Assembly (NCBI RefSeq): GCF_026230175.1
Contig: NZ_CP104208.1
Location: forward strand, 3,100,001 to 3,164,000
Origin: Desulfovibrio mangrovi
Lineage (GTDB): Bacteria > Desulfobacterota > Desulfovibrionia > Desulfovibrionales > Desulfovibrionaceae
DNA length: 64,000 nucleotides
Reading direction: 5' to 3'
The position numbers and the translations under genes are program-made. Positions 1 to 64,000 of this stretch are shown in pieces (positions within the stretch are counted from its first letter, which is position 1; every line of letters begins with the position of its first letter). A model generated the notes under the pieces. That model was given only the letters and a program-made list of their open reading frames with translations, did no database searches and was not told the origin of the DNA.

Positions 1-747
1 GATCATGGCACCGGCATCCAGCACCACCAGATGCCTGCGGGTTGTGGTGTGCGTTCCCTCTCCGGTACCGCTTACCGTCCGGACGGCAAAGGCCTCCTTG
101 CCCAGCAGGCGGTTCACAAGGCTCGTCTTGCCCACACCGGAGGACCCCAGAAGACAATAGGTTCTGCCTGCCGACAGCAGGCTCGTAAGGTCATGCATCC
201 CCTCGCCTGTCAGGACGCTTATGCCGACAGCGTCCACGCCGGTGATCGAGCGCACAAGGGAAAACTGCCGTTCAAGCTCCGCGCGCGTGACCAGATCCGT
301 TTTCGTCAGAACGATGACCGCTTCAACGCCTCCTTCCGCCACCATGGAGAGATAGCGCTCAAGCCGGTTGGGATTGAAATCCGCATGACATGATTGCACG
401 ATGAACGCGGTATCCACATTGGCCGCAATCATCTGCTCACTGTGCCCGGCTCCGGCTGCTTTACGCCGCAGCCATGTCTTTCTCGGCAGCACGTCATGGA
501 TAATGGCTGAGGTGCCGTTGTCATAGTACCCCGCCATCACCCAGTCCCCCACGCAGGGCAGGTCGGAAGCGCATTCTGCACGGTAGGCAAATCGTCCTGC
601 CAATTCCGCCAGCACCTCTCCGGCCCTGTTGCGGATGCGGCATGCGCCGCGGTCCACAGCGGTTACGCGGGCCGCTTCCCAGTCCGCAATGGCCTCTTGC
701 GGCTCTCTGGCTGCAAACCATGCATCATATCCCAAGTAATCAAGCAT
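1..747 (-). CDS. rsgA: Ribosome small-subunit-dependent GTPase A (RsgA), 3' end cut by window
   Basis: The minus-strand frame from the ATG at 745-747 is open to the window edge (249 codons), so the C-terminus is missing. RsgA is a circularly permuted GTPase that acts in late 30S ribosome maturation. The permuted order is visible: the G4 motif TKTD lies at residues 148-151, ahead of the P-loop GSSGVGKT at residues 201-208. An OB-fold-like N-terminal part (about residues 25-100) precedes the GTPase. The C-terminal zinc-binding region would lie outside the window. Identification is by motif order and overall resemblance to the YjeQ/RsgA family. Confidence 0.93.
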   Translation of the reverse strand, partial: MLDYLGYDAWFAAREPQEAIADWEAARVTAVDRGACRIRNRAGEVLAELAGRFAYRAECASDLPCVGDWVMAGYYDNGTSAIIHDVLPRKTWLRRKAAGAGHSEQMIAANVDTAFIVQSCHADFNPNRLERYLSMVAEGGVEAVIVLTKTDLVTRAELERQFSLVRSITGVDAVGISVLTGEGMHDLTSLLSAGRTYCLLGSSGVGKTSLVNRLLGKEAFAVRTVSGTGEGTHTTTRRHLVVLDAGAMI

Positions 748-798
748 AGTATTCTCTTCCTATCGTCACGACATATTGTTCGTCGGCTTTCCGCAACG

Positions 799-839
799 GT
801 CAGCAACGTATGTCACACCATATGCCATACGCTGCTGAC
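799..839. repeat. 14-bp inverted repeat between methyltransferase and rsgA
   Basis: Arms at 799-812 and 826-839 are complementary except for one position (G-U possible in RNA), around a 13-nt loop. It lies between the methyltransferase stop (904) and the rsgA start (747). On the plus strand it is followed by a T-rich stretch. It could be a terminator or attenuator between the two minus-strand genes, but there is no good U-tract in that direction. Confidence 0.45.
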
Positions 840-903
840 TGTTGTTTTCAGCGACTGCACCTGCTGCATCGTGAACAACGTCATCAGCAGTCCAGTAATG
901 ACA

Positions 904-1614
904 TCAGGCCTTCTGGCCGGTAATCTGAACCAGCGCGAAGAACTTTCCGCCTTCTGCTTCCATCATGGGAATATCCCGCTGTGCATAAGGATTGGGGCTC
1001 TGCAGCCATTCGCTCCAGCTTTGCTGTAGGCAATCCATTTCACGGCAATGCTGCAGGCACAGATTGGGCTCCTGCGACCACAACTGGCGCCACCATGACA
1101 AGGGATGGAAGTTCATGTCCGGTTGTACATAAGGCTGCATGTCCTTCGGAATCCTGTCGCAGGAATAGCCTTCCTTCACGCCGCATACGGCAACGGCCAT
1201 GTGCCCGCCCTTCTTCAGGAACTGCATCAGGTACGGCAGCATGGTGTCATTGCAGCCGAAGTAGTTGTAGGAATCCACCGAGATGATCATGTCAAAGTAG
1301 CCGTGCGCAAACGGCAGACCCTTGGTGGCATCGACAGAAACCGGAATGATGTTCTGCGAAAGTCCCAGCGCCTCAAACCGGCCATGGTTGTCGGACGGCG
1401 AGACCCACAGGTCAGCGGCAAAGACCGTTGCGCCGAATTTCTCTGCCAGCAGGATGGATGATATCCCCATGCCGCATCCCAGATCCAGAATGCGCATCCC
1501 CTCCCTGATGGGGAGGTATGCGGTCAGTTCTTCCGCCACGCGCATGGCGTTGGGGCCCATCATGGTTTCAAGCAGGAACGCCTTGTTGTAGTTGTCTGTA
1601 AAAGGTGTGTGCAT
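904..1614 (-). CDS. Class I SAM-dependent methyltransferase
   Basis: This 236-aa protein has a SAM-binding motif I LDLGCGMG at residues 43-50, followed by a Rossmann-type pattern. It belongs to the class I methyltransferases. The substrate is not apparent, and the N-terminal TDNYNKAFLLETMMGPN resembles small-molecule methyltransferases of anaerobes. I chose the ATG at 1612-1614 because an AAGGAGG Shine-Dalgarno lies 7 nt upstream. A longer in-frame start at 1734 would run through a transcription terminator and is not credible. The gene follows the small DNA-binding gene at 1727-1999 but is separated from it by that terminator, so it probably has its own promoter. Confidence 0.85.
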   Translation of the reverse strand: MHTPFTDNYNKAFLLETMMGPNAMRVAEELTAYLPIREGMRILDLGCGMGISSILLAEKFGATVFAADLWVSPSDNHGRFEALGLSQNIIPVSVDATKGLPFAHGYFDMIISVDSYNYFGCNDTMLPYLMQFLKKGGHMAVAVCGVKEGYSCDRIPKDMQPYVQPDMNFHPLSWWRQLWSQEPNLCLQHCREMDCLQQSWSEWLQSPNPYAQRDIPMMEAEGGKFFALVQITGQKA

Positions 1615-1690
1615 TGTGTTGCCTCCTTGGTGTTTCAGCACACATACAGGGGATAGCCGCCGGAGGCATTCCACTCTTCGTGTATGAAAC

Positions 1691-1721
1691 GAAAAAGCGC
1701 CCCGGCAGTTCCGGGGCGCTT
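1691..1721 (-). terminator. Rho-independent terminator after the CD3324-like gene
   Basis: An 11-bp perfect stem (1695-1705 with 1711-1721, five-base loop) is followed on the minus strand by TTTTTC. It sits just after the stop of the gene at 1727-1999. Confidence 0.85.
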
Positions 1722-1726
1722 CAGCG

Positions 1727-1999
1727 TTAGTCATTGTTCATGACAGAGAGTATTTTGTACACGGCCTTGGCGGATAAGAAGTATTCCTCCGCCAGTGCGG
1801 ACACAGGGCATCCCGCCTTGCGTCTGGCCGCAATCTCGCGGTTTCTTTCCAGAAGCCGCTGCCTGCTTCGGGTGCATTCTCCCCACTGCTTTCTGTGTTC
1901 TTCCTTGCGGGGGATGTAGAGGCATTCGCCGTCGATATATTGCTGTATGGCGGCCAGCAAATGCTGCGGTAGCACCGAATGTGCATTTCTGTAGCCCAT
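1727..1999 (-). CDS. Small Mor-like / CD3324-family helix-turn-helix protein
   Basis: This 90-aa protein resembles the CD3324 family of small proteins with a Mor-activator-like C-terminal helix-turn-helix. Visible family features are an N-terminal NAHSVLPQHLLAAIQQYIDGE segment, a central IPRKEEHRKQWGE block, and a C-terminal predicted HTH (about residues 63-85). The ATG at 1997-1999 has an AGGAGG Shine-Dalgarno 4-5 nt upstream. A 15-bp inverted repeat begins 30 bp upstream and could be an operator. A terminator follows the gene directly, so it is probably monocistronic. DNA binding is inferred from the family; targets are unknown. Confidence 0.75.
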   Translation of the reverse strand: MGYRNAHSVLPQHLLAAIQQYIDGECLYIPRKEEHRKQWGECTRSRQRLLERNREIAARRKAGCPVSALAEEYFLSAKAVYKILSVMNND

Positions 2000-2029
2000 T
2001 ATGCTCCTCCTAATGTGAAATCAGGATCG

Positions 2030-2080
2030 AGCAAGGGCTATTGCCGTAATGTTCTACGTGGTTATGCAATAGCCCTTGCT
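2030..2080. promoter_or_regulatory. Perfect 15-bp inverted repeat upstream of the CD3324-like gene
   Basis: AGCAAGGGCTATTGC at 2030-2044 is perfectly repeated in inverse orientation at 2066-2080, with a 21-nt loop. It lies 30-80 bp upstream of the start codon at 1999, where an operator or an mRNA hairpin in the 5' leader would be expected. Confidence 0.5.
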
Positions 2081-2833
2081 ATGCATAACGAACAGAATCC
2101 AGAGAACTACGCATCCAATATCCTTGTTGAAGTTGATCAATATGCTTTTGCGGTTACACGGGATGCGGGGGGAGTGTCAATGAGTGCTTACGGCGAGGCG
2201 GATCCGGGTGGCATTGGCTGCGGGATGGCGGTCTCCAAATGATAGATGGTGCGATGTAAAATATAGCTGATATATATTAATAAGCTGTTGGGGTCTGTTT
2301 CGGTTGCGCATGAAGCACGTATTCTCTTTGTCAAAGCCGTCAGGCGACTTGTGCCGGACATATCGATGAGTGTGCTTGTCTGTTTTATAATCAATAATGA
2401 AAGGTTGTTGTATGGTTGTGGTACGTGTGTCTGGTGTGGTTGTAATCAAGTACTTGTCTGATTACGTTTTGAGAGCCGTTGTCATATCTGGACAGGTTAT
2501 TATTATGGGTGTAGACCCGAGCCCGAAATAATGCCTGCAGGACGTATCAAGCTGGGTTGGGTTCGACATCAATACGTAGCGACCAAGACTCCGCCTCCCG
2601 CCGTTCAAGCTGCTGACAAGCTTTTTTCATTTTTTCGACGAGGTCTCCCATATCATTCGCACGCCTTTCCTGAGCGAAATGGCATCGCAGAAAAATGCGT
2701 AATTCCGGCATGTTGCCGACTTGGGTTATGAGATCACTATGCCGTATTTGTATCGGCCATTGTCCTCGTGCGGGGGCTGTGTGGCTACTGGCTGTATCCG
2801 TTCCGAATATTCAGGGTGGGGCAGTGTTAGGTC
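2081..2833. other. Long AT-richer intergenic region, no convincing gene
   Basis: About 750 bp lie between the small HTH gene and the flippase. Several frames are open but without gene-like codon use or Shine-Dalgarno sites. The only candidate is the 54-aa minus-strand frame at 2547-2711, listed separately. I see no tRNA, transposase or repeat here. Confidence 0.5.
2547..2711 (-). CDS. Possible small ORF or gene remnant (54 aa)
   Basis: A minus-strand frame encodes 54 residues from the ATG at 2709-2711. The predicted protein is charged and helical, with a short coiled-coil-like stretch (DMGDLVEKMKKACQQLERRE). The frame is open upstream of the ATG for about another 30 codons with protein-like sequence (WPIQIRHSDLITQVGN). 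This suggests the tail of a decayed gene rather than a complete one. No clear Shine-Dalgarno is present. I do not recognise a family. Confidence 0.3.
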   Translation of the reverse strand: MPELRIFLRCHFAQERRANDMGDLVEKMKKACQQLERREAESWSLRIDVEPNPA

Positions 2834-4306
2834 ATGCGTAAATTCCTGACCATCTTTCTGCTTGGCGGAGTTGTGGGAAAGCTGCTGGGGCTTGTCCGCG
2901 AACTCCTCATGGCGTCCATGTTCGGTACCGGCGTTGTTGCGACCGCATGCCGTCTCAGTCTTTCCTGCATCATCATGCCGAGCAAGTTGCTTTCCGCCGA
3001 GATGCAGACCGGCGGATTCATGCCCCTCTTTTCCAAGGCTAAGGCCCGGGGGGATGAAGAAGAGGCCGCCTGCCTTTTCTGGATATTTCTGGGAGCAAGC
3101 CTTGTTCTTTCCATTGGTATTGCGGGCCTTCTGGCCTATAGTGCGCCATTCTGGATATCCAAACTGGCCCCCGGATTGAACGAGGAAGAACACCTTGCAG
3201 CAGTAAGCTTTCTGCATATTCTTTCTTTGGGGCTTCCCGCTGTTGTGACCTCCGTGGTGCTTTCCAGTCTGGCTATGGCCAACGGGCGTTCTGGCATTGC
3301 AGCATCGCAAGCCTCCATGCAAAGTCTCGGGCTTATAGGCGGGATAGGTGGAGCTTATTTCTCGGGTAATATTCTGCTGCTGCCAATAGGAATACTCATC
3401 GGTTGGTATGCGTATCTCATTTTTGCCCTGACAGGTGTCAGATCCTATTTGCCTTCCATATCTACCAACGCGCTTCGTGCCCGTGCGCGTAACACTGCGT
3501 CGGTAATAATCAGGACCGTTCTTCCCATGCTGCCGGTTCCTCTGTTGGAACAAGGGAATCTGGTTGTTGAGCGGATCGTCGCTTCGTACATGGGCGGACG
3601 AGTCATACCGGCTCTGGATTATTCGCGTTTCATTTGCGATACAGCGATGGCTCTTGTCGCCATGCCGTTGGGCTATGCCATTCTCGGCCATCTCGGCCAC
3701 TATGACCTGCAGCGCCTGCGGGTAAGGTTGGTCGAACTGGTGGCTCCCATTATCCTGTTCGGCAGTCTCGGATCCTTCTGGTTGTTCAGTTCAGGCGAGT
3801 TCATCGTCAAATTGTTGTACGAACGCGGCCAGTTCGGGGCACAGGACGTTATCCTTACCTCTTCCATCCTGTCCTGGTCCATGATCGGCATGTGGGCATA
3901 TACAGCGGGCTATGTTCTCCTTAGGGGGTTGAACATATCCCTGCAGGGCAAGCGGTATTTTCTCAGCCTGCTGATTGCTGTCAGTGTCAGCATGATTTCC
4001 AAATGGTTCCTCTGGCCTTATCTGGGGCCGGCGGCGCTGGGCGTTTCCTATGCCCTTTACTCGGGCACGCTGCTTCTTGCGACGCTGACACACATGAAGA
4101 TCAAACGGCTGTTTTTGAAGGAGTGCGGGCCGTTGCTCATTCCGTTCGCAGCTCTCTGTCTCATGTATGTTTTTGATGTCGCCGGTATGAGGAACAGTCT
4201 GATTCTATGCACGTCCTCTGTGGCGGCATGCACTGTCCTCTCTCTCTGCATTCCCAAGGTTAGACGACAGACTCTCTCCCTGTTTATCAGGAAGAAAGGA
4301 GCGTAG
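2834..4306 (+). CDS. MurJ/MviN-family lipid flippase (MOP superfamily)
   Basis: This 490-aa integral membrane protein has about 14 hydrophobic segments and the MurJ/MviN pattern: an early GKLLGLVRELLMASMFG segment, a central LLYERGQFGAQD motif, and a late TM pair. Family members move lipid-linked precursors (lipid II, or undecaprenyl-linked glycans) across the inner membrane. It stands alone, so its role could be peptidoglycan synthesis or export of the surface glycan made by the genes at 8-12 kb and 57-64 kb. The ATG at 2834 has only a weak AGG upstream. Confidence 0.85.
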   Translation: MRKFLTIFLLGGVVGKLLGLVRELLMASMFGTGVVATACRLSLSCIIMPSKLLSAEMQTGGFMPLFSKAKARGDEEEAACLFWIFLGASLVLSIGIAGLLAYSAPFWISKLAPGLNEEEHLAAVSFLHILSLGLPAVVTSVVLSSLAMANGRSGIAASQASMQSLGLIGGIGGAYFSGNILLLPIGILIGWYAYLIFALTGVRSYLPSISTNALRARARNTASVIIRTVLPMLPVPLLEQGNLVVERIVASYMGGRVIPALDYSRFICDTAMALVAMPLGYAILGHLGHYDLQRLRVRLVELVAPIILFGSLGSFWLFSSGEFIVKLLYERGQFGAQDVILTSSILSWSMIGMWAYTAGYVLLRGLNISLQGKRYFLSLLIAVSVSMISKWFLWPYLGPAALGVSYALYSGTLLLATLTHMKIKRLFLKECGPLLIPFAALCLMYVFDVAGMRNSLILCTSSVAACTVLSLCIPKVRRQTLSLFIRKKGA

Positions 4307-4387
4307 CCGCGTAGTTCGCCATTGGTTCAGGTGTGCTCCACGATGGCGAAAGAGCTTTCCGGGCACGGCATTGTGCTGCAATACAAG

Positions 4388-4418
4388 CAGGCGGTCGGAT
4401 AGTTCATCCGGCCGCCTG
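4388..4418 (+). terminator. Terminator after the MurJ-family gene
   Basis: A hairpin with GGCGG/CCGCC stems and an inner GGAT/ATCC pair is followed by GTTCTATT. It lies between convergent genes (flippase and the SnoaL-type gene), so it may serve both. Confidence 0.6.
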
Positions 4419-4459
4419 TTCTATTATCAATCACTTGCTTCGGAGCGCGGCTTTGCTTT

Positions 4460-5320
4460 TTAGAACTTGCCGTTGGCGTTTTTCCATTCCGCCTTGGGAG
4501 GAATGGTTTCGATCGTATCCCAGTGTTCCACGATCTTGCCGTTTTCGACCCTGAACAGGTCGTAGAAGGCTGAGTGGTTGCCGAGGAATTGCCCTTCGGA
4601 CACGCTCAGCACGAAATTACCTTCACCCAGCACCATGTGATTGGCGGTGTACATCATGGGGGTGCCGGCATCGGCCATGGACTTCAGGGCAACCATCAGT
4701 GCGTCAAGACCGTCGGCCACGGCAGGGTTGTGCTGCGCGTAGTTGTCCGGCTGGATGTATTCAGTGATCTTGTCGGGGTTTCCGCCCATGAGCACGTCGT
4801 TTACAAAGCCCTTGACCAGCGACTTGTTGGCCTCTGTCTTTTCCCTTTGCGTGACAACTGCGGGGCCGCTCGTCTGCGTTCTGCCGGACGCGGTCTTGAG
4901 GGCTACTTCCTGCAGGTTGTCCCAGTGTTCCACTATTCTGCCCTGTTCGAACCGGAAAATGTCGAAGCCGATCTTCGGTCCGAAGAAGTCATATTCCGTA
5001 TGCGCCACAACGTAGTCGCCGTCCCTGAAAATGCGCACCGTGCCTACCCGTGCGGAGCCTTCAGGCAGGGCCTTGAGCAGTGCGCCAAAACCGGCAATGC
5101 CGTCTGCAACCCCAAGATTGTGCTGAATGTACTTTTCGGGATTGATGGTCGAAGCGGGCTCAGCGGCACCAGTTTCAATAGACTTCAGCAGTTCGGCAAC
5201 ATGCTGGTTGGGGTCGGCGGTCTTCTGACCCGCTATGGCAGGGGAGGCCATGGCAAGCATGGGAACGATAAGGGCCGCAAGTGCGGTATGGAGGGCGGTG
5301 TGCAGAAAGCGTTTGGTCAT
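4460..5320 (-). CDS. Secreted protein with two SnoaL-like (NTF2 fold) domains
   Basis: This 286-aa protein has a signal peptide (residues 1-30, cleavage predicted after AIA) and two homologous NTF2-like halves (about 38-140 and 165-280). Each half contains a Y-x-Q-H-N motif and a KIVEHWD-type strand (RIVEHWDNLQE; KIVEHWDTIET). SnoaL-like domains bind or modify small hydrophobic compounds; the actual ligand cannot be deduced. The start at 5318-5320 has AAGGAG upstream. It is the last gene of the MarR-PNPOx-SnoaL unit, 16 bp after the PNPOx stop. A longer in-frame reading (to 5713) runs into the PNPOx gene and is an artefact. Confidence 0.82.
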   Translation of the reverse strand: MTKRFLHTALHTALAALIVPMLAMASPAIAGQKTADPNQHVAELLKSIETGAAEPASTINPEKYIQHNLGVADGIAGFGALLKALPEGSARVGTVRIFRDGDYVVAHTEYDFFGPKIGFDIFRFEQGRIVEHWDNLQEVALKTASGRTQTSGPAVVTQREKTEANKSLVKGFVNDVLMGGNPDKITEYIQPDNYAQHNPAVADGLDALMVALKSMADAGTPMMYTANHMVLGEGNFVLSVSEGQFLGNHSAFYDLFRVENGKIVEHWDTIETIPPKAEWKNANGKF

Positions 5321-5336
5321 GAGTGTGCTCCTTGAA

Positions 5337-5738
5337 TTAAAAGCTGAATGTCTTTGGCGGATTGCCGCTGAAGTCGAACATGATGGCCGTGCCGTGGTCC
5401 ACGCTGAACACGATAAATTCAGGGTTATCCGCAGACCCGTATATGGAGCGGACAAGTCCGTTTTCCTCAATAATCCTGCGCTTGATCGCCATGTCGTCAT
5501 CAAGGTTGGCTTCACCCTTGACCCGCAGTGTTGCCATGTTTTTGGCCGTGCAGGTGAATTCAAGACGCGGGTCACGCTGCAGTTGCGCATACACAGCCTT
5601 GTGTCTCGAGCTGCAGAGCCAGAGCCTGCCTTCCTGTTCAAACTGGAACTGGAAGGGACGTACCCGGGCCTGCCCCTGCTCGGTTGTCGCCAGATAGATG
5701 GTTGAATTTTCATTCAGAAATTCGATCAGCTCCTGCAT
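5337..5738 (-). CDS. Pyridoxamine 5'-phosphate oxidase-like flavin protein
   Basis: The 133-aa single-domain protein resembles the small PNPOx-like split-barrel family that binds FMN or heme (typical YLATTEQGQARVRPFQFQF start and a later FTCTAKNMATLRVKGEA strand). The exact reaction is unknown; relatives reduce or oxidise small redox-active compounds. The ATG at 5736-5738 is preceded by AAGGAG. A palindromic operator at 5756-5771 lies 18 bp upstream of the start. This indicates a second MarR-controlled promoter between the marR gene and this one. Confidence 0.82.
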   Translation of the reverse strand: MQELIEFLNENSTIYLATTEQGQARVRPFQFQFEQEGRLWLCSSRHKAVYAQLQRDPRLEFTCTAKNMATLRVKGEANLDDDMAIKRRIIEENGLVRSIYGSADNPEFIVFSVDHGTAIMFDFSGNPPKTFSF

Positions 5739-5755
5739 GGTATCTCCTTGTTTTA

Positions 5756-5771
5756 AGTTCGATGTCGAACT
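5756..5771. promoter_or_regulatory. Predicted MarR operator in front of the PNPOx-like gene
   Basis: The palindrome AGTTCGA-TG-TCGAACT lies between marR and the PNPOx-like gene. It shares AGTTC-N6-GAACT with the second site at 6223-6242 upstream of marR. Confidence 0.65.
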
Positions 5772-5786
5772 ATTTGTGTAAAAAAA

Positions 5787-6212
5787 TTAGCTCAGGTTTC
5801 TGGCGAGGCGTTCAAGCCCGGCCACCAAAACCTCACGCTCTGCGACTTCCATATCTCCCCACACGGCAGACAGCAGCTTGTCGGAAACAGCCAGAAAATC
5901 AGAACGGAAAGCTTCGCCCTTGGCGGTCAGCGAAATCAGGGAAACACGAGAGTCGGCAAGCGACGGGGTGCGCTTCACATACCCTTCCTCTTCCAACTTC
6001 TTGATCAGCGTTGTGACGGTATTCTTCTTCCTGCCGATGGACTCGGCCAGAACGCCCATGGGAAGCGAGCCCTGCTCGTAGAGCCGGACAAGAATGGCGC
6101 CGTGCGAGGGCACAAGCCCGGGATGCCCTCGCTCCTCTAGCGCGGCAGCAATAAGGCCATTGGCTTTTTCCAGCACCTTGCCCAGAAGAGACACAACATG
6201 ATCAGTCTTCAT
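5787..6212 (-). CDS. MarR-family transcriptional regulator
   Basis: This 141-aa protein has the MarR winged-helix layout: an N-terminal dimerisation helix, HTH with SLPMGVLAESIGRKKNTVTTLIKKLEEEGYVKR (about residues 48-80), and the wing pattern D-S-R-x-S-L-I-S-L-T-x-K-G. I chose the ATG at 6210-6212. A longer start at 6248 would place the operator and an apparent -35/-10 pair inside the gene. Two AGTTC-N6-GAACT operators flank the gene, which suggests autoregulation and control of the downstream PNPOx and SnoaL genes. The inducer is unknown. Confidence 0.85.
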   Translation of the reverse strand: MKTDHVVSLLGKVLEKANGLIAAALEERGHPGLVPSHGAILVRLYEQGSLPMGVLAESIGRKKNTVTTLIKKLEEEGYVKRTPSLADSRVSLISLTAKGEAFRSDFLAVSDKLLSAVWGDMEVAEREVLVAGLERLARNLS

Positions 6213-6247
6213 GGAGAGAGAGATAGTTCGACGAAGAACTATTGTCA
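6211..6247 (-). promoter_or_regulatory. Predicted marR promoter
   Basis: On the minus strand TTGACA is followed after 17 nt by TATCTC, and the chosen ATG starts about 7 nt after that -10. The 6223-6242 palindrome fills the spacer. There is no Shine-Dalgarno before this ATG, so the mRNA may be leaderless. Confidence 0.5.
6223..6242. promoter_or_regulatory. Predicted MarR operator upstream of marR
   Basis: ATAGTTC-GACGAA-GAACTAT has perfect 7-bp arms with a 6-bp spacer. The same half-sites and spacing occur at 5756-5771. Confidence 0.65.
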
Positions 6248-6397
6248 AGCGTATGTTTGAATATTGCGTGCTGTGGAAAAATGTAAGTGTCTAACTTGCT
6301 GTTAGTAATGGAGTTGTTTGATTGTAGGGAAGCCGCGAAGGCAAGGCTGCGATTTGTATGCGCTTCTCAGTTTTCCGCAGCACCAGTATAAGAAATG

Positions 6398-6429
6398 AAG
6401 GCGGCCGGATCATACGATCCGGCCGCCTT
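6398..6429 (-). terminator. Terminator of the symporter gene
   Basis: A 14-bp perfect stem (AAGGCGGCCGGATC with its complement) with a 4-base loop lies 28 bp after the symporter stop. On the minus strand it is followed by a T-rich stretch (CATTTCTT). Confidence 0.8.
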
Positions 6430-6456
6430 GATGTTCGTTATTTGGGTGCTTCTGGT

Positions 6457-7836
6457 TTATTCCGTTGCCAGTGCCGGCTCGCCGATCTGGGCACGGGCCG
6501 CGAAATAGGCCTTGGTTTCGGCTATGACCACGCCGGAAAGCCCCAGCAGGCCGACAAGGTTGGGGATTGCCATCAGGCCGTTCACGATATCGGCCAGCAG
6601 CCAGATGGTTTCCAGCTTGATGAAGGCACCGCCCGCTACCAGCAGGATGTAAACAGTCTTGAACGGCAGAATGCCCTTCACGCCCACGAGGTACTCCGTG
6701 CAACGCTCGCCGTAGTAGTTCCAGCCGAGGATGGTGGTAAAGGCGAAGAAGATCAGGCCGATGGTTACGGCATACTGTCCCAGCTGGGTGCCAAGGCCGA
6801 TGTTGAAGGCTTCGTTGGTCATGGCTGCCCCGGCAAGGTCGGGGTTGTTCCATACGCCGGTCATGACCAGCACAAGCCCCGTCATGGTGCAGATGACGAT
6901 GGTGTCGAAGAAGGTGCCGGTCATGGCGATGAGGCCCTGACGCACGCAGGAATCAGTGCGCGCGGCCGCTGCGGCAATTGGAGCGCTGCCGAGGCCGGAT
7001 TCGTTGGAGAACACGCCGCGGGCGACGCCGTTGCGCATGGCCAGCATCATGGTAATGCCAAGCGTGCCGCCGAACGCCGCTTCAGGGGAAAAGGCCGCCT
7101 GAATGATCAGGGTGACGGTTTCCGGAATGCGGCTCGCATTCAGTGCCAGCACAAGCAGTGACGCCAGCACATAGAAGACGGCCGCAAACGGGATCACAAG
7201 CTTGGCGGTCTCGGAAATGCGCTTGATGCCGCCAAGGGTCACGGCAGCTACCAGCAGGGTCAGGACGGAGGCCGTCGCAAGCTTGGGAATGCCGAAGGAG
7301 CCGGCAGTGGCATCCACAATGGCGTTCACCTGCGGGAAGGTGCCGATGCCCAGAAAGGCCACGCCAATGCCGAACACGGCAAACATGCGGGCGAGGAAGC
7401 GGTTGTTCAGGCCGCGTTCAAGGTAGTACATGGGCCCGCCGGACATTTGTCCGTTGGCGTCCACTGTGCGGTATTTTACTGCCAGCAGGGCTTCTGCATA
7501 CTTGGTGGCCATGCCGAAGAAGGCTGCCACCCACATCCAGAAGAGTGCGCCGGGGCCGCCTGCCTTGATGGCGGTGGCAACGCCCACAATGTTCCCTGTG
7601 CCGATGGTGGCGGAAAGGGCGGTGCATAATGCGGCAAATGGTGAAACGTCGCCCTGCGCATCCTTGCCGTCATTCCTGTCTGGGCGGAAGACGTATTTCA
7701 GCGCAAGGGGCAGTCTCACCACCTGCAGCAGGCCAAGGCGCAGGGTAAGGTATACGCCGGTGCCTACAAGCAATGTCAGCAGCGGCGGTCCCCATACAAA
7801 AGAGTCAATGCGGTCGAGTAATTGCAGCAAGTCCAT
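6457..7836 (-). CDS. Sodium:alanine/glycine symporter (AGCS family)
   Basis: The 459-aa protein has about 11 membrane segments and the AGCS (AlsT/DagA) signatures: [19 protein letters not shown] near residue 80 and [15 protein letters not shown] in the middle. AGCS carriers import alanine or glycine with sodium. A tandem glycine riboswitch in the leader points to glycine as the relevant substrate. The ATG at 7834-7836 has GAGGA upstream. The gene is monocistronic: riboswitch in front, strong terminator behind. Confidence 0.93.
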
Positions 7837-7949
7837 TTCTGATGTTCCTCATAATGAATGGTTAAACAATCAAAAACGGATGATGCGAACAATGGAGGCA
7901 GGAAAATTACGAGAGTCGTACCCGGGTAATAGAGGTGCGGCTAAGGAAT

Positions 7950-8131
7950 TTTCACTCTGTCCTTTTGCCTGAGAGGTTCGCCCATGCCTGGCGGCAGGGT
8001 TTGCTCCTTCGGCGCTTCCACGGGGGAAGTCTCTCCAGAGGTTCGTCAAACAGCAGTCCTTTTGCCTGAAAGATTTACTTCTTCGGCGGCATCCACACGC
8101 ATGCGCGGGAATGCTCTCTCCTGCTGTCGTC
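7950..8131 (-). promoter_or_regulatory. Tandem glycine riboswitch
   Basis: Two glycine aptamers lie head to tail on the minus strand. Aptamer 1 covers about 8050-8127 (P1 CAGCAG/CTGCTG) and aptamer 2 about 7955-8040 (P1 CTCTG/CAGAG). Both contain the conserved GGAGAG, GCCGAAG and CAGGCAAAAGGAC blocks. The expression platform lies between 7955 and the symporter start at 7836. Activation by glycine is usual for catabolic genes, while transport genes can be repressed; the sequence does not settle which applies. Confidence 0.93.
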
Positions 8132-8300
8132 ATCCGAGTTCCAAAAGCGGAAGAGCGGTATACTCCCGTACATGGCGCTTTGCAAGTCCCCTTGTTGCGA
8201 TACTGTTGGTCTGCATAGAATGTTGCGTCTTTCCTGACCGTTTCGACAAATGTTTTCGATATGTTGACCATGCGGGCAGTTTCTTTGGAGAGCCAGCACG

Positions 8301-8334
8301 AAAAAAGCGGCCAGAAGTGTATCTCTGACCGCTT
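8301..8334 (-). terminator. Terminator after the WbaP-type gene
   Basis: Stem AAGCGGTCAGA/TCTGGCCGCTT (one G-U pair) is followed on the minus strand by TTTTTCG. It lies downstream of the gene ending at 8464 and upstream of the riboswitch. Confidence 0.8.
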
Positions 8335-8463
8335 GGTGGTATTGATTGGGATGAGAAAGAAATCGGGCCGTAGCGCTCTTGTAGGTAACGGAAGGTGCCG
8401 TGCGACAATGATTCGGTTCAGATCATGACAGGTGAGAAGGCAGGAAGAGCTGCCAATGTCTGC

Positions 8464-9879
8464 CTAGAACGCCCCATGTCCGGTCAGCACCACCGGTATC
8501 GTCTTGGCGAGAATGTAGATGTCGAACCAGATGGACCAGTTGCGGACATAGTAGGAGTCCAGATCGATCCGTCTGTCGTATGAGGTGAGGTTGCGGCCGG
8601 ATATCTGCCACAGGCCGGTGATGCCCGGACGAATGCGGGAATACAGTGTGTAGGAGTCCTTGTAGCGGTCCTTTTCTTCCTCGACTATGGGGCGGGGGCC
8701 AACGAGGCTCAGGTCACCTCTCAAAACGTTCCAGAGTTGCGGCAGTTCATCAAGGCTGGTCTTGCGCAGGAATTTGCCTGCCTTGGTCACACGGGGGTCG
8801 TTGCGCAGCTTCTGATTCTCTTCCCACTCCTTCCGGCAGTCTTCGTCCTCTTCCAGCAGGCGGGCCAGAACTTCGGCACCGTTGGTGACCATGGTGCGGA
8901 ATTTCCAAACCTTGATGGGTTTGCCGTCCATGCCAATGCGGGTGTGCCCGAAGAACACGGGGCCCTTGCTGTCAGTCTTGATCCAGACGGCCATGATCAG
9001 GAAAAACGGGGAGAGGGCAAGCAGGCCGCCCAACGCGGCACAAAAGTCGAGCGCGCGTTTGGCCAGCAGACGATTGTTGTCCAGCAGGTTCTGGCGCATT
9101 TCCAGGCCGACCATGCCGCCGATATCCCGTGCCGTTGCCCAGCGCTTGCTCAGGGCATCCGCATTGGGCAGCATGATGATGCGGGCGAACAGGCGGTCCA
9201 GATGGGCGACAAGGTTGTTGTGGCCGCATTGGTCAGGATCTTCGGGAACTATGGCATAGCTGCCGGGATAGGACGCGGCAATGCGTTCCACATCCGCAAG
9301 CGTACCGAGCACGGGCACGCCTTCAAATTCAGTAAGCTCCGTTGTGGATTCCGTGACGACTCCAACAATTTTAAGACCGATGCGCGGGCGCAGGCGGGCG
9401 TTCTGGATCATGATGCTGGATGCCGAACCGGTGCCGAAGAGGATGGCCGGAATTCCCCACCGTCCGCGGCAAACGAGGCGGCCGCGCATCCATGCGCGCG
9501 TTGCGGGAATAATCGCCATGGAGAGAAGCCAGGAGAAGAAGAAGACCATACGGGAATAGGCTTCAGCTTCGCGGGAGAAGAACGTGAGGGTGCCCAGAAC
9601 CAGAAAACAGGCGGTTACCGTAAGGCAGAAACGTTTCAGTTCTTCATGCGGCGGCATCAGGGTGCCGGGATACAGGTCGGCCATGGCGAATACCGCGGGG
9701 AAAAGTGCAACGACCGGGAGCAGTGCCGCGTATGTGATCAGAGAGAAGTCTCCACCCAAAATGAACCTGAACAGGGTCACGATGGTTATGACGGCAAAGA
9801 GTGTTATAAGGTCGGTAAGGGCCATGCGCAGGCCCATGAGTCTGCGGGTGCGTGTTGCGTCTTCAATTATTCCGTTCAT
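8464..9879 (-). CDS. wbaP: Undecaprenyl-phosphate sugar phosphotransferase, WbaP type
   Basis: The 471-aa protein has several N-terminal membrane segments, a central Rossmann-like (CoA-binding-like) domain, and a C-terminal bacterial sugar transferase domain (about 270-471). Key blocks in that domain are [30 protein letters not shown] and [13 protein letters not shown]. Such enzymes start surface-glycan synthesis by moving a hexose-1-phosphate (galactose in WbaP) onto undecaprenyl phosphate. Length and domain layout fit WbaP rather than the short PglC type. It is followed by a terminator and preceded on the same strand by the ligase and GT4 genes. The sugar cannot be read from the sequence. 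Confidence 0.88.
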
Positions 9880-9977
9880 TGCGTGCTCGTGTATTCGTCT
9901 GTCGGTTTTGCCGACCGCATGTAGTGGTCTGATGGTTTACGTGGTGTGTTGGTTGTAGCAGGCGGTTGTCAGAGCGC

Positions 9978-11234
9978 CTAATCCGGATTCCGGGGGGCGG
10001 ATTGCATCAGGCAGGCCCCAATTGTCGCTCCGAGCATGGCCATGCCCATGGAGAGCCACCATGTGCGGTAGAAATTGTGTCCGAACAGGGCGGAGCCGAG
10101 GTAGCAGGAATAGCCGCCCCAGAGAAAGGCGGTCATGCGCCACTGAATTGCGTTCGCGCTTTGAAGCATGCCGCGGATGATACGCATTGCACACCAGCCC
10201 CAAAGTCCGAGGAGAAAGCTGCAGGCGATAGTGAAGCCTACAATGCCGCCATCAGCGAGGAACTGTATGAAGACGCCGTGCGGATGCGGAATGCGCTCCG
10301 AGTTTCTGACCAGTGTCAGGCCCAGTTCTTGGTAGGCCGGTTTGAAGGTGCTGGCGCCCGCTCCCCAGATGGGGTGATGTTTGAATATCTCCCATGCATG
10401 CCCCCAGAGTTCCCAGCGGGCGTCCCGCATGGCGGTTTCGAGCGAAATGCGGCTGGGGCCGAAGAGTATGGCGATGCCGAAAAGCGCCATGGCAACAGGC
10501 AGGATATACCACCGCTTGCACTGGTGTACGGCCAGAATCAGCGCGGCGCCTGCGACAATGCCCAGCATGCCGCTGCGGGTTTGTGAACCGATGAGCAGAA
10601 ATGCAGCCGGTACAAGCAGGCATGCAAGGAGACTTAGTCGTCGGGTCTTTGACCAGCGTTCAGGCAGGGCGAAATAGGCAAGACAGGCGGGCAGCATGGC
10701 AATGGCGATATAGTTGCCCACCCTGTAAGAGCCCAAAGATCCTGTGAGTCTGCCAGCCATGATCGGGTCCCCGTTGATGGGGTCAAAGCCGGTGATGTAC
10801 TGCCAGATGCCGACAATACCTTCGCCGAAGGCTGCGGCAAGGAAGGCTATGCCCGTGAGCTCCATATCCCTGCGCGATCTGATGACCTCCAGACCGGCAA
10901 AGAGCAAGGGCCAGCTTTCGTTCAGCGTGGGCCGAAGGTAGGAAAAGCTGTGTGCGGGCCAGCCGGAGAGAGCCGTGTTCAGGAAAATGAAGAGAAAGAA
11001 GATGGCAAAAAGCCACTTCCCTTGAAATTTCTTCAGGTTGGAGCCTGCATAGTCGTTGAGGTAGTAGAAGGGAAGAAGGATCAGGCAGATGGTGCCCCCG
11101 GCAACCTGAAAGGCCTTGCCGAAGGGAAAGAGCAGCCAGCAGGCAATAAAGACGATGCGCATTGCGGCGAGGATGAATGCGCCTCGCTGCTGCGGTGTGT
11201 GGCTGGTGTACAGTGAGGTGAGTTTGTTGAGCAT
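9978..11234 (-). CDS. O-antigen ligase/polymerase family membrane protein (WaaL/Wzy-like)
   Basis: This 418-aa protein has about 11 hydrophobic segments. A large periplasmic loop near residues 265-340 contains WEIFKHHPIWGAGASTF and a following PHPHGVFIQFLADGGIVG stretch, typical of the O-antigen ligase domain family. Family members transfer or polymerise lipid-linked oligosaccharides on the periplasmic face. Ligase and polymerase cannot be separated by eye. It sits between the GT4 gene (upstream) and the WbaP-type gene (downstream), all on the minus strand, in a short surface-glycan locus. Confidence 0.85.
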   Translation of the reverse strand: MLNKLTSLYTSHTPQQRGAFILAAMRIVFIACWLLFPFGKAFQVAGGTICLILLPFYYLNDYAGSNLKKFQGKWLFAIFFLFIFLNTALSGWPAHSFSYLRPTLNESWPLLFAGLEVIRSRRDMELTGIAFLAAAFGEGIVGIWQYITGFDPINGDPIMAGRLTGSLGSYRVGNYIAIAMLPACLAYFALPERWSKTRRLSLLACLLVPAAFLLIGSQTRSGMLGIVAGAALILAVHQCKRWYILPVAMALFGIAILFGPSRISLETAMRDARWELWGHAWEIFKHHPIWGAGASTFKPAYQELGLTLVRNSERIPHPHGVFIQFLADGGIVGFTIACSFLLGLWGWCAMRIIRGMLQSANAIQWRMTAFLWGGYSCYLGSALFGHNFYRTWWLSMGMAMLGATIGACLMQSAPRNPD

Positions 11235-11304
11235 GCCTGTGATGTTGTTGACGTCTTCCCGAAAAACTGGGTGGGTTCGTATGCCTTGTTGCGGGTGGGC
11301 TCGG

Positions 11305-12402
11305 CTAAATATCTTGCTTCAGCTCGGCGCTGATATGGCGTTTCATGTTCTCCAGGAACTCTTTTTTGGAGAACCGTTGAACCTGCCGTGCTATTTCTTC
11401 TGCGGTCCACTCAACCCCGGCGGCCTCAAATCGATTGATGGCCGCTTCAAGGCTGTGTGCGGTCTGCTGTTCAAAGAAGATTGCCGTCTTCGCATCTATG
11501 GCGGAATCGAGAATGCCCCCTTTGCCGTAGGCTATGACGGGCGCGCCGGAAGCCATGGCCTCCACAGGGAGTATGCCGAAGTCTTCCATGCCGGGGAACA
11601 GCAGGGCCTTGCAGCGGGCAAGGTTGTCCCGGAGCACCTGAAAGGGCTGCCTTCCGAGTACCTGTACCGTCGGGCCGGCCATTTCGCGGATGCGTTCTTC
11701 CATGGGGCCTCCGCCGATCACGACTAGCTTCTTGCCCAGGGCGTTGCAGGCGGCAACGGCCAGTTCCGGCTTTTTGTAGGGAACAAGCTCGCCTGCGAGC
11801 AGATAAAAATCGTCGCGTGGCTGCGTCGGGTCGAAGTCGTCCACGTCCACGGGAGGGTGGATGACCGTTGCCTCGCGCCGGTAGCAAAGCTCGATACGGC
11901 GTTGGATGCACGTGGAGTTTGCCACGAACGAGTCCACCCTGTTGGCCGTGGAGGCGTCCCACATCCGGAGGTAGTGCAGCAGCGGGGCGGCGAGGATTTT
12001 CTTGATGATGGAGGCGTCGGCAAAATACTCGGGCTGCATGTCCCATACGTAGCGCATGGGGGAGTGGCAGTAGCAGATATGCCTCGCAGTGGGAGCAACC
12101 AGAACGCCCTTGGCCGGTCCGGATTCGCTTGAAAGAATGAGGTCGTATTCCCTGAGGTCAAGCTGTTCCAGAGCCAGCGGCATGAGCGGCAGGTACCACT
12201 GATATTTGGTTTTTGCGAACGGCAGCTTGTCTATGAAGGTTGTGTAGACGTTGTGTCGTCTGATGACAGGCGAGTCCAACGTTTGCGGGTCGTGGACATG
12301 GGTGAAGATGTCCGCTTGCGGAAAGAGTTCGCACAATGCTTCCAGAACACGTTCGCCGCCTCTGCGGTTGCAGAGCCAATAGTGGATGATCGCTGTCTTC
12401 AT
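11305..12402 (-). CDS. GT4-family glycosyltransferase
   Basis: The 365-aa protein has a GT-B fold. Its N-terminus MKTAIIHYWLCNRRGGERVL carries the donor/acceptor glycine-rich loop. The C-terminal half has the E-x7-E region FPGMEDFGILPVEAMASGAPVIAYGKGG characteristic of GT4. It transfers a nucleotide sugar to the growing surface glycan (mannosyltransferase-like relatives); the sugar is not determined. The start at 12400-12402 was chosen where family similarity begins; an in-frame extension to 12570 has no homology-like sequence. No strong Shine-Dalgarno is seen. Confidence 0.88.
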   Translation of the reverse strand: MKTAIIHYWLCNRRGGERVLEALCELFPQADIFTHVHDPQTLDSPVIRRHNVYTTFIDKLPFAKTKYQWYLPLMPLALEQLDLREYDLILSSESGPAKGVLVAPTARHICYCHSPMRYVWDMQPEYFADASIIKKILAAPLLHYLRMWDASTANRVDSFVANSTCIQRRIELCYRREATVIHPPVDVDDFDPTQPRDDFYLLAGELVPYKKPELAVAACNALGKKLVVIGGGPMEERIREMAGPTVQVLGRQPFQVLRDNLARCKALLFPGMEDFGILPVEAMASGAPVIAYGKGGILDSAIDAKTAIFFEQQTAHSLEAAINRFEAAGVEWTAEEIARQVQRFSKKEFLENMKRHISAELKQDI

Positions 12403-12808
12403 AAACCGGGTATGCCGCCGTTTCGAAAAATGCTTGTCGAGTGTGGCAGGGTCTTCTCCGTGCGTTGCAGCAGGGCATTGCCGGAGTACCTCGTGGTGGG
12501 GCCGGATTCCACAATGTGATGTCGTGCTATGCAGGCGCGGACTGCAGGTGCGCTTCAAACCTGATCGCAATCGGATCGTTCACAGCCGCAAGAGCCCAAA
12601 TCAGGCATGCCGAGCACTTTTTCTGGAACCGCCGGAACCGCCAGAACCGCCAGCCATTCATGCCTGCACGTCTTGTCGGGAAAACAGAAAAAACTGCTGC
12701 CCGCACACGGTTATCAAAGGGGAATAATCGTGACGACACATAGCAGGGAACAGATAAACTGTAAACCGGACCGGATGGAGCCAAGATCCCGTGCAACGCA
12801 GGACCGGC
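12403..12808. other. Intergenic region with a small 9-bp tandem repeat
   Basis: About 400 bp lie between the GT4 gene and tag. No frame looks coding. It contains three consecutive copies of a 9-bp unit (GGAACCGCC type) at 12625-12651. A promoter for the GT4 gene is expected here but none is clear. Confidence 0.5.
12625..12651. repeat. 9-bp tandem repeat, three copies
   Basis: The unit GGAACCGCC occurs three times in direct succession, the third starting with A. It is too short to assign a function. Confidence 0.6.
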
Positions 12809-13399
12809 CTACATGTCCTGTTCACCGAGACTGCGAATACAGGCATACCGGAAGCAGCTCACCAGATGGTCGTTGACCAGTCCGGCAGCCTGCAGATGCG
12901 CATACACTGTGGTGGTGCCTACGAACTTGAAGCCGCGTTTCTTCAGGTCTTTGGCGAAAGCATCGGAAAGGGGGGTGGATGCGGGAAGCTGCTCCATGCG
13001 TTTCCATTCATTCTGCACGGCACGGCCGTCCACGAAACCCCAAATGTATTCCGTAAAGGAACCGCAGGCGGCTTGCACTTCCTGAAAGCGCAGGGCGTTG
13101 TTAATGGTTGCGGTTATCTTGAGCCGGTTGCGGATGATGCGTGCATCCATCATGAGCCGCTCCACATCGTCTTGCGTGAGATTGCCGACCGCAACGGGAT
13201 CGAAGTCCAGAAAGGCTGCGCGGTACCCTTCGCGACGTTGCAGAATGGTGTTCCAGCTCAGCCCCGCCTGTGCGCTTTCCAGTGTGAGAAAGGCAAAATG
13301 GGTGTTGTCGTCACGAACGGGAACGCCCCATTCCTCGTCATGATAGCGGGTCATCAGTTCGTTGCTTTCAGCCCATGGGCAGCGTGGTTGCCTGATCAT
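12809..13399 (-). CDS. tag: DNA-3-methyladenine glycosylase I
   Basis: This 196-aa protein matches Tag. It has the N-terminal RCPWAESNELMTRYHDEEWGVPV, the central LESAQAGLSWNTILQRREGYRAAF, and the later GFKFVGTTTVYAHLQAAGLVNDH signature. Tag excises 3-methyladenine from alkylated DNA in base excision repair. Zinc ligands of the family (an N-terminal Cys and His, and C-terminal His/Cys residues) are present. The start at 13397-13399 has an AGGAGA site upstream. The longer in-frame start at 13444 lacks one. Confidence 0.92.
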   Translation of the reverse strand: MIRQPRCPWAESNELMTRYHDEEWGVPVRDDNTHFAFLTLESAQAGLSWNTILQRREGYRAAFLDFDPVAVGNLTQDDVERLMMDARIIRNRLKITATINNALRFQEVQAACGSFTEYIWGFVDGRAVQNEWKRMEQLPASTPLSDAFAKDLKKRGFKFVGTTTVYAHLQAAGLVNDHLVSCFRYACIRSLGEQDM

Positions 13400-13497
13400 T
13401 GCATTCTCCTGTTTGCCTGTAAGGTGGGAAGGATTATTGCCCATGCAGGCGATTATGTGAAGAAGGCTCCTCCTGACTCTGTTGCAGGAAAAGGAAA

Positions 13498-13524
13498 CGG
13501 GGTGCGCCCGAATGATGCACCCCG
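13498..13524 (-). terminator. Terminator of the chemoreceptor gene
   Basis: The stem CGGGGTGC/GCACCCCG is followed on the minus strand by TTTCCTTTTCC, 30 bp after the stop at 13554. Confidence 0.75.
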
Positions 13525-13553
13525 CTGCCTGTTTCAGCCTGAGGAGGATGAGG

Positions 13554-15653
13554 CTATTTGCCGCCTTCGCGCTTCAGTTCCTTGATGAGTTTGACGAGCT
13601 GCTCGGTCTGGCCGGAGAGCTCGCGCAGGGCATCCGTCGCCTCTTCAACGCTGGAGGCCGTATCCATGGCGATGCTGTTGATCTCTTCAATGGCATGGGT
13701 GATCTCTTCCGAAGCCGCCGACTGTTCTTCGGCTGCCGTGGCAATGGACTGGATCTGGCCTGCGGATTCTTCGGTACCCATTACGATCTGCGAAAGTGTG
13801 GAGCCGGAGGAGTTGGCCAGCGTGGTTGCATGCTCCAGATCCTTCACGGCCGCCTTCATGGCGGAAACGTTGTTGGCCGCAACGCGCTGGATGGACTGGA
13901 TGGACGAGCCCACTTCCTGCGTGGCGTGCATGGTCTTTTCCGCCAGTTTGCGCACTTCGTCCGCAACAACGGCAAAGCCGCGGCCTGCTTCACCGGCACG
14001 GGCGGCCTCGATGGCGGCGTTCAGGGCCAGCAGGTTGGTCTGATCGGCGATGTCGGAGATAACCGTCATGATGTTGCCGATTGCCTTGGCCTGTTCGTCC
14101 AGCTGCGCCATGTCGGCGTTCAGGGCTTCGGCCTGCTGCTGCGTGGAGTTCATGGCCTTGATGGACTGGTCCACGATCTTGGCGCCTTCCTGTGCCCTGT
14201 CGCGCACCGTGGAGCCCTTGTCCGCGGCGTTGCTTGCGTTCTGTGCCACTTCAAGAACGGTGGCGTTCATTTCTTCCATGGCCGTGGCCGTGGTCTGCAG
14301 GCGGTCACGCTGGGTTTCGGTGCCCCTGCGGATGCCGCCGGTCTTGTCGGAGATTTCCATGGTGGCGTGGGAAATGGCGGCCACTACCGCTTCCAGCTGG
14401 GTTGCCGCGTGCAGCATGCCTTCGGCACGGGCCTTCTGAGCCTTTTCAAGTGCTTCGTGTGCCTGCTGCGTGGCTGCTTCTGCCGCGCGGGCCTTGTCTT
14501 CCGCATCCTCGGTCTTGCGGGTGATTTCGCTCATGTTTTCCGAGAGGCGTTTTGCCATGCTGTTCAATGAAGCGAAAATCTTGCCCATTTCGTCCATGGT
14601 GCGTGTTTCGAGCTGTCTGTTGTACCTTCCTTCGGAAATGTCATTGAGGAAGCCCACAACTGTTGTCAGCGGGCGTACCGTGGTGAACTCGATGAAGAAC
14701 CAGATGAACAGGCCGATGACCAGCAGACAGATGATGAAAACAAACGTCAGGTCACCGATAACGTTATAGACGTTGGCCATGACCTCGGACTTTTCCACGA
14801 GGCCGAAGAATTTCCAGCCGAGAGCGGGCGAGGTGAAAACGCTGCCCACATAGTCCACGCCGTTCAGGGAAACAGAGACTTCGCCGCTTTGAACGCTGAA
14901 CATGTAGGCGTAGGCAGGCTCCTTGAGTTCAGAGACGTTCTTGAAGTTGGTTTCCTTGTCCAGTGGGTTGGCGATGACGACGCCGTCATCCTGTACCATC
15001 ATGACGAAACCGGTCTTGCCCAGCTTGATGGCCTGCACCATGTCGGTCAGTACGCCAAGGCCGATGTCCATGGCTACGACTGCGTGCGGCTGGCCCTTGA
15101 GCAGAACGGCTCTGGCAACACTGATGGTGGCCTCGCCGTTGGTGGACATGTACGCCTTGGAAACGATGGGCTTGTTGGGAGAAGATGCGGCTTCCTTGTA
15201 CCACGGGCGCTTGGTGGGATTGTAGCCGGCGGGCATGTCGACCGGATAGGATTCGATAAAGCCGCCGAACTTGGTGCCGAGATAGACCTCCATATAGCTG
15301 TCATGGCTGTCCTTGACGATCTTGAGGAACTCGCGCAGCTGCTTGCCAAGTTCGTCGTCGTCACGGATCTCCGCCTTGATGTCTTCTTTGGTGTCCTTGT
15401 AGGTGGTCAGAGTGTCATCAATCTGCAGGATGAGAGGATGCATGGCCATCATGTTGGCATTCAATTTCGACTGATCAAGGAACAGGGTGACGGCGTTGTC
15501 CACTTGTTCCAGTTCCTTGGCTGCGAAGTCAACGAAACTCTCTCGCGACTGTTTGTTGATGTCATATGCCGTGATGGCGAACATGAGCCCCACAGACAGC
15601 ACGATGACAAGCAGCAACCCTACTACAACCTTGGCTTTGATCGAATTACGCAT
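13554..15653 (-). CDS. Methyl-accepting chemotaxis protein with dCache sensor
   Basis: The 699-aa receptor has a first TM segment (about 8-28) and a periplasmic dCache_1-type sensor (about 35-280). The sensor carries the [10 protein letters not shown] ligand-pocket motif of amino-acid and organic-acid receptors. A second TM (about 295-318), HAMP, and a long cytoplasmic signalling domain follow. The hairpin tip [35 protein letters not shown] is intact. It couples ligand sensing to CheA/CheW. There is no obvious C-terminal CheR-docking pentapeptide. The start has a GGAGGG site. It stands alone and is followed by a terminator. Confidence 0.93.
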
Positions 15654-15784
15654 TAGGCCCTCCTCAGGCTACGGATGCAATTTGGGATTCGCCCCCACTC
15701 TATTGCTAGCACAGTATGCCGAATGATTAAAGAGTGTTTTAATCTTATCGCACATTATTGCCTCAACATTATAATGCATTGCTG

Positions 15785-15819
15785 AAAAAAATGAAGGACG
15801 GCACTTTCGTGCCGTCCTT
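15785..15819 (-). terminator. Terminator of the ferredoxin-nitroreductase gene
   Basis: An 11-bp perfect stem (AAGGACGGCAC with its complement, GAAA loop) is followed on the minus strand by CATTTTTTT. Confidence 0.88.
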
Positions 15820-15847
15820 TTGCGTTGTTTGACCTTTCCAAGCCCGT

Positions 15848-16675
15848 TTAAGGGTACGAGACAATACTGGTTGCCTGCTCATCCCGTTGCACTGTGCGGT
15901 AATACCTGATGTCCGGAGTGCCGAACATCATGACATAGCCGTCCGTGTGGTTTTCCGGCACCCCAAGTTTGGCCTTCATGTGCGGGAGCACTTTTGTGAA
16001 CACCCATTTGCCGAAGCCGCACCAGACCGTGCCGAGTCCCAGCGCGGCGGCCATGAGCTCGAAATAGCTCAGGGCAATGTGCGGGTCGGCTTCCGGAGAG
16101 GGGGAGTTTTTGGGGGCGGTCACCCACAGCATGTGGGGAGCGCCGCGGAAGACCAGGTCCACGCCCCGGCCCCACAGCTTGGCGGCAGTGCCGAAGAACT
16201 CCATGCCTTCCGGCAGGCCTTCGCCCGCCATGCGTTCACGTATGCCATCATATACATCGGTACGGATGGCCTGCATCACGTCCTTGTCGTCGACCAGCAG
16301 GAAATGCAGGTTGAGGCTGTTTTTGCCGGTGGGCGCCGTTCTGGCGACGGTCAGCAGCCGGTCGAGCACGGCCTTGTCCACGTTTTCCTGTTTGTAATGG
16401 CGCACGGAGCGCCTGCCGCGGAGCAAGGTTTCCATCTGATCCGCTGTGGGCATGTTGCCCTTGAGGGGCAGGCTGTCCTCAGGGTTTTTTCCGAGAATGG
16501 ACAGGGCTGCAGTGGGGCATACCGCCAGACAGTGCTGACACCGGATGCACATGGACTCCTTGTCCGGCGCGACGGAGGGTATCTCGTCCCGCATGGCGAT
16601 AACGCCCATGGGGCAGTCCCTGACACATTCCCCGCAACGTACGCATGCTTCTTCGTTAACAGTGAATTGGATCAT
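15848..16675 (-). CDS. Nitroreductase-family protein with N-terminal 2[4Fe-4S] ferredoxin domain
   Basis: This 275-aa protein is a fusion. Residues 1-60 carry two CxxCxxCxxxCP clusters (CVRCGECVRDCP and CIRCQHCLAVCP), and residues 80-275 form a nitroreductase-like FMN domain (RRSVRHYK start). Such fusions are common in strict anaerobes and are thought to pass electrons from the clusters to FMN and then to an unknown acceptor. The start at 16673-16675 is followed directly by the ferredoxin motif. It is monocistronic with its own terminator. Confidence 0.9.
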   Translation of the reverse strand: MIQFTVNEEACVRCGECVRDCPMGVIAMRDEIPSVAPDKESMCIRCQHCLAVCPTAALSILGKNPEDSLPLKGNMPTADQMETLLRGRRSVRHYKQENVDKAVLDRLLTVARTAPTGKNSLNLHFLLVDDKDVMQAIRTDVYDGIRERMAGEGLPEGMEFFGTAAKLWGRGVDLVFRGAPHMLWVTAPKNSPSPEADPHIALSYFELMAAALGLGTVWCGFGKWVFTKVLPHMKAKLGVPENHTDGYVMMFGTPDIRYYRTVQRDEQATSIVSYP

Positions 16676-16907
16676 GATTCCTCGCTTATTCTATGGCGGG
16701 CATTGCCCTCTGGTTTTGGTATTAAATGGCAAGGTGTGCCGTATGAGCGGCGTGAATATAGCACGTACTGTCATTTTAGAAAGAAGGCACAAAAAAGTGC
16801 CTTGGTGGTGTGCAGGTATCCTTATGCAGCCGCAGGGCAGAACGTGGCGGAAATCATGCTTCCTGAAATTGCGCATTGGAGGAAATGGCGACCGGAAATG
16901 AAAAGAG

Positions 16908-16936
16908 CAGGCCCGCCCCGTTCTTGGGGCGGGCCT
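16908..16936 (-). terminator. Terminator of the 121-aa hypothetical gene
   Basis: The stem GCCCGCCCC/GGGGCGGGC (16911-16919 with 16926-16934) is followed on the minus strand by TGCTCTTTTCATTTCC. Confidence 0.8.
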
Positions 16937-16962
16937 CATTGTGTATGTCGTGATGCAGGGGG

Positions 16963-17328
16963 CTAACGTTGCTTCTGGTGGAAGTAGTCGCTTCCGGGAT
17001 TTCGCTCCAGATGGCGGAACCGTTTTACAGCATACTGGGCAAAGTACCCGACAATGCTGGGCAGGTCGGATTGCGTCCATGTCTGATAAAAGGAATCTCT
17101 CCCCATGAGAGAGTCCGCCAGCATGAAACCGTGTTCGGATTCCGGTTCCAGCGTGATTTCTTCGTACTCTACCGGAATATCACTTTCCAGTGCCCTGGAG
17201 AACAGGTCCTGCATGGAATGTACAAAGAATTTCTTGATGTCTTCTGTGGACTCTGCATGGTCCATGCGCTGCCGGAACGCGGGAGTGATCTCCTGCTGGA
17301 TCTTGGTGAACGACATCTGTCTCGTCAT
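16963..17328 (-). CDS. Conserved-type hypothetical protein (121 aa)
   Basis: I do not recognise a named domain. The protein is soluble, mixed helical and acidic (for example VEYEEITLEPESEHGFMLADSL), with a basic tail. It begins MTRQMSFTKIQQEITPAFRQRMDHAESTEDIKKFF. An AGGAGGCGAT sequence stands just before the ATG at 17326-17328, acting as Shine-Dalgarno. It has its own terminator. It lies downstream of the cDPG-synthetase-like gene but behind that gene's terminator. Confidence 0.7.
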   Translation of the reverse strand: MTRQMSFTKIQQEITPAFRQRMDHAESTEDIKKFFVHSMQDLFSRALESDIPVEYEEITLEPESEHGFMLADSLMGRDSFYQTWTQSDLPSIVGYFAQYAVKRFRHLERNPGSDYFHQKQR

Positions 17329-17444
17329 ATCGCCTCCTGTGTGACAGTGGAGTTACCTGATGTAAAGGTAAGGCATCCTGCACAGTGTACAATGATATTG
17401 CGGCGGATATGTCCGCTCCACGTCGCGGGGGAGCCGTATACGGA

Positions 17445-17478
17445 AAAGCCCCTGCCGCGCGTAAGGCGGAGGGGCTTT
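17445..17478 (-). terminator. Terminator of the cDPG-synthetase-like gene
   Basis: The stem AAGCCCCT-CCGCC pairs with GGC-AGGGGCTTTT. It lies about 95 bp after the stop at 17571, ending the YhaO-YhaN-GTPase transcription unit. Confidence 0.75.
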
Positions 17479-17570
17479 GGGAGACAAGACGCTAGCGAAT
17501 GACAGGAATGCGGCCTGCTCATGACCAACGGGCAGACAGGGGCAGTCTGCCTGCGCAAATGGGCCGGGCG

Positions 17571-18899
17571 TCACTCCTGCTCAGGTGGAAGGGGCAGGCG
17601 TTCGAACAGGGCCTGCTCCAGCGAGCGGTTGCCATGGTCTTCATGGGTATACCGGACGCGTACGTGCGGCTTGTTGATGGAGATGAGCCGCTCAAGGCGT
17701 ATGGGGGTGCCCAGCAGCACACTGTCGCAGTCTGTGCCGTTGATGCTCTTTTCAAGGTCGGCAAGCTGCTTGCCTGAATAGCCTATGGCGGGCAGGGCGT
17801 TGCCTATGTGTGGGTGTGCGGCAAGGCTTTCTGCTATGCTGCCAACCGCTGCGGGGCGCGGGTCGGCAATGCCGGATGCGCCGTAGAGTTCGGCGGCAAC
17901 CTGCGCGGCTCCGTAGCCCATTTCCCCGTGCGTGAGTGTGGGGCCGTCTTCCACCAGCAGAACGCGTTTGCCCGCCACCAGTTCAGGGGCTTCAACGGTC
18001 ACGGTGGATTTTGCCAGCAGAATTTCCGCAAGCGGGGCGTACTGGCGCACGGACTCGGTGACCTGCGCTATGGCGGGCAGGGGGGCGGAGTTCACCTTGT
18101 TGATGATGGCGATATCCGCAAGCCGCAGGTTGGTTTCACCCGGATGATAGGCGTGTTCGTGCCCCGGACGCAGCGGATCCAGTACGGTCACGTGCACGGT
18201 GGGCTTGATGAAGGGGGTGTCGTTGTTGCCGCCGTCCCAGACGATGACGTCGGCTTCCGCCTCGGCGGCGGCAAGAATGCGGGCGTAGTCGACACCGGCA
18301 AAAACGGTGAAGCCCTGTTCCACGTGGTGTTCGTATTCCTCGCGTTCCTCAATGGTGCATTGGGCCTCGTCCATGTCTTCAAGAGAGGCAAAACGTTGCA
18401 CGGCCTGCCGTTCCAGATCGCCGTAGGGCATGGGGTGCCGTATGATGGCGGCCCTGAGTCCCCGGTTGCGCAGCAGTGCGCAGATGTGACGGGTGACGGG
18501 CGACTTGCCGCAGCCCGTGCGGACGGCGCAGACCGCAATCACCGGCTTGGAGGAAAACAGCATGGTCTGTTCCGGTGCCAGCATCATGAAGTTGGCCCCA
18601 TGGGCATTCACCAGCGAGGCTCGGTGCATGACGGTTTCATGCGAAATGTCGCTGTAGGAGAATACTGCCGTGTCCACCCTGAACTTGCGCAGCAGTCCGG
18701 GAAGCCTGTCTTCGGCGATAACCGGTATGCCCTCGGGGTAGCCTTCGCCCGCAAGGGAGGCGGGGTAGCAGCGGCCGTCTATGTCGGGAATCTGCGTGGC
18801 TGTGAAGGCTGCGACCTTGTATGCCGGATTGTTCCTGAACAGCACGTTGAAGTTGTGGAAGTCTCTTCCTGCCGCGCCCATGATGATGATTGTTCGCAT
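17571..18899 (-). CDS. Cyclic 2,3-diphosphoglycerate synthetase-like GTPase
   Basis: The 442-aa protein resembles cyclic 2,3-diphosphoglycerate synthetase (COG2403). It has an N-terminal Rossmann part (IIIMGAAGRDFHNFNVLFR), a P-loop-like AVRTGCGKSP at residues 125-134, and an NKVNSAP-type base-recognition motif. In archaeal methanogens the enzyme closes 2,3-bisphosphoglycerate to a cyclic compound with ATP. In bacteria the role of these homologues is largely unproven. It starts 35 bp after the YhaN stop with an AGGAG site, so it is probably cotranscribed with the YhaO/YhaN pair. Confidence 0.82.
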   Translation of the reverse strand: MRTIIIMGAAGRDFHNFNVLFRNNPAYKVAAFTATQIPDIDGRCYPASLAGEGYPEGIPVIAEDRLPGLLRKFRVDTAVFSYSDISHETVMHRASLVNAHGANFMMLAPEQTMLFSSKPVIAVCAVRTGCGKSPVTRHICALLRNRGLRAAIIRHPMPYGDLERQAVQRFASLEDMDEAQCTIEEREEYEHHVEQGFTVFAGVDYARILAAAEAEADVIVWDGGNNDTPFIKPTVHVTVLDPLRPGHEHAYHPGETNLRLADIAIINKVNSAPLPAIAQVTESVRQYAPLAEILLAKSTVTVEAPELVAGKRVLLVEDGPTLTHGEMGYGAAQVAAELYGASGIADPRPAAVGSIAESLAAHPHIGNALPAIGYSGKQLADLEKSINGTDCDSVLLGTPIRLERLISINKPHVRVRYTHEDHGNRSLEQALFERLPLPPEQE

Positions 18900-18934
18900 T
18901 GCAGCACTCCTGAACGGGAAAACCGTGTGCGAGG

Positions 18935-21900
18935 TTATGCCGGAGAGGACGTCGTGACGACCCTCCTGCCGGAATAGGCTGTATCATTGGTTATGGTGCC
19001 GTCCGCCACGGTGTAGAGAGCGGCGGAGGGTGCCTTGGACAGCAGTGTTTCCGCAGTCTGAGGATGACAGGTGAAGAACAGTATCTGATTGTGTTCCGCC
19101 AGATGCGACAGGGCTTCGGCCGTGCGCGCGGCTCTGCCGGGATCGAAGTTCACGAGGATGTCGTCCATGATCACGGGCAACGCTTCCCCTCCGGCTGAGT
19201 GGCTGAGGATGAACCCGAGTCGCAGGGCAAGAAAGAGCTGTTCCCGCGTGCCCCGGCTGAGCTGTTCCGGCAGGCGGCTTTCGCCGCCTTCGCGGATGGC
19301 GCGGATGGAATCGTCATCAAGGCTGGTATGCAGGCCGCTGTATGTCCCGCCCGTTATGGTGCGGAAGAAGCTGCTGGCATGCTGGATAACTGCGGGTTGG
19401 CGCTGCTGTTCAAATGTCCGCTTTGCGGTGAGCACGAGCTGGCGCGCCATGGCGTGGCGTGCCCACTGACGGCTCAGGATGCGCAGGTCTTCCCTGATGG
19501 CGGCTTCGCGGTTGCGCAGGTCCGAAACCTGTTCTGCCGAGGCAAGGCCTTTGAGAGCGGTGTTGCTGTCGCTGATTTGCTGGCGCAGTTCATCCTCCCG
19601 CTTCCGGTCCTCGGCAACGGTTGTGAGCAGCGTCTGCAGACGGGCGGCGAGTTGGGCTTTGGCATCGTCCGAAAGCGGTTCTGCAAGGAAGAGTTCCAGT
19701 TGGCGGCTGGGAACGGTTTGGTCTCCGGCTTCCTCCGGGTCTCTTGCGCCGCTGGCGAGAGCCGCTTCAAGCGAGACCTGCAGGGGCGTCAACTCATTCA
19801 ACACGCCCACGCGTGCGGCATGGGCCATGCCGCGCTGGCGGAACAGTTCCTCGGCTGTGGGGAGGACGGAGACGGCTTCATCGGCCTGCTCAACAGCCTG
19901 ATTCGGTTCCAGTGCACCGCCATGTTCCAGCAGGGCGCGGTACTCTGCGTTGAGGGAACGTATGCGTTCCTGACAGGCGTGCAGGCGGTCTTGCAGTTCG
20001 GGCAGTTCGCGTTCCAGTGCGGCATGTTCGGCTGCGGCCTCGCGGGACGCTGCAAGGGCCTGCGAAAGAAGATCCGTGGCGGCAAGCCGGTCCACGATGC
20101 CTTCGGACGTCAGCGGGGGCTGCAGTTGCAGTGCCTGTTGCGCCGCGGCAAGCAGGGTGTCCTGCATGTCGGCGTAGGCGTTCATGGCGGTCTGCAGGGC
20201 TGTGCGGGTATGCTGTAGCTGATCCTGCGAGTCGAGCAGGGCGACGCCGTCGTTTACAAGGCGCAGGGCGCCAAGGGCCGTTGCGGGGCTGAGCGTGCGG
20301 GCAAGACCGCGGGAATCCAGCCATGTCTGCCATGCTTCGGTCTGTGTGGCGAGTGTGGCGGTGACGGCAGCTTCTTGGGCGGCGGCGTTCTGCACTCTCT
20401 CTTCACAACATGCGACCTGTGCATGGCGCTCCGCAAGCACCTGTGCCGCACGGGCACGCTCCGTGGCGGATTCGCGCAGTTGCCGTGCGTTTTCAATGGC
20501 CGTGTCGGCCTGAGCGAGGAGTTCCTCTTCGTTCAGGGGAGTGTCAGCTTCAGGCGTGCCGGCAGGCAGCCTGCGGGCAAGGGCCAGATAGCTTTCAACG
20601 GTCTGGCGCATGGCCGAGGTTTCGTGTGCTGCGCCGTCAAGCGCCTGCATGCGGGCATGTATGCCTTCTGCTCTGTCGAAGACGGAAAGGGCCACTTCCG
20701 GCGTGGTGGTGGCGGGGAGCTGCAACTCGCGGGTGCGTACGTTCCATGCCTGTCTGGCAAGATCGCGCTCGTTGCGGGCCTTGTCGATAGTGCGGGCGGC
20801 ATCCGCTGCCTGACGGAGCAGGCGTTCCCGCTCCTGTCGCAACTCCTCCATGGAGCGGAGCAGGCGGGCGCGGTTCTCAGCCGCATCGCGCATGGCGTCA
20901 GCGGCAAGTTCTGCGCGCTCAAGTTCTTCGTTAGAAATGGAGACTGCGCCGGAACTGATACCGGCGCCGGGGCACAGAGCCTGTATCTTTTCGGCAAGTT
21001 CCTGCAGTTCTGTCTCGACTATAGCCAGTTGCACTTCTGTTTCCGCCCCGCGGGCAGAGGAGCGTGAGCGCAGACTGAGCAGAGCTGCGCCAAGCAGTGA
21101 AGAGGCAACCAAGGCAGCGCCAAGGTAGGAAAGGGGGAAGGCGACATCGGCGAGCAGCGCAGGAATAGGCAGCTTGTCCAGCGCCACGAGCCCCAGATAA
21201 CAACCTGCGAGGAACAGGGTGGACAGGACGGCATAACCAACAAACGCGGCTCCGCCTGCGTTGGCATGTCCGGCGCGGGCCGCGTGCAGGTCGTTCAGCC
21301 TGCGTTCCGCTTCGTCATGGTGTCGCAGCACGCCGCGCAAGGTGCGCAGGGCCGAGCGGCGGGCGCCCGCCTCCTCCCGGGTCGGCGCGCTGCTGTGCTG
21401 CAGTTCGGCCTGCCGCTCCCTGAGGCGTCCGTCCAGAGGTTCCAGTTGCGCCGTCACTGCCTGATGCAGGACCGTGGCATCGTGCAGGCTGCGTTCCGTA
21501 TCGGCAAGGGCACGCCCCGCCGCGGCAACGCTTTCCCGCGCCGTGAAAGATGTGTCGAGGTGGCTGATGCGTTCGCGGGTCCAGTCCGGAACCAGTTTGG
21601 CAATGTCGTTGTCCAGCTCCTGCGAGGCAAGGGTGTATGCCTGCCGTTTGCGGGGCAGTTCTTCCAGCAGCCTTCGCACGTGCTCCCTGCGGGAGGCCAG
21701 TTCCTCGATCAAGGCCGGATCGCCCTGCATGTCCTGTGAGGCAAAGCGTTCCATGATGGCCTGAGCATCTTTGCGCCCCGCGAGGGCTTCCTGCAGTTCC
21801 CGTTTCCGGATCTCATGCTGTTCGCGGGCGTGCAGGAGTTCGGCCTCGGCCTGCTGCATGGCGCGGGCGAACTGTTCAATACGTTCCTGTGTGAACAGGG

Positions 21901-23026
21901 AGCGGTCAAAGTTGCGCAGCCTGCCGGTATCCCATTCGTTACCCAGCGCTTCCAGAATGCGGTTCAGGTCGCTTTGCGTGTGGTCAAGCGCAGTCTCTGC
22001 GGTTCGCAACTGATCGATACGTGACCGGTACTGGGCCTTTTCTTCCGCAAGACCGGTAATGCCGTGCTGCAGCTTCAGAATGGCCAGATGGGCGGGCAGA
22101 TTCAGGTGCCGCTGGCGTTCCTGCAGCCGCTGAAGCTTGGCGGAAATACCCTGCAGGTCCTCGTGGCGTTCTGCCAATGCATCACGCAGGCGGTCCAGGC
22201 GGGCAATGCCCTCGGTCGGAAAGTTGTCGATAGCTGGCGAGATGGAGGCGAGGCGCATCCGCAATTGCTGCAGGCGTTCGGCCTGCTCCCAGAGGGACAA
22301 GCGGCGTTCAAGTGCCGCGCGCTCGGCAAGGCGCTCCGTCTGCTGGCTCTGCAATGCCTCCAGTTCGGCTGTCATGGCTTCGCGTTGCGCAGTGGTCTGC
22401 TCGTATGCCAGCACGGCATTGTCGCTTTCCTTGAGCTGGCGCAGGACATCATCCAGTTCCGCAAGCTTGCGGTTCAACAGGGGCTTTTGCCCGCTGGATT
22501 TGTAGAGGGCGTCCATGGCGGCATCAAGGGATTTGAGCACCTGTCCTACAGGTTTCGTGGCCGCACCGAAGCTCGCGCCATAGAGGGCGTGGCGCACTTT
22601 TTCGCCGTTCAGGGAGGCCAGCTCCTGCAGTTCAGAAAGGGAAAAACCGTAGACGGCTTCGTAAACTTCCTTGGTGACGCCGCCAAGCAGGGTTTCCAGT
22701 ATGGCTGCCTCAAGCGGAGTGCCGGATTCGGTCTGCAGGGAAACGGGACCGCCCCGTACGCCGGGTCTGCGTTCCATGCGCAGCAGGCCGTGCGCACCGG
22801 TGTGCAGCAGCAGGCTGCCGCCCGGTGTGCCCCCTCGCAGCGCAGGAGTGAATTCCTTGTGGCTGGGGGTGGGAAACCCGAACAGGATGTGGCGGAAGAA
22901 ACGCAGGCAGGTTGTCTTGCCTGCCTCATTGTTGCCGAGGAAGATGGAGATACCGTCCGGCAGGCCGTTAACGCTCTGTTCCGCGAAAATGCCGAAGCCG
23001 TCCATGGTGAAATTGCGGATGATCAT
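18935..23026 (-). CDS. YhaN/SbcC-like AAA ATPase with central membrane segments
   Basis: This 1363-aa protein has an SMC-like layout. The N-terminal Walker A is GNNEAGKT at residues 31-38, followed by long coiled coils. The C-terminal head contains a signature-like LSRGTREQLFLALRLGF and a Walker B VIMDDILVNFD. Two hydrophobic segments (GGAAFVGYAVLSTLFLAGCY and AFPLSYLGAALVASSLLGAA regions) interrupt the coiled coil, as in YhaN proteins and unlike classical SbcC. The ATG at 23024-23026 overlaps the YhaO stop by 4 bp (ATGA), so translation is coupled. A longer in-frame start at 23053 lies inside yhaO and is unlikely. Probable role: DNA-end processing or repair with YhaO. Confidence 0.88.
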   Translation of the reverse strand: MIIRNFTMDGFGIFAEQSVNGLPDGISIFLGNNEAGKTTCLRFFRHILFGFPTPSHKEFTPALRGGTPGGSLLLHTGAHGLLRMERRPGVRGGPVSLQTESGTPLEAAILETLLGGVTKEVYEAVYGFSLSELQELASLNGEKVRHALYGASFGAATKPVGQVLKSLDAAMDALYKSSGQKPLLNRKLAELDDVLRQLKESDNAVLAYEQTTAQREAMTAELEALQSQQTERLAERAALERRLSLWEQAERLQQLRMRLASISPAIDNFPTEGIARLDRLRDALAERHEDLQGISAKLQRLQERQRHLNLPAHLAILKLQHGITGLAEEKAQYRSRIDQLRTAETALDHTQSDLNRILEALGNEWDTGRLRNFDRSLFTQERIEQFARAMQQAEAELLHAREQHEIRKRELQEALAGRKDAQAIMERFASQDMQGDPALIEELASRREHVRRLLEELPRKRQAYTLASQELDNDIAKLVPDWTRERISHLDTSFTARESVAAAGRALADTERSLHDATVLHQAVTAQLEPLDGRLRERQAELQHSSAPTREEAGARRSALRTLRGVLRHHDEAERRLNDLHAARAGHANAGGAAFVGYAVLSTLFLAGCYLGLVALDKLPIPALLADVAFPLSYLGAALVASSLLGAALLSLRSRSSARGAETEVQLAIVETELQELAEKIQALCPGAGISSGAVSISNEELERAELAADAMRDAAENRARLLRSMEELRQERERLLRQAADAARTIDKARNERDLARQAWNVRTRELQLPATTTPEVALSVFDRAEGIHARMQALDGAAHETSAMRQTVESYLALARRLPAGTPEADTPLNEEELLAQADTAIENARQLRESATERARAAQVLAERHAQVACCEERVQNAAAQEAAVTATLATQTEAWQTWLDSRGLARTLSPATALGALRLVNDGVALLDSQDQLQHTRTALQTAMNAYADMQDTLLAAAQQALQLQPPLTSEGIVDRLAATDLLSQALAASREAAAEHAALERELPELQDRLHACQERIRSLNAEYRALLEHGGALEPNQAVEQADEAVSVLPTAEELFRQRGMAHAARVGVLNELTPLQVSLEAALASGARDPEEAGDQTVPSRQLELFLAEPLSDDAKAQLAARLQTLLTTVAEDRKREDELRQQISDSNTALKGLASAEQVSDLRNREAAIREDLRILSRQWARHAMARQLVLTAKRTFEQQRQPAVIQHASSFFRTITGGTYSGLHTSLDDDSIRAIREGGESRLPEQLSRGTREQLFLALRLGFILSHSAGGEALPVIMDDILVNFDPGRAARTAEALSHLAEHNQILFFTCHPQTAETLLSKAPSAALYTVADGTITNDTAYSGRRVVTTSSPA

Positions 23027-24369
23027 TGGTCGGCCTCCAGCAGGTCCATGCACAGCAGCTCTGCCTCATCGAGCAGGCGGGCAAGCTCGTCTGCGTCCGG
23101 CGGATCAATGGCCTTGCGCAGCCTCGGCTTGTCGAACATGGCGGAGAGGGCTTCGGTAAAATGGGTCGCAAGGGCGGAGTCACCTCCCTGTCCGCGCAGG
23201 GACTGGGCTGTGCGCAGGGCTTCGCCCAGCAGGTCGGGGCGACGCCGCTGGGCATCCATGTCCACGTCAGGCCGACAGGCGAGTTCGATATCCTTGACCC
23301 AGATGAAGGGCGTCTGCACGGCGAGCGTGTCGCGGAGCCGTTCCAGCAGATCGGCAAGCGTTCCCTGTGCGCGCAGCAGGTGGTCGAGTGGGCCGCGTCC
23401 GGTGAGGGTGATGCGCAGAATGAGGCCTTCGGGAGCATCGGGCGTGATGCCCCAGACGCTTCCGCCAGCCTCGCAGGCTTCCAGTTCTTCCGCCAGACTT
23501 TGGTCTGCGGCCGAGAACAGGGCGTCATCCAGCTGTTCCGCCGTTTCGTGGCCGGAGATATCCACCTCCACCTTTTTCCAGAGTACAGGAGACAGGGGGA
23601 ACAGGCGCACGTTCAGACTGTGGTCCCGGTCTGAAAGCGATGCCTCCGCGATCATGCAGCCGTGCAGGCCCTGCTCGTTGATATGCAGTCCCTGCGGGCT
23701 GCCGGGGTATACTGCATGCGGGTTTTGGCTGACGACCTGCGGTTCGTGGATGTGTCCGAGAGCCCAGTAATCCAGACCGGTTGCAGAAAGATCGCTGAGG
23801 GTCGCGGGTGCGTAAATATCTGATGCCGCCACTGTGTCGAGGGTGCAGTGCAGCACACCTATCTGTACGGCGTCGTGCAGGGAGCGTTTGAACTTGCGGG
23901 CGAGGGATTTGCGTTCGCGCGGCGAGGCATGGCTGATGCCATGCACCACTGCCAGCAGTTCCCCGTTGCGGGTGAGTTCAACGAGGTCCGGAGCCTCGGT
24001 GCCGAATACGGAGACGTTGTCCGGCAGGGTGATGGAGGCGGCGCGGGTGGGGTAGGGATCATGGTTGCCGTGGGCGATGAACACCCGCACTCCGGCATCC
24101 TGCAGACGCAGGCAGCCGTCTCTGAGCGCCAGCTGTGCCTTGAGGCTACCGTCTTCATGGTTGTAGATGTCGCCTGCCAGTATGATGGCGTCAGGCTTGA
24201 GTCTGCAGCCGAGTGTCACAAGTCTTTGAAAGGCGGTAAACGTGGCTCGCTGCAGAGCAGTGCGCACCGAAGCGGGGGCATCGGAAGCGATACCCTTGAA
24301 GGCGGCGTCGAGATGCAGGTCAGCCGCATGAATGAAGCGCAGCGGGCGGTCTGAAGGCGTTGAGGTCAT
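23023..24369 (-). CDS. YhaO/SbcD-like metallophosphoesterase (DNA repair exonuclease)
   Basis: The 448-aa protein carries the calcineurin-type phosphoesterase motifs of the Mre11/SbcD group in order: FIHAADLHLD near residue 14, LAGDIYNHED near 64, AHGNHDPY near 99, and a later LGHIHEP. The C-terminal half is a family-typical capping/partner domain. These enzymes cut DNA ends with two metal ions and work with the SMC-like partner encoded next door. It is the first gene of a three-gene unit with the ATPase and the cDPG-synthetase-like GTPase. No strong Shine-Dalgarno precedes the ATG at 24367-24369. Confidence 0.88.
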   Translation of the reverse strand: MTSTPSDRPLRFIHAADLHLDAAFKGIASDAPASVRTALQRATFTAFQRLVTLGCRLKPDAIILAGDIYNHEDGSLKAQLALRDGCLRLQDAGVRVFIAHGNHDPYPTRAASITLPDNVSVFGTEAPDLVELTRNGELLAVVHGISHASPRERKSLARKFKRSLHDAVQIGVLHCTLDTVAASDIYAPATLSDLSATGLDYWALGHIHEPQVVSQNPHAVYPGSPQGLHINEQGLHGCMIAEASLSDRDHSLNVRLFPLSPVLWKKVEVDISGHETAEQLDDALFSAADQSLAEELEACEAGGSVWGITPDAPEGLILRITLTGRGPLDHLLRAQGTLADLLERLRDTLAVQTPFIWVKDIELACRPDVDMDAQRRRPDLLGEALRTAQSLRGQGGDSALATHFTEALSAMFDKPRLRKAIDPPDADELARLLDEAELLCMDLLEADQ

Positions 24370-24577
24370 GTATGGGCCGAAGGGCTACAGGGTTCGGAAG
24401 AAAACAGGGAGAGCATGCGCCGGAGCCAACGGTGATTCACCACGCGTGGAACTGCCTCATTCTATCATAAAGCGCGCGCGACATGAATGGGCAATTGGGC
24501 TCTTCCGCCCGAAAAGAGATGGGAAAATGGCATCGGGGCCGGACATGGTCTGCGGCAGCGGGTTGCCGCAGTTGCGA

Positions 24578-25114
24578 TCAGTTCTTGGAGAAGATCAGCG
24601 AGTTGTCCTTTGCATCGTCAGCGCGATCGGTGCAGGGCTCTGCCTGTTTTGCACTGCTGACAGCCGTGCAGGGGAGAGGCGGGGGAATGACCAGACCGGC
24701 CTGAAGGTTGCGGTCTATGATGTCGTGGATGGCGTCTGCAACAGCGGTTGCCGTAGCCTGATCCTGCTGGAAGATGTTCTTGCCGGCGTCTATGCGTACC
24801 TTGGTGACGCTGTCCGTGACGTGGGACACTTCGATGCTAACGGGATATTCCGCGGTTTTGCCCTGAATGGTATCGCCTTTTTCGTCCTGTTCAACCTTTT
24901 CTATGTGTATGGCCAGTTCCTGCATTGCCGCATGGGTCGCCTTGTATACGCACCAGTACGGCTGTGGATAGGAGCGTTCCACCACGTCCTCCATGGACTG
25001 TTTGGCAGTGGCGACACCGGCGGCAGCGAGCCCGACGGCGGTGACAACGCAGCCGGACTGCAGAGGCAGCAGGCATAGTATCAGAAGAAGCAGGCAATGA
25101 CGGAAACTGGGCAT
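24578..25114 (-). CDS. DUF3568-type lipoprotein
   Basis: This 178-aa protein begins with a lipoprotein signal peptide; the lipobox LQSGC places the lipidated cysteine at residue 22. The mature part (DVVERSYPQPYWCVYKATHAAMQELAI, then a TKVRIDAGKNIFQQDQATA strand) resembles small DUF3568 lipoproteins of Desulfobacterota. Their function is unknown. I chose the ATG at 25112-25114 because the signal peptide starts there; an upstream in-frame start at 25201 would bury it. The tail after residue about 150 is low-complexity. Confidence 0.78.
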   Translation of the reverse strand: MPSFRHCLLLLILCLLPLQSGCVVTAVGLAAAGVATAKQSMEDVVERSYPQPYWCVYKATHAAMQELAIHIEKVEQDEKGDTIQGKTAEYPVSIEVSHVTDSVTKVRIDAGKNIFQQDQATATAVADAIHDIIDRNLQAGLVIPPPLPCTAVSSAKQAEPCTDRADDAKDNSLIFSKN

Positions 25115-25282
25115 GGGACGATCTAAATCCTTGCAAAAAAAGGCAACAGTACAGGGCTTACTATAGTGGAAGGTAGCAACACTTGCCAAGCAGGTCAACA
25201 ATACTGTGAAGATCGTTCGCCATGGGGCGAGGGCGGGGGGTGAAGGGCGGGAGGGCTGCCGCGTTTGGCAGGGAGGCGGGGA

Positions 25283-26332
25283 TCAGAGATCGGATGGCGC
25301 GAGGGGGGCAGGCGGAACGTCGAACGGCGACTTCCAGTCCGGCAGGCAGGTAAAGGTCAGCGTCTCGTTCCCCGAAGCAGGCGAGTCCGCGGGGGCAGGC
25401 AGCACAATGCGCCATGCGTGCAGCAGCATGCCTTGGGCACAGGCCGGACCGCCGTACTTGCGGTCGCCCAGAATGGGAAAGCCCCGGCCTGCAAGCTGGA
25501 CGCGAATCTGATGGGTTCTGCCCGTGTGCAGGCGGACAGCAAGCAGGGTGGCGTTGCCTCTGCGCAGGACGGGTGTGACCGTGCAGGAAGCCTGTGCGGA
25601 AGGGCCATCGTCTCCCCCCGTAGTATTCCCTTGATCCGGGGACAGGCGGAGCACCCGTTCGCCCTTGGCGGTGTCGCGTTTGCCGAGGGTGTCCTTCAGT
25701 GTGACAGGGGTTTTTTCAGGCCAATCTCCCTGTACCCATGCAAGATAGAACTTCCCGATGGCGTGTTCGTTGCGGAACAGGGCATGCAACGATTGCAGGC
25801 GTGCATAGCTGGTGGCAACCAGCAGCAGGCCCGAGGTGTCCTTGTCCAGGCGGTGGGCCGGTGTCGGCATGAAGGGCGCGTCGGCAAAGCAGCGGGCAAG
25901 GCGCGAGGTGACGGCATCGGCATGTCCGGTGCCCGGCTGCACGGGAAGACCGGCAGGCTTGTGGAGTACCAGCAGACCTTCCGCCTGCGCGGCGACAGAC
26001 AGTCCTGCCTGCTCCAGCCGCGCTGCATGGTCCGGAGACGGCGTTCCGGGCGCGGATGTCGGGCCTGGTCTCATGTCTGAATGCGGGTCTGCGTTTGTAA
26101 CGGGGGCAGCTTCGGGCTCTTCGGAATGGAAGGGGGGAACGCGCACCACATCCCCCTCGGCGATTCTGTCGAAAGGCTTTGCGCGCCCTTTGTTTACACG
26201 TACCTGCCCTGTGCGGATCCAACGCATGACGGCAGCCTTGGGAACGTCTTTGCCCAGCCTGCGCTGCAGAAACTGCAGAAGCTTCTGGCCGGATTCTTCA
26301 GGGGTTACCGTAATGTGCTGCACTCCGCTCAT
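25283..26332 (-). CDS. RluA-family pseudouridine synthase with S4 domain
   Basis: The 349-aa protein has an N-terminal S4 RNA-binding domain (about 12-68: KLLQFLQRRLGKDVPKAAVMRWIRTGQVRVNKGRAKP) and a catalytic RluA domain from about 118. The catalytic aspartate is D163 in HRLDKDTSG (160-168). Later LHTGRTHQIRVQLA and ILGDRKYGG motifs match the RluC/RluD subfamily. It isomerises uridine to pseudouridine in rRNA; the target positions cannot be read. A low-complexity linker (about 70-105) separates the domains. The start at 26330-26332 has GGAGAAA upstream. Confidence 0.92.
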   Translation of the reverse strand: MSGVQHITVTPEESGQKLLQFLQRRLGKDVPKAAVMRWIRTGQVRVNKGRAKPFDRIAEGDVVRVPPFHSEEPEAAPVTNADPHSDMRPGPTSAPGTPSPDHAARLEQAGLSVAAQAEGLLVLHKPAGLPVQPGTGHADAVTSRLARCFADAPFMPTPAHRLDKDTSGLLLVATSYARLQSLHALFRNEHAIGKFYLAWVQGDWPEKTPVTLKDTLGKRDTAKGERVLRLSPDQGNTTGGDDGPSAQASCTVTPVLRRGNATLLAVRLHTGRTHQIRVQLAGRGFPILGDRKYGGPACAQGMLLHAWRIVLPAPADSPASGNETLTFTCLPDWKSPFDVPPAPLAPSDL

Positions 26333-26360
26333 GCGTTTCTCCGTATCGGGCGTAGCGGGT

Positions 26361-26394
26361 AAAAAAAGCCCGGTGAAACATGTCCACCGGGCTT
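26361..26394 (-). terminator. Terminator of the VCBS-repeat gene
   Basis: The stem AAGCCCGGTGGA/TCACCGGGCTT is followed on the minus strand by TTTTTTTACCC. Confidence 0.88.
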
Positions 26395-26416
26395 GAAAGG
26401 ACACTATGCGTGACGA

Positions 26417-28087
26417 CTATTCCTGCTTGAAGTCCTTGTGGGTTTCGGCGGAGGGGTCGTTCTGGCTCATGTCGAGCGGGTAGGCGAGCAGCATGGTCTT
26501 GCGATCTCCCATACCGGTATTGCCGGGGTGGGTGTTGATGCAGACCACAAGGTCGCGGATGCCGTCGTTGTTCACGTCCTTGACGTCAAAGGCGACAACG
26601 CTGCCCTTGATGCGGCGGGTCTTCCATTGCAGGCCGAGGCCGACGCCGTCCCAGTACAGGGAGTGGATTTCGCCCTGCGGGAAGAAGCGGTAGCGGTCAA
26701 AGAACTGGGCAGCTACAGATACGGGCTTGTTGACCAGCAGTTCCCAGCGGCCGTCGTTGTCGAAGTCGGCGGGAATCATGGGCAGGGGAATGAAGTACTT
26801 GGACGGAATGAGCAGGGTATCCTTGCCCATGTTTCGCATGGACTGGTTCTGTTCCAGACCGATGGACGCGCCGGAGTAGCCGTCATCGGTTTCCGCAAGA
26901 CGGGCGAACTTTTCGGAGTAGACGCGCAGGTGTTCGCTGTCGGCCTCAAGCAGGATGAACTTGGGGTCTTCGGTATTGCTTGCGGGCAACCAGACAAAGT
27001 TGAACAGGTTGGCGCCGTCCGGCAGGTCGATCTTGCGACCCTTGTCCCAGCCGCCGCCGGTTTTCACCATTTCATAGATCGGTTCGCGCCACATGTTGTT
27101 GCCGTTGGAAAGGCGCTGGCCGAGCAGCACGGGCATGAAGTCCGGCGGGAACTTGGCGATGGAGAGCAGGTATCTGATCTTATCGCTTTGAACGGAGAAT
27201 TTGCCGTTCTGGTAGTTCAGAATCATGGACTGCGGAGCCTGTTGGGTGTCCACGGCGCTGATGACGATTTCCATGATGCCGTCGCGGTTCAGGTCGGCAG
27301 CGCGCATGGAGATAAGCGTCAGGCGTGCGGCCGATTCAAACGTGGCGAGGGGGGTCAGGCGCGCGCCGTCAAAGCTGTAGGCACCCACTTCGCGTTCGGT
27401 AAGCAACAGCACTTCGTTCTTGCCGTCGCCATCCAGATCCTCGATCACCATGGCGTGCGCGGCAATTTTCAGGGCATTGGAGCGCAGGCGGCTGCCTTCC
27501 TCGGTTTCACCGGCGTAGCGGAACTGCGGGTTCAGGTATACCTGCTGGTTGGCGGTAAGCTGGTTCTGCTGGATGGCGGGGTTCATCTGGTTCACCATCT
27601 TGGGCTGAGCCGCATCGGCAACCGGAGCTTCTTCGCGCTTGAACACTTCGCTGTTGATGGCTTCGGCAAGGTTCTTCAGCGTGGGGATCATCTGATCCAC
27701 CTTGCTGGTGGCGGAACGGGGCCAGTTGGAGCCGTCTTTGCCCACAACCTGTACGTCGATGGAGCTTTCATCGCCGATGATGGTGGTGGAGCCGTATACA
27801 AGGTAATCAACGCCGATCTTCTGCAGCGCGGCTTGTGCCTGAGACTGGGAAGAGGGCGTGGCAACGCCGGCGTAGGCGGACTTGTCCACGGCCACGAAAT
27901 TATCCTTCCAGTACAGACGGGAAGTCAGCATCTGGGGAATGGCCTGTTCAAGATGCTTGTAGGCAACGGGGCCGTTCACCTGAAAGGGGAGAACCGCAAA
28001 GGTTTTCGCGGTCTCCGCAAAGGCGGAAAGAGCACCTGCTACGAGCAGCAGGCAGGTCAGGAATGCCGTACGCACGGAAAGACGCAT
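26417..28087 (-). CDS. Secreted FG-GAP/VCBS-repeat protein with TolB-like N-terminal domain
   Basis: This 556-aa exported protein has a signal peptide (cleavage near SAFA). An N-terminal domain (about 28-150) resembles the TolB/curli-assembly type that sums small proteins (KTFAVLPFQVNGPVAYKHLEQAIPQMLTSRL). After a linker come three or four FG-GAP/VCBS-like repeats with calcium-loop motifs (DLDGDGKNEVLLL, DLNRDGIMEIVIS, DFDNDGRWELLV, DVNNDGIRDLVV). These should form an extracytoplasmic beta-propeller. Function is unknown; envelope binding is plausible. The ATG at 28085-28087 has AAGGAGAC upstream. Confidence 0.85.
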   Translation of the reverse strand: MRLSVRTAFLTCLLLVAGALSAFAETAKTFAVLPFQVNGPVAYKHLEQAIPQMLTSRLYWKDNFVAVDKSAYAGVATPSSQSQAQAALQKIGVDYLVYGSTTIIGDESSIDVQVVGKDGSNWPRSATSKVDQMIPTLKNLAEAINSEVFKREEAPVADAAQPKMVNQMNPAIQQNQLTANQQVYLNPQFRYAGETEEGSRLRSNALKIAAHAMVIEDLDGDGKNEVLLLTEREVGAYSFDGARLTPLATFESAARLTLISMRAADLNRDGIMEIVISAVDTQQAPQSMILNYQNGKFSVQSDKIRYLLSIAKFPPDFMPVLLGQRLSNGNNMWREPIYEMVKTGGGWDKGRKIDLPDGANLFNFVWLPASNTEDPKFILLEADSEHLRVYSEKFARLAETDDGYSGASIGLEQNQSMRNMGKDTLLIPSKYFIPLPMIPADFDNDGRWELLVNKPVSVAAQFFDRYRFFPQGEIHSLYWDGVGLGLQWKTRRIKGSVVAFDVKDVNNDGIRDLVVCINTHPGNTGMGDRKTMLLAYPLDMSQNDPSAETHKDFKQE

Positions 28088-28232
28088 ACTGTCTCCTTGA
28101 AAAAAATTCATAAAACGGCTTTGATAGCCGGGGTGATCGCTTACAGTCGCTCATCCATAATACCTCTTGCCCGTTCAGGCAACCATGAGGTAGAGCCGCG
28201 AGGCCGTTGGGAACATTTTTTTACAAGTTTTT

Positions 28233-29582
28233 ATGACCGGAGTCCGCTTCGTGACCAGAAAGAATGCCGCATCACCCGTCCGGAGCCGTAAGCGGACCGA
28301 CAATGCCGAGCAGGCTGCCCCGCAGTCTTCCGCCCGATCCTTCAGGCTTGTGTGCAAGCCGGAACACCGTCCGCTCGTTGAGGAACTGCTCAGGGCGCAG
28401 GGCTATGACTTTGAACCCGAACCTTTTTCGGAATGGTGCCGTAGGCTCACGATAGAGCCGCGCCCGCTCGGTTCCAGTCTTGCCGCCTTTTTCGGGCTTA
28501 TCTACATTCAGGACCGCTCTTCCATGTTGCCGCCGTTGGCGCTTAACCCTGCCGCAGGCAGCTCCGTGCTGGACATGTGCGCCAGCCCCGGCAGCAAGAC
28601 CGGCTTTCTGGGCCAGCTTGTGGGGCCGGATGGCTTTGTCATGGGCAACGAGCCCAACCATTCCCGTCTTGCCACCCTGCGCCAGAACCTGTTCACCCTG
28701 AACCTGCTGCACTCCGCCACCTGTTCTTACGGCGGCGAAGCCCTGCCTCTGCCTTCCTGCATGTGGCAGCAGATTCAGCTGGACCCCCCGTGCAGCGGCT
28801 GGGGCACCGTGGAACGTCACCCCGACGTGCTCAAGCTGTGGCAGGGCGACAAGGTGAAACCCCTTGTGGGCATTCAGCGCAAGTTGCTGGAAGAGGCGGA
28901 ACGCCTGTTGGTCCCCGGTGGCCGTGTGGTCTTTTCCACCTGCACCACCAACGTGCAGGAAAACGAGGAGCAGGTGCTGTGGGCAAAGGAAACCTTGGGC
29001 CTGGAAGTGGACCCCATTACCCCCTTTGCGGGCTTCACCTTTGAGGAGCCCTATCTTGCGGGCTGCGAAGGCACCCTGCGTGTGGACCCCGAAGCATCCG
29101 GCGCACAAGGCTTCTACATCGCGGCCTTCCGCAAGCCTCTGGATGCCCCCGTGCCCGATGATAACCCGCACTGCGATGTCGGCCTTGCCGCCGACATTCT
29201 GCCCCGCCATCATCTGACCATGACCGGCGTGGACCCCGACCTGCTGCCAGAAGGCGAGATTGCCGTGGTGAACGAGCAGGCCATCTTCCTGCAACAGTTC
29301 GCGCTGGACCATTTCCCCAAGCAGTTCCGCTGGCGCGGTTTCCCCCTCGGCAAGGTGGCTGCGGGTGAAGTGCGCCCCTCTCCCCGCCTGCGCACCCTCA
29401 TGCCGGAATATGATCAGACCAACGGCATAAACATGGACGAACCCGCCCCCATTCTGGCCCTGCTCACCGGCCAGAGCCTGAACGTGGAGACCACCGAAAA
29501 GGAACTGGGCCTCTACTTCCGCGGCCTGCCGCTGGGCAGATTGCGAGTGAAGGGGAAGAGGGCATTGTGGTCGGAGAAGTAG
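28233..29582 (+). CDS. NOP2/Sun-family RNA cytosine-C5 methyltransferase
   Basis: The 449-aa protein has the SAM motif VLDMCASPGSKT (113-124). The two active-site cysteines of the family are C187 in DPPCSG and C237 in TCTTN, followed by an RsmF-like C-terminal extension. It methylates cytosine C5 in rRNA or tRNA; the RsmF-type (16S C1407) specificity is only suggested by the C-terminal domain. The start is uncertain. The ATG at 28233 lacks a Shine-Dalgarno, while an in-frame GTG at 28251 has GGAG 8 nt upstream and may be the real start. It is divergent from the VCBS gene. Confidence 0.88.
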   Translation: MTGVRFVTRKNAASPVRSRKRTDNAEQAAPQSSARSFRLVCKPEHRPLVEELLRAQGYDFEPEPFSEWCRRLTIEPRPLGSSLAAFFGLIYIQDRSSMLPPLALNPAAGSSVLDMCASPGSKTGFLGQLVGPDGFVMGNEPNHSRLATLRQNLFTLNLLHSATCSYGGEALPLPSCMWQQIQLDPPCSGWGTVERHPDVLKLWQGDKVKPLVGIQRKLLEEAERLLVPGGRVVFSTCTTNVQENEEQVLWAKETLGLEVDPITPFAGFTFEEPYLAGCEGTLRVDPEASGAQGFYIAAFRKPLDAPVPDDNPHCDVGLAADILPRHHLTMTGVDPDLLPEGEIAVVNEQAIFLQQFALDHFPKQFRWRGFPLGKVAAGEVRPSPRLRTLMPEYDQTNGINMDEPAPILALLTGQSLNVETTEKELGLYFRGLPLGRLRVKGKRALWSEK

Positions 29583-29621
29583 GGTTGTTGGTTTTGGGTT
29601 GAATTGAGAAAGATAAGAAGA

Positions 29622-29650
29622 AAAGCCTCGCCAGTCGGCGAGGCTTTTTT
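29622..29650. terminator. Bidirectional terminator between rsmF-like and TPR genes
   Basis: The stem AAGCCTCGCC/GGCGAGGCTT with a 4-base loop has TTTTTT on the plus side and CTTTTCTTCTT on the minus side. It ends two convergent transcripts. Confidence 0.88.
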
Positions 29651-29670
29651 AGTGTACGTGGCTTGAAAAG

Positions 29671-31422
29671 CTATTGGTCGAGGCGGGCAAGGTTGTTCTG
29701 CACTATCTCTACATTTGTTGCAAATCGGGCAGGGCTCTTCCTTTTGAACTCTTGGAAAATTTTCAGAGCTTCTTCATAGCAGGAACGTGCATCTGTTTTG
29801 CGGCCCTCAACTTGGTTCAGGTACCCAATGTTGTTAAGTGTCGTGGCCACATCAGGCAGAAAGACCTCCGGATTTCTGCTAGCGAGAGTGCGTCTGATTT
29901 GCAGCGCTTCCTCGTATGCGTCTCTTGCCTCCTGAATGCGTTTTTCGTTCCAGTGCAGTACGCCCAGATTGTTGAGTGTCAGGGCTACGTCAGGCAGGAA
30001 TGTCTCCGGATTTTTGCTAGCGAGAGTGCGTCTGATTTGTAGTGCTTCCTCGTATGCGTCTCTTGCCTCCTGCATGCGTTTTTCGTTCCAGTGCAGTACG
30101 CCAAGATTGTTGAGCGTCAGGGCCACGTCAGGCAGGAATGCCTCGGGATTTTTGCTAGCGAGAGTGCGTCTGATTTGTAGTGCTTCCTCGTATGCGTCTC
30201 TTGCCTCCTGCATACGGTTTTCGTTGCGGTGCAGTATGCCAAGATTGTTGAGTGTCAGGGCCACGTCAGGCAGGAATGCCTCGGGATTTTTGCTAGCGAG
30301 AGTGCGTCTGATTTGCAGTGCTTCCTCGTATGCGTCTCTTGCCTCCTGCATGCGGTTTTCGTTGCGATGCAGTACGCCCAGATTGTTGAGTGTCATGGCT
30401 ACGTCAGGCAGGAATGTCTCCGGATTTTTGCTAGCTAGCGAGCGATGTGCTTGCAGCGCTTCCTCGTATACTTCTCTTGCCTCCTGCATGCGGTTTTCGT
30501 CAGAGTGCAAGTTGCCAAGATTATTGAGCGTCCTAGCTACGTCAGGCAAGAAGGCCTCCGGATTATTGCTAGCGAGGGTATGGTATTTTTGCAGAGCTTC
30601 GTTATATGCGTCTCTTGCTTCCTGCATGCGGTTTTCTCTGTGGTGCAGTTCTCCCAGGTTGTTGATCGTAGCAGCCACATCAGGCAGGAAGGCCTCCGGA
30701 TTATTGCTAGCGAGAGTGCGGTAGTTTTGCAGAGCTTCGTTGTAATGCAAGGTCGCAGGGGCGAATTGGTTGTGTTTCTGAAGGAAGTAAGCGTAGTTGA
30801 AATGCCGATTAGCGGCTTTCTCCGGTAGAACGGAGCTTCGCAACGCATTCTCAAAGGCTTCCATTGCTAGCTGAATGCGTTGAGTTCCCAAGTCGAAATC
30901 AATGGCGGTGAGCGCAGCCTTCAGCATGAATTCTTCGGCATTGTTCTCAATCTGCTCTGTTAGCTGCTGCCTTTGTTTGTCCAGTGCCCCTATGCGTTCC
31001 AGCATGGCAGCCTGTTCTGCCTTCATGCCTGCATCGTCCAGCGCCTTTCTGGCCGCATCGAAGTCGCCATTCTCGAAGTAGGCTTTTGCCTTACGGTAGC
31101 GCTCCGTATCTATGTTGATACGCTCAATCTCTTTGGCGAGATTGCAGACGCCGCGCTCAAACTCTTTAATCTCTTGTTCTGCTTCCTGTAATTGTTTTAG
31201 AGAGGTGGATACATCATCCAGAAAGCTAGGATCCTCAGGGTACTGCTTAGCACGGGCTACGGCCTTGTCATAAGGGATGTGAGCTTCCTCAACCCGCCTG
31301 CGCAACTCTGCATGCTCAGCTGATTTATCAATGATGTTGGTGATGTATATGTTGTTGGCGAGGTTTATGTCACCACTTCCCGAATGGTTGACGCTCGGGT
31401 TGTCTATAGGCAGAGAACTCAT
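29671..31422 (-). CDS. TPR-repeat receptor-like protein with N-terminal GSGDIN motif
   Basis: This 583-aa protein has three parts. Residues 13-27 carry H-S-G-S-G-D-I-N-L-A-N-N-I-Y-I, a glycine/asparagine-rich beta motif nearly repeated at the C-terminus of the neighbouring 96-aa protein. Residues about 33-130 are charged coiled coil. Residues about 215-575 are tandem kinesin-light-chain-type TPR repeats of 46 residues (NNLGxLHxNExRMQEARDAYEEALQIRRTLASKNPEAFLPDVALTL type). There is no NTPase, protease or nuclease domain. Its ATG overlaps the stop of the 96-aa gene by 4 bp. I infer a sensor/adaptor partner for that protein. It has no signal peptide, so it should be cytoplasmic. Confidence 0.85.
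   Translation of the reverse strand: MSSLPIDNPSVNHSGSGDINLANNIYITNIIDKSAEHAELRRRVEEAHIPYDKAVARAKQYPEDPSFLDDVSTSLKQLQEAEQEIKEFERGVCNLAKEIERINIDTERYRKAKAYFENGDFDAARKALDDAGMKAEQAAMLERIGALDKQRQQLTEQIENNAEEFMLKAALTAIDFDLGTQRIQLAMEAFENALRSSVLPEKAANRHFNYAYFLQKHNQFAPATLHYNEALQNYRTLASNNPEAFLPDVAATINNLGELHHRENRMQEARDAYNEALQKYHTLASNNPEAFLPDVARTLNNLGNLHSDENRMQEAREVYEEALQAHRSLASKNPETFLPDVAMTLNNLGVLHRNENRMQEARDAYEEALQIRRTLASKNPEAFLPDVALTLNNLGILHRNENRMQEARDAYEEALQIRRTLASKNPEAFLPDVALTLNNLGVLHWNEKRMQEARDAYEEALQIRRTLASKNPETFLPDVALTLNNLGVLHWNEKRIQEARDAYEEALQIRRTLASRNPEVFLPDVATTLNNIGYLNQVEGRKTDARSCYEEALKIFQEFKRKSPARFATNVEIVQNNLARLDQ
29872..30837. repeat. 138-bp tandem repeats, seven phased units
   Basis: The landmark AGCGAG (or AGCTAG) before the R-x-LAS codons recurs at 29881, 30019, 30157, 30295, 30433, 30571 and 30709, exactly every 138 bp. 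The four units nearest the 3' end of the gene are nearly identical; those farther upstream diverge. They encode the 46-residue TPR units. Outer limits are approximate. Confidence 0.88.
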
Positions 31423-31709
31423 TTCTTCACCGTAATCGTATTGGCAACGTTTATGTTGCCAGAGCCGTTATGGGTGATGTTCCCCGTGGTTATGTTGACG
31501 GTTGGGGTTCCCGCCTGCAGCGCTTCCAACTGCTGTCTGATTGTGTCGTTGCTTTCCAGAACGGCGAGCAGGGAGTCTTCAAAGCGGGTTTTCTCGTCAT
31601 CTCGCACAAAGGCGATCAGGCGCTCCGCTGTTTTGCCAAGGCAGGCTTTCACGGCATCGTAGGCAATGCCTCCTGCAAGGGCGCTCCAGACAAACGGTAC
31701 TATATCCAT
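31419..31709 (-). CDS. 96-aa helical effector-like protein with C-terminal GSGNIN motif
   Basis: The protein has an N-terminal hydrophobic/amphipathic helix (PFVWSALAGGIAYDAVKACLG, about 5-25), two charged helices (26-65), and a C-terminal beta-rich tail (70-94). The tail has an alternating pattern ending in H-N-G-S-G-N-I-N-V-A-N-T-I-T-V at 80-94. That tail matches residues 13-27 of the TPR protein at 9 of 15 positions, with 4 conservative changes. The layout (small helical, possibly membrane-active head plus C-terminal amyloid-type motif, next to a repeat receptor with the same motif at its N-terminus) resembles Bell-domain/BASS pairs. I infer this; no named domain is recognised. Shine-Dalgarno GGAGGGAG precedes the ATG. 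Confidence 0.78.
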   Translation of the reverse strand: MDIVPFVWSALAGGIAYDAVKACLGKTAERLIAFVRDDEKTRFEDSLLAVLESNDTIRQQLEALQAGTPTVNITTGNITHNGSGNINVANTITVKK

Positions 31710-31863
31710 ACGGCTCTCCCTCCTGTTGGCCGGTATGCGGCATCGCAGAAAATAAGCGGGTATCGGCTGCTATTCGTGAGTAGGCACTTTATTCATCAAG
31801 AGGGTATTCGTGTGGGTCTGTATCTGTCAACGAATTCAAGGTGAACTATCTACAATCCCAAAC

Positions 31864-31897
31864 AAAAACGGCCCGCAGTATTTGCTGCGGGCCGTTT
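31864..31897 (-). terminator. Terminator of the CsoR/CstR-like gene
   Basis: A 12-13-bp GC-rich stem (AAACGGCCCGCAG with its complement) is followed on the minus strand by TTTTTGTTTGGG. Confidence 0.88.
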
Positions 31898-31936
31898 GTC
31901 ATCTTACCAATCGCCGTAGTCCGGCATCCACTCCAA

Positions 31937-32236
31937 CTAATCATCCACATACTGCGCCAGCACGTCGATGACCTTCTCGATGGGGTCTTTGCGACCTTCG
32001 GATGCATCGCGCAGGGCGTCTATATGGCAGCGCAGAATGTAGCGGCGCAGAATCAGCTTGCTGGCGGACTGCAGCGCAGAACGGGCGGCACGGACCTGCA
32101 CGAGGATGTCCTCGCACTCCTTGCCATCTTCGATCATGCGCTGAATGCCGCGAATCTGACCTTCTATGCGTTTAAGCCGCTTCTGGACGTTCTGTTTAAC
32201 GGCTTCCTGTTCTTTGTTCATTTCGGCTTCGTTCAT
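31937..32236 (-). CDS. CsoR/RcnR/CstR-family (DUF156) regulator
   Basis: The 99-aa all-helical repressor begins near MNEAEMNKEQEAVKQNVQKRLKRIEGQIRGIQRMIEDG. C41 (KECEDIL) aligns with the conserved first cysteine of the family and C70 (LRCHID) with the second. The position four residues before C70, which is histidine in copper-sensing CsoR, is Y66. Two cysteines without that histidine resemble the persulfide sensor CstR more than copper CsoR. The start at 32234-32236 has AAGGAGAG upstream; an extension to 32251 is not needed. No target gene is adjacent. Metal or sulfur ligand is an inference. Confidence 0.85.
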   Translation of the reverse strand: MNEAEMNKEQEAVKQNVQKRLKRIEGQIRGIQRMIEDGKECEDILVQVRAARSALQSASKLILRRYILRCHIDALRDASEGRKDPIEKVIDVLAQYVDD

Positions 32237-32435
32237 GGGCTCTCCTTGCAATGCCTGCCGTCCGATTTATCCACACGGGAAGACAGACGCGACACATTGC
32301 AACTTTTTACGGAAAGCTGCAACTCATACCCCGGAAACAGGAATTCCCTGTTGGCGGGATGATGGCCGGATGATGCTCCGCCCTTGCGGAGCCTGCCGCT
32401 TATGCCGGAATACGCCGATTACAGAGCCGGAACCG

Positions 32436-33728
32436 TTATTTTGTTTTCTGGTTCGTACGCTTCATGTGGTGCTGCATCATGCTCCTGCGGGGACCCTTCG
32501 TCTTTGCGCCGTTCAGGTAGGGCATGACCTGCTCGTATATGCGGTCGCGGTTGTCCGGCACGTACAGGTTGGGGTAGTTGGTGCCCCCCGTCGAGGTCAT
32601 GGCTGCGAACACGCGCTGGTAATACACGTCGTTCTTCAAGTCCGGCAGCGAGAATATGTTCAGGCGTGCAGGGGCCAGATAGCGCGGTACCTTCTGGCCG
32701 GGCTGGCCGCCGGAGAAGATGATGGCCTGATACGTGGCATCCTCCATCATGTAGCTGTAGAATTTCTCGGCAGCCGTGGCGGTGGCGGGGTCCAGATCCT
32801 TACGGGCGATGTAGGCGTCGCCCAGAATCACATTGCGGGTGGTGTCGCCAATGGGCAGGGGCGATATGTGCCATTCCTCCGGCTTGGCCCCGTACTGCAT
32901 CATGTACCACATGCTTTCGGAAAAGCCCTGCAGGGCTGCGTAATCGCCCTTTACCGTGCGCTCGAAAATGGGCGTGAAGTCGTTGTAATAGGTGCCGTCC
33001 ACGCAGGGGTTCTTGCCGTCTTCAATGCACAGGTTGGAGGCAGCGGCCACGTTGCGGGCGGAGGACGGGACAACAGAGCCGGTAATGGCGGGCAGCAGGT
33101 CGTTGTAGCGGGGACGGTCTTCGCCCCACGCCTGCGTGTAGTACAGCACCAGATAGGAGGTGCCCGCATAGTTGCCCGCAAGCCACGGGCCCTTGGGCTT
33201 GATGGTGCGGATGCGGTTGTTCAGGTCCTTCACGCCCTGCGACTGGGTGAGAAACTGGTCGCGGGAGATGAGAAAGTTGCCGCACAGCCAGTGGGGCACA
33301 CCGTAGCGCACGCCATTGACCGTGGTGCCCTTCACGATGAGCGGATGCCAGTCTTCACTGGTGAAGGTCTGGGGACGGATAATGCCCTCCAGCGCGAGGT
33401 CGCCCATCATGATGGTGTCCGTTTCCACGATGTGCGCGCCGCCCTGCTCGGTGGAATTGGTCAGCACCTCCCGCAGGAAGGGCAGCTCATACACGTTGTG
33501 CACCGATGCGGGCACGAGCACGAGGTCTATGTCCGGATTCTTCTTCTCAAAGCCCTTTTCCACGATGGCGAGCATGCTGTCGAAGCTGCCGGGAATGTCG
33601 GGATAGGGCACCACCTTCAGCACCGTGCGCTGGGGGCTGCCTGCCATGGCGCAGGCGGCCATAAGAACAAGGCACAGGACCGATGCGATGCCGGCCGTAA
33701 TGCGGGTAACTGTCTGTCTGAACTGCAT
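32436..33728 (-). CDS. Exported thiaminase I-like protein (thiamine pyridinylase family)
   Basis: This 430-aa secreted protein has a signal peptide (cleavage near ACAMA; a lipobox-like MAAC is possible). The body is a periplasmic-binding-protein fold like bacterial thiaminase I. It keeps the regions around the catalytic cysteine, C149 in YGVPHWLCGNFL, and the general base, E271 in GFSESM. It also has the early VVPYPDIPGSFDS strand and the late YLAPARLNIF segment. Thiaminase I cleaves thiamin by exchanging the thiazole for another base. Outside the catalytic region similarity is moderate, so a related binding protein is possible. AAGGAGAG precedes the ATG. Confidence 0.78.
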   Translation of the reverse strand: MQFRQTVTRITAGIASVLCLVLMAACAMAGSPQRTVLKVVPYPDIPGSFDSMLAIVEKGFEKKNPDIDLVLVPASVHNVYELPFLREVLTNSTEQGGAHIVETDTIMMGDLALEGIIRPQTFTSEDWHPLIVKGTTVNGVRYGVPHWLCGNFLISRDQFLTQSQGVKDLNNRIRTIKPKGPWLAGNYAGTSYLVLYYTQAWGEDRPRYNDLLPAITGSVVPSSARNVAAASNLCIEDGKNPCVDGTYYNDFTPIFERTVKGDYAALQGFSESMWYMMQYGAKPEEWHISPLPIGDTTRNVILGDAYIARKDLDPATATAAEKFYSYMMEDATYQAIIFSGGQPGQKVPRYLAPARLNIFSLPDLKNDVYYQRVFAAMTSTGGTNYPNLYVPDNRDRIYEQVMPYLNGAKTKGPRRSMMQHHMKRTNQKTK

Positions 33729-33900
33729 GTGTCTCTCCTTGCGAGGCTGAACTAAGATGTTATCACATAGTCTATATTACAGTTTTTTGGCAAGGCCGGG
33801 GTGAGCTGAATGCAGGTGAGTTCCGTTGTGCGATGACCGGAAGAGGTGGGGAACCGGATTTGACGGGCCGGAAGGAATAGGCGGAATGGGGCTGGAATAC

Positions 33901-33932
33901 AAAACCGCCGCGGTGCATTGCGCCGCGGCGGT
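33901..33932 (-). terminator. Terminator of topA
   Basis: The 11-bp stem AACCGCCGCGG/CCGCGGCGGTT is followed on the minus strand by TTGTATT, about 30 bp after the topA stop. Confidence 0.82.
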
Positions 33933-33965
33933 TAATTGTCAGGATGGTGCCGGATCCGGCGGGGG

Positions 33966-36233
33966 CTATTCTTCGCCGCTCTCGTCGCCGGAATCGCCGC
34001 CTTCGAGCGAGCGGGTGTAACGGCAGCTCTTTTCAGGGCAGGCAATGTGCTTGCCGCGCGCCTTGGTGGTCTTGATGGTCAGCACCTTGGAATCGCACTG
34101 CGGGCAGGGTTCGGCCACGGGCCAGTCCCAGAGGGCGTAGTCGCACTTGGGGTACTGGTTGCAGGAGTAGAACACCTTGCCGCGCTTGGAGCTTTTTTCC
34201 ACCAGCATGCCGGTTTCGCAGCGGGGGCATTTCACGCCCGTGGAGAACGGCTCGGTGTGCTTGCAGTCCGGATAGCCGGAGCAGGCAATGAACCGGCTGC
34301 CGGTGCGGGCCTTCTTCACAACCAGGTCTTTGCCGCACTCGGGGCAGGTGCCCGCCTTTTCGGGCTCTTCCTGCGGGCGTTCCACAATCTGGATGTTGCC
34401 GTCTTCATCGCGGGTGAAGTTCGTGGTGTTCTTGCACTCGGGGTAGCCGGAACAGGCAAGGAAGGTACCCGCCTTGCCGAACTTGATGATCATGGGCTTA
34501 CCGCACTCGGAGCAGTTCACTTCGGTGGTCAGACCCTGTTTCACGGCTTCCATCTCAGAAGACGCCTTTTCAAGCGTGGGGTCGAAGTCCTGCACGAAGT
34601 CCTTGAGCAGGTCCACCCAGTTCTGTTCGCCTTCCGCCACCTTGTCGAGGGCGTCTTCCATCTGCGCGGTGAAGCCCACGTCCATGAGGGTGACAAAGTG
34701 CCTGCTGAGCTTTTCGCAGACCACGCGGCCAAGGTCGGTGGGCACGAAGTGCTTGTCCACCAGCGAGGTGTAGTCGCGGTCGATGAGCGTGGAGATGATG
34801 GACGCGTAGGTGGAAGGACGGCCGATGCCTTTTTCTTCCAGCTCACGCACTAGCGAGGCTTCCGTGTAGCGCGGAGGCGGCTGGGTGAACTTCTGTTCCT
34901 TCTCGAAATTGGTCAGGGTGACGACTTGCCCTTCTTCCAGCTTGGGCAGCTCTTCGCTTTCCGTACCCTTCTGCGGGGAAACCGCAAGGAAGCCGGGGAA
35001 GAGCATGCGCTCGCCCTTGGCGCGCCAGTGGGTGTTGGCGGCAGTCACGGTCACGGTGGTGTCGTGGAATTCGGCAGAGGCCATCTGCGAGGCCACAAAG
35101 CGTTGCCAGATGAGCCGGTACAGGCTGTGCTGCTCGCGGGGGAGCAGGTTCTGCACCATATCCGGCGTCAGGGTCACATCGACGGGGCGGATGGCTTCAT
35201 GCGCGTCCTGTGCGGCGGACTTGGTTTTGTAGAAGCGGGGCTTTTCCGGCAGGTATTCCTTGCCGTACATGTCGCCGATGAGGGAAAGCGCGGCCTGCTG
35301 CGCCTCGTCCGCAATGCGTACGGAGTCGGTACGCATATAGGTGATGAGCGCCACGGTGCCCTGCTCGCCCAGTTCCACGCCTTCATAGAGGCGTTGGGCA
35401 ATGGACATGGTGCGCTTGGCGGAATAGCCCAGCCGCTGGCTGGCGAGCTGCTGCAGGGTGGAGGTGATGAAGGGCGGCAGCGGCTGGCGCTGGCGCTTTT
35501 TCTCTTCCACCTTTTCCACGGTGAACTGCGCTTCCTTGACGGCGGTCTCAATGGCGGCGGCGGTGTCGCCGTCACCCACCACGGGCTTCTTGCCGTCCAC
35601 CTTGTGCAGCTCTGCACGGAAGGGGGGCGGGGTGGCGCCGGACAGCTCCACGCGCAGGGTCCAGTACTCTTCGGGAGTGAAGGCGTGGCGCTCGGCCTCG
35701 CGGTCCACGATAAGGCGCAGGGCCACGGACTGCACGCGTCCGGCGGAGATGCCGCGCTTTACCTTCTTCCAGAGCAGGGGGGAAAGCTTGTAGCCCACAA
35801 GGCGGTCCAGAATGCGTCGGGCCTGCTGGGCGTCGAAGAGATTCTCGTTCAGCGGGCGCGGGTGTTCCAGCGCTTCGCGCACGGCGCGGGCGGTAATTTC
35901 GTTGAACTGGATGCGGCTGATGTTCTGGTTTTCCTTCTTGATCAGCTCGGCCACGTGCCATGCAATGGCCTCTCCCTCGCGGTCGGGGTCGGGTGCGAGA
36001 TAGACATTGTCCGCACCGGCTGCGGCATCGCGCAGGGCGTTCACGACCTTCTGCTTGCCCTGTATGACCTGATACTTGGGCTTGAAGTCCTTTGCTTCAT
36101 CCACGCCAAGGTCCTTGGTGGGCAGATCGCGTACGTGGCCCACGCTTGCGTGCACCATATAGTTGCGCCCGAGGAATTTCTTGATGGTTTTCACCTTGGC
36201 CGGTGATTCCACGATAATCAGGTCTTTGCCCAT
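33966..36233 (-). CDS. topA: DNA topoisomerase I
   Basis: The 755-aa enzyme starts MGKDLIIVESPAKVKTI (TOPRIM domain, DPDREGEAIAWH motif). It has the active-site tyrosine region LITYMRTDSVRIAD and ends with four C4 zinc-ribbon modules (CSEC, CPEC, CPRC and CPQC starts). It relaxes negative supercoils by single-strand passage. The ATG at 36231-36233 matches the conserved start of the family; a longer frame to 36413 has no family resemblance. It is monocistronic with a terminator. Confidence 0.97.
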   Translation of the reverse strand: MGKDLIIVESPAKVKTIKKFLGRNYMVHASVGHVRDLPTKDLGVDEAKDFKPKYQVIQGKQKVVNALRDAAAGADNVYLAPDPDREGEAIAWHVAELIKKENQNISRIQFNEITARAVREALEHPRPLNENLFDAQQARRILDRLVGYKLSPLLWKKVKRGISAGRVQSVALRLIVDREAERHAFTPEEYWTLRVELSGATPPPFRAELHKVDGKKPVVGDGDTAAAIETAVKEAQFTVEKVEEKKRQRQPLPPFITSTLQQLASQRLGYSAKRTMSIAQRLYEGVELGEQGTVALITYMRTDSVRIADEAQQAALSLIGDMYGKEYLPEKPRFYKTKSAAQDAHEAIRPVDVTLTPDMVQNLLPREQHSLYRLIWQRFVASQMASAEFHDTTVTVTAANTHWRAKGERMLFPGFLAVSPQKGTESEELPKLEEGQVVTLTNFEKEQKFTQPPPRYTEASLVRELEEKGIGRPSTYASIISTLIDRDYTSLVDKHFVPTDLGRVVCEKLSRHFVTLMDVGFTAQMEDALDKVAEGEQNWVDLLKDFVQDFDPTLEKASSEMEAVKQGLTTEVNCSECGKPMIIKFGKAGTFLACSGYPECKNTTNFTRDEDGNIQIVERPQEEPEKAGTCPECGKDLVVKKARTGSRFIACSGYPDCKHTEPFSTGVKCPRCETGMLVEKSSKRGKVFYSCNQYPKCDYALWDWPVAEPCPQCDSKVLTIKTTKARGKHIACPEKSCRYTRSLEGGDSGDESGEE

Positions 36234-36497
36234 GAAAAATCCTATCGTCCGTTGATGTTTCCCGGAGGCTCGCATACAGTCGCGCCGGAATGATTGGGTA
36301 TCGTTCCGGGAGGCGAGTGTTGCTTTCCGGGCCGGAGTGGTCATTATAATATGAAGCCTTGCGGAAGCAGGCTCCGCGTGCCGTTCCGTTTCAGGTAGGG
36401 GAAAATACGACAAATGCCAATGGCGTCAAGTGAGGTTTTCCCTGGTCCCGAACGGTTTTCCTCTACGCGGTCGTTAGCTATAACAGGAAAATATGCA

Positions 36498-37280
36498 ATG
36501 AGAAAAGTAGTAATTCTCTGTGGTTGCCTTGCCTGTGCGTTGTTTCTTTCCGCATGCGCCAAAGCACCCTATACGGGCCGAAACCAGCTGATGATTATTT
36601 CACAGCAGGAAGAACTGGCCTTGGGAAAGAAAACCGCCAATGACGTGCTGAAAACCGAAAAGCGCGACACGACAAGCGAGAACTCCAAGGCCGTGACCCG
36701 CGTGGGCAAGAACATTGCTGCGAGTGCAGGGCGTGATGATTTTCAGTGGGAGTTCAACACCATCCTCAAGGATGATATGCCCAATGCCTTCTGTCTGCCC
36801 GGAGGCAAGGTCTTCGTGTATACCGGCATTTTCAAGTACATTAAGAATGATGCCGAGCTCGCCGCTGTTATGGGGCACGAGATCGGGCATGCCATCGCCC
36901 GCCACGGGGCGGAGCGAGTCTCCACGGCGCTGGCGGCCCAGACGGGCGCTGCCGTGGGCATGATTGCGCTTTCCGGCCAGGACCTGTCGCCCGCCACCAG
37001 AGCCGCCATGGGCGCAGCCTTCGGCGTGGGCGTGAATGTGGGCGTCATTCTGCCCTTCTCGCGCGTTCAGGAATATGAGGCTGACCGGGTGGGCCTTATA
37101 CTCATGGCCAAGGCCGGATATGACCCCCACGCCGCGCTGGAATTCTGGAGGGCCTTTGCCCAGCAGCCGGGGAACAAGCCGCCGGAGTTTCTTTCTACCC
37201 ACCCCGCTTCGGAAAATCGCATAGAGGCCATCAAGGAGCTTATTCCGGAGGCCATGCAGTATTACAAGAAGCCTCAGTAG
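36498..37280 (+). CDS. M48-family metalloprotease lipoprotein
   Basis: This 260-aa protein has a lipoprotein signal (lipobox LSAC, C20), the zinc motif HEIGH at residues 127-131 and the downstream third-ligand motif QEYEADRVG. The family (LoiP/YcaL/BepA-like) degrades or matures envelope proteins. There is no TPR tail, so it is the short LoiP type. The start at 36498 has AGGAAA upstream; an earlier in-frame ATG at 36414 would precede the signal peptide by 28 residues and is unlikely. A terminator follows at once. Confidence 0.9.
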   Translation: MRKVVILCGCLACALFLSACAKAPYTGRNQLMIISQQEELALGKKTANDVLKTEKRDTTSENSKAVTRVGKNIAASAGRDDFQWEFNTILKDDMPNAFCLPGGKVFVYTGIFKYIKNDAELAAVMGHEIGHAIARHGAERVSTALAAQTGAAVGMIALSGQDLSPATRAAMGAAFGVGVNVGVILPFSRVQEYEADRVGLILMAKAGYDPHAALEFWRAFAQQPGNKPPEFLSTHPASENRIEAIKELIPEAMQYYKKPQ

Positions 37281-37324
37281 TATTGCCTGCCATTAACGGC
37301 ACGGAATTGATACGAGCTGTTCAG

Positions 37325-37349
37325 GGCCGCCCTTCGGGGCGGCCTTTTC
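37325..37349 (+). terminator. Terminator of the M48 protease gene
   Basis: The stem GGCCGCC(C)/(G)GGCGGCC with a TTCG loop is followed by TTTTCTTG. Confidence 0.88.
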
Positions 37350-37397
37350 TTGTTCTGCAAACAAAAGAGGCAACGTGCCGGTTATGCGCGCTGCCCC

Positions 37398-37470
37398 CAG
37401 AAACGACTAAGCGGTCCAAGGAGCCACCCTTGAACCGCTGAAATTTTTAGTCGCAAAAGAAAGAAGGTAA
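37398..37470 (-). ncRNA. Candidate sigma-54-driven small RNA, copy 1
   Basis: The predicted transcript starts near 37469, about 12 nt after the GC of a sigma-54-type promoter at 37481-37494. It runs about 70 nt through a nested hairpin: outer stem CGACTAA/TTAGTCG, inner stems GCGGT/ACCGC and CAAGG/CCTTG. It ends near the TCGTTT. The whole promoter-to-hairpin unit (37401-37498) is repeated at 38918-39015 with only 3 differences in 98 bp. No ORF explains the conservation. The RNA is predicted, not proven; the terminator U-tract is short. Confidence 0.5.
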
Positions 37471-37498
37471 TTTGTTTATAGCAGGAGGTGTGCCAAAA
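37401..37498. repeat. 98-bp direct repeat, copy 1
   Basis: Identical to 38918-39015 at 95 of 98 positions. Outside this block the flanks diverge, except for a shared AAAAATTTATACT (37768-37780) and CCTGATGA (37796-37803) at nearly the same offset as in copy 2. Confidence 0.95.
37479..37496 (-). promoter_or_regulatory. Predicted sigma-54 promoter, copy 1
   Basis: On the minus strand TGGCACA-CCTC-CTGCT has the required GG-N10-GC spacing (GG at 37494-37493, GC at 37482-37481). Confidence 0.55.
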
Positions 37499-37812
37499 AT
37501 TCTTTGTCGACTGTTGTTTGTGCTATATTGAATGATAACAGTGCGTTGTGCGTTGCTGCGGGAGGAGTGGACGTCCTGTGTAAAGTACAAAATCTTTGCC
37601 CACAGGGCGGGAAAAGCGCAGGTAGCAAGACGTGAGTTTAGATTTTTGTATTTCTCGGTGGAAGAATAATATATTGAAATAGCAGTGTTTATTTGTCTTG
37701 GTTTCCTGTGTTCGAGGATGCAGAGGCTGGCCTGACTGCACATGGCGCGACAAACGGACTTTGATTAAAAAATTTATACTGGGGATGGAACTCATCCTGA
37801 TGAGGCGGTTTA
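37499..37812. other. AT-rich intergenic region next to repeat copy 1
   Basis: About 310 bp without a convincing gene. If the sRNA model is right, this is the upstream activator region of copy 1. It contains the short motifs AAAAATTTATACT and CCTGATGA shared with the region beside copy 2. Confidence 0.45.
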
Positions 37813-37858
37813 AACGGCAAAGTGCCGGACTGCATATGCAGTCCGGCACTTTGCCGTT
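37813..37858. repeat. Perfect 46-bp palindrome
   Basis: The 23-bp arm 37813-37835 (centre CAT|ATG) is exactly complementary to 37836-37858. There is no loop and no U-tract on either side, so it is not a standard terminator. Confidence 0.95.
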
Positions 37859-37965
37859 GGCGGGATTGTCGGAGTGTGGAAGAAGCGCTCGGGTGAGCGT
37901 TGCCCGTGCTCTACTGAGCGCAGAGGGTGAGAAGAGCCTTCCTGTTCATCCCCGCCATGGAGAGT

Positions 37966-38190
37966 TTAGTCATTTCTGCTATCGGTCGTATCGTCTGATT
38001 CGCGGGAGTCCGCATGGAGGGCGTCTCCCGGCATGTCATTCATTTCCTGTGCGTTGTTCTCTGTATCCATTTCATTTGACGATTCGCCGCTATGCTTTTT
38101 CATGAGCTTTTTCTGGAGCTTTTCTTCTTTCTTTTTACTTTTTGCCAGATCCTTCTGACGTTTTTCAAACTTGTAGTTGCGAGGCGGCAC
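37966..38190 (-). CDS. Small highly charged protein (74 aa)
   Basis: The protein is lysine-rich in its first half (NYKFEKRQKDLAKSKKKEEKLQKKLMKK) and acidic/low-complexity in the second. The start is a GTG at 38188-38190 with an AGGAG site upstream, which is good evidence for translation. It lies just downstream of the RRM gene on the same strand, behind that gene's terminator. The basic helix could bind nucleic acid; no known domain is recognised. Confidence 0.65.
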   Translation of the reverse strand: MPPRNYKFEKRQKDLAKSKKKEEKLQKKLMKKHSGESSNEMDTENNAQEMNDMPGDALHADSRESDDTTDSRND

Positions 38191-38220
38191 TGAAGGGCTC
38201 CTATTCGGTGTGGGTTCGGG

Positions 38221-38258
38221 GAAAAGAAAAGCGCCCGCCTCGCAAAAGAGACGGGCGC
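38221..38258 (-). terminator. Terminator of the RRM gene
   Basis: The stem GCGCCCG-CTC/GAG-CGGGCGC is followed on the minus strand by TTTTCTTTTC. Confidence 0.82.
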
Positions 38259-38289
38259 CCGTAACCGATGCGGATTCCGCGAGGGAAAA

Positions 38290-38553
38290 CTACCAGCGGC
38301 TGCGCTGTTCGCGGGGCTTGGCTTCGTTAACCTTAAGGTTACGTCCGCCGAACTCGCGGCCATCAAGATTGTGGATGGCTTCAGCTGCGCCGGCGTCATC
38401 CATTTCTACGAAGCCGAAGCCACGTGCGCGGCCGGTTTCGCGGTCTTCTACCAGATTTACGGAAGTGACGTTGCCGTAAGCTTCAAAAGCTGCACGAACG
38501 TCGTTTTCGGTAGCGGACCAGGGGAGATTGCCGACATAAAGTTTCTTAGACAT
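38290..38553 (-). CDS. RRM-domain RNA-binding protein
   Basis: This 87-aa protein is a single RNA recognition motif with RNP2 (KLYVGNLPW, about 4-12) and RNP1 (RGFGFVEM, about 44-51) intact, plus a short basic tail (PREQRSRW). It belongs to the small bacterial RRM proteins known from cyanobacteria and Desulfovibrio, often cold-induced. It would bind single-stranded RNA. AAGGAA precedes the ATG at 38551-38553. A hairpin with eight Ts lies about 50 bp upstream on the same strand, suggesting a leader with attenuation or a separate short transcript. Confidence 0.93.
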   Translation of the reverse strand: MSKKLYVGNLPWSATENDVRAAFEAYGNVTSVNLVEDRETGRARGFGFVEMDDAGAAEAIHNLDGREFGGRNLKVNEAKPREQRSRW

Positions 38554-38603
38554 GAGAGTTCCTTGAGAGAAAAAAAATATATTTGGTATGGTGCCCGTGC
38601 GCC

Positions 38604-38642
38604 AAAAAAAAGGGCAGCTCTATCAGTGCGTAGGCTGCTCCT
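38604..38642 (-). terminator. Terminator-like hairpin in the leader of the RRM gene
   Basis: The stem AGG-x-GCAGC/GCTGC-x-CT (one mismatch) is followed on the minus strand by TTTTTTTT, ending 50 bp before the RRM start. No ORF lies upstream to be terminated. It is either an attenuator of the RRM gene or the end of a small RNA beginning near 38,700-38,800. Confidence 0.5.
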
Positions 38643-38917
38643 TGATATTCCTGTTGATTCAAACCAGCGCTGGTCAACATTCGGACCGCGCCTCCACGGG
38701 TGCCGCTGGTATGTGAGCCGTGAAGCTCTCCTGTCGGCTGAGATAAGTCAAGGGATATTTTTCAGAAGATGTGTTTCGAGTCTCTGATGTTGAGGTGTTG
38801 CTGCAGTATTGCGATTGGTTACGTCGTAAAAAAATAATTAGGACATATTTTGAGACGTAAAGGGCAGATGCTATCTGTCTGCTGTGTACGTTTTATGGAA
38901 GAATGATTTTCCCCCAT
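38643..38917. other. Intergenic region upstream of the RRM leader
   Basis: About 275 bp between the leader hairpin and repeat copy 2. No convincing ORF, tRNA or repeat is seen. The promoter for the RRM transcript should lie here. Confidence 0.4.
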
Positions 38918-38987
38918 AAACGACTAAGCGGTCCAAGGAGCCACCCTTGAACCGCTGAAATTTTTAGTCGCAAAAGTAAGAAGGTAA
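38915..38987 (-). ncRNA. Candidate sigma-54-driven small RNA, copy 2
   Basis: Same structure as copy 1. The sigma-54-type promoter (GG-N10-GC, 38998-39011) predicts a start near 38986 and a transcript of about 70 nt ending in the nested hairpin at 38921-38970. The two predicted RNAs are practically identical. The 3 differences in the 98-bp unit fall in the promoter spacer, the leader and the 5' single-stranded part, not in the stems. Confidence 0.5.
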
Positions 38988-39015
38988 TCTGTTTATAGCA
39001 GGAGGCGTGCCAAAA
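38918..39015. repeat. 98-bp direct repeat, copy 2
   Basis: 95 of 98 positions are identical to 37401-37498, in the same orientation, 1517 bp away. Confidence 0.95.
38996..39013 (-). promoter_or_regulatory. Predicted sigma-54 promoter, copy 2
   Basis: On the minus strand TGGCACG-CCTC-CTGCT closely fits the sigma-54 consensus with GG-N10-GC spacing. Confidence 0.58.
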
Positions 39016-39376
39016 TTGGTGTGAAAATGTGCTATTTCATTTTTATTAATTAATACATTTAGTTGCAGTGATGTCTTTGGGTTTGCCAACTTTCGTCGCA
39101 GTAAGAGAATTTTTACCAGGAGAACGCCTGATACCCTGTTCTGGGGGGGCGTGGTTCAGAATTTTGTACCTTTTGTGTGTCATGCAACTAGATAATATTA
39201 TTGTGTATTAATTGTTTTGATGCGGTGCGGTGCAGGCTTCAGGAAAGGAGTTTTCCGGTTTGAAGGGGGCTGGGGCGCATTAATTCAAAAATTTATACTC
39301 CACACCTTGGGGCCTGATGATAGGCTGAAAAGCAGGAGTTATTGTCAGAGGCATTATTCCACCGGCGGGTATCAAT
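39016..39376. other. AT-rich intergenic region before the first binding-protein gene
   Basis: About 360 bp without a convincing gene. It contains AAAAATTTATACT (39287-39299), CCTGATGA (39313-39320) and TTGGGGCCTGA (39307-39317). The last also occurs upstream of the second binding-protein gene. Confidence 0.45.
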
Positions 39377-40066
39377 ATGCGAATTGTCGTCATGTTATTG
39401 GGCCTTGTTCTCTTTTGCTCTCCTGTCAAAGCGGAGACCTATCGAATCGCCACGTTGGATGGAATTACCTACGCGGACATTTCCGCTATGGTGATCAAGG
39501 CGTACGCGCGGCTGGGGCATAACGCGACGGTTATCAATTATCCGGGAGAGCGCGCCCTCTTTCAGTCCAGCCAAGGCATTGCAGATGCCGAACTTGTACG
39601 CACGGCCATCGTGGGGAGGCTATATCCCACACTGGTCAGGATTCCCGTACCGATTGACACTGCCAGAATTACGGCGTTCATGCGTAAGGGGTTGCCTCCT
39701 GTCCGCAATTGGGAAGACCTTTTGCAATACCGGATAGGTGTGGAGATAGGGTTCAAGAGCGCAGAGTTTTACACCCGCGATATGAACGTAACCGCGTTCA
39801 GTGACCGCGAGCGCATGTTCAGGGTGTTGGATGCCGGAAGGCTGGACGTGGTGGTGGTTCTAAGGAGGATTGGCGACCAAGTGATCAACCGACTTAATTT
39901 ACAGAATGTTTACGCCTCAGATCCTCCGTTGTCTGTGGAACCGCTTTATCATTATGTTCACAAGAAGCATGAAACATTGGTGCCGGAACTGGCCAGAGTG
40001 TTTACGGAATTGCTGGCGAACGGCACTTTTGAGAAAAGTAAGCAGGCTCAACAGCTTACGCCGTGA
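39377..40066 (+). CDS. Periplasmic solute-binding protein (SBP family 3-like), paralog A
   Basis: This 229-aa secreted protein has a signal peptide (cleavage near PVKA, residue 19) and the shape of a short family-3 solute-binding protein (YRIATLDGITYADISAMVIKAYARLGH start; LLQYRIGVEIGFKSAEF hinge). Such proteins bind amino acids or serve as sensor-like binding proteins. No permease or ATPase gene is nearby. Its paralog at 40390-41070 shares GERxL, VGVEIG and YHYVHxKH blocks. No strong Shine-Dalgarno is visible before the ATG. Confidence 0.82.
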   Translation: MRIVVMLLGLVLFCSPVKAETYRIATLDGITYADISAMVIKAYARLGHNATVINYPGERALFQSSQGIADAELVRTAIVGRLYPTLVRIPVPIDTARITAFMRKGLPPVRNWEDLLQYRIGVEIGFKSAEFYTRDMNVTAFSDRERMFRVLDAGRLDVVVVLRRIGDQVINRLNLQNVYASDPPLSVEPLYHYVHKKHETLVPELARVFTELLANGTFEKSKQAQQLTP

Positions 40067-40389
40067 AAAGAGCGTTTGGAGGGGGGCGGCTTGAATGCGC
40101 CTGGTGACCAGCTTCAGGGTAAGCCCTGTTTGTGGAGCTTGGGCAGAATATGCCCCGTACGCAGGTAGAATGTGGATCGGGCAGGCGCAGAAAGCGGCGG
40201 GTGAGAAAAGTGAAAGTAAAAGAATTGTAGTGGCCAGATGCGTCATTTGCCGGAGCTTTGCATCTGGGGGATGTCTTGTGTTATGGTGTCGGTTCCATAG
40301 TATCAAATGGGTTCAGGCGCGGTTTCTTTCGTTGGGGCCTGAATGCCGAACATGTAGTGGCGTCGATCCGGGGGATCGGAGGGTTCAGA
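40067..40389. other. Intergenic region between the two binding-protein paralogs
   Basis: About 320 bp; the frame open into the next gene is not protein-like before 40390. It carries TTGGGGCCTGA (40332-40342), which also occurs upstream of paralog A, pointing to duplication of a promoter region. No terminator is evident. Confidence 0.45.
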
Positions 40390-41070
40390 ATGCGGTTGTT
40401 CATGACTCTGCTGGTTCTGTTGGTCTGTTTTCCTGCCATGGCCGGGCAGGTCTATCGTATTTCTGCCTTTGACATGGAGACGGCGCAATCGCTTGTCCCT
40501 ATCGTCGTTGAGGCTTACCGGCGTATAGGGATAACCGTGGAGATTGTGCCTTTGCCCGGAGAAAGGTCGCTGGTCATGGCCAACCGGGGCGAAGTGGACG
40601 GAGAACTGGCGCGCATTCCGTTGATCGGCGAGTTGTATCCGAATCTTATTCAGGTTCCCGTCTCCATCGGATCATATGATGGTGTCGCTTTTTCCAAGAG
40701 CAGTGTCCCCCCTGTGCAGGATTGGGATGATCTGCGCAAGTACAGGGTTGGTGTGGAAATCGGCGTGAAGTTTGCCGAGACCGGAACCAGAGGCATGGAC
40801 GTGGTCAGTTTTGATGACCGCCGCAAGATGTTCGAGATGCTGGGCGTGGGCAAGATAGACGTAGCCGTGCACCTGCGCGAGACGGGGCAGGCGGAACTGC
40901 GTGCCTTGGGCATTACGGATGTCTATGCCCACGAAAAGCCGTTAACCTTGCTGGTCATGTATCACTATGTCCACCGCAAACACGCGATGCTCGTGCCCCA
41001 GCTTGCCAAGGCGCTGGAGGAGATGGAGAAGGACGGCACCATGGCGAGGCTGCGTGGCAAAGAGAATTGA
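40390..41070 (+). CDS. Periplasmic solute-binding protein, paralog B
   Basis: The 226-aa protein has a signal peptide (cleavage near AMA, residue 17) and the same organisation as paralog A. The ATG at 40390 has GGAGGG 6 nt upstream. In-frame sequence back to 40258 is not protein-like. The shared GVEIGVKFAE and YHYVHRKHAMLVPQLAKAL blocks show a tandem duplication, but overall divergence is considerable, so it is old. No transport partner is adjacent. Confidence 0.85.
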   Translation: MRLFMTLLVLLVCFPAMAGQVYRISAFDMETAQSLVPIVVEAYRRIGITVEIVPLPGERSLVMANRGEVDGELARIPLIGELYPNLIQVPVSIGSYDGVAFSKSSVPPVQDWDDLRKYRVGVEIGVKFAETGTRGMDVVSFDDRRKMFEMLGVGKIDVAVHLRETGQAELRALGITDVYAHEKPLTLLVMYHYVHRKHAMLVPQLAKALEEMEKDGTMARLRGKEN

Positions 41071-41094
41071 CCGGTATGATACGTAATGCAATAC

Positions 41095-41129
41095 AAAGGC
41101 CGGACAGCTTTTCGCTGTCCGGCCTTTTT
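41095..41129. terminator. Bidirectional terminator between binding protein B and putA
   Basis: A 14-bp stem (AAGGCCGGACAGC with its complement) has TTTTTC on the plus side and TTTGTATT on the minus side, between convergent genes. Confidence 0.9.
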
Positions 41130-41156
41130 CATATCCGTGCCTCGTGAGGGTGAGGC

Positions 41157-44100
41157 TTAGGCGATCCAGTCGTCGTCTTCCTCGATGGGAGCGAAGCCGC
41201 GGCGCATGGTGTTTTCCGTTACGCAGCGGGGATCCATGAACTGCAGCAGGTAGTCGGGGCCGCCGGTCTTGGAGCCCACGCCGGACATCTTGAAGCCGCC
41301 GAAGGGCTGGCGTTCCACAAGCGCGCCGGTGTTGTTGCGGTTCAGGTACAGGTTACCCACGCGGAAGTCCTTGCGGGCCTTTTCCAGATGCTCGGGGCTT
41401 CTGGAGAATACGCCGCCGGTCAGGGCAAAGCGGGTTCCGTTTGCGATATCAAGCGCCTCGTCGAAGGTCTTGGCCTTCATTACCGCAAGCACGGGGCCGA
41501 AGATTTCTTCCTGCGCGATGCGGTGGTGCGGCTTGATGTCGCCCACGATGGTCATGGGCACATACGCGCCTTCGGAAGGAATGTCGGTGCGCTTGACCAG
41601 AATCGTGCCTTCCTGCTCGGCGATCTTGATGTATTCGTTCACGTTGCGCTGCAGGCTAACGTCTGCCAGCGGGCCCATGTAGTTGGCCGGATTTTCGGAA
41701 GGACCGATCTTCACGTCGCCGGCAGCCTGTACAAGGCGGTTCACGAAGCGGTCGTAGATGGGTTCCACCACGATGACGCGGGAGCAGGCGGAGCACTTCT
41801 GGCCCTGGAAGCCGAAGGCGGAGTAGAGCACGTGCAACACTGCTTCATCAAGGTCGGCATCGTCGTCGATGATGATGGCGTTCTTGCCGCCCATTTCTGC
41901 GATAACGCGCTTGCACTGCATCTGGCCGGGCTTGACCACGCTGGCCTTGTTCTGGATGTGCAGACCCACTTCCATGGAGCCGGTGAAGCAGATCATGCTT
42001 ACCTTGGGATGCTCGATGAGGTAGTCGCCCATCACGGAGCTGCGGCCGGGGCAGAAGTTGAATACGCCTGCGGGCAGACCGGCTTCGCGGAACACCTCGG
42101 TCAGGTTGTAGCCCACGCGGGCGCTGATGGAGGATGGCTTGAACACCACGGGGTTACCCGTGACGATGGCGGCAGAGGCCATGCCGATGGAAATGGCGAA
42201 GGGGAAGTTCCACGGCGAGATGACCGCGGCGATGCCCTTGGGCTGGTAGAACAGCTGGTTGTGTTCGCCGGGTGCGCGGCCCATGCGGCGCGGGCGGCCG
42301 AGGCGCAGCATCTCGCGGGCATAGTATTCGAGGAAGTCGATGCCTTCGCCCACGTCGTGGAATGCCTGATCCCACTGCTTGCCCACTTCCAGAATCTGCC
42401 ATGCGGAAAGCTCGTAGGCCTTCTTGCGGGCCACTTCAGCAGCCTTCATCAGGTAGTTGGCGCGGTCTTCGGGAGACACGTCGCGCCACGTGTAGAAAGC
42501 GCGTTCGGCAGCGTCCAGCGCGGCATCGATTTCAGCCACGCCTGCCTGACACATGTCCGCCAGTTTTTCGGAGTAGTTGGCCGGGTTGGTGGTGGGGATG
42601 ACGTCGTCGGTCATCACGTCCTTGCCGTCGATATACAGCGGAATCTTGCCGCCCATGCGGGAGCGGATGTCCTTGATGGCTGCGGGGAAGGCGGAGCGTG
42701 CCTCCGGCACGGTGAAGTCGATCATGGAATCGTTCACGAAGAGCGGAATGCCCTGTATGCCTTCGTGGAATCCGGCAGGCTTGGGCGCGGGCTTGGCGGC
42801 CAGTTCGCGGTCCAGCGTCTTCTGCGGGTTTTCAAGCAGGCGTTCCATTTCCGCGCCGTCTGCAAAACTCTGGCGCAGGAAGGATTCGTTGGCGGTGTTT
42901 TCCAGCAGGCGGCGTACAAGGTAGGCCATGCCGGGAATGAGATCGCCGTAGGGGCAGTACAGACGCACGCGACCGGCAACGTTCAGCAGGCCTTTGCGTA
43001 CGGGTTCTGCCATGCCGTAGAGCACCTGGAACTCGTAGCGGCTTTCAGGCACGTTCAGTTCACGGGCTGTTTCCATGACCGAGGAAATGGAGCGGATGTT
43101 GTGCGAAGCGCAGGCGAAGTAGCAGATGTCGCTGTTTTCCAGAATCACGCGGGCCTGACGTTCAAAGGCGATGTCGGACTCGGGCTTGTGGGTCCACACT
43201 GGAACTTCCCAGCCGTTCTGCTTGGCCACAACGGTTTCCATATCCCAGTAGGCGCCCTTTACCAGACGGATGGCGATGGGCAGGCGTTCGGTGCGGGCCC
43301 ACTTGATGAGTTCGGCGAGGTCATGGTCGGTGCAGCGCAGGTAAGCCTGCAACACGATGGAAAGATGCGGGTAGTCGCGGAACTCGGGCATGGTGCGCAG
43401 GCGGCGGTAGAGTTCCAGCGTGATTTCGCGGTACTTGAGGGATTCCATGTCGATGCACAGGAAGCCCTTCATCTCCATCACCTTGCGGTAGATGGGGATA
43501 AGGCGGTTAATGATGCCCTGCACGGAGCCTTCAACATCCACGGACTTGGCCTGTGAGTAGAGGGCGGAGGGCTTGATGGAAACGTTCACCTTGGGGGTGT
43601 AGCCCCAGTCAAGGGAGGCGTCGCCGCCCTTGCCGGGAAGGGCCTTCCACTTGTCCTGTTCCTTGGCAATGGCGTCCAGCACCTCAAGGTAGCCGTCACG
43701 GTAGGCATCGGCTTCTTCTTCGCTCACGGTTGCTTCGCCGAGCAGGTCAACGGTGAAGGCGAATCCGTCCTTGCGCAGCTTGGCAAGGCCTTTGACCGCT
43801 TCCTTGGTTTCCTGTCCCACGATGAACTGGCGGCCCATGCCTTCAATGTTGGTGCGGATGGTTTTTTCCATCAGGCCGGAGGTGAGCTTGCCCAGCAGGC
43901 CGTCTGCCTTGCCTGCGCCCCACTTGAGCACGGCGGGAACGTCCTGGTCTTCACCGGAGAAATATTCGCGGATATGGCGGGAAAGGGATTCGGAGGTGTT
44001 CAGATAGGGGAACACGTCCACGAAACGGAAGAGCTGAACCTTGAAGTCTTCATTCTTCATGGCCCAGTCCATAACTTTGCCGGTCCACCAGCCTTTGTTG

Positions 44101-44183
44101 AATATGGACGGCGCCTCGCCGCTGATGCTCTTGAAGAATTCCTTACCGCGCCCGACTATGCGCGTATCAAGACCTGTATCCAT
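41157..44183 (-). CDS. putA: Bifunctional proline dehydrogenase / glutamate semialdehyde dehydrogenase
   Basis: The 1008-aa enzyme has a proline dehydrogenase barrel (about 50-450; RLVKGAYWDMETV and YEFQVLYGMAEP motifs). It is followed by an aldehyde dehydrogenase domain (about 480-1000) with a GFQGQKCSACSR active-site cysteine and TGSMEVG. It oxidises proline to glutamate. Unlike E. coli PutA (1320 aa) it has no N-terminal ribbon-helix-helix domain, so it cannot repress itself. The ATG at 44181-44183 has AAGGAGGAG upstream. Twin palindromes at 44405-44461 are candidate operators. Confidence 0.95.
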   Translation of the reverse strand: MDTGLDTRIVGRGKEFFKSISGEAPSIFNKGWWTGKVMDWAMKNEDFKVQLFRFVDVFPYLNTSESLSRHIREYFSGEDQDVPAVLKWGAGKADGLLGKLTSGLMEKTIRTNIEGMGRQFIVGQETKEAVKGLAKLRKDGFAFTVDLLGEATVSEEEADAYRDGYLEVLDAIAKEQDKWKALPGKGGDASLDWGYTPKVNVSIKPSALYSQAKSVDVEGSVQGIINRLIPIYRKVMEMKGFLCIDMESLKYREITLELYRRLRTMPEFRDYPHLSIVLQAYLRCTDHDLAELIKWARTERLPIAIRLVKGAYWDMETVVAKQNGWEVPVWTHKPESDIAFERQARVILENSDICYFACASHNIRSISSVMETARELNVPESRYEFQVLYGMAEPVRKGLLNVAGRVRLYCPYGDLIPGMAYLVRRLLENTANESFLRQSFADGAEMERLLENPQKTLDRELAAKPAPKPAGFHEGIQGIPLFVNDSMIDFTVPEARSAFPAAIKDIRSRMGGKIPLYIDGKDVMTDDVIPTTNPANYSEKLADMCQAGVAEIDAALDAAERAFYTWRDVSPEDRANYLMKAAEVARKKAYELSAWQILEVGKQWDQAFHDVGEGIDFLEYYAREMLRLGRPRRMGRAPGEHNQLFYQPKGIAAVISPWNFPFAISIGMASAAIVTGNPVVFKPSSISARVGYNLTEVFREAGLPAGVFNFCPGRSSVMGDYLIEHPKVSMICFTGSMEVGLHIQNKASVVKPGQMQCKRVIAEMGGKNAIIIDDDADLDEAVLHVLYSAFGFQGQKCSACSRVIVVEPIYDRFVNRLVQAAGDVKIGPSENPANYMGPLADVSLQRNVNEYIKIAEQEGTILVKRTDIPSEGAYVPMTIVGDIKPHHRIAQEEIFGPVLAVMKAKTFDEALDIANGTRFALTGGVFSRSPEHLEKARKDFRVGNLYLNRNNTGALVERQPFGGFKMSGVGSKTGGPDYLLQFMDPRCVTENTMRRGFAPIEEDDDWIA

Positions 44184-44404
44184 CACGTCTCCTCCTTCGT
44201 TATCTCCTGCCGGCGTTGCGCTTGAGGCACGCCAGCCGAGCTGACTGTTCGCGTAGGGAAACCGTTTCCTGCCACAATGCCAGAGATTGCGTCCGGAAGC
44301 CATGGCGCAGGAAAGCCCTGAAGGGGAAGCGTGATGTCTATGCGGCAACACGCTTGGGACAGGTGTTTTCGTGCGGCAGACAACAATTCGGGCCAGCAGG
44401 CATG

Positions 44405-44427
44405 AAAATGCCGACTGTCGACATTTT
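44405..44427. promoter_or_regulatory. Candidate putA operator 1
   Basis: A 23-bp palindrome, AAAATGxCGAC-T-GTCGxCATTTT type, with one mismatch per arm. Repeated 34 bp away. Confidence 0.6.
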
Positions 44428-44438
44428 GTGTATCGAAT

Positions 44439-44461
44439 AAAATGGCGACTGTCGACATTTT
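44439..44461. promoter_or_regulatory. Candidate putA operator 2
   Basis: Same 23-bp palindrome as operator 1 (TGTCGACA core), centre-to-centre 34 bp. The two lie about 220-280 bp upstream of the putA start. Confidence 0.6.
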
Positions 44462-44606
44462 CTGTGTGAAATAATAAAAGTAAGTTATTGCGTGGCTTTG
44501 CAGTTGCGATTAAAGCGTCGCTTCAGGCTGTTGCGGTAAGTCGCGGAGGGGGGGGCGGAGAGGGCGGGTAGCGCGGAGGGGGGAAGGCCGATTACAGGAA
44601 ACACGA

Positions 44607-44679
44607 AAAGCCGTCGATCTGAGACCTGCATTCATCGGAATACCCCGATGTTCTCTGAGGCGTCAGGCAAGACGGCTTT
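44607..44679 (-). terminator. Branched hairpin after infA, probable terminator
   Basis: The outer 9-bp stem AAAGCCGTC/GACGGCTTT encloses an inner CATCGG/CCGATG hairpin. On the minus strand it is followed by TCGTGTTTCC, about 35 bp after the infA stop. The 73-nt length suggested a tRNA, but there is no T-loop or anticodon arm. Confidence 0.5.
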
Positions 44680-44713
44680 GCGTCAGCCCATGGGCTGTAC
44701 GGCCAAAAGCCAA

Positions 44714-44932
44714 TTATTTCATGCGATAGGTGATGCGTCCGCGCGTAAGATCGTACGGGGAGAGTTCCACCTTCACAGAATCACCAGGAAGAATGCGGAT
44801 GTAAAACTTACGCATCTTTCCGGAAATGTGGGCAAGTACATCCAACCCGTTTTCGAGGGTCACCCGAAACATCGCGTTGGGCAGGGCTTCCTGCACTACA
44901 CCTGCCACCTCAATGGCGTCTTCCTTGGCCAT
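44714..44932 (-). CDS. infA: Translation initiation factor IF-1
   Basis: The 72-aa OB-fold protein starts [24 protein letters not shown] and has the usual IF-1 length. It binds the 30S A site during initiation. The start at 44930-44932 has GGAGGTAG upstream; a longer frame to 44950 is not needed. The branched hairpin at 44607-44679 probably ends its transcript. Confidence 0.97.
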
Positions 44933-45115
44933 GCTACCTCCATGCAGCAAACAAAATGGGAGACGAAGGTATAACGGTCATTGGGCCAGTATCGGCCAAG
45001 ATCTTTACGATCAACCGGTACACCGCTGGTTGTCTAACGCAAACGCCTTTCCACAAAAAAAATCACCTGTCAATACAGCGTAGCGGCAAACAGCACAGTT
45101 GCGCATGATAATTCG

Positions 45116-45904
45116 CTACAAGTATTCATTTCTCCGTTTGCCCTGAATACAGAGGAACAGGCCGTAGGCGATCATGGGCAGGCAGAGCAGCATGCCCATG
45201 GTGAGCCAGCTGAAGGCGATGAAGCCGAGTTGGGCGTCCGGTTCTCTGAAGAATTCCACGATGAAGCGGAAAGAGCCGTACAGGATGAGGAACAGGCCGG
45301 AAACGCAGCGGCGGGGCGGGCGTCTGCCGGAGAAGACCCACAGCAGCACGAACATGATCACGCCTTCAAGGGCGGCTTCGTACAGCTGCGAGGGGTGGCG
45401 CGGAAAAGGACCGCCGCCGGGGAAGATCATGCCTACTTCCGCCGTGGTGTGGCGTCCCCATAGCTCGCCGTTGATGAAGTTTCCGATACGACCGAAGAAC
45501 AGTCCGGGCGGAACCAGCGGGGCGGCAAAATCGCCGATGTCGAAGATGCTGATCCTGTTCTTTCTCGCAAAGAGCCAGAAGCAGATGATAACGCCCAGCA
45601 GACCGCCATGGAAGGACATGCCGCCGTTCCATACGTGCAGCATCTGAATGGGGTTCTGAAGATAATATGTCAGGTCGTAGAAGAGGATGTAGCCGATTCT
45701 GCCCCCCAGCACCACGCCCAAGATGCAGGAGGTGAGCATGTCGTCCACCATGCCTGCGTTCCACCCGGAACCGGGTTGTGCTGCTCGGTATCTGCCGAGC
45801 AGCCATGCGGCAAGAAAGCCGAAAAGGTACATCAGGCCGTACCAGTGCACGGACAATGGGCCTATGGAAAAGGCTACCGGATCAAGCATGGGGTAGGTGA
45901 GCAT
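45116..45904 (-). CDS. lgt: Prolipoprotein diacylglyceryl transferase
   Basis: This 262-aa integral membrane enzyme has seven hydrophobic segments. Lgt signatures present are GGRIGYILFYD, MSFHGGLLGV (catalytic histidine), GLFFGRIGNFINGELWG, and HPSQLYEA. It adds diacylglycerol to the lipobox cysteine of prolipoproteins, several of which are encoded in this window. A GAGAGG site precedes the ATG at 45902-45904. Confidence 0.96.
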   Translation of the reverse strand: MLTYPMLDPVAFSIGPLSVHWYGLMYLFGFLAAWLLGRYRAAQPGSGWNAGMVDDMLTSCILGVVLGGRIGYILFYDLTYYLQNPIQMLHVWNGGMSFHGGLLGVIICFWLFARKNRISIFDIGDFAAPLVPPGLFFGRIGNFINGELWGRHTTAEVGMIFPGGGPFPRHPSQLYEAALEGVIMFVLLWVFSGRRPPRRCVSGLFLILYGSFRFIVEFFREPDAQLGFIAFSWLTMGMLLCLPMIAYGLFLCIQGKRRNEYL

Positions 45905-46095
45905 TAAACGCCTCTCAGGTATTGAACTCTTGCCATAGGTACCCCGTTGTTGCGCCTTCCGTCAACGAACCTGCGGAAGGGATGAAAATAAATGGCCAAT
46001 ACATTGCCGTAATTCTGTAGAAGAGCTACAATGGTAGTATGAAAGATATATGATCTCTTGCGGGCATGCATTGCAACACAAGTAAGGGGGTCCAT

Positions 46096-46509
46096 ATGGA
46101 TATCGCCAAAATTCTTCTTCCGGTTGACGGCTCCGAGCATTCCGTGCGCGCCGCGCGCGAGGCGGCCGAATGGGCCAAGCATTTCAAGGCGGACATTATT
46201 CTGCTGCATTGCAGCGTGGTGTTCCCCAACCTGAAACTCAAGGGCGACTATGCCCGCGAAGCGGCCGAAAGCGCCAACAAGGCGCTGGGAGCCGCAAGAG
46301 ACGTTCTGCAGGATCACGGCATTCGCTACATGGAGCGTGTGATTGACGGCTCGCCCACTGACGTGATCAGCGACCTTGCAGAGCGCGAGAAGGTGGACAT
46401 GATCGTCATGGCCCCCCGCGGCGTGAACCCCTTGCAGGGGTTGCTCCTCGGCAGCGTGACCGAGCGGGTGCTTAAAACCGCACCGTGCCGCGTGTTGATC
46501 GTTCGCTAA
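46096..46509 (+). CDS. Universal stress protein (UspA family)
   Basis: The 137-aa single-domain protein has the Usp start DIAKILLPVDGSEHS and the C-terminal ATP-binding-like MAPRGVNPLQGLLLGSVTERVLKTAPCRVLIV (G-x2-G-x9-G-S/T type). The ATG at 46096 has GGGGG upstream. The in-frame ATG at 46066 is earlier but lacks a ribosome site. It is divergent from lgt and has its own terminator. Confidence 0.92.
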   Translation: MDIAKILLPVDGSEHSVRAAREAAEWAKHFKADIILLHCSVVFPNLKLKGDYAREAAESANKALGAARDVLQDHGIRYMERVIDGSPTDVISDLAEREKVDMIVMAPRGVNPLQGLLLGSVTERVLKTAPCRVLIVR

Positions 46510-46524
46510 CTCACCACAGCTACA

Positions 46525-46551
46525 GAAAAGCCGCCGAAAGGCGGCTTTTTT
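46525..46551 (+). terminator. Terminator of the usp gene
   Basis: The stem AAAGCCGCC/GGCGGCTTT with a GAAA loop is followed by TTTTTTGCG. Confidence 0.9.
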
Positions 46552-46554
46552 GCG

Positions 46555-47268
46555 TCAGGGATGCCGGATGCCTCCGGTCAGGAGTGCCCTGCCCAAGGCC
46601 TGCACCGCCTCTTCCCCGTCGTGCATAAAATCGGTCAGCGGCGGAACCACGCAGAGAACCGGAACGCCTGAAATTCGTTCAACAGCCTCAATGTTCTCCA
46701 CCACCATGGCCTCGGGGGTCACGGCCTGCGGCGATTGCACCATGACCACGCCCGCAACGTCCAAGTTGCGGCGGGAAAGGGACTCCAGCGTGAGCAGGGT
46801 GTGGTTGATGGTGCCAAGTCCTGCCCGGGCCGCCACGATGGTGCGGGCATCTGTTGCGGCCATCAGGTCCGTCATGAACATGTGTTCCGTTATCGGAACC
46901 AGCGCACCTCCGGCCCCTTCGAAAACCACGTGTTCATGGGCGTTGCTGATGTCGTGCAGCATGGCGCAGAGCGCTTCTGTATCCACTGTGGTGCCAGCAT
47001 CCCGTGCCGCAAAGAGCGGCGCCTTGGGTGCCTGATACAGTAATCCCACGGAACGTGCCGGATCGCAGTCCGCAAGCTGCGCACAGTGGCCGTATACGAA
47101 CAGGGCGTCGCTGTCTGCATCATGCACGGTGCGGCAGCCTGTCTGCACGGGCTTGAAGTAGAACGGGGTATGCCCTGACGCGAACAGGGCGCGCATGAGC
47201 AGTAGAGACACAACGGTCTTGCCCACGCCGGTGTCGGTGCCGGTGACGAAGAAATGGTTGCGGTTCAT
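46555..47268 (-). CDS. bioD: Dethiobiotin synthetase
   Basis: The 237-aa enzyme has the P-loop GTDTGVGKT at residues 10-17 and the later VVFEGAGGALVPI and GLGTINHTLLTLE motifs. It carboxylates 7,8-diaminopelargonate to dethiobiotin with ATP. Its ATG overlaps the bioF stop by 4 bp. It is the last gene of the biotin operon. Confidence 0.95.
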   Translation of the reverse strand: MNRNHFFVTGTDTGVGKTVVSLLLMRALFASGHTPFYFKPVQTGCRTVHDADSDALFVYGHCAQLADCDPARSVGLLYQAPKAPLFAARDAGTTVDTEALCAMLHDISNAHEHVVFEGAGGALVPITEHMFMTDLMAATDARTIVAARAGLGTINHTLLTLESLSRRNLDVAGVVMVQSPQAVTPEAMVVENIEAVERISGVPVLCVVPPLTDFMHDGEEAVQALGRALLTGGIRHP

Positions 47269-48503
47269 GAAAGGGCAATCTCCCTTGCGGTTATCCGTAA
47301 CGCCTGTGCCAGGCGCGTTATGTCGTCATCGCCGTGGGCCGCTGTGAGGCTGATGCGCAGTATGGCCCTGCCTGCGGGCACAGTGGGGTGGCGGGCTGCG
47401 AACACCAGCAGGCCCTGCTCCCGCAGAGCCGCAGCCATGCGGGTGGCTCGGTTTTCATCGCCCACTTCCAGAGCAAGAATGTGGGCATCGCCGCGAAGGG
47501 GAAACGGGCCGTCTGCAAGCTGATCGCGAAACAGAAGGCCGAGGCGGGCAAGGCTGGCCCGTTCCGCATCCATGCCGGCAACCCTGTCGAGGGCTGCAAG
47601 GGCGCATGCGGCAAAGGCGGGCGGCATGGCTGTGGAATAGATGACCGGCGCTGCAATGTTGGAAAGGTATTCCTTGAACCCCGCAGGCATCAGCACGAAT
47701 GCACCGAACAGCCCGAGAGCCTTGCCCAGTGTGCCCACCACGATGTCTGCCCCTTGCCTCCGGCTTGTGTCTTTCTGCACCGCATGGCTTGCCAAGCCCA
47801 GCCCGCACGGTCCCAGTGCGCCCATGGCGTGGGCTTCATCCACGATGGTGAAGGCCTTGTGGGCCTTCGCTGCGGCGTGCAGGGCGGGCATGCAAAGGGT
47901 GTCGCCGTCCATGCTGAACAGGGACTCCGTCAGTATGGCAATGGCGGGCTCGCCGAGGTGTGCGCCCGGACGATCCAGATGCCGTCTCAGTTTCTGTTCC
48001 AATCGGGAAATATCGCCATGGGCGTAGCCGGACAGGGCCGGTCCGTCTTCCCGCGCGCCGAGAGCGGCAAGCGCATGCGCCATGCTGGCGTGGATGCGCC
48101 TGTCGAAGCAGATGGCGTCGGCATCCGCCAGCAGTCCCGTGATGACGGCAAGGTTCGCCTGATAGCCGCTGGGAAAGAACAGGCACTCCTCGTAGCCGAA
48201 ACGGGCGGCAAAGGCCGATTCCAGTTGCTCCGTTTCCGCAAGGTGCCCCGTCACCAGCCGCGACGACGAAGCCGAAGGCGCATGGGCGGCAAAGCAGGAC
48301 TGTACGGTCCGCTGCCACTCAGGACAGGTGCCGAGTCCCAGATAGTCGTTGGAGCCGAAATTGACGCAACGTCTGCCGTCCGTCACAAGATGCGCACCGT
48401 GGCGGGCGTCGATACGTGGCGGATTGCGATGCAGGCCTGCCGTGCGCATGGACTCGAGCCGCAGGGCCAGCCTGTTTGCAAGCGAAGAGCGGTTGCCGGT
48501 CAT
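47265..48503 (-). CDS. bioF: 8-amino-7-oxononanoate synthase
   Basis: This 412-aa alpha-oxoamine synthase has the PLP-lysine region VVGTLGKALGLFGAFV, FGSNDYLGLGTCPEW near the start, and TIVDEAHAMGALGPCG. It joins pimeloyl-ACP (or -CoA) with alanine. The ATG overlaps the hotdog-gene stop by 4 bp. Its position straight after the ACP/KAS/hotdog genes fits pimeloyl-ACP as the substrate. Confidence 0.94.
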   Translation of the reverse strand: MTGNRSSLANRLALRLESMRTAGLHRNPPRIDARHGAHLVTDGRRCVNFGSNDYLGLGTCPEWQRTVQSCFAAHAPSASSSRLVTGHLAETEQLESAFAARFGYEECLFFPSGYQANLAVITGLLADADAICFDRRIHASMAHALAALGAREDGPALSGYAHGDISRLEQKLRRHLDRPGAHLGEPAIAILTESLFSMDGDTLCMPALHAAAKAHKAFTIVDEAHAMGALGPCGLGLASHAVQKDTSRRQGADIVVGTLGKALGLFGAFVLMPAGFKEYLSNIAAPVIYSTAMPPAFAACALAALDRVAGMDAERASLARLGLLFRDQLADGPFPLRGDAHILALEVGDENRATRMAAALREQGLLVFAARHPTVPAGRAILRISLTAAHGDDDITRLAQALRITAREIALS

Positions 48504-49042
48504 GGGCGTACCTCACGGCAGGCAGGTGAAAGCAAAGAGCCGGATATCAGGTCGTTGAAAAGGGCCTCATAACGGGGGCGCAGCACCTGTTCGGGAAAGC
48601 GTTCGGAATACGGCACGCTGGAAAGCAGCATTTCGCCGCTTGCAAGATGGATTGCGGGTGTGCCTGAGGCCGTCAGGAGACGGCAGGCGACAAGGTAGGC
48701 GGCTCCAGATTCCGTTTCGCCCGTGCGTGTGGCCGTGCAGGCAACGGTGCCTGTGAGCAGGCCGCATCCGTCTTCGGGCGCAGGTGCAGGGCATTCGGCA
48801 AACTGCACTTCGCGCATGCCCAGCAAAAAGACGTGGCGTTCAAAGCGAAGCGCGGCCCGCAGGTGCAGGGCGGCGCACTGGGCCATGCATTCCGTTGCCA
48901 GATAGGCGGGGGCGTCACGCAGGGCCGTGTGCGTGGTCATGCTGTTGCCGGTGCGGGCGGTAATGCGGTCCAGCATCACGAAGCGCGAGATGCCGCCCGT
49001 GATGATTGTCGTGGCACCGTGGCTGCCTGTCTGGGTTTTCAT
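48500..49042 (-). CDS. Hotdog-fold protein of the biotin operon (dehydratase/thioesterase-like)
   Basis: The 180-aa protein starts MKTQTGSHGATTII and reads as a single hotdog domain with ISRFVMLDRITA near its start. This resembles FabZ/ApeP-type 3-hydroxyacyl-ACP dehydratases or related thioesterases. A classical catalytic HFPxxPVxPG is absent, so the reaction is open: dehydration, or release/ester handling of the pimeloyl chain. The ATG at 49040-49042 overlaps the KAS stop by 4 bp. GGAGAAGG precedes it. A longer frame to 49291 lies inside the KAS gene. Confidence 0.75.
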   Translation of the reverse strand: MKTQTGSHGATTIITGGISRFVMLDRITARTGNSMTTHTALRDAPAYLATECMAQCAALHLRAALRFERHVFLLGMREVQFAECPAPAPEDGCGLLTGTVACTATRTGETESGAAYLVACRLLTASGTPAIHLASGEMLLSSVPYSERFPEQVLRPRYEALFNDLISGSLLSPACREVRP

Positions 49043-50340
49043 CGTCCTTCTCCTGCCAGCCTGATCAGCAGGGCGGCGTTCTGTCCGCCGAAACCGAAGT
49101 TCTGGAGAAGCAGGGTTTCGGGGTACCTTTTTTCTCGGCAGGCAGTTTGCCGAGACGCATGGCCCGCGAAACGCAACGGAGAATCGGTGGTTGCAAGGTT
49201 GCGAACCGGCGGCACCATGCCATGCGGCAGCGTGGCAAGGCAGAAGGCCAGCTCCAACGCCCCGCAGGCCGCAGCGCCGTGTCCGAGCCATGACTTGGGA
49301 GCCAGAATGAGCGGGCCCTGTGCGGTGTCCCGTTCTGCAGTTCCATGCGCATTCTGTCCGAATATCCGCTCCAGCAGACGGGCTTCCGCCGCATCATTGA
49401 GCGGCGTGGAGGTGCCGTGGGCAGATACCGCATCCACGTCTTCCGGATTCAGCGCGGCTTCGCGCAGGGCCGTGCGTACTGCCAGTTCCGCAAAGCGTCC
49501 GTCAGGTTCCGGTGCGGTCATGGCGTGGCCGTCCAGTGAATTCCCGTAACCCAGCACCTCGCCAAGGATACGTGCGCCGCGTCGTTCGGCATGCTCGCGT
49601 TCTTCCAGCGCGAACATGGCTCCGCCTTCCGCAGGCACAAAGCCGCAGCGGGCCGCGTCAAAAGGACGGCTGGCCGCATTCGCAGACAGGTCGGGGTTGT
49701 CGCAGAGCGCAGAAGCCTTGCGATACCCCAGCAGTCCGCCGGAACTGAGGCGCGAGTCGCCGCCGCCTGCCAGAGCCACGTCCTGATAACCGTTGCGGAT
49801 GGCGCGAAAGGCTGTGCCCAGCGCCATGAGCGAGGCGGCGCAGGCTGTGCCCAGCGTGGTATTTTCGCCATGCAGACCCAGCCGCTGGGCAATGGCCGAG
49901 GCGGCGGTGTTGGGCAGGTAGCGCAGCAGCCACAGGGCGGAGAGGCCTTCATGGTCAAGGCCGTTGGTCTGCCCTTTGTCGGGCATTCCGACAGCGCGGG
50001 GAAAGTCGGCGGCAATGTCCAGATTGGGACCGGTGCCGAGATACAGTCCGGCACTTACCGGAAGCTTGTTTGCGGAATCCGGCCCAAAGGCGTCATCCAG
50101 CGCGTGCACGGCGGCGGCAAGGGCGAACTGGGCCCCGCGTGAGAGGTATTTGGCGTGTTTCCAACGGCCCGCATGGTCGGCGCAATGGAAGTCCGGCACG
50201 GGAGATTCCGTCACGTCGGGCATGATGGCCGAGCGCCGGAACGCCGTACGGCCTGCCTCCACATTCTGCCGGATGGCATCGGCCGAATCACCCAACGGGG
50301 TGACACAGCCCATGCCGGTTATGACGACGCGGCGGGCCAT
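49039..50340 (-). CDS. Beta-ketoacyl-ACP synthase (FabF/FabB type) of the biotin operon
   Basis: The 433-aa condensing enzyme has the full Cys-His-His set: C167 in GTACAAS, H308 in AHGTSTPLND, H354 in KSWLGH (K349). It should elongate an acyl-ACP with malonyl-ACP. In the biotin operon it most likely builds the pimeloyl chain. It sits 1 bp after the ACP gene and overlaps the hotdog gene. The alternative, a diverged housekeeping FabF, is unlikely given the operon. Confidence 0.9.
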   Translation of the reverse strand: MARRVVITGMGCVTPLGDSADAIRQNVEAGRTAFRRSAIMPDVTESPVPDFHCADHAGRWKHAKYLSRGAQFALAAAVHALDDAFGPDSANKLPVSAGLYLGTGPNLDIAADFPRAVGMPDKGQTNGLDHEGLSALWLLRYLPNTAASAIAQRLGLHGENTTLGTACAASLMALGTAFRAIRNGYQDVALAGGGDSRLSSGGLLGYRKASALCDNPDLSANAASRPFDAARCGFVPAEGGAMFALEEREHAERRGARILGEVLGYGNSLDGHAMTAPEPDGRFAELAVRTALREAALNPEDVDAVSAHGTSTPLNDAAEARLLERIFGQNAHGTAERDTAQGPLILAPKSWLGHGAAACGALELAFCLATLPHGMVPPVRNLATTDSPLRFAGHASRQTACREKRYPETLLLQNFGFGGQNAALLIRLAGEGR

Positions 50341-50341
50341 G

Positions 50342-50770
50342 TCAGGCGGCTGCAGGCTTCTGCGCGTTCAGGGTGTGGCGCACGTAGTCGGCAATGTCGC
50401 TGATGCGGAGCACGGGGCGGGCGTTGGTGCTGGCGGCAAGGTCGTCCAGCATGGCGGCAAGCCGTTCTTCGGCAAGGTGCGGGTAGACCGTGCGAAGATG
50501 AGCGATGCGCTGTGCTTGTGTTGCCGTGCTGCCATTCTGTACCGCGTCTGCGTGAGCCAGATGCACGCGCAGATCCTTCAGAAAGGCCGTGCTGTCCTGC
50601 ATGCGGATGCCGAAATGCCTGCCCATGCCGATGCCGTATTCCAGCAGATCGATGGATTCGGTGTCGAGATCGCGGAACACATAGGTGTCTGCAGAAAGGT
50701 CCTGCTCGTCCAGTTCCAGTACTTCGGCGATGACGGCGCAGACGCCGTACAATATGGGGTCGTGTGTCAT
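50342..50770 (-). CDS. Acyl carrier protein of the biotin operon, C-terminally extended
   Basis: The 142-aa protein has an N-terminal ACP four-helix pattern with the phosphopantetheine serine S39 in DTESIDLLE. Standard ACPs are about 80 aa; the extra 60 residues (VYPHLAEERLAAMLDDL onward) are helical and of unknown role. It should carry the growing pimeloyl precursor. A GGACAT ribosome site precedes the ATG at 50768-50770, and the KAS gene starts 1 bp after its stop. Confidence 0.88.
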   Translation of the reverse strand: MTHDPILYGVCAVIAEVLELDEQDLSADTYVFRDLDTESIDLLEYGIGMGRHFGIRMQDSTAFLKDLRVHLAHADAVQNGSTATQAQRIAHLRTVYPHLAEERLAAMLDDLAASTNARPVLRISDIADYVRHTLNAQKPAAA

Positions 50771-50788
50771 GATATGTCCTTTGGGGCC

Positions 50789-51586
50789 CTATTTGCAGGC
50801 CGTCATGCCGCCGTCCATGGTGATGACGGTGGCGTTGATGCCTGTTGCCGCTTCGCTCAGCAGCCAGTGCAGGGTGGCGGCCACTTCTTCCGGCGCAAGA
50901 GCGCGTCCGAGAGGGACGGCGCGCAATGCCTCGGGATGCTCGGTCAGATAGCGTGCGCCGCGTCCCGCATCCACATAGCCGGCACGCAGCGTGGTCGTGG
51001 TGATGCCGCGCGGGGCCAGCTCCACGCCTATGCTGCGGAACAGGGCTTCCGCCGCGCTCTTGGCCGCCGCGTAGAATCCTTGTCCCGCATTAGGCATGGC
51101 TGCGGCGGTGGACGAAAGATAGACAAGGCGGCCTGTCACGCGACGTCCGAGATTGCCTGCGGCATTGTCCTGCCGTCCGGCGGAACGGCGTCCCTTCGCG
51201 CCTGTAAGCATGGCGCGGGTCAGGCCGTGCATGATGCGATGACGGGCGCTGACGGCGGCGGCAAAATAGGCAGCCGCGTCATCCGGTTCCACGGCGGCGA
51301 TCAGGCCTTCCAGATGAGGATGCATGCAGTCCGCCACGCGGTTTGGGGTGCCGTTGGCAAGGATCTGCGTCATCGCACTGTCCACGGATTCCTGAATTTC
51401 CAGTTGCAGGGGGATGACACGCAGGCGGCAGCCCTGTTCCTCTGGCAGTGCGAGAGCGGCCCGCAATTCTGCCACGCGGCGTTTCGAACTGACCGTGATG
51501 GTGACATGGCGACCTTCGTTCAGCAGCAGGCGGGCAAGGTGCTGCCCGATGGTACAGCCGCCCAGAATCAGGGCATGATCAGGCAT
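50789..51586 (-). CDS. SDR-family reductase of the biotin operon (FabG-like)
   Basis: The 265-aa short-chain dehydrogenase has an NADP-type GGCTIGQHLA loop near residue 10, the serine in VYLSSTAAAM and the YxxxK pair in FYAAAKSAAEALF. The C-terminus GINATVITMDGGMTACK is FabG-like. It should reduce 3-oxoacyl-ACP. It is less typical of FabG than of general SDRs (about residues 100-160 are extended). The ATG overlaps the preceding hotdog stop by 8 bp. Confidence 0.86.
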   Translation of the reverse strand: MPDHALILGGCTIGQHLARLLLNEGRHVTITVSSKRRVAELRAALALPEEQGCRLRVIPLQLEIQESVDSAMTQILANGTPNRVADCMHPHLEGLIAAVEPDDAAAYFAAAVSARHRIMHGLTRAMLTGAKGRRSAGRQDNAAGNLGRRVTGRLVYLSSTAAAMPNAGQGFYAAAKSAAEALFRSIGVELAPRGITTTTLRAGYVDAGRGARYLTEHPEALRAVPLGRALAPEEVAATLHWLLSEAATGINATVITMDGGMTACK

Positions 51587-51953
51587 GGGTAGTCGCCTTC
51601 TGTTGTTTTTCCGCTCCTCGCAACGTGCATATGGCTGCCAGTTCGCCAGTCGCCAGCGGCTTGCCCCCAGCATGGTATTCTGCGTGCGGCAGCAGCGCGC
51701 AACGCAGACCGCTTTCCGTCACCGTGACGGAAAAGGCATAGGAGCCGGGAACGGCGAAGTGCCGGAAGCGGAAGGAACGGACGGCCGTGACCTGCCAGCC
51801 CCTGCGTTCAGCCTCCTGCCGGAAGGCATGGATGATCAGGGTGCCGGGCACAACGGGGGCGTGCGGAAAGTGGTCCGCATAGATGGGATCGTCCGCCGGA
51901 AAGGTGAAGTTGCCGTTCCAAGAGGTGAGGGAGGATGGCTGTTGCGTTCTCAA
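51579..51953 (-). CDS. FabZ-like 3-hydroxyacyl-ACP dehydratase of the biotin operon
   Basis: The 124-aa hotdog protein carries the FabZ active-site pattern HFPHAPVVPGTLI (H28). It should dehydrate the 3-hydroxyacyl-ACP. The probable start is a TTG at 51951-51953, overlapping the bioA stop as TTGA, with GGAG 5 nt upstream. The frame is open further back only inside bioA. With the FabG-like, ACP and KAS genes it completes a set of chain-elongation functions, apart from an enoyl reductase, which is missing here. Confidence 0.8.
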   Translation of the reverse strand: MRTQQPSSLTSWNGNFTFPADDPIYADHFPHAPVVPGTLIIHAFRQEAERRGWQVTAVRSFRFRHFAVPGSYAFSVTVTESGLRCALLPHAEYHAGGKPLATGELAAICTLRGAEKQQKATTHA

Positions 51954-53323
51954 GACTGCTGCTCCGTCACCTCGGCGATGGCCTGCCCGACGGCGTTGCA
52001 GAGCAGGGTGATTTCTTCGTGCGTGACGGACAGCGGCGGCATGAGCACGATCACGTCCCCCAGATTGCGGATGATCACACCGTGTTTGCGTGCGGCCATG
52101 CATACGCGGTGCCCCACTCGATCGGCTATGCCGAAGGCGGCCTTGTCAGTGCGGTCCGCGACCAGTTCGATGCCGATCATGATGCCGCGCTGGCGGATGT
52201 CGCCTACATGCGGGTGTCCGGCAAGGGGGGCGAGGCAGTCGGTCAGATGGGCGGCGATGCTGCGTACGTGTTCCAGCAGATTGTCTTCCGTGAAGAGGTC
52301 GAGACTGCGGATGGCCACGGAGCAGGCCAGCGGGTTGCCCGTGAAGGTGTGTCCGTGGAAGAAGGTGCGGAAATCCTCGTGCCTGCCGAAGAAGCCTTCA
52401 TAGAGGCGCTCCGTGGTCAGCGTGGCGGCAAGGGGCAGGTAGCCTGCGCTGATGCCCTTGGCGAGACAGAGGAGGTCGGGCGAAACGTCTTCCTGCTCGC
52501 ATGCGAACATGGTGCCTGTCTTGCCGAAACCCACGGCGACTTCGTCTGCGATGAGCAGCACGCCGTGGCGGTCGCAAAGCTCGCGCACGTGCTGCAGATA
52601 TCCTGACGGGTGTGTGATCTGGCCCGCCGCACCCTGCACCAGCGGTTCGATGACAAAGGCGGCCAGCTCGTGGCCGTGGTGTTCCATCACGCCGGTCACG
52701 TGGTCGAAGCACTGGTTGTCGCAATGGCCCTGTTCCTGCCCGAAGGGGCAGCGGTAGCAATAGGGGGATTCCACCTTCACGCTCTCAAAGAGCATGGCGC
52801 GGTAGGTGGCGTGAAAGAGATCCATGCCGCCCACGGAAACGCTGCCGATGGTGTCGCCGTGATAAGCGTTGCGCATTGAGGCGAATTTGCTGCGCTCTGC
52901 CGCGCCGTTCTGCAGGCAGAACTGGAAGGCCAGCTTGAGCGCTATTTCCACGGCGGTGGAGCCGGAATCGGAATAGAACACCCTGGTCAGCCCCTGCGGG
53001 GCGATGTTGATGAGCCGTGCGGCCAGTTCGATGGACGGCACGCTGCCCAGTCCCAGCAGTGTGGAATGGGCGATCTTGCCGAGTTGTTCGGCGAGGGCGG
53101 CATCCAGTTCCGGTCTGCGATGCCCATGCACGTTGGTCCAGAGGGAGGATACGCCGTCCAGATAGCGGTTGCCGTCCGTATCCATGAGCCAGTTGCCTTC
53201 GCCGCGTTCAATGATCAGCGGGTCGGTCTGCGTCCAGTCGGCCTGCTGGGTGAAGGGATGCCAGAGGTGGTGCTTGTCCTGTTCGCGGAGCGCGGCGGTG
53301 CGCGGTGATTCCTGCATGGTCAT
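51950..53323 (-). CDS. bioA: Adenosylmethionine-8-amino-7-oxononanoate aminotransferase
   Basis: This 457-aa class III aminotransferase has DKHHLWHPFTQQADW near the start, GSTAVEIALKLAFQ, VLLIADEVAVGFGKTG and the PLP-lysine stretch LAKGISAGYLPLAATLT. It converts KAPA to DAPA using SAM as amino donor. The start at 53321-53323 overlaps the bioB stop by 4 bp (ATGA). A longer frame to 53458 runs inside bioB. Confidence 0.95.
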   Translation of the reverse strand: MTMQESPRTAALREQDKHHLWHPFTQQADWTQTDPLIIERGEGNWLMDTDGNRYLDGVSSLWTNVHGHRRPELDAALAEQLGKIAHSTLLGLGSVPSIELAARLINIAPQGLTRVFYSDSGSTAVEIALKLAFQFCLQNGAAERSKFASMRNAYHGDTIGSVSVGGMDLFHATYRAMLFESVKVESPYCYRCPFGQEQGHCDNQCFDHVTGVMEHHGHELAAFVIEPLVQGAAGQITHPSGYLQHVRELCDRHGVLLIADEVAVGFGKTGTMFACEQEDVSPDLLCLAKGISAGYLPLAATLTTERLYEGFFGRHEDFRTFFHGHTFTGNPLACSVAIRSLDLFTEDNLLEHVRSIAAHLTDCLAPLAGHPHVGDIRQRGIMIGIELVADRTDKAAFGIADRVGHRVCMAARKHGVIIRNLGDVIVLMPPLSVTHEEITLLCNAVGQAIAEVTEQQS

Positions 53324-54366
53324 TGTGCTTCTTCCTGAGAGGATGAGGGGGCGAGGCCCAGATCGCGCAGCATGGTCATGTCGTCCGTCATGTTGCGGCC
53401 CGAGGTGGTGAGATAGTTGCCGATCATCATGCCGTTGGCACCGGCCATGAATATCCACGACTGATACTGGCCCAGCGTGTGTTCGCGTCCGCCGGCGACA
53501 AGGATGTCCTTGCGCGGCATGATGAGGCGGAACAGCGCCAGCGAACGCAGGGCGGCCATGGGGTGCAGCGGTGCGCGGTCCGCAAGGCGGGTGCCTGCGA
53601 TGGGGTTGAGAAAGTTCACGGGTACGGAATGCACGTCCAGCTCCCGCAGGGTCATGGCCAGCTCCACGCGCTGCGCAGGGCTTTCGCCAAGGCCAAGGAT
53701 GCCGCCGGAACAGACGCGGAATCCGGCAGCCAGCGCGTGGCGTACCGTGGCGATGTCGTCTGCGTAGGGGTGCGTCGTGCAGATGTGCGGGAAAAAGCTT
53801 TCCGCTGTTTCCAGATTATGATGGTAGCTGGAAAACCCCGCCTGCCGGAGTTGCAGGGCGCGTTCCGGGGTGAGCTGCCCCAGCGAGGCGCAGAGCTTGA
53901 GGGATGTGCGGGCGGTGATCTGCAGCGCGGCTTCGCACAGGCGGTCCAGCTCCTGTCCGTTCACGGTGTTGCCGCTGGTGACAATGCCGTAGCGGTCTGC
54001 GCCAGCCTCCGCCAGTTCCAGCGCGCGATCAAGCAGCGTGTCGGTTTCCAGCAGGGGGTAGACCGCCACGCCCGTATCATGATGGCGGGACTGGGCGCAG
54101 AAGGCGCAGTTCTCGGAACAGCGTCCGGACTTGCCGTTTACGATGCCGCATGTAAAAGTGTCTTCCGTCTTGAACGCCGTGGTCACGCGGCGCGCAGCGG
54201 CAAGAATGTCCATGGTGAAGGCGGCAGGCAACTCTGAGAGCGCCAACGCCTGGTCTGCGAAGATGCCGTTGCCGGAGAGCGCCTGCTGTGCGCAGGCGTC
54301 GATAAGGGCTGCGGGCTTGGTGATACCGGTGGTATCGCTTGCCGCATGGGCTGCAATATGCGTCAT
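53320..54366 (-). CDS. bioB: Biotin synthase
   Basis: The 348-aa radical SAM enzyme has CSENCAFCAQS (cluster cysteines C83, C87, C90). Residues for the second [2Fe-2S] cluster lie in the following barrel. It inserts sulfur into dethiobiotin. It is the first gene of the operon, divergent from birA, with the BirA box 55-87 bp upstream of its start. Confidence 0.97.
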   Translation of the reverse strand: MTHIAAHAASDTTGITKPAALIDACAQQALSGNGIFADQALALSELPAAFTMDILAAARRVTTAFKTEDTFTCGIVNGKSGRCSENCAFCAQSRHHDTGVAVYPLLETDTLLDRALELAEAGADRYGIVTSGNTVNGQELDRLCEAALQITARTSLKLCASLGQLTPERALQLRQAGFSSYHHNLETAESFFPHICTTHPYADDIATVRHALAAGFRVCSGGILGLGESPAQRVELAMTLRELDVHSVPVNFLNPIAGTRLADRAPLHPMAALRSLALFRLIMPRKDILVAGGREHTLGQYQSWIFMAGANGMMIGNYLTTSGRNMTDDMTMLRDLGLAPSSSQEEAQ

Positions 54367-54421
54367 GATCTGGTCGGTCCCTCGTTGTGGAATGCGATAG
54401 GGCTAGCCAACGGAAGGCGCA

Positions 54422-54453
54422 TTGTCAACCAGTCTTGTTTTTTGGGTTTACAA
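54422..54453. promoter_or_regulatory. BirA box
   Basis: TTGTCAACC and GGTTTACAA face each other with a 14-nt spacer, an almost perfect match to the bacterial BirA operator. It lies between divergent bioB and birA, so it can control both. Confidence 0.9.
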
Positions 54454-54478
54454 TTAGATCTGCAATTGGTGTTCAACT

Positions 54479-55531
54479 ATGCCGAATAACGGGCAGAACG
54501 ATTTACAGGATATTCGCGGCATCATCCGCGAAGTGCTGCGCGCTGCCGCAGGCGGGTGGGTTTCCGGCGAGGAGCTGAGCCGCAGGCTGGGTATTTCGCG
54601 CGCTGCCGTGTCCAAGCATATGCGCGTGTTGCGTGAAGAAGGGCACGGTATCGAATCCGTAACTCGCAAAGGCTACCGCCTGCTCTGCGAACCGGATTCG
54701 CTGCAGCCGGAGGTGGTGCGTGCGGGCCTGCAGACTTCGGTCTTCGGGCGCGGAGAATTTCTGTATCTGCCCAGCACGGCCTCCACGAACATGGAAGCCA
54801 TGGCCCTTGCCCTGCGCGGCGCGCCGGAAGGCACGGTGGTGGTGGCGGATGAGCAGACTCAGGGGCGCGGCAGAAAGGGCCGCGAATGGCGTTCGCCTGC
54901 GGGTGGCGGTCTGTACGTCTCGCTGGTGCTGCGGCCCGACATTGCGCCGGAAGCTGCACCCGTGGTCACGCTGCTGACCAACGTGGTCATTGCCGAGACC
55001 GTTGCCGAACTGACCGGCGTAACGCCCGTGTGCAAGTGGCCCAATGATGTGCTCGTCCACGGGCGCAAGGTGGCGGGTAATCTTACGGAAGTCTTCATGG
55101 TGGCAGACAGTGTGGCGCACATTGTGACCGGCGCGGGCATCAACGTACGTCCGTTGCCGGAATCCGTGCGCAGTGGCCTGCGTACCCCGCCTATCTCTCT
55201 AGCCGAGGCGCTGGGCTCGGTTCCTGCTGCTGAAGCGCCCGCCGTTGCTGTTACCGGCGGAGACTGCTCCATATCCCGTCTTGCCGTGCTGCGCGTCTTT
55301 CTGGCGCAGTATGAACGCTGGTACCGCCGCATGCAGGCGGAGGGGATTACGCCTGTCATTGCCCGTTGGAAAGAACTGACCGACGTGGTGGGCCGCACCC
55401 TGCGAGTCGAGGCCCGTCACGGGCTTGTGGAAGGCGTTGTCACCGATGTGACCGACGACGGCATGCTCGTGCTGCGCACTGCGGACGGGCGCGAAGAGTT
55501 GTTGTTCTCCGGCGATATCGTGGACGGGTAG
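54479..55531 (+). CDS. birA: Biotin operon repressor / biotin-protein ligase
   Basis: The 350-aa protein has an N-terminal winged helix (about 10-65: WVSGEELSRRLGISRAAVSKHMRVLREEGHGI) and a ligase domain with GRGRKGREWRSPAGGGLYVSLVL (biotinyl-AMP loop) and CKWPNDVLVHGRKVAGNLTE. It activates biotin, transfers it to carboxylases, and represses the bio operon when biotinyl-AMP-bound. Start at 54479. Confidence 0.96.
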   Translation: MPNNGQNDLQDIRGIIREVLRAAAGGWVSGEELSRRLGISRAAVSKHMRVLREEGHGIESVTRKGYRLLCEPDSLQPEVVRAGLQTSVFGRGEFLYLPSTASTNMEAMALALRGAPEGTVVVADEQTQGRGRKGREWRSPAGGGLYVSLVLRPDIAPEAAPVVTLLTNVVIAETVAELTGVTPVCKWPNDVLVHGRKVAGNLTEVFMVADSVAHIVTGAGINVRPLPESVRSGLRTPPISLAEALGSVPAAEAPAVAVTGGDCSISRLAVLRVFLAQYERWYRRMQAEGITPVIARWKELTDVVGRTLRVEARHGLVEGVVTDVTDDGMLVLRTADGREELLFSGDIVDG

Positions 55532-55644
55532 GCGGGATTTCCGCCCCTCCCTATCCCAGCTTTCTTCATCTTCAGCGTTCGGGCGTTCGTGAATAGCCGG
55601 AGGTCCGGAGGCAACGGGTATACGAAGGATTCTTCATGCAACAG

Positions 55645-55676
55645 AAGGCCGGAAGCATATTGCTTCCGGCCTTTTT
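55645..55676 (+). terminator. Terminator of birA
   Basis: The stem AAGGCCGGAAGC with its complement, around a short loop, is followed by TTTTT. The convergent nhaA gene may use it too. Confidence 0.85.
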
Positions 55677-55701
55677 GTTATGGTCATTGGATATGACGTT
55701 G

Positions 55702-57045
55702 CTATCCCAAGCCGTTGGCGGGGGGCAGACGGCGAAGCGCTATGTAGCCCCAGATGCCTGCCACCGTGGAGGCGAACAGGATGGCGACCTTGGAGAGCTC
55801 CACCAGTTGTTGCTGGTCGGGATAGGCAAGGGTGGCGATGAAGATGGACATGGTGAAGCCTACACCGGCAAGGCAGCTTGCGCCGTAGATATGCGCCAGT
55901 GTTGTCTTGTCGGGGTATTGGGCGATGCCCAGCTTGTGCAGCAGCCAGCAGGCGCCGGTAACGCCGATCTGCTTGCCCAGCACCAGACCGAGGAACACGC
56001 CGATGGAAACGGGCGTGAAGAGGTTCTGCATCAGTTCTGCCTGGAAGGTCACGCCTGCGTTGGCGAGCGCGAATACAGGCATGATGAAGAAGGCTACCCA
56101 CGGGTGCAGGGCGTGTTCAATGTTCTGCAGGGGCGTGGTTGCCTCGCTGTAGGCATGCGAGATGGAGTGCATGGCAAGCTGCTGTTCCTGACATGTGAGT
56201 ATAGTCCTGTCTGAACGCACGGCGTTTTCAAAAAGACCAACTGCGTGGCGCAGTTCCTTTACGAACAGGGCACCGTCCATGCGGGTGCTGGCGGGGATGG
56301 TCATGGCTGCAAGCACGCCCGCGATGGTGGCGTGAATGCCGGACTTGAGGAAGGCGAACCAGACAATGACGCCGATCACCAGATAGGGAATGGAGTGGCG
56401 AATGCCCCAGCGCATGTTCATCACTGCCATGACGGCAAGGCCCGCAATCCCGATGCCGAGAGCCATGAGATTCAGGGACGAGGTGTAGAAAATGGCGATG
56501 ACGAGAATGGCGCCCATGTCGTCCACAATGGCAAGGGCGGTAAGGAATACCTTCAGACCGATGGGAACCCTGTTGCCCAGCAGTGAAAGTATGCCGAGCG
56601 CAAAGGCGATGTCCGTGGCCATGGGAATACCCCAGCCAGCGATGGAGGGGGAGCCCAGGTTGAAGGCGGTGAAGACGAGCGCGGGCACCACCATGCCGCC
56701 AATGGCAGCGGCAATGGGAATGAGCGCCTGCCTGGGCGTCGAGAGGTCGCCCACCAGAATTTCGCGCTTAATCTCAAGGCCAACCACGAAAAAGAATATG
56801 GCCATGAGTCCGTCATTGATCCAGAGCAGTGCGGGCTTGGACAACATCCATTCGCCAGCCCCGACGGTGAGCTTGGTCTGCCAGACGGCGTGATAGGTTT
56901 CGGCCCAGGGGGAGTTGGCCCACAGCATGGCAATGACGGTACAGAGCATAAGGGCAATGCCGCCGGATGCCTCCATCTTGAAGAACGCGTTGAACGAGTC
57001 CAGCAAGTAGTGGATGGGCAGCTTGTTGTCCGGAGTCCTGCTCAT
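55702..57045 (-). CDS. nhaA: Sodium/proton antiporter NhaA
   Basis: This 447-aa membrane protein has NhaA signatures: GLMAIFFFVVGLEIKREI, PMATDIAFALGILSLLG, and the ALAIVDDMGAILVIAIFYT region with the ion-binding D-D pair. It expels sodium in exchange for protons. It is longer than E. coli NhaA (388 aa) because of a soluble loop in the middle (about 280-320). It is monocistronic. Confidence 0.95.
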   Translation of the reverse strand: MSRTPDNKLPIHYLLDSFNAFFKMEASGGIALMLCTVIAMLWANSPWAETYHAVWQTKLTVGAGEWMLSKPALLWINDGLMAIFFFVVGLEIKREILVGDLSTPRQALIPIAAAIGGMVVPALVFTAFNLGSPSIAGWGIPMATDIAFALGILSLLGNRVPIGLKVFLTALAIVDDMGAILVIAIFYTSSLNLMALGIGIAGLAVMAVMNMRWGIRHSIPYLVIGVIVWFAFLKSGIHATIAGVLAAMTIPASTRMDGALFVKELRHAVGLFENAVRSDRTILTCQEQQLAMHSISHAYSEATTPLQNIEHALHPWVAFFIMPVFALANAGVTFQAELMQNLFTPVSIGVFLGLVLGKQIGVTGACWLLHKLGIAQYPDKTTLAHIYGASCLAGVGFTMSIFIATLAYPDQQQLVELSKVAILFASTVAGIWGYIALRRLPPANGLG

Positions 57046-57302
57046 TCGTATTGTCTCCTAGGGTCAGCGAGGGTCGTGAATATGATTGCAACCAACCGGC
57101 AAAGCGGATCAATCCGCATCAGGGGGGGCCGGAGAGGCTGCGTCGGCACAGGCCGAGGGTCAAGGGTTTGGGCGGACCATAGCACAACTTGCGCCTCGGA
57201 CCAAAGGAAATCGGGAGCCGCCGCTCTTATTAAATAGGATAGGAAGAAAGGGGCTGGGCAAAATTTTTACATCTGTACAATTTTGATGCAGGCGCGCAAC
57301 GC

Positions 57303-57335
57303 AAAAAGCCCCTGACGGATGTCAGGGGCTTTTTG
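57303..57335 (-). terminator. Terminator at the end of the CDP-sugar genes
   Basis: The stem AAAGCCCCTGAC with its complement has T-runs on both sides. It lies after the NeuD-like gene (minus). The region between here and nhaA (57,046-57,302) shows no gene. Confidence 0.88.
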
Positions 57336-57383
57336 CATTTGTTTGATATATTGAACTATTGTATTGCGGCCTGTTCTTTTCGC

Positions 57384-58016
57384 CTACCGGACACGGGCCG
57401 GAACGCCCGTTGCGGTGGCCCCTGTTGGAATATCGCGGATAACGGCAGCGCCTGCGCCGATGACGCAATGTTCACCGATGCGTATGCCCTGAATGACGGA
57501 GGCTCCGGTGCCGATGAGCGAGCCATCGCCCACGGTTACGGTGCCGGAGAGCGTGGTGCCGGGGGCAAGGTGGCAGTGAGCGCCAATGAGGCAGTCGTGA
57601 TCCACCGAGGCGCGGGTGTTGACGATGGTGTTGGCGCCGATGCGGGAGCCCGTGATGATCATGGCTCCGGCCATGACCTGCACGCCTTCTTCAAGCAGTA
57701 CGTCTTCGGCCACGAAGGCCGCAGGATGCACCAGTGTGGCGAAGCGGTAGCCAAGCTTCCTGAACCGCTCGAAAACGTTCTGGCGCGGCGTCATGTCTTT
57801 CACGCCGCCCACGCTGTTGACGAGCAGGGTGGTCCGGGCGGGAAAACGGGCTGCAAGCTCGGATTCGGCAATGATGGGTACCCCGCCGAGCGTCTGTCCC
57901 ACCCGTTCGGGATTGGCGTCCGAACAGGCGGCGACCGGCAGGCCGAGGCAGCGCAGGGTGTCCAGCAGTACCCGCGCGTGACCGCCGGAGCCTATGATGA
58001 GATAGTCCATGGTCAT
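57384..58016 (-). CDS. NeuD/PglD-family sugar acyltransferase
   Basis: The 210-aa protein has an N-terminal Rossmann-like part (DYLIIGSGGHARVLLDTLRC) and a C-terminal left-handed beta-helix of hexapeptide repeats (SRIGANTIVNTRASVDHDCLIGAHCHLAPG; the histidine of the active site follows the VDHDC pattern). It acylates an amino or hydroxyl group of a surface sugar; the sugar is unknown. It ends the locus on the 3' side. Start at MTMDY or at the second methionine. Confidence 0.88.
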   Translation of the reverse strand: MTMDYLIIGSGGHARVLLDTLRCLGLPVAACSDANPERVGQTLGGVPIIAESELAARFPARTTLLVNSVGGVKDMTPRQNVFERFRKLGYRFATLVHPAAFVAEDVLLEEGVQVMAGAMIITGSRIGANTIVNTRASVDHDCLIGAHCHLAPGTTLSGTVTVGDGSLIGTGASVIQGIRIGEHCVIGAGAAVIRDIPTGATATGVPARVR

Positions 58017-58034
58017 GGGGAGTCTGTCCTTGGC

Positions 58035-58898
58035 TTAACGCGGCAGGCGGGCCATGTAGCGTTCAAGGCTTTCATGCCAGTGGGGCATCGGGGCAATGCC
58101 CGCATACTCCAGCGCATAGCTGACGATCCACTCGCAGTCCGGCACGCTGGCAGAGCGGGGAAAGCCGGATGAGTCCGTGCGCTTCACGGTCGCGTCAAGA
58201 CCGGCCAGTGTGCAGATGGCGGAAACATAATCGGCGCGGGCACAGGGCTCGTCAGTCGTGTTGGCGCAGTGGAACAGGCCGTAGACATGTTCATCCAGCA
58301 GGCTGCGCATGACGTGTGCGACATCGTCGGCATTGGTCGGGCAGCCGAACTTGTCTCCTGCGGAGGGCAGGGTACCGGCTTCGCGGGCCTCTGAAAGGCG
58401 GGCGGTTACAAAATCCCTTCTGCCGTCCAGTCCGCCGCCATAGAGCCAGCCAAGCCGCATGATGATGTACTTCTCGCACCACTCGCGCGCAAAGCATTCT
58501 CCGGCGTACTTGGAGGCCGCATACCTGGTCTTGTTCACCACGGGGGTGAACTCGTCGTAGGGGCGCACCTCGTCACCGAAAAGGCCGCTGGTGGAAATCT
58601 GCACCAGTTGCGTGCCCAGCCTGTCGCAGGCGCGGGCAAGGTTGCGCACGCCCCATGCGTTGACGCGGAAGGCCTCCTTGGGCTCCGCCTCGCAGGCCTC
58701 CACAAGCATGGCCGCCGTGTTCACCACCGCTGTGGGCCGCAGGGCGCGAATGCACTCGAACACCTCATGTTCGTTCGTGATATCAAGCTCGCTGTGGCCA
58801 AGAGGATGAACATCCCAGCCTGCTTCGGCAAAGTTTATGGCCAGTCTGCCCGCAAGCATGCCGTTGCCGCCTGTGATGAGCAGTGATTTTTCGTGCAT
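58035..58898 (-). CDS. dTDP/CDP-4-dehydro-deoxysugar reductase (RfbD/RmlD-like)
   Basis: The 287-aa extended SDR has GGNGMLAG (10-17) and a YxxxK pair (YAASK). The RmlD-like arrangement includes a central QISTSGLFGDEVRPYDEFTPV. It should reduce a nucleotide 4-keto-6-deoxysugar. Since rfbF and rfbG are upstream, the nucleotide is likely CDP. It lies downstream of the epimerase gene. Confidence 0.85.
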   Translation of the reverse strand: MHEKSLLITGGNGMLAGRLAINFAEAGWDVHPLGHSELDITNEHEVFECIRALRPTAVVNTAAMLVEACEAEPKEAFRVNAWGVRNLARACDRLGTQLVQISTSGLFGDEVRPYDEFTPVVNKTRYAASKYAGECFAREWCEKYIIMRLGWLYGGGLDGRRDFVTARLSEAREAGTLPSAGDKFGCPTNADDVAHVMRSLLDEHVYGLFHCANTTDEPCARADYVSAICTLAGLDATVKRTDSSGFPRSASVPDCEWIVSYALEYAGIAPMPHWHESLERYMARLPR

Positions 58899-58928
58899 GG
58901 GTGCTCCTAGTCCGTTCCGATATTCGGT

Positions 58929-59411
58929 TCAGGTACGTTCCGCTTCGGCCCAGCGGTAGGGAATCTCGTCGCTGTCAGGTGCGATGCGTTCCGATTCATC
59001 CGGGCGGTGCGTCATGTCTGCGCAGTTGCAGATGATGCCGACGGCATCGTCCGCTGCTGTAAAGCCGTACCACAGCATGGGCGGAATGCGAAGCAGGGCG
59101 TAGTGATCCGGCCTGCCGAGCAGATATTCGGCCACGGTACCCCGTGTTGGCGAGCCTTCGCGGTCGTCATAGATGACCACGCGGATGCGGCCCACGGGCA
59201 CGGCAAAGTTCTGGGTCATCTCCTTGTGCCGCTTCCATGCCTTCACGGCACCGGGCAGACACTCGGAGAAATAGACTTCGCCGAAGCGCGAGAAGTGCGG
59301 CGCATCCGCCCGCAGCATGTGCAGCACGGAACCGCCTTCTGTGGGAATTTCCCGCAGGGGCCAATACTCCATCCCCTGAATGAAGGCAGGGGCCTTGCTT
59401 ACTTCGTCCAT
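58929..59411 (-). CDS. RmlC-family 3,5-epimerase-like cupin
   Basis: The 160-aa cupin has a core pattern like dTDP-4-dehydrorhamnose 3,5-epimerase (MLRADAPHFSRFGEVYF, KAWKRHKEMTQNFAVPVGRIRVVIYD and LLRIPPMLWYGF). The classical catalytic His-Asp dyad is only partly recognisable. The start at 59409-59411 overlaps the rfbG stop by 13 bp; sequence back to 59510 is rfbG in another frame. In this locus it probably epimerises a CDP-4-keto-6-deoxysugar. Confidence 0.8.
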   Translation of the reverse strand: MDEVSKAPAFIQGMEYWPLREIPTEGGSVLHMLRADAPHFSRFGEVYFSECLPGAVKAWKRHKEMTQNFAVPVGRIRVVIYDDREGSPTRGTVAEYLLGRPDHYALLRIPPMLWYGFTAADDAVGIICNCADMTHRPDESERIAPDSDEIPYRWAEAERT

Positions 59412-60502
59412 GCAATGCCCTGTGCGCGTGCCTTTTCGGTGTATTCCGCGATTTGGTCCATGGTGAAGGCGAACATGTCCTTCCCTTCCTTGTAGAAGGC
59501 GCGGTACCACTCGGCGGTAAAGCGGATGGTCTCTTCAAAGGGCATGGCCGCATGCCACTGCAGGTGCGCCAGCGCCTTGTCGCAGCACAGCTTGAGCAGG
59601 GTGCATTCCTTCATGCCTGCGCAGCCGTCGCGGTCCATTTCGCTGGTAAAGCCCTGCCAGTGTGTTGCAAGGGCATCCACCACCTCGGCCACGGGGTTGT
59701 TCACGTCTGCTGCCGGACCGAAGTTGAAAGCCTGCTTGTCCAGCGGGAAGGGACCTTCCTTGCCTTCAAGCAGCTTCGCACCCAGCCACAGATAGCCGGA
59801 AAGGGGTTCCAGCACATGCTGCCACGGGCGTGTGGCCCACGGACTGCGGATGGAAACGGGTTCGCCCTTGGCCCATGCGCGGGCGCAGTCCGGCACGATG
59901 CGGTCCGTTGCCCAGTCGCCGCCGCCGATGACGTTGCCTGCGCGGGTGGTCGCGGCACGCGGGCCGTTCTTGAAAAATGAATGGATGTAGGAATGCGCGA
60001 TGATCTCCGCACAGCCCTTGGATGCGGAATACGGGTCCTCGCCGCCCAGATGGTCGGTCTCGCGGTAGCCCCATACCCACTCGTCGTTGCGGTAGGCCTT
60101 GTCCGAGGTGATGAGCACCACGGCCTGTACCGAAGGCGTTACGCGCACGGCTTCCATCACGTTCAGGGTGCCCATGGCGTTGGCCTCGATGGTGTAGGCC
60201 GGCTCGCGGTAGGACTCGCGCACCAGCGCCTGCGCCGCAAGATGGAAGATGGCGTCCGGCGCGAAGTCCTGCACCGCCTTTGTCAGGGCGGCACGGTCGC
60301 GGATGTCGCCGCAGATGTGGGTAATGCGCTTCTCAAGCCCCAGCACCTCGAAATTGGCGGGGGAGGAAGGAACATCCACCGAATAGCCCGCTACCTCGGC
60401 ACCAAGGGACAAGAGCCACGCCGTAAGCCATGAACCCTTGAAGCCAGTGTGGCCGGTGACGAAGACTTTTTTACCGGCATAGATATCGCCGAAAACCGTC
60501 AT
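59399..60502 (-). CDS. rfbG: CDP-glucose 4,6-dehydratase
   Basis: This 367-aa extended SDR has the NAD loop GHTGFKGSW (about 17-25) and the catalytic YSASK. The segment FVTGHTGFKGSWLTAWLLSLGAEVAGYS is typical of RfbG. It turns CDP-glucose into CDP-4-keto-6-deoxyglucose. rfbF lies upstream and the epimerase downstream. Confidence 0.92.
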   Translation of the reverse strand: MTVFGDIYAGKKVFVTGHTGFKGSWLTAWLLSLGAEVAGYSVDVPSSPANFEVLGLEKRITHICGDIRDRAALTKAVQDFAPDAIFHLAAQALVRESYREPAYTIEANAMGTLNVMEAVRVTPSVQAVVLITSDKAYRNDEWVWGYRETDHLGGEDPYSASKGCAEIIAHSYIHSFFKNGPRAATTRAGNVIGGGDWATDRIVPDCARAWAKGEPVSIRSPWATRPWQHVLEPLSGYLWLGAKLLEGKEGPFPLDKQAFNFGPAADVNNPVAEVVDALATHWQGFTSEMDRDGCAGMKECTLLKLCCDKALAHLQWHAAMPFEETIRFTAEWYRAFYKEGKDMFAFTMDQIAEYTEKARAQGIAWTK

Positions 60503-60565
60503 GGGAACTCCTGAGGAGAAATGAGGTTATTTGATGTTTGTTTCGAACGTTTTTGCCTCAGGCGG

Positions 60566-60768
60566 GCAGGGGGATAATCCCCCTGCACCCTTGGAGGTTG
60601 GTATCAAAGTCGTTCGGGAGTTTCAGATTTGCGGGGTATCCCATTTCTTTTCAGGAAGAACATGGGAAACGTTCAATCTGTTTTCAAGCAGGCCTTCGGT
60701 AAGCCGCAACGTGGAGGTATGGGTAAAACCACCTCGCTGTTACGGGGTGCAGGGGGATTATCCCCCTG
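60566..60768. repeat. Inverted pair of a Desulfovibrio-type intergenic palindrome
   Basis: CAGGGGGATAATCCCCCTG at 60567-60585 and CAGGGGGATTATCCCCCTG at 60750-60768 are palindromes. Including the flanks (GGGTGCAGGG...), the two are inverted copies of the same 24-25 bp element. They fill the 346-bp gap between rfbG and rfbF with GC-rich, non-coding sequence. They are REP/BIME-like rather than protein-coding. Confidence 0.75.
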
Positions 60769-60848
60769 TCGGGTGGAGGGCAGCGCCCTCCTGGCCGGAG
60801 GCCAAAAACAACGCAAACCTTTTAAAAAAATTCTTACTGCAAAAATGC

Positions 60849-61616
60849 CTACTTGGTCCACGGCGCGTTGCCGTTGTTCCAGAGTGCGTTCAGGTTCTGG
60901 TAGTCGCGCAGGGTATCCATGCACTGCCAGAAGCCCTGATGCGGGTACATGGAAAGCTGGCCTTCCGCGGCGAGGCGCATCAGCGGTTCCTTTTCCAGAT
61001 CGCATTCGGGGTCTTCGTCCAGATAGTCGAGGAACTCGCGTTTGAACACGAAGAAGCCGCAGTTGATGTACTCGTCCAGCACGGGCTTTTCCTGCCACGA
61101 GGTGATGTTGCCTTCATCGTCGGTCTTTACGGTACCGAAACGGGAGGGCATGCGTACGCCGGTGAAGGTGCCGATCTTGCCGGATTTCTTGTGGAACTCC
61201 ACAAGGGCGTCGATGTCGATGTCCGACACGCCGTCACCGTAGGTGACCATGAAGCGGTCGGTGTCGATGTATTTGGCCACCTGCTTGATGCGCGCACCCT
61301 TGAGGGTGTCTTCGCCGGTGTCGCACAGGGTCACCTTCCAGTCGGTGCGGTGAGTGTTGTGCGTCTTCACCTCGCCGGTTGCCAGATCCACCGTGAAGTC
61401 GGAATTGCGGATCTTGTACTCCCAGAAGTACTGCTTGATATATTCGCCCTTGTAGCCCAGCGGCAGAACGAAATCCTTGTGCCCGAAACGGGCATAGCGG
61501 TTCATGATGTGCCACATGACGGGGCGGCCGCCGATTTCCACCATGGGCTTCGGCTTGTATTCGGTTTCTTCGCGCATGCGGGTGCCTTTGCCCCCGCACA
61601 GAATGATGGTTTTCAT
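60849..61616 (-). CDS. rfbF: Glucose-1-phosphate cytidylyltransferase
   Basis: The 255-aa nucleotidyltransferase has MKTIILCGGKGTRMREETEYKPKPMVEIGGRPVMWH at its start, the typical RfbF P-loop-like motif. It makes CDP-glucose from CTP and glucose-1-phosphate. The start at 61614-61616 is where family similarity begins; a longer frame to 61670 is out of family. It feeds rfbG. Confidence 0.94.
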   Translation of the reverse strand: MKTIILCGGKGTRMREETEYKPKPMVEIGGRPVMWHIMNRYARFGHKDFVLPLGYKGEYIKQYFWEYKIRNSDFTVDLATGEVKTHNTHRTDWKVTLCDTGEDTLKGARIKQVAKYIDTDRFMVTYGDGVSDIDIDALVEFHKKSGKIGTFTGVRMPSRFGTVKTDDEGNITSWQEKPVLDEYINCGFFVFKREFLDYLDEDPECDLEKEPLMRLAAEGQLSMYPHQGFWQCMDTLRDYQNLNALWNNGNAPWTK

Positions 61617-61645
61617 ATTGTGCACTCTCTGCGCAGTATATGATT

Positions 61646-63595
61646 CTACACGTTCAATAAGGCTCCCCACTTGGGGAGGGTGCTTTCCAGATTCCAGTAA
61701 GCGCGGATGAACGCCTCGCTTGCGCGGGCGGCATCCTGCCGCTGTTCGGGCGTCATGCGCGTTTGCATGCCTGCGAGCAGTTCCTGCCCGCTTGACGCCG
61801 TTGTGTATTTTTCAGGGAAATCTATCACCGGATTCATGAGAATGCCATCCGGTACGAGCGGCAGCACGACCTTGCAGCCGAAGGCGAGAGCCTCGATGGA
61901 TGCCGTGCTGGTGGGAACGAACACGAAAACAGCCCGTTGCAGCGCATCCGGCAGCGTGCCGGTGCACTCTTCCGTTTCCGGCATGGGGGCGCCGCCGGTG
62001 AAGCGGCTCAGGATATCCTTGAACGGACAGAGTGGATGCCCCTTGAGCAGAAGCTTCATGGTGCCGTAAGCCCGGGCCGCCTCAAGGGCGATGCCGAGCA
62101 TGGTGGTGTTTTCCTTCCTGTCTATGGAGCCTGCCAGCAGAATGGCATTTGCCTCGCCTGCGCCAAGCCCTTCGGTCTTGGAGAACAGCCCGTTCACATA
62201 GAGGGTGCGGATGGATTCCACTTCTTCCACCCGCGGATATCCGCAGCTTCGGAATTCGGTGGCGCTGTGGCTGCCCGATGCGGCAATGATGTCCGGCAGG
62301 GGAAGTTGCAGCGGCAGACGGGCCGCATGGACGGATTCCTCGGCATGGTAGAAGTGGAAGTAGTTGTGCGAGAACGCGGCGTGCTGGAAGCCGATGACGC
62401 CGGAAACACCGTTGTCTTGCGCGGCACTGCACAGGGCCTTTTCCCATGCATGCATCTCAAGGCAATAGATGGTGTGCTCCGGTGCCGGAATGCTGCCGAA
62501 CAGCGCGTTGTAAGCCGCATGGAAGAGAATGCCTTCTGCGCCGGTCTTGCCTGCGGTGGAGGCAATCCAGTCGCGTCGCAGATAGGCGCGGCATGCGGGG
62601 CTGAAGGGAGCCGTGGCTGCGGCATCGCAGACCTGTCCCGACAGCCTGATGCCCTTGCAGGCCAACAGGAACCAGCGGCCCAGCACGGAAAGCAGCGTCA
62701 GCGGCGACAGATGCTCCTGCAGCAGAGTGATGCGCGTGCCGTTGGCAAGCTGACTGGCCGCTTCGTCCATAGACTGGCTGAAGCGCTTGCCGCCCAGATT
62801 CACGTGCATGCAGAGCCACGCGAGGGATCTGCCCTTTTCGGTGAGCAGTCCCTGCAGGGGGCCGTAGAAGCGGTTCTTGTAGGTATTCGCGTCACCGGCG
62901 TTGGCGGGCGAATAGCTCACCATGAGGGTGTCGCCCGTGCGGGGCAGACGTTCCGCCATGGCGGGAAGCTTGCGGCGGGCAATGCAGCCCTGTACGAAAA
63001 AGCGCAGAATCACGGCCAGCGCCATGAGCATCTGCCCTGCGACGCTGTTCATGATGAAGGTGGGCAGGGCCCGTGCCCTATCAAGGAGATTGCGTTTCCG
63101 CACATGGGCGAACACACCGCATTCCGCCGCCACCTGCCGGATGGCGATATTCAGTTCGTGGTCCGCACAGCAGGCATGGCAGGCACCGTATTCGCCGGAT
63201 GCGAGCAGACTGCGTATGACAGCAAGCTGGGCCGCGCGCAGTATCAGGTCGCTCTTGAAGGGGTTGCGTTCCGCCAGCAGGGAGAACCACCATGCGCTGG
63301 CATCGGTATCGCCGATGCGCAGCCATGCCCGGACGGAGCGCGAACCGATGCGTGCCTCGCCGAGGTTGTGGCACCAGTCCGCCAGCGCAGGACGCAAGGC
63401 GTCCACCTGCTCGTTCACCAGCCGGGCGGAAGCGAGCAGGGTGGCCTCGTCGCACTTGTGCGTGAAGACCTCGGCACAGTCCGCTGCGACGACGGGATCG
63501 CCCGAAAGGCAGAACCCGTGAGCGGTGCCACTGAGTGCGGGCAGCAGGGCCAGAGGCTGCCTGCTGTCGAATATGACCAGAGCGGGTTTTGTCAT
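61646..63595 (-). CDS. Large surface-carbohydrate biosynthesis protein (uncertain transferase)
   Basis: The 649-aa protein resembles large surface-carbohydrate biosynthesis proteins found in O-antigen loci. A hydrophobic stretch (MALAVILRFFVQ, about 190-205) is followed by a C-terminal GT-B-like half with a GHPLCPF motif and VPTSTASIEALAFGCKVVLP. The latter resembles the CDP-glycerol/poly-glycerophosphate and related transferase folds. The N-terminal part has no clear match. It starts 2 bp after the kdsB-like stop. Enzymatic role is not assigned. Confidence 0.65.
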   Translation of the reverse strand: MTKPALVIFDSRQPLALLPALSGTAHGFCLSGDPVVAADCAEVFTHKCDEATLLASARLVNEQVDALRPALADWCHNLGEARIGSRSVRAWLRIGDTDASAWWFSLLAERNPFKSDLILRAAQLAVIRSLLASGEYGACHACCADHELNIAIRQVAAECGVFAHVRKRNLLDRARALPTFIMNSVAGQMLMALAVILRFFVQGCIARRKLPAMAERLPRTGDTLMVSYSPANAGDANTYKNRFYGPLQGLLTEKGRSLAWLCMHVNLGGKRFSQSMDEAASQLANGTRITLLQEHLSPLTLLSVLGRWFLLACKGIRLSGQVCDAAATAPFSPACRAYLRRDWIASTAGKTGAEGILFHAAYNALFGSIPAPEHTIYCLEMHAWEKALCSAAQDNGVSGVIGFQHAAFSHNYFHFYHAEESVHAARLPLQLPLPDIIAASGSHSATEFRSCGYPRVEEVESIRTLYVNGLFSKTEGLGAGEANAILLAGSIDRKENTTMLGIALEAARAYGTMKLLLKGHPLCPFKDILSRFTGGAPMPETEECTGTLPDALQRAVFVFVPTSTASIEALAFGCKVVLPLVPDGILMNPVIDFPEKYTTASSGQELLAGMQTRMTPEQRQDAARASEAFIRAYWNLESTLPKWGALLNV

Positions 63596-63597
63596 GG

Positions 63598-64000
63598 CTA
63601 CATGTAACGCTGTCTGATGGTGTCTGCCTTCATGTATTCCCGAATGATATCAAGATCTTCAGGGGTGTCCACGCTGATCTTGGCGGAAGACAGGTGCACG
63701 GCGCGGATGCGCTCGCCGTGTTCGAGAATTCTGAGATATTCGTTGTACTCGATGGTTTCCAGCGGGGTGGGGGCCCAGGCCGCGTACTGGCGCAGGAATT
63801 CCGTGCGGAAGGCCACGAGGAACACCATTTTGAACATGGTGTCCACTGTGGTGCGGGCTTCGCTGGGCAGGTCGGTGCGCGAGCAGTACATGACGTTGTT
63901 GTTCAGGTCGAGCACGGCCTTGATGTCCGAGCCGCGATTCTTTTCCTTGTAGGGGGTGACGCCAAGGGCGCACTTGACCGTGGTGTCGCCCTTGATCTCG
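63598..64000 (-). CDS. CMP-KDO synthetase-like cytidylyltransferase, 5' end cut by window
   Basis: The frame is open from the right window edge to the stop at 63598 (134 codons), so the N-terminus is missing. The visible part matches the C-terminal half of 3-deoxy-manno-octulosonate cytidylyltransferase: SDIKAVLDLNNNVMYCSR, FLRQYAAWAPTPLETIEYNEYLRILEHGERIRAV and the VDTPEDL end. It would activate KDO or a related acid sugar with CTP. A GTG at 63913-63915 is internal, not a start. Confidence 0.85.
   Translation of the reverse strand, partial: EIKGDTTVKCALGVTPYKEKNRGSDIKAVLDLNNNVMYCSRTDLPSEARTTVDTMFKMVFLVAFRTEFLRQYAAWAPTPLETIEYNEYLRILEHGERIRAVHLSSAKISVDTPEDLDIIREYMKADTIRQRYM

Follow-up and report, generated by a model that had tools for sequence, protein, structure and literature searches.

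Among the small RNAs to which the locus described here bears a close likeness in arrangement are the Qrr RNAs of Vibrio, described as five paralogues (Qrr1-5) that end in a hairpin and answer to LuxO and sigma-54. Every Qrr gene is read from a separate sigma-54 promoter, a single activator serving them all, and the RNAs are Hfq-dependent. The LhrC1-5 RNAs of Listeria are likewise multicopy under a single two-component system (LisRK) and are reported to bind target mRNA through CU-rich sites, three redundant ones per RNA; they are not known to be sigma-54-controlled. GlmY of enterobacteria (QseF/sigma-54) is described as having a bEBP-activated sigma-54 promoter with upstream activating sequences (PMC6075780), and in Proteus it heads the operon of its regulator (PMC8745638). 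The alpha-r14 or cuckoo RNAs of Alphaproteobacteria are reported to hold an anti-Shine-Dalgarno motif unpaired whilst their stems diverge strongly; the motif, CCUCCUCCC, lies in three hairpins, and NfeR1 carries a sigma-70 signature (PMC10746234).

In a related bacterium, D. vulgaris Hildenborough, the sigma-54 regulome is reported to include four ncRNAs (PMC4641369), with Dv_sRNA2 placed downstream of DVU0679 (PMC3333781), and these likewise have sigma-54 promoters. Three of the four lie near their own regulator and, comparing by description, they are not presented as a paralogous multi-copy family. The ncRNAs of Oleidesulfovibrio alaskensis were predicted in 18 Rfam families, in a paper that does not mention RpoN (PMC11124144). 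Among the titles and abstract openings of the literature on Desulfovibrio small RNA, sigma-54/RpoN and Hfq, no description of the RNA family reported below was found. Multi-copy sigma-54 sRNAs are a known kind; the particular family, and the set of features that it combines, seem to be undescribed so far, although one of the four D. vulgaris ncRNAs may be a member. What follows apparently concerns a previously undescribed small-RNA gene family with sigma-54 promoters.

The window analysed is a 64,000-nt stretch of the Desulfovibrio mangrovi chromosome. A repeat finder returned a direct repeat of 105 nt at 96% identity (37394-37498 and 38911-39015), the 96-nt core of which (37401-37496 and 38918-39013) differs at three positions (8, 25 and 37). 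This agrees with an earlier note made from the letters of the DNA, which had reported a 98-bp block occurring twice with three mismatches and had read each block as a sigma-54 promoter (GG-N10-GC) followed by a nested hairpin. Both elements are present on the minus strand of the two twins, which runs TTGGCAC-N6-TGCT, eleven bases, ACCTTCTT(T/A)CTTTT and the nested hairpin (table). For the RNA portion of twin A, the predicted fold has -28 kcal/mol (z -5.24), a value equalled by 0 of 200 shuffled sequences. A paralogue elsewhere in the genome, at 473244, closes its hairpin with eight T and so clearly has the sequence of an intrinsic terminator, whereas TTT is all that follows in the twins. The note had further stated that no ORF explains the repeat. 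A small-ORF reading was disfavoured: no ATG, GTG or TTG is common to all four RNAs of the genome, a TTG at RNA position 13 occurring in three.

Table. Predicted features of the twin loci and of the protein gene between them (window positions).
Feature	Positions	Strand	Basis or remark
Twin A sigma-54 promoter	37480-37496	-	TTGGCAC-N6-TGCT; sequence
Twin B sigma-54 promoter	38997-39013	-	TTGGCAC-N6-TGCT; sequence
Twin A small RNA, predicted	37398-37468	-	start A37468, single-stranded ACCUUCUUUCUUUU, nested hairpin to ~37401-37398; folds
Twin B small RNA, predicted	38915-38985	-	ACCUUCUUACUUUU and hairpin as in twin A
RRM (RNA recognition motif) protein gene, 87 aa	38290-38553	-	Pfam RRM_1, 9e-22; between the twins
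Twin A upstream activator dyad, putative	37585-37600	.	~-105 from first promoter base
Twin A upstream activator dyad, putative	37636-37651	.	~-155
Twin A upstream activator dyad, putative	37764-37779	.	~-284; also in D4 repeat
Twin B upstream activator dyad, putative	39101-39116	.	~-103
Twin B upstream activator dyad, putative	39154-39169	.	~-156
Twin B upstream activator dyad, putative	39283-39298	.	~-285; also in D4 repeat

Searching the whole genome with a 121-base DNA query recovered the two twins together with 31 nt of a third copy. A DNA search across genomes gave matches in 12 of 59, the present one included. What recurred across genomes was the promoter, the 5' end and the hairpin, with differing stem sequences. 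A covariance model, R1, was built from 13 members, 19 sequences having been considered at first; left out of these were L014 (promoter-like only), L011 (near-identical to L010), and L003, L009, L015 and L020, whose stems did not fit the columns, while the hairpin-only piece L013 was not among the 19. R1 finds four copies in the genome (C1:3137401, 3138918, 2439548 and 473244; E<=0.05), each with promoter and hairpin, beyond which its one hit, of 34 nt, is at E 9.5. Every one of the 10 genus genomes carries matches (28, of which 25 at E<=3.3e-5); the weak ones L040, L044 and L045 (E 0.005-0.007) were excluded as their promoter was not in place. Within the family, 86 of 149 genomes and 29 of 44 genera match at E<=0.01. 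In the order, 111 of 297 genomes match at E<=0.001, 109 of them in the same family; the two outside it, G039 and G051, have E above 1e-4.

A broader model, R2, built on 71 matches, recovers six of eight tested family genomes negative with R1 (E<=1.1e-5) and is weak in G026 and G034 (E 0.001-0.004). At E<=1 it gives 19 matches in the D. mangrovi genome, 15 beyond the four copies. The fifth-best (C1:1575797-1575861, E 8.7e-4) covers model positions 32-96, that is the hairpin half with no promoter, and the remainder are at E 0.015 or worse; we tentatively read these 15 as other hairpins. Copies may also be clustered, with three-copy arrays within ~0.8-1.2 kb in G145, G134, G060 and G063. Among the loci collected, L050 is the same as L093 and L058 the same as L092. 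Taken with the conservation described below, these searches support the view that the genome has four paralogues of one family-wide RNA, the twins making up half of them. Because twin A is nearer to twin B (96% identity) than to the copies of G006, a genome of the same genus (82-87%), homogenisation or recent duplication of the pair is suggested.

Across 69 distinct sequences, pairing is retained in 98.0% of cells at the ten stem pairs, and in all ten both sides have changed. The covariation score is 0.833; shuffling the rows gives 0.221, and sliding the partners no more than 0.224. The alignment (A4) had been adjusted to the structure of the model and consists of related rows, so these pair counts lean towards that structure, and an alignment-free folding check was therefore made: folded singly, 67 of the 69 members have z<-3, and in 54 the first 12 nt are unpaired. 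Stems thus vary yet pair, whereas the promoter and an exposed 5' ACCUUCNUUCUUUU are constant, TGGCA and the -12 TGC being present in 69/69 rows and the start A in 68/69. An apical GGGUGGC(A/U)CC is common to most copies within the genus. The -24/-12 element stands at a fixed distance from the predicted RNA 5' end, as in sigma-54-dependent sRNA genes. The start of twin A was placed from this spacing and from the conserved A. As that A lies at about the usual sigma-54 distance from the -12 element, the RNA is expected to open with ACCUUCUUUCUUUU.

The predicted 5' end resembles the anti-Shine-Dalgarno tail of 16S rRNA, CACCUCCUUU in this genome, whose 16S tail reads CACCUCCUUUAAGG. Pairing of the 5' end with AAAGAAGGU averages -7.68 kcal/mol, compared with -4.36 for shuffled 5' ends, and falls in the best 5% of composition-matched shuffles in 44 of 69 rows, the rows being related. 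With AAAGGAGGU that level is reached in 18/69 rows and with the weaker Shine-Dalgarno sequence AAAUGAGGU in 1/69; two control purine strings reach it in 1/69 and 11/69. Given these low counts for AAAGGAGGU and AAAUGAGGU, anti-Shine-Dalgarno pairing is only partly supported. The exposed 5' end looks suited to blocking ribosome-binding sites. A strict target pattern, AAAGAAGGT-N3-10-ATG, was not enriched in the D. mangrovi genome (7 matches, two of which overlap, vs 6 in reversed controls), and stood at 4 vs 7 in G006, 2 vs 5 in G004 and 7 vs 3 in G003. One of the matches in the D. mangrovi genome opens a 501-aa reading frame (L239).

Upstream of each twin promoter lie three putative activator dyads (consensus GTACAAAATTTTGTAC), at about -285, -155 and -105, and other family members have two or three in similar places. 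The farthest was also picked up by the repeat finder as the D4 repeat (37761-37780 and 39280-39299), with a spacing of 1519 against 1517 for the twins. Apart from such short sites at matching distances, the upstream flanks of the twins are not alike over any length: compared without gaps, 40 nt at a time, they agree at 20/40 positions or fewer. Promoter and RNA indeed belong to the conserved unit, as the note had it, but these sites indicate that its upstream limit was drawn too short, the regulatory part probably extending to ~37779 and ~39298. A matrix of 32 sites from this genus, picked by eye, was applied to held-out sequences. Of 53 upstream regions from other genera, 46 reached at least 12 bits; among the controls, that score was attained by 70 of 12727 background windows, by 68 of 6138 AT-matched ones and, after shuffling, by 0.4 of 53 regions. 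In the window, sites of at least 11 bits number seven, six of them being the three dyads per twin; as the scanning matrix was trained partly on the window's own sites, we regard this count as an illustration and the held-out count as the test. In one set of 18 loci the promoter was in place in 12, and 10 of the 12 have a dyad of at least 16 bits; the six without it, among them L184 (G018) and L190 (G014), were left unscored. These observations support the dyad array as the trace expected of one shared sigma-54 enhancer-binding activator.

A gene for such an activator does not adjoin the RNA as a rule. Matches to the activator domain number 39 in the genome; two are weak, and not one lies closer than ~40 kb to any of its four copies. 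Among 40 context loci (~10-19 kb each) an activator gene is strong only in L127 and L136 (~4 kb off) and weak in L142 and L092. Narrowing by small genomes that carry the RNA left five bEBP orthologue groups common to G079, G067 and D. mangrovi (in the latter L097, L098, L100, L094 and L095); for G020, 10 of 14 matches were compared, the L095 group not among them. A few loci of these five groups have one or two dyads of at least 11 bits, and none has dyads at ~50-bp spacing. In G237 (1.4 Mb), the RNA start and two strong putative activator sites stand at a contig end (L193), and its single clear bEBP is no orthologue of the five candidates; this genome either contradicts the shortlist or is incomplete.

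A PAS-domain bEBP gene (Pfam; L127:6522-8036) lies inside the sRNA cluster of G091. We did not adopt it as the activator because its best match among 29 activators of D. mangrovi is partial (~43-49% over part of the length) and a 12-kb stretch from the same genus as G091 (L088) holds no activator gene.

How the family stands beside the described systems can now be set out. No Rfam family reaches its gathering score at the twins; at E<=10 (37380-39040) the RNA is touched by asX6 alone, whose 18.2 bits (E 3.8) fall well short of the cut-off of 50. Qrr in particular is absent both from the matches at gathering score in the whole window and from those at E<=10 in 37380-39040. The Qrr-type arrangement of a sigma-54 promoter with putative upstream bEBP sites in several copies is found here, judged by sequence, and the note's comparison with Qrr RNAs of unrelated sequence proved apt: the present family may be analogous to Qrr in its working, yet it is not Qrr. 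It differs in its anti-Shine-Dalgarno-like 5' end and in belonging to a genus without detected Hfq, and its activator dyad presumably differs from the LuxO site. Unlike GlmY, most copies have no adjoining activator and no Rfam match. Set beside LhrC, the family is multicopy and its predicted RNA has an unpaired CU-rich 5' end that may bind mRNA, again with no Rfam match; there is a single such end in place of three sites. As in the cuckoo or alpha-r14 RNAs, an unpaired anti-Shine-Dalgarno-like motif is kept while stems change; their layout of CCUCCUCCC in three hairpin loops was not found, the members here having ACCUUCNUUCUUUU-like 5' ends and one conserved stem.

The RNA recurs in characteristic places. 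Fifteen of the 40 context loci, in seven genera and including the 473244 copy, have it between sua5/YrdC and a NUDIX gene (Pfam-checked at three loci), and a sixteenth has sua5 alone. The RRM gene between the twins also stands beside three copies in G006 (L076) and one in G103, of another genus (L136), and G006 repeats the order of the window: M48, two copies, KK-rich ORF, RRM gene, one copy. Hfq (PF17209) was not detected in any of the 10 genus genomes (G000-G009), despite sRNA-like genes and an RRM protein; the same profile matches in 5 of 14 control genomes. Adjoining the RRM gene, a 74-aa lysine/glutamate-rich (KK-rich) ORF (37966-38190) has no Pfam match and is 61% identical over 67 aa in G006. 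Between it and the far dyad of twin A lies a perfect 46-bp palindrome (37813-37858; 23-nt arms, no spacer), possibly a terminator; a similar hairpin-forming stretch occurs in G006.

Conservation, covariation, synteny and upstream sites together support a duplicated, Qrr-analogous unit of sigma-54 promoter and small hairpin RNA. We consider it probable that the family comprises multi-copy, sigma-54-dependent trans-acting sRNAs that pair through their 5' end with Shine-Dalgarno regions. Four paralogous genes, the twins among them, would each encode an RNA of ~70 nt. A bEBP, responding to a signal, would bind two to three dyads ~100-285 bp upstream and fire the -24/-12 promoter, so that expression would require rpoN; transcription would start at or next to the conserved A and give an RNA with unpaired ACCUUCUUUCUUUU at its 5' end, for which the strong 3' hairpin would serve as terminator and stabiliser. 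The 5' end would pair with ribosome-binding regions of AAAGAAGG/AAAGGAGG type and thereby lower translation of a set of target mRNAs whilst the activator is on, several copies providing a higher dose.

Base-pairing to ribosome-binding regions is the most likely mode of action, and protein titration its main rival. The same sigma-54 small RNA might use its hairpin to titrate a protein, either the neighbouring RRM protein or CsrA; the presence of an RRM gene at the twins, in G006 and next to a copy in another genus, the undetected Hfq and the apical GGGUGGC(A/U)CC of most genus copies are all in keeping with this. Yet loops and stems change across genera where the unpaired 5' pyrimidine end is constant, there is one hairpin only per ~70-nt RNA, and other loci have different neighbours (sua5/NUDIX), and we judge titration to be quite unlikely. 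The RRM gene bears on another alternative, in which the hairpins would act as sigma-54-driven leader or attenuator elements for adjoining genes: twin B points towards it on the same strand and ends 365 nt upstream of its start, an arrangement repeated in G006. Against a leader, twin A runs into the convergent M48 gene, RNA and RRM gene are convergent in L136, the hairpin of the sua5/NUDIX copy ends in eight T, and neighbours vary from locus to locus, which makes such a role very improbable.

The RNA could instead be one of the four D. vulgaris ncRNAs, for example that upstream of DVU3282 under DVU1419, in which case the family would in effect be known. Those ncRNAs belong to a sigma-54 regulome (PMC4641369; Dv_sRNA2, PMC3333781), and the one under the response regulator DVU1419 is, as described, unlinked to its regulator, as are the copies here; however, two of the four are reported to follow the gene of their own regulator, and a third is placed upstream of DVU2357 in the vicinity of DVU2359, an association found strongly at only the two context loci named above. 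We regard this identity as unlikely. The earlier note had named as a contrary outcome a MITE, with many copies and target-site duplications; the copy number, four by R1, does not fit this. A near-identical pair at such short distance would indeed suit a small mobile element of the MITE or REP kind, or a hairpin site acting in the DNA itself, but that copy number, the synteny across genera, the compensatory stem changes and the putative activator sites at fixed distances leave this reading scarcely credible.

If the preferred reading of trans-acting, pairing sRNAs is right, Qrr-like sigma-54 control of redundant sRNAs would exist far from Vibrio, in unrelated RNAs, and in a genus without detected Hfq on whose riboregulation we found little in the literature. 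The occurrence of the family in 10/10 genus genomes and most sampled family genomes, with a common putative activator site, offers a directly testable regulon, for which the protein encoded by the intervening RRM gene is a concrete candidate as chaperone. More speculatively, though we rate this as rather improbable, there could be a family-wide, Hfq-independent regulon directed against ribosome-binding sites, in which one conserved bEBP would drive sigma-54 sRNA arrays whose 5' end, a decoy of the 16S 3' tail, would turn down many mRNAs on one signal, possibly with the RRM protein as chaperone.

Two further observations concern the window. Beyond twin B, 39377-41070 encodes two tandem proteins ~40% identical to each other, the second a weak SBP_bac_3 match below cut-off and the first with no Pfam match. 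On the minus strand at 7955-8133, two matches to Rfam RF00504 mark tandem glycine riboswitch aptamers.
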